A stretch of 7,166 nucleotides of DNA from JACPSX01 sp035288405 [NCBI: bacterium] (GTDB lineage: Bacteria > JACPSX01). The translations under genes and the position numbers were made by a program. Position 1 is the first letter of the stretch, and each line of letters starts with the position of its first letter. Below the pieces are notes generated by a model that was given only the letters and a program-made list of their open reading frames with translations, was not told where the DNA came from and did not search any database. This document shows, in pieces, positions 1 to 7,166 of the stretch. The stretch spans positions 1-7,166 of the forward strand of contig DATEAK010000030.1 of the NCBI GenBank assembly GCA_035288405.1, in the 5' to 3' direction.

Positions 1-2
1 TG

Positions 3-53
3 TCTGTGGTCCGCAACCTGACCCTTTTCTTCCTCGGTAGCTGGAGGCTGTAA
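3..53 (+). CDS. C-terminal tail of an upstream gene (partial)
   Basis: A frame open from the window edge ends at TAA 51-53 and gives a hydrophobic tail, SVVRNLTLFFLGSWRL. The stop lies 3 nt before the trpS ATG, and the trpS Shine-Dalgarno sits inside these last codons, so the two genes would be co-transcribed. In many Desulfobacterota a membrane site-2 (M50) metalloprotease precedes trpS, and a hydrophobic tail would fit that. Sixteen residues are too few to identify the protein, so this is inference from tight spacing and hydrophobicity only. The frame could also be chance. Confidence 0.35.
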   Translation, partial: SVVRNLTLFFLGSWRL

Positions 54-56
54 TCT

Positions 57-1043
57 ATGGAGAAGCGAGTGCTCAGCGGAATGAGACCTTCCGGGAAGCT
101 CCACCTGGGAAACTTCCTGGGAGCCTTAAGCAACTGGAGAAATCTGCAGCAGGAGTACCACTGTTTCTTCTTCATTGCAGATTGGCACGCCCTTACCTCG
201 GATTATGCGGACACCTCGGAAATTAAGAACAACATCCTAGAGATGGGAATCGATTGGCTGGCCTGCGGCCTCGATCCGGAGAAAAGCACCCTGTTTATCC
301 AATCACGGGTACCCGAGCACGCCGAGCTTCACCTTCTCTTGTCCATGGTCACCCCTTTGCCCTGGCTTGAGCGGGTCCCCTCCTATAAGGAACAGCGCCA
401 GGAAATCAAGGATAAGGATTTGGAGACCTACGGTTTCTTGGGCTATCCGGTCCTCCAGGCTGCAGACATCATCATCTACAAAGCCGATTTTGTCCCTGTG
501 GGAATCGATCAGGTCCCCCATGTGGAAATCACCCGGGAGATTGCCCGCCGTTTCAACAATCTGTACAAGAAGGCCGTGTTTCCCGAGCCGGCAGTTCTAT
601 TGACGGAGGTTCCCAAGCTGGTGGGTACCGATGGCCGGAAGATGAGCAAGAGCTACAACAATGCCATTTATCTATCAGATCCCCCTAAGGTTGTGGCGGG
701 AAAGCTCAAGACCATGGTGACGGATCCCCAACGGGTGAGGAGAACAGACCCGGGCAATCCCGAGGTCTGCCCGGTTTTTTCTCTCCACAAGGTCTTTTCC
801 TCAAACGAGGAGCGGGCTCGGATCGATCCGGCTTGCCGCACGGCGGCTATCGGGTGCATTGATTGCAAAGAGATCCTGGCTAAGAACCTGATAAGTTGGA
901 TGAATCCTATCTATGAGAAACGGGGCCAGCTGGCGGAGAAGCCCTCTGCAGTCCTGGACATTTTTGAAAGTGGAAGCAAAAAAGCGCGGCAGGTGGCTAG
1001 CCAAACAATGGCAGAAGCCAAGGAGGCCATGAAAATAGATTGA
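57..1043 (+). CDS. trpS: Tryptophanyl-tRNA synthetase (TrpRS)
   Basis: Class Ic aminoacyl-tRNA synthetase that charges tRNA-Trp with tryptophan using ATP, in the cytoplasm and normally as a homodimer. The 328 residues match the usual bacterial length (about 325-350). The HIGH-type signature is PSGKLHLGN at residues 11-19. The family GxDQ motif appears as GIDQ at 149-152. The KMSKS loop is intact at 195-199, preceded by GTDGR. It is followed by the family-typical segment with TDPQRVRRTDPGNPEVCPVF, and the C-terminal part is the helical anticodon-binding domain. The ATG at 57 is supported by TGGAGG at 42-47 with 9 nt spacing and by the motif starting at residue 11. It probably shares a transcript with the gene ending at 53. 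The next gene has its own promoter. No missing catalytic residue was seen. Confidence 0.97.
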   Translation: MEKRVLSGMRPSGKLHLGNFLGALSNWRNLQQEYHCFFFIADWHALTSDYADTSEIKNNILEMGIDWLACGLDPEKSTLFIQSRVPEHAELHLLLSMVTPLPWLERVPSYKEQRQEIKDKDLETYGFLGYPVLQAADIIIYKADFVPVGIDQVPHVEITREIARRFNNLYKKAVFPEPAVLLTEVPKLVGTDGRKMSKSYNNAIYLSDPPKVVAGKLKTMVTDPQRVRRTDPGNPEVCPVFSLHKVFSSNEERARIDPACRTAAIGCIDCKEILAKNLISWMNPIYEKRGQLAEKPSAVLDIFESGSKKARQVASQTMAEAKEAMKID

Positions 1044-1136
1044 CGGCCTCACTTAGATACCTCCCCTTTTCCGGGAACTGACCGCTTTCCGACCTGAACT
1101 GCCCTCCCGCTGTAATCCAAGTTCCGAAGATTGTTG

Positions 1137-1164
1137 TTGAAAATAAGCGTGAGCTTGTGATAAT
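1137..1164 (+). promoter_or_regulatory. Sigma70-type promoter with extended -10, upstream of the HD-GYP sensor gene
   Basis: TTGAAA at 1137-1142 (5 of 6 to the -35 consensus) is followed after 16 bp by GATAAT at 1159-1164 (5 of 6 to the -10 consensus). A TG dinucleotide at 1156-1157 gives the extended -10 form TGtGATAAT. The predicted start is near 1170-1172, leaving a leader of about 130 nt before the GTG at 1303. It lies in the non-coding gap after trpS and points at the sensor gene, so that gene is probably its own transcription unit. It is a consensus match only. Confidence 0.55.
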
Positions 1165-1178
1165 AGCACTATCCTTTT

Positions 1179-1200
1179 TTCCTCGCGCCAGATGGAGGAA
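1179..1200 (+). promoter_or_regulatory. Leader hairpin 1 of the sensor mRNA
   Basis: TTCCTC at 1179-1184 is complementary to GAGGAA at 1195-1200, with a 10-nt loop. It lies about 8 nt after the predicted transcription start, at the 5' end of the long leader. The stem is short (6 bp). Its CCTC arm could alternatively pair with the GAGG of the true Shine-Dalgarno at 1295-1298, so a switching role is conceivable but speculative. Confidence 0.25.
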
Positions 1201-1290
1201 CAGCGTAACAAAATTCACTCTTACCACCTAAAGTTCTTGTGGAAAGCTTCGATACGTCGGATTAGGGTTCTCTTGCGCAAGGAACCTTGA
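1192..1290 (+). other. Possible 32-codon upstream ORF in the sensor leader
   Basis: ATG 1192 opens a 32-residue basic peptide (start MEEQRNKIHS, end LLRKEP) that stops at TGA 1288-1290, only 3 nt before the sensor gene's Shine-Dalgarno and in the same frame as the sensor. A ribosome on it would unfold hairpin 2. No Shine-Dalgarno precedes the ATG and the composition shows no attenuator-type codon run, so it may well be untranslated. It is listed because the position of its stop is suggestive. Confidence 0.12.
1264..1288 (+). promoter_or_regulatory. Leader hairpin 2 next to the Shine-Dalgarno of the sensor gene
   Basis: Bases 1264-1270 (AGGGTTC) pair with 1282-1288 (GAACCTT), including one G-U. 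After a single bulged T at 1271, CTT 1272-1274 pairs with AAG 1279-1281, closing a GCGC tetraloop. That makes 10 base pairs with one bulge. The core CTTGCGCAAG (1272-1281) is also a perfect DNA palindrome. The stem ends 5 nt before GGAGG (1294-1298), so it could act on translation as RNA or be a repressor site as DNA. Its poor T-tract argues against a terminator. Confidence 0.4.
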
Positions 1291-1302
1291 TCCGGAGGTT
1301 CT

Positions 1303-3150
1303 GTGAATAAAGAAATTAGCTGTCTCAACACGAAAGCGATTGTGGAGTATGTCCGCCGCCACAATGGCGGGGATTTGAGATCCCTCCTGGAACATCTTGA
1401 TCCCGAGCTCGACCATCAGAAAGACTTGGAGAAATTCCTCACTGACCCCAACAATTGGGTCTCCTCCAAGGTCTTCTCCGATCTCTGCCTCCGGGCTCGC
1501 GAAATCTTCCATGATGACCGGATCGCATTTAAAATTGGCTTTGAATCGATTAGTGCAAACCGTCTCGGATACATTCAAAGAATCTTTGTCCGCACCATGC
1601 GACATCCCCGCGATGGGATACACAAGGCCCAAATCATTAATGACAAATTTAACCGGACCAAGAGTATAGAAATTGTCGAGAATACCCATGGCCGGGCCCT
1701 CGTCCGGCTCCACTGGTATCCGGGCCTGGAACTTAATAAGGACTCTTGCTACATAAACCAGGGCGTCTATTCCGCCATTGCCACGATCTGGGGCATACCA
1801 CCATCCGAAGTGGTTGAATCCTGTTGTTTTTTTGAAGGTGGTTCCTACTGCCAGTATACGATCTCTTGGGCCAAACAATCGTTGCTGAGAGGTCTTTGGT
1901 CCTGGGTTTTTCCCCAGCGGCATCTTCTGGAAGAAGCTGTGGCCGAAATGGAGAAGGACAAGGTCCTGCTGCAAAAGAAGTACGAGGAGGTTTACGACCT
2001 CAACGTTGAACTCAAACACCGTCTCGATCAGCTCGTGAGTCTTCAGGAGAGCAGCCGGGCCATTGTTTCAATCCTCGATGCCAAGAAGCTCCTTACCTCA
2101 GTGATGAGGCTGCTGACGCAAACGATCGGTTTTGAGCGGGCTATCCTCATGCTTGTCGATGAAAATAAGAAAGTTCTCCGCTACGCCTACGGGGTTGGTG
2201 CCGAAGAGAGCATCGAACGGGCCTTCCGCAATTACCAGATCCCCATGGATCGGGCAAGCAATATCCTCGTGCGTGTGGCGAATACAGGGATCCCGGCCTT
2301 CATTGAGGATTCGACGGTAGCCCCGCTGAACAGGGAAAATCCGATCCTGAAGATCTTGAAACCCAAGTCCTTCGTTATTGTCCCCCTGATCAGCCGTAAC
2401 CGCATCATCGGAGTTTTGGGGGCCGACAAGGGAAAAAGTGAAGCAAGAATTTCTCAGGAAGACCGAGATTACCTTCTCAGTTATGCCAACCAAATTGCAG
2501 TGGCCCTCGATAATGCCAAGCTTTATCACGATATCAATGAAAGCTACATGAGCAGCATCCAGTCGCTTGCTCTTGCTCTGGAAGCAAAGGACTCGTACAC
2601 AAAAGGGCATTCGGAGCGCGTTACCCGGCATGCCACAGAAATAGCCAAACTCCTCGGTTTGTCCGAAACGGAATGCGAGCGACTCGGACAGATGAGCATG
2701 ATGCATGATATCGGGAAGATCGGCGTACCCGACATGATTCTCGTAAAGCCCGGCAAGTTAAGCCCGCATGAATGGGATCTCATATGCCGGCACACGACTG
2801 TAGGCGCTAAGATCATTGATCCCCTTCATCTTCCCAAGAATGAGATTGCCATCATCAAGAGTCACCATGAGCGGATCGATGGGAAGGGATACCCGGAAGG
2901 ATTGACCGGAGACGAACTTCCCATTGAAGCCCGCATTGTCTCGGTTGCGGACGCGTTCGACGCGATGACCACGGATCGCCCTTACCGGCGTGCCCTAACA
3001 TTAGGAGCCACCTGCCAGGAGCTCCGGGTAAATTCAGGCAGGCAGTTTGACCCCGAAGTTGCCAGGGCCCTTCTCGAGTTGGTGGAAGACAGCCATACGG
3101 CTCCCTCACGAGTCATTCCTCTTCACCAACACCGTTTTGTCAGGAGTTAA
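1303..3150 (+). CDS. V4R-GAF-HD-GYP sensor, predicted c-di-GMP phosphodiesterase
   Basis: 615 residues with no signal peptide or membrane segment seen, so probably cytoplasmic. Domains: an N-terminal helical part (1-85) with an AraC/XylR-like DPNNWVSSKVF stretch; a V4R/XylR_N-type ligand domain (about 90-190) ending in EGGSYCQYTISW; a coiled coil (about 208-250); GAF (about 250-406); HD-GYP (about 415-590). Cys149, Glu172, Cys175 and Cys183 match in spacing the zinc site of the phenol sensor MopR. HD-GYP is intact: HDIGKIGVP at 468-476 and HHERIDGKGYP at 521-531. His436, His468, Asp469, His497, His521, His522 and Asp550 fall at the known metal-ligand positions. Tyr432 stands where a trinuclear-iron member has Glu, which suggests a binuclear site. 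The likely reaction is hydrolysis of c-di-GMP, gated by two sensor domains. The start is GTG, with GGAGG at 1294-1298 (4 nt spacing) and an in-frame stop at 1288-1290 that excludes an upstream start. The ligand is unknown. Confidence 0.92.
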   Translation: MNKEISCLNTKAIVEYVRRHNGGDLRSLLEHLDPELDHQKDLEKFLTDPNNWVSSKVFSDLCLRAREIFHDDRIAFKIGFESISANRLGYIQRIFVRTMRHPRDGIHKAQIINDKFNRTKSIEIVENTHGRALVRLHWYPGLELNKDSCYINQGVYSAIATIWGIPPSEVVESCCFFEGGSYCQYTISWAKQSLLRGLWSWVFPQRHLLEEAVAEMEKDKVLLQKKYEEVYDLNVELKHRLDQLVSLQESSRAIVSILDAKKLLTSVMRLLTQTIGFERAILMLVDENKKVLRYAYGVGAEESIERAFRNYQIPMDRASNILVRVANTGIPAFIEDSTVAPLNRENPILKILKPKSFVIVPLISRNRIIGVLGADKGKSEARISQEDRDYLLSYANQIAVALDNAKLYHDINESYMSSIQSLALALEAKDSYTKGHSERVTRHATEIAKLLGLSETECERLGQMSMMHDIGKIGVPDMILVKPGKLSPHEWDLICRHTTVGAKIIDPLHLPKNEIAIIKSHHERIDGKGYPEGLTGDELPIEARIVSVADAFDAMTTDRPYRRALTLGATCQELRVNSGRQFDPEVARALLELVEDSHTAPSRVIPLHQHRFVRS

Positions 3151-3153
3151 ATC

Positions 3154-3176
3154 AGGGGGCTCCCCCTTTGTTGTTT
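3154..3176 (+). terminator. Likely intrinsic terminator of the sensor gene
   Basis: Starting 3 nt after the TAA (3148-3150), AGGGG (3154-3158) pairs with CCCCT (3163-3167) around a GCTC tetraloop, and is followed by the T-rich run TTTGTTGTTT. The stem is short but almost all G-C, and the position right after the stop fits Rho-independent termination. The interrupted T-tract lowers confidence. Confidence 0.5.
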
Positions 3177-3442
3177 ACGACTCATCTTCTTGGTACTCGA
3201 GGGACACGCTCATCGCTCCGGAATGCAGGTGAACTCCGGGCGATCCTTCGAGAAAGGTAGTCCGACAACGGATCTTTGTCACCCTTTGAGTTGCAGGGTT
3301 ACTCCGTGCACAGTTGCGGGCTTGTCTGAGTTCCAGGCACCCGGCAAGTCATAGAGAGAAGGGTGAGTCTTCTTCCGCTCTCATCTACGGTCATTGTCGA
3401 GGGGGAAAGAAATTTAGGATCCATAGTGGCCGGGAGGGCTGC
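3177..3442. other. Intergenic gap with two weak adjacent hairpins
   Basis: This stretch of about 266 bases holds no gene I can support. Two small inverted repeats stand side by side: GACAA 3264-3268 with TTGTC 3276-3280 (7-nt loop), then ACCCT 3281-3285 with AGGGT 3295-3299 (9-nt loop). Together they could form tandem 5-bp hairpins in an RNA, but stems this short are common by chance. The best promoter-like pair for the next operon is TTGTCG (3394-3399) and TAGGAT (3415-3420), but 15 bp is too tight. The acyltransferase frame stays open back to a TTG at 3314; that part lacks protein-like character. Confidence 0.3.
3433..3437 (+). promoter_or_regulatory. Shine-Dalgarno that fixes the acyltransferase start
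   Basis: GGAGG sits 5 nt before ATG 3443. The same frame is open back to TTG 3314, but that start has no such site. The region between is rich in Ser, Arg and Gly and unlike the family, so ATG 3443 is the preferred start. Confidence 0.75.
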
Positions 3443-4435
3443 ATGGGCATCAGTGAATTCTTTCAACTCCCCCTAAACCGTCTCATTTTTTCATTCCTTC
3501 CCCCTTACTTTTCTTATATGTATCTCCTCTTTTTGGGAAAGATCTATTTTTGGTTACGGCCGGAGGAGCGGCGCCTGATCACGGAAAATATCCGGGAGGT
3601 CCTACAAAGTCGGAAGCCATCGGCTGACCTCCGGCAGATCACCCGTGCCACTTTTCGCGGCATCTTTCACCACTATGCTGAGAAGCTCTTCCAGGCCTAT
3701 CACGAATACGGGGCGGTCATCGAGTATCTACGGAAGAAAGTTCACATTTCGGGGATCGAGCACATCGACCACAAACTGCGTCAGGGGAAAGGTGTGCTTC
3801 TGGTTACAGCCCACTTTGGCGGCGTGGAATTCTTGCCCACGGTGCTTGCTCTTCAGCGCTATCACCCCTACATGGTGGTTAAGTTTAAAACTCCTTCCTT
3901 GAAGCAAAACCTCGAAGAGAGAGCAGCCCGGGTCGGCCTTTCTCTGATCGACGCCGACGAAGGCAATCTATTCTTTCGGCTGGTAAGGATCTTGAGAGAG
4001 AACAACATCCTGATCACCGAGTGTGACGAGGTGGATTCGCTTAATCCCTCGACAGCGGCCTGCGGAAATATGTTTGGAGTTCCTGTCTACACCGATCGTA
4101 GCATTGATCTTTTGCAGAGAAAATCCGGGGCCCATGTTCTGAGCGTCTTCTTAGTCCGTAATAAGATGAGAGGATACCAGCTCGGAATCGAGCCTCTGGA
4201 AACACCTGAATTCTCCAGGGGGTCGGTTGCCGCAAATTTGCTGAGCGTCCTTGAAAAATACATCCTGCAATATCCTGATCAATGGTACCAGTGGAAGAAT
4301 TGGAAACGGTTGCGGGCAAGTCCCGATTTTGCACCCGCTCAGGTGCTGTCCCAACCCCGGAGGCAAAGCCCCAACCGTGAACCCAAAAGCCCCCAGATCC
4401 CACTGGGGGATGACATGCCGGGAGCGGCTGCGTGA
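3443..4435 (+). CDS. LpxL/HtrB-family membrane acyltransferase
   Basis: 330 residues from ATG 3443 (E. coli LpxL has 306). The family moves an acyl chain, usually from acyl-ACP, onto lipid A precursors or related lipids at the cytoplasmic face of the inner membrane. A hydrophobic N-terminal anchor (about 11-38) is followed by the catalytic HX4E motif in TAHFGGVEF, with His124 and Glu129. The C-terminal YPDQWYQWKNWKRL matches the family's conserved end block. The second block is unusual: CDEVD begins at Cys194, where LpxL proteins commonly have a DQ-type motif, and then come NMFGVPVYTDRS and a GAHVL segment. A Pro/Arg-rich tail of about 30 residues extends beyond the family fold. The gene overlaps the next by 4 nt (GTGA), so the two are translationally coupled. 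This pairing suggests it may acylate something other than lipid A, such as an amino-acid or peptide-linked lipid; that is inference. Confidence 0.87.
   Translation: MGISEFFQLPLNRLIFSFLPPYFSYMYLLFLGKIYFWLRPEERRLITENIREVLQSRKPSADLRQITRATFRGIFHHYAEKLFQAYHEYGAVIEYLRKKVHISGIEHIDHKLRQGKGVLLVTAHFGGVEFLPTVLALQRYHPYMVVKFKTPSLKQNLEERAARVGLSLIDADEGNLFFRLVRILRENNILITECDEVDSLNPSTAACGNMFGVPVYTDRSIDLLQRKSGAHVLSVFLVRNKMRGYQLGIEPLETPEFSRGSVAANLLSVLEKYILQYPDQWYQWKNWKRLRASPDFAPAQVLSQPRRQSPNREPKSPQIPLGDDMPGAAA
4420..4424 (+). promoter_or_regulatory. Shine-Dalgarno inside the acyltransferase gene, for the epimerase-like gene
   Basis: GGGAG lies 7 nt before GTG 4432. The alternative in-frame ATG at 4456 has no site upstream, so the GTG with its 4-nt stop/start overlap is preferred, although the first eight residues are not conserved-looking. 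Confidence 0.6.
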
Positions 4436-5616
4436 ATCTTTCTTCTGTCGCGCTCATGGATCTTCGCATTCGGCCACAAACCTCCCCGGTGGAAATCTCT
4501 GCCGCTGAACTCTGGAAGTTGCAGATTCCCTTGGGAAGAGCCATCGGCCACTTCCAGGCCAAACGAAACAACTCGGATAACCTCGTGGCCCATGTCGTTA
4601 GTAAAGCGGGGGTCGATGGATTCGGAGAAGCGGTGCCCCGGGAATACGTAACGGGGGAAACTCTTTCCACAGCCACGGCCGCAGCCCGCCACCTTCTTGA
4701 GAGGTTCAAGGGCAAACGCTGGGAGACCGTCGGGGCTTTGCTGAATGATCTGGAAAAACTGGATCGAGATCCACGAATGTTGGATCATCCATCGGCCCGT
4801 TGTGCTGTCGAACTGGCTCTGCTGGATTGTGCCGGGAAAACCTGGGGGATTTCCGTCGCGGACATGTTGGGAGGGAACTGCAGAGATTCGGTGGAATACA
4901 GCGCTGTGATTCCCTTCGAAGAACCTGGGACACTGGACACCATCCTCGATATGGTCAAGACTCAGAAAGTGCGGTCTGTAAAGGTCAAGGTGGGGAGATC
5001 ACAGGACCTGGAAACGGTGGAGAGCGTACGTCAGAAGTTGGGAGAAGGAATTTCTCTGCGCCTGGATGCCAATGGGGCCTGGAGTTCTCGGGACGCCATC
5101 GAGAAACTCAAGGCGCTGGAGGTCTATGAAATAGACGCCATCGAGCAGCCGGTTTCCAAGGAGGACTGGCAAGGGCTGCGGGAAGTCAGCGAATCCGTCT
5201 CTATTCGAGTCATTGCCGATGAGTCAATGGTGTCTCTGGAGGATGCCCGGGGTCTGATCGCTGCCGGGGCTTGTGGGGGCCTCAATCTCAGAATTTCAAA
5301 ATGCGGCGGGCTTTTGTCCGCCCGCAGGATTTACAGATTTGCCCGCGCCTCCGGAATTCCCTGCCAAATGGGCTGCCAGGTGGGAGAAACGGGGATCCTG
5401 TCGGCGGCGGGCCGGCACTTCGCGGCCAGGATTCCGGACCTTCTCTTTGCCGAGGGCTCTTTTAACCGATATATCCTCAGCGAAGATATCGTGGAGGAAG
5501 ATCTCACCTTTGGAATCTCGGGATATGCACCGGTTCTAAAGTCTCCGGGCCTGGGGATCACGATCAGTCAAACCAGAGTACAGGAATACAGCCAGGACCG
5601 GATTTCCTGCTTTTAG
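4432..5616 (+). CDS. Enolase-superfamily enzyme, muconate-lactonizing / dipeptide-epimerase subgroup
   Basis: 394 residues, slightly longer than typical dipeptide epimerases. A capping domain comes first (about 13-140) with GFGEAVPREYVTGET, then a beta/alpha barrel. The chemistry set of the subgroup is complete: KVK at 184-186 (Lys186 as acid/base), metal ligands Asp212 (in LDANGAW), Glu238 (in IEQP) and Asp263 (in ADES), and Lys290 (in RISKCGG) on the opposite face. This arrangement abstracts a proton alpha to a carboxylate, giving racemization/epimerization, cycloisomerization or dehydration. Near the barrel end, CQMGCQVGETGILS (Glu319) replaces the better-known specificity strings of Ala-Glu epimerase or o-succinylbenzoate synthase, so I cannot assign a substrate. 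It is probably cytoplasmic. Coupling to the acyltransferase suggests action on an amino acid, a dipeptide or an N-acyl amino acid that later carries or receives an acyl chain; this is inference. Start GTG 4432, stop TAG 5614-5616. Confidence 0.9.
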   Translation: MNLSSVALMDLRIRPQTSPVEISAAELWKLQIPLGRAIGHFQAKRNNSDNLVAHVVSKAGVDGFGEAVPREYVTGETLSTATAAARHLLERFKGKRWETVGALLNDLEKLDRDPRMLDHPSARCAVELALLDCAGKTWGISVADMLGGNCRDSVEYSAVIPFEEPGTLDTILDMVKTQKVRSVKVKVGRSQDLETVESVRQKLGEGISLRLDANGAWSSRDAIEKLKALEVYEIDAIEQPVSKEDWQGLREVSESVSIRVIADESMVSLEDARGLIAAGACGGLNLRISKCGGLLSARRIYRFARASGIPCQMGCQVGETGILSAAGRHFAARIPDLLFAEGSFNRYILSEDIVEEDLTFGISGYAPVLKSPGLGITISQTRVQEYSQDRISCF

Positions 5617-5669
5617 TGATTGGCCTCTTGTCGGATCCTCCCGATTCTTTTGGGAAGCCCCTGCGCCTT

Positions 5670-5730
5670 GAGATTTCAGCAGCCAACTCGACCCTGGGGA
5701 AGGACATTTCAATGCAGAGTCACAAATCTC
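5670..5730. repeat. 7-bp inverted repeat abutting a -35 box
   Basis: GAGATTT (5670-5676) and AAATCTC (5724-5730) are exact reverse complements with centres 54 bp apart, about five helical turns. The right arm directly touches the -35 hexamer at 5731. This spacing would suit a looping operator, or a long-range RNA stem in read-through transcripts. A 7-bp match over this distance may be chance. Confidence 0.2.
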
Positions 5731-5759
5731 TTGACCTCAGCTCCCAACGAAGGTAGAAA
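5731..5759 (+). promoter_or_regulatory. Sigma70-type promoter of the oxidoreductase gene
   Basis: TTGACC (5731-5736, 5 of 6 to the -35 consensus) is followed after exactly 17 bp by TAGAAA (5754-5759, 4 of 6 to the -10 consensus). The predicted start near 5766 would leave a leader of about 27 nt before ATG 5793, which suits a normal leader with a GAGG-type Shine-Dalgarno. It would make the oxidoreductase independent of the acyltransferase operon. Confidence 0.45.
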
Positions 5760-5792
5760 AATTCACTTAAATTCTCAAAGTATCGAGGGACG

Positions 5793-7166
5793 ATGAGCCA
5801 GCATGAACCAGAGAACATCTCACTAGACGATCGCTACCTCCGTGAAGAGGGAACCGTATACCTCAGCGGCTTGCAGGCTCTGGTGCGCTTGCCGATCGAT
5901 CAGAACCGGAGGGACCGCCGGGCCGGGCTGCGCATCGGTACCTTTATCAGCGGTTACCCAGGATCACCCCTGGGAGGGTACGACCTTGCTTTAAGACAGG
6001 CTCGCCCGCTGCTCGAACCGTTCGGCATCGCACATGTACCCGGTGGGAATGAGGAGCTTGCCGCCTCCGCCATCAGCGGCACCCAGATGCTGGACAACTA
6101 CCCCCACTCGCGATTCGACGGCGTAGTGGCACTCTGGTACGGCAAGGGTCCTGGTGTGGACCGCAGCGGCGACGCCTTCAAGCACGGCAACTTCGCGGGT
6201 ACCAGCCGGCATGGGGCCGTTGTTATTCTAAGCGGCGAAGACCACGAAGCCAAGAGTTCCACTCTCCCCTACCAGGATGACTACGCCTTCCTGAGCGCCG
6301 GGATCCCCATCCTGTACCCGGCTTCTACGGCCGAGTTTCTCGAGCTGGGGCTCCATGCCATCGCACTCTCCCGTTACAGCGGATGCTGGGCGGCGCTCAA
6401 GTTGGTCGGACCTCTGGCGGACGGTGGAGAAATGGTGAGAGTCCATCCGGAACGGCCATCGATCATCGTCCCCGAGCTCAATTTCGGCGATCGGAAGTTC
6501 AAAAAGTCTACTGATTTCACTTTCTTTCCCGGCACAAACATCGAGACGGAGCGGCAGATCTACTACGAGCGCCACCAAGCGGCGCTTGCCTACGCGCGTG
6601 CCAACAAACTCAATCGGGTAGTTTTACGTTCCTCGCAGGATCGGCTGGGCATCATCACTTCCGGAAAAAGTTTCGCCGACACCCTCCAGGCACTCCTCGA
6701 CATGGGACTCGATGATGAAATCCTGCAGCATTTCGGTGTACGGCTGCTCCGCGTGGGCTTGATCTATCCACTGGACGCCGATGCCATTCGCGACTTTGCC
6801 CGCGACCTCGAGAGGATTATCGTCATCGAGGAAAAGCGGGGCTTTCTGGAAGCTCAGGTCAAAGAGGCTCTGTGCGGTTTCCCTCATCCACTCAAGGTCG
6901 TTGGAAAGTTCGACGAGACCGGCGTCCCTCTCTTCCCCATCCAGGGAGGCATGGACAGCGACTTGATCGCCGAACGGTTGGGCCCCCTCCTTCTTAACAC
7001 CGTTGGCCCTTCCCCAGGGATCCTGAGCCGGTTGGCTCAACTGCAGAATGTCCGCTCCCGCCAGTACGACGCACTCCCCTCGCGCACGCCCAACTACTGC
7101 TCGGGCTGCCCCCACAACGTTTCCACCCGCCTGTTGGATGGGCAGGTGGCCTGGGGCAGTCCCGGC
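5793..7166 (+). CDS. Fused indolepyruvate ferredoxin oxidoreductase-type enzyme (N-terminal part, runs off the window)
   Basis: 458 codons are visible and open at the window edge; fused members of this family run to about 1,150-1,200 residues. The enzyme oxidatively decarboxylates aryl-pyruvates (indolepyruvate, phenylpyruvate) to acyl-CoA, using thiamine diphosphate and an electron acceptor, in aromatic amino acid breakdown. The fused type is shown by the N-terminal run DDRYLREEGTVYLSG.QALVRLP. It is followed by the pyrimidine-domain motif FISGYPGSPLGGYD (51-64) and by GEDHEAKSSTLP from Gly148. An IEEKR segment lies near the end of the transketolase-like C-terminal part. CSGCPHN at 436-442 opens the TPP-binding domain. 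ATG 5793 has GAGGGA at 5785-5790, and an in-frame TAG at 5754-5756 bars upstream extension. The gamma-subunit domain, and whether any Fe-S domain is present, lie beyond the window. Confidence 0.92.
   Translation, partial: MSQHEPENISLDDRYLREEGTVYLSGLQALVRLPIDQNRRDRRAGLRIGTFISGYPGSPLGGYDLALRQARPLLEPFGIAHVPGGNEELAASAISGTQMLDNYPHSRFDGVVALWYGKGPGVDRSGDAFKHGNFAGTSRHGAVVILSGEDHEAKSSTLPYQDDYAFLSAGIPILYPASTAEFLELGLHAIALSRYSGCWAALKLVGPLADGGEMVRVHPERPSIIVPELNFGDRKFKKSTDFTFFPGTNIETERQIYYERHQAALAYARANKLNRVVLRSSQDRLGIITSGKSFADTLQALLDMGLDDEILQHFGVRLLRVGLIYPLDADAIRDFARDLERIIVIEEKRGFLEAQVKEALCGFPHPLKVVGKFDETGVPLFPIQGGMDSDLIAERLGPLLLNTVGPSPGILSRLAQLQNVRSRQYDALPSRTPNYCSGCPHNVSTRLLDGQVAWGSPG

Follow-up and report, generated by a model that had tools for sequence, protein, structure and literature searches.

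The window analyzed here is a stretch of 7,166 nucleotides. On its plus strand, positions 1303 to 3150 form an unbroken open reading frame for a protein of 615 residues that begins at a GTG codon, a start also present in a close ortholog from a Tectomicrobia metagenome-assembled genome (MAG), whose frame is open just four codons further upstream. The encoded protein consists of an N-terminal domain of probable H-NOX/V4R superfamily membership, a coiled coil, a GAF domain, and an HD-GYP domain. The putative N-terminal sensor domain (N-domain; residues 1 to 195, positions 1303 to 1887) was recognized through family profile comparisons with HNOB and V4R and has no Pfam match alone; residues 1 to 232 gave zero Pfam matches, even at an E value of 10. 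It is followed by a helical linker, probably a coiled coil (residues 196 to 250, positions 1888 to 2052), for which AlphaFold predicted a helix at residues 193 to 244 in an otherwise poor model (block pLDDT of 62 to 85 over residues 211 to 245). Pfam placed a GAF domain at residues 259 to 403 (positions 2077 to 2511; GAF_2 at 3.9e-15, with GAF_3 and GAF) and an HD-GYP phosphodiesterase domain at residues 425 to 586 (positions 2575 to 3060; HD_5 at 3.9e-35), both far beyond the cut-offs, confirming the original prediction of a GAF domain between the sensor and the HD-GYP domain.

Right after the HD-GYP gene, we detected a terminator-like stem-loop with a weak T tail (3153 to 3170, plus strand; pattern match only), which could uncouple this gene from the pair downstream. 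The first gene of the pair encodes an LpxL/HtrB-type acyltransferase (3314 to 4435, plus strand; Pfam PF03279, 1.1e-18); homolog alignments begin near an ATG at about 3443, which is the probable true start. The second overlaps it by 4 bases as called and encodes an MLE-type enzyme of the enolase superfamily (4432 to 5616, plus strand; Pfam MR_MLE_C, 3.6e-49), with a below-cut-off match to the muconate-cycloisomerase-like family TIGR02534 (6.4e-49). A gene resembling indolepyruvate ferredoxin oxidoreductase (5793 to 7166) runs off the end of the window, and trpS (57 to 1043) lies upstream of the HD-GYP gene, as it does in the Tectomicrobia MAG (locus L085:1693-2637); a trpS-matching fragment was also seen about 4 kb upstream in another genome, G298 (locus L106:2-478). 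Rfam found nothing at its gathering score in the window.

Over residues 250 to 595, the window protein has the GAF-HD-GYP layout of PmGH from Persephonella marina (PDB 4mcw), which is without an N-domain of the H-NOX/V4R type. Mapping on PmGH located the HD motif at His468-Asp469 (2704 to 2709, plus strand) and the GYP motif at Gly529-Tyr530-Pro531 (2887 to 2895, plus strand). Seven of the eight PmGH metal ligands are kept, as are the D183/K225 pair, the GYP residues, D308, and R314, whereas the eighth ligand, E185, is replaced by Tyr432, I294 by Leu539, and K317 by Arg562. The domain had been described as catalytically intact; this stands for the catalytic residues and seven ligands and fails at the E185 position. 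According to the available text of the PmGH study, mutation of E185 reduces activity and does not abolish it (PMC4159591). From the retained residues, we expect the domain to be active, probably with two metals.

The whole protein scored best against PmGH (1.1e-43, versus 9.5e-42 for a 3′3′-cGAMP phosphodiesterase), but the HD-GYP part alone scored the 3′3′-cGAMP enzyme (5z7c, 1.9e-43) slightly above PmGH (4mcw, 3.1e-39). Together with the replacements at E185, I294, and K317, this last comparison would fit an output that acts on 3′3′-cGAMP or another dinucleotide instead of c-di-GMP, or that serves as a scaffold. We consider such an output quite unlikely, given the retention of the catalytic residues and seven metal ligands and the whole-protein preference for PmGH.

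Within the N-domain, we found four putative zinc ligands on the plus strand: Cys149 (1747 to 1749), five residues ahead of Gly154; Glu172 (1816 to 1818); Cys175 (1825 to 1827); and Cys183 (1849 to 1851). An additional cysteine, Cys174, lies next to the tetrad. The spacing C-x22-E-x2-C-x7-C is identical in the MopR chain (PDB 5kbe), just as the original prediction had noted, and in XylR of pWW0 even the numbering is the same (149/172/175/183). The MopR/DmpR/XylR group (PDB 5kbe and 6iy8) also shares the glycine five residues past the first cysteine, and the tetrad was invariant in 10 of 10 aligned XylR-type proteins from plasmids. Cys151, Cys177, and Cys185 of DmpR, as given in the available text of PMC7264223, show the same spacings of 26 and 8. 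That text numbers the DmpR zinc glutamate Glu172; in the aligned DmpR chain, this glutamate sits three positions ahead of the second zinc cysteine, so that 174 would be expected. Among 200,000 shuffles of the window protein, the spaced motif arose by chance in 18.

We examined the tetrad in 23 aligned relatives (set A5), which were chosen from several dozen places with fragments and many stand-alone copies excluded, are thus not a random sample, and include two near-identical sequences (L009 and L021). Gly154 is invariant across the set. The four positions read CECC in 12 relatives, CHCC in 4 (position 172 being His), and CSCC in 1, and the site is missing in 6, so that 16 of the 23 chosen relatives have it as C-[E/H]-C-C. 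Cys149 and Cys183 go together, in that 17 relatives have both and 6 have neither. Two of the site-less relatives read DTIS, and among the other four, L037 retains Cys175 alone. All nine HD-GYP-linked members examined have the site (Glu in seven, His in two), bearing out the claim of an intact zinc-type tetrad: the four residues lie at the predicted positions and are conserved where the output is HD-GYP. In these chosen relatives, the tetrad is retained or lost almost as a unit, as a metal site predicts, with Fisher p-values that take no account of the relatedness of the sequences and are inflated by it. Zinc is not essential to the module, since 6 of 23 relatives are without the site, and their keeping the module suggests that ligand binding is independent of it.

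The original prediction had also placed the N-domain with V4R or XylR_N. For the single sequence this was not borne out: the window protein gave zero Pfam matches to V4R (PF02830), XylR_N (PF06505), and HNOB, with none to V4R at E values up to 10. Against the V4R gathering score of 31 bits, five close orthologs all stayed below the cut-off (best, 20.5 bits), with E values of 5e-4 in G287, 0.0048 in G297, 0.12 in G032, and 0.14 in G145 and none at or below 0.5 in G298; in the Pfam scan, V4R was not listed for the distant HD-GYP proteins of G148 and G226. XylR_N was absent in G001, G032, and G145 and likewise matched 0 of 14 control genomes. Family-level support came from the 23 relatives, 9 of which matched V4R at E values of 0.1 or below (best, 2.6e-5) and 2 of which matched HNOB (best, 3.3e-4) in single-sequence Pfam searches. 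Arabinose_bd (PF12625, AraC-type) and DUF2378 were each matched by four of them.

In profile-profile comparisons, a core profile of 18 multi-domain members matched HNOB over 173 columns (probability 96.6, score 67.0), which was the top match, V4R over 70 columns (89.2, 45.9), and XylR over 45 columns at the zinc region only (10.5, 27.0). In 60 column shuffles per target, the top scores were 18.1 for HNOB, 18.9 for V4R, and 16.6 for XylR, and an unrelated enzyme family reached probability 0.3 and score 16.6 against the core profile. The V4R control of at most 18.9 comes from a rerun with 60 other shuffles and an 18-sequence set; in an earlier V4R-set control, 1 of 40 shuffles scored 129.8 (probability 99.6), above the real comparison, and the cause was not found. 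The comparison sets were trimmed by hand: of 15 loci for HNOB we kept 10, and of 19 for V4R likewise 10, because unsuitable open reading frames had been picked at the others. The HNOB profile matched V4R with a probability of 86.2 and XylR with 0.1, i.e., no direct match, and in another comparison, profile A1 matched the XylR set with a probability of 48.7, with the cysteine columns aligned. Because a profile of the five closest orthologs reaches V4R weakly (63.7) and HNOB and XylR not at all (2.1 and 0.1), the superfamily placement leans on the distant relatives. Five stand-alone relatives (L012, L013, L014, L036, and L037) yielded a profile that matched HNOB at 93.7, V4R at 91.1, and XylR weakly at 25.8; short relatives of this kind may bridge H-NOX and the N-domain. 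A profile search of the PDB with A1 returned 14 rows with E values of 0.32 to 1.6, which we judged to be chance.

Relationships among these families have been described before. The accessible parts of two studies relate TRAPPC3, the V4R domain of PoxR, and H-NOX by structure (PMC10933270) and HNOB, V4R, and MetOD1 by sequence (PMC5847659). According to the latter, MetOD1, a domain of methanogen two-component systems, resembles both HNOB and V4R and has three conserved cysteines; MetOD1 was not among the families in the Pfam scans of our relatives. Our family profiles place the N-domain, as a distant member, in the superfamily to which V4R, H-NOX, and the sensors of XylR and MopR belong.

AlphaFold models of the N-domain, each made from two sequences (the window protein and L001), had mean pLDDT values of 47.8 and 50.8. 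Foldseek and VIA-align searches with these low-pLDDT models returned mostly ribosomal protein S24e (about residues 117 to 193 in one search), which we took as chance, and H-NOX, MopR, and Bet3 chains were absent among the matches listed. Bacillus subtilis YslB, which we take to have a TRAPP/V4R-like fold, appeared among the structure matches without significance (E values of 0.09 to 0.7).

HNOB being the closest profile, and His107 of the window protein aligning with the H-NOX proximal histidine, a heme-based sensor of NO or O2 fused to HD-GYP could be envisaged. However, the His107 position is occupied by Q, K, R, R, R, and L in six close orthologs, and the YxSxR motif, which all 10 of the compared HNOB sequences contain, is missing in the window protein; the string occurs somewhere in the sequence of 4 of the 23 relatives. 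A canonical heme sensor is unlikely because the proximal histidine is not conserved and YxSxR is missing, and we find a heme-based sensor of this type hardly credible. The zinc-type site itself is shared with H-NOX: 6 of 10 sequences compared fit C-x4-G-x15-19-[EHQ]-x2-C-x7-C, and the available text of PMC7108781 gives the Shewanella oneidensis H-NOX site as Cys139/His161/Cys164/Cys172.

Under the reading put forward originally, the N-domain would be an aromatic sensor that takes up a phenol-like ligand next to the zinc, in the manner of MopR and DmpR. In favor of this reading are the tetrad spacing, which is identical to that of MopR and XylR, and the muconate-cycloisomerase-like enzyme and the partial indolepyruvate oxidoreductase-like gene nearby. 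However, XylR ranks last among the three profile matches, with a weak, local alignment confined in the core set to the zinc region; the DmpR pocket residues His100 and Trp128, named in the available text of PMC7264223, are without an established counterpart in an alignment that is unreliable upstream of the zinc region; and the MLE-type neighbor is without an assigned substrate. Whereas the output of MopR, DmpR, and XylR is an AAA+ sigma54 activator, the window protein has GAF and HD-GYP domains. Moreover, H-NOX and the redox-sensing methanogen regulator MsvR also carry this site, so that the tetrad does not point to aromatics; it is a superfamily trait with several uses. Aromatic sensing therefore over-specified the ligand, and we now regard it as improbable.

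The main rival is a redox switch, in which oxidation of Cys149, Cys175, and Cys183, with Cys174 nearby, would rearrange the domain and switch the HD-GYP output with no organic ligand. MsvR, compared here by description only, is an archaeal V4R protein with a DNA-binding output; its three V4R cysteines (206, 232, and 240) have the same spacings of 26 and 8 and, according to the available text of PMC3729527, affect redox-dependent DNA binding. That text reports DNA binding by the C206A variant even when reductant is absent, with less clear roles for cysteines 232 and 240. Similarly, in the available text of PMC7108781, a heme-free Vibrio cholerae H-NOX responds to oxidation at its zinc-site cysteines. 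Retention of the site in 9 of 9 HD-GYP-linked members examined would also fit a redox switch. On the other hand, 6 of 23 relatives have the module without the site, so it can signal otherwise, and MopR-type proteins with the same site sense phenols. We consider the redox switch somewhat unlikely.

The fusion of the N-domain to HD-GYP is real and conserved, and it looks uncommon. The nearest ortholog, 84 and 89% identical for its two pieces (L001 and L002), is split over two contigs of the groundwater Candidatus Tectomicrobia MAG (G001). Close orthologs with the N-domain-GAF-HD-GYP order were found in G001 (split), G032, G145, G287, G297, and G298. In the two distant HD-GYP versions (G148 and G226), membrane-type segments separate the N-domain from the GAF domain. 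Hydrophobic membrane-type segments also occur shortly after the N-domain in L029, L031, L008, L011, L027, and L030 and would put it at the membrane in those members. An N-domain search matched 10 of 145 genomes near the Tectomicrobia MAG, and a 12-sequence N-domain profile matched 42 of 290 genomes, often at short frames that stand alone. With a profile of five orthologs, we obtained matches in 4 of 64 genomes from the G145 phylum and in 2 of 2 from the G287 phylum, with weaker or partial matches (G296 and G148) included. Because G001, G145, and G287 come from phylum samples that differ from one another, the HD-GYP version is present in at least three phyla. These searches comprised 1,230 genome scans of overlapping sets, mainly from one neighborhood of the tree.

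The N-domain also precedes histidine kinases (L007, L008, L010, and L011), class III cyclases (L009, L027, and L030), and a Ser/Thr kinase (L041). Given such different outputs, HD-GYP included, it behaves as an exchangeable input module. Four scans of viral contigs found no confirmed relative of the N-domain, and searches of plasmids and phages gave no match. None of 26 V4R-matching open reading frames from 30 loci was fused to HD-GYP. One of these 26 (L046:826-2055, minus strand) is a V4R protein with a GGDEF motif, so that in this region of the tree c-di-GMP synthesis may also be under V4R control.

The acyltransferase-enolase pair lies near the HD-GYP gene in all five genomes where this could be observed (G001, G032, G145, G287, and G297). 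In G001 the pair is on the contig that carries the 3′ part of the HD-GYP gene, in G032 the HD-GYP gene and the acyltransferase gene are divergent, and in G297 one frame of 809 codons lies between the HD-GYP gene and the pair; the G298 contig ends about 780 bases past the HD-GYP gene. Both the stem-loop and the divergent arrangement seen in G032 speak against a strict operon. In the MAG ortholog, the gene for the enolase-superfamily enzyme (L002:1928-3179) is spread across two frames, possibly through a sequencing or assembly error. We did not find the pair in the surrounding 14 to 16 kb for seven kinase or cyclase versions (G131, G053, G092, G029, G106, G206, and G217) or, for the distant HD-GYP versions of G148 and G226, in the surrounding 8 and 16 kb. 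The pair also occurs beside receiver and kinase genes in G261, a genome not listed with the N-domain in the 290-genome profile search. G172 and G025 have a weaker form of it, and there GH3-type enzymes are no more than about 4 kb away.

We propose, with a probability of roughly 0.55, that the window protein acts as a soluble one-component phosphodiesterase for cyclic dinucleotides, controlled by a zinc domain that probably lacks heme and binds a small hydrophobic ligand. The N-domain would belong to the H-NOX/V4R fold superfamily as a divergent member in which, we infer, Cys149, Glu172, Cys175, and Cys183 hold a single zinc ion linking the last strands to the Gly154 helix. A pocket like that of the superfamily could take up a small ligand, probably hydrophobic or of acyl type, and the resulting change in the N-domain would pass through the coiled coil and the GAF domain to raise or lower the hydrolysis of what is presumably c-di-GMP by the HD-GYP domain. 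The hydrophobic or acyl reading is based on V4R domains, which are thought to bind hydrophobic ligands (PMC2253512, available text), on the membrane-type segments in distant members, and on the acyltransferase neighbor. Alternatively, sensing may lie mainly with the GAF domain.

In the open-license literature, we found no V4R-HD-GYP fusion, V4R appearing beside HD-GYP only as part of an accession, and nothing joining "vinyl reductase" with a c-di-GMP phosphodiesterase; none of the V4R-domain papers among the titles listed concerned HD-GYP. A search for V4R with diguanylate or sensor-domain terms returned V4R only as part of an accession among the matches listed. The available text of a study of photoactive yellow protein mentions PYP-V4R fusions and none to HD-GYP. 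From its own analysis, a review of how c-di-GMP networks sense signals suggests, in its available text, that HNOB may go with GGDEF proteins alone; the term V4R is missing from the main text of this review, as far as available (PMC8846402).

A larger circuit can be proposed only with rather low confidence: the heme-free zinc domain, the HD-GYP output, and the neighboring gene pair would act together in at least three phyla, with an acylated product of the pair, or else the thiol state of the zinc site, setting the breakdown of cyclic dinucleotides. To our knowledge, the input signals of many HD-GYP proteins are not known. Through a direct fusion to HD-GYP, this superfamily would bring a further class of sensor to the breakdown of cyclic dinucleotides, one in which zinc, ligand, and output could be tested together in one soluble protein and for which the conserved gene pair offers concrete ligand candidates.
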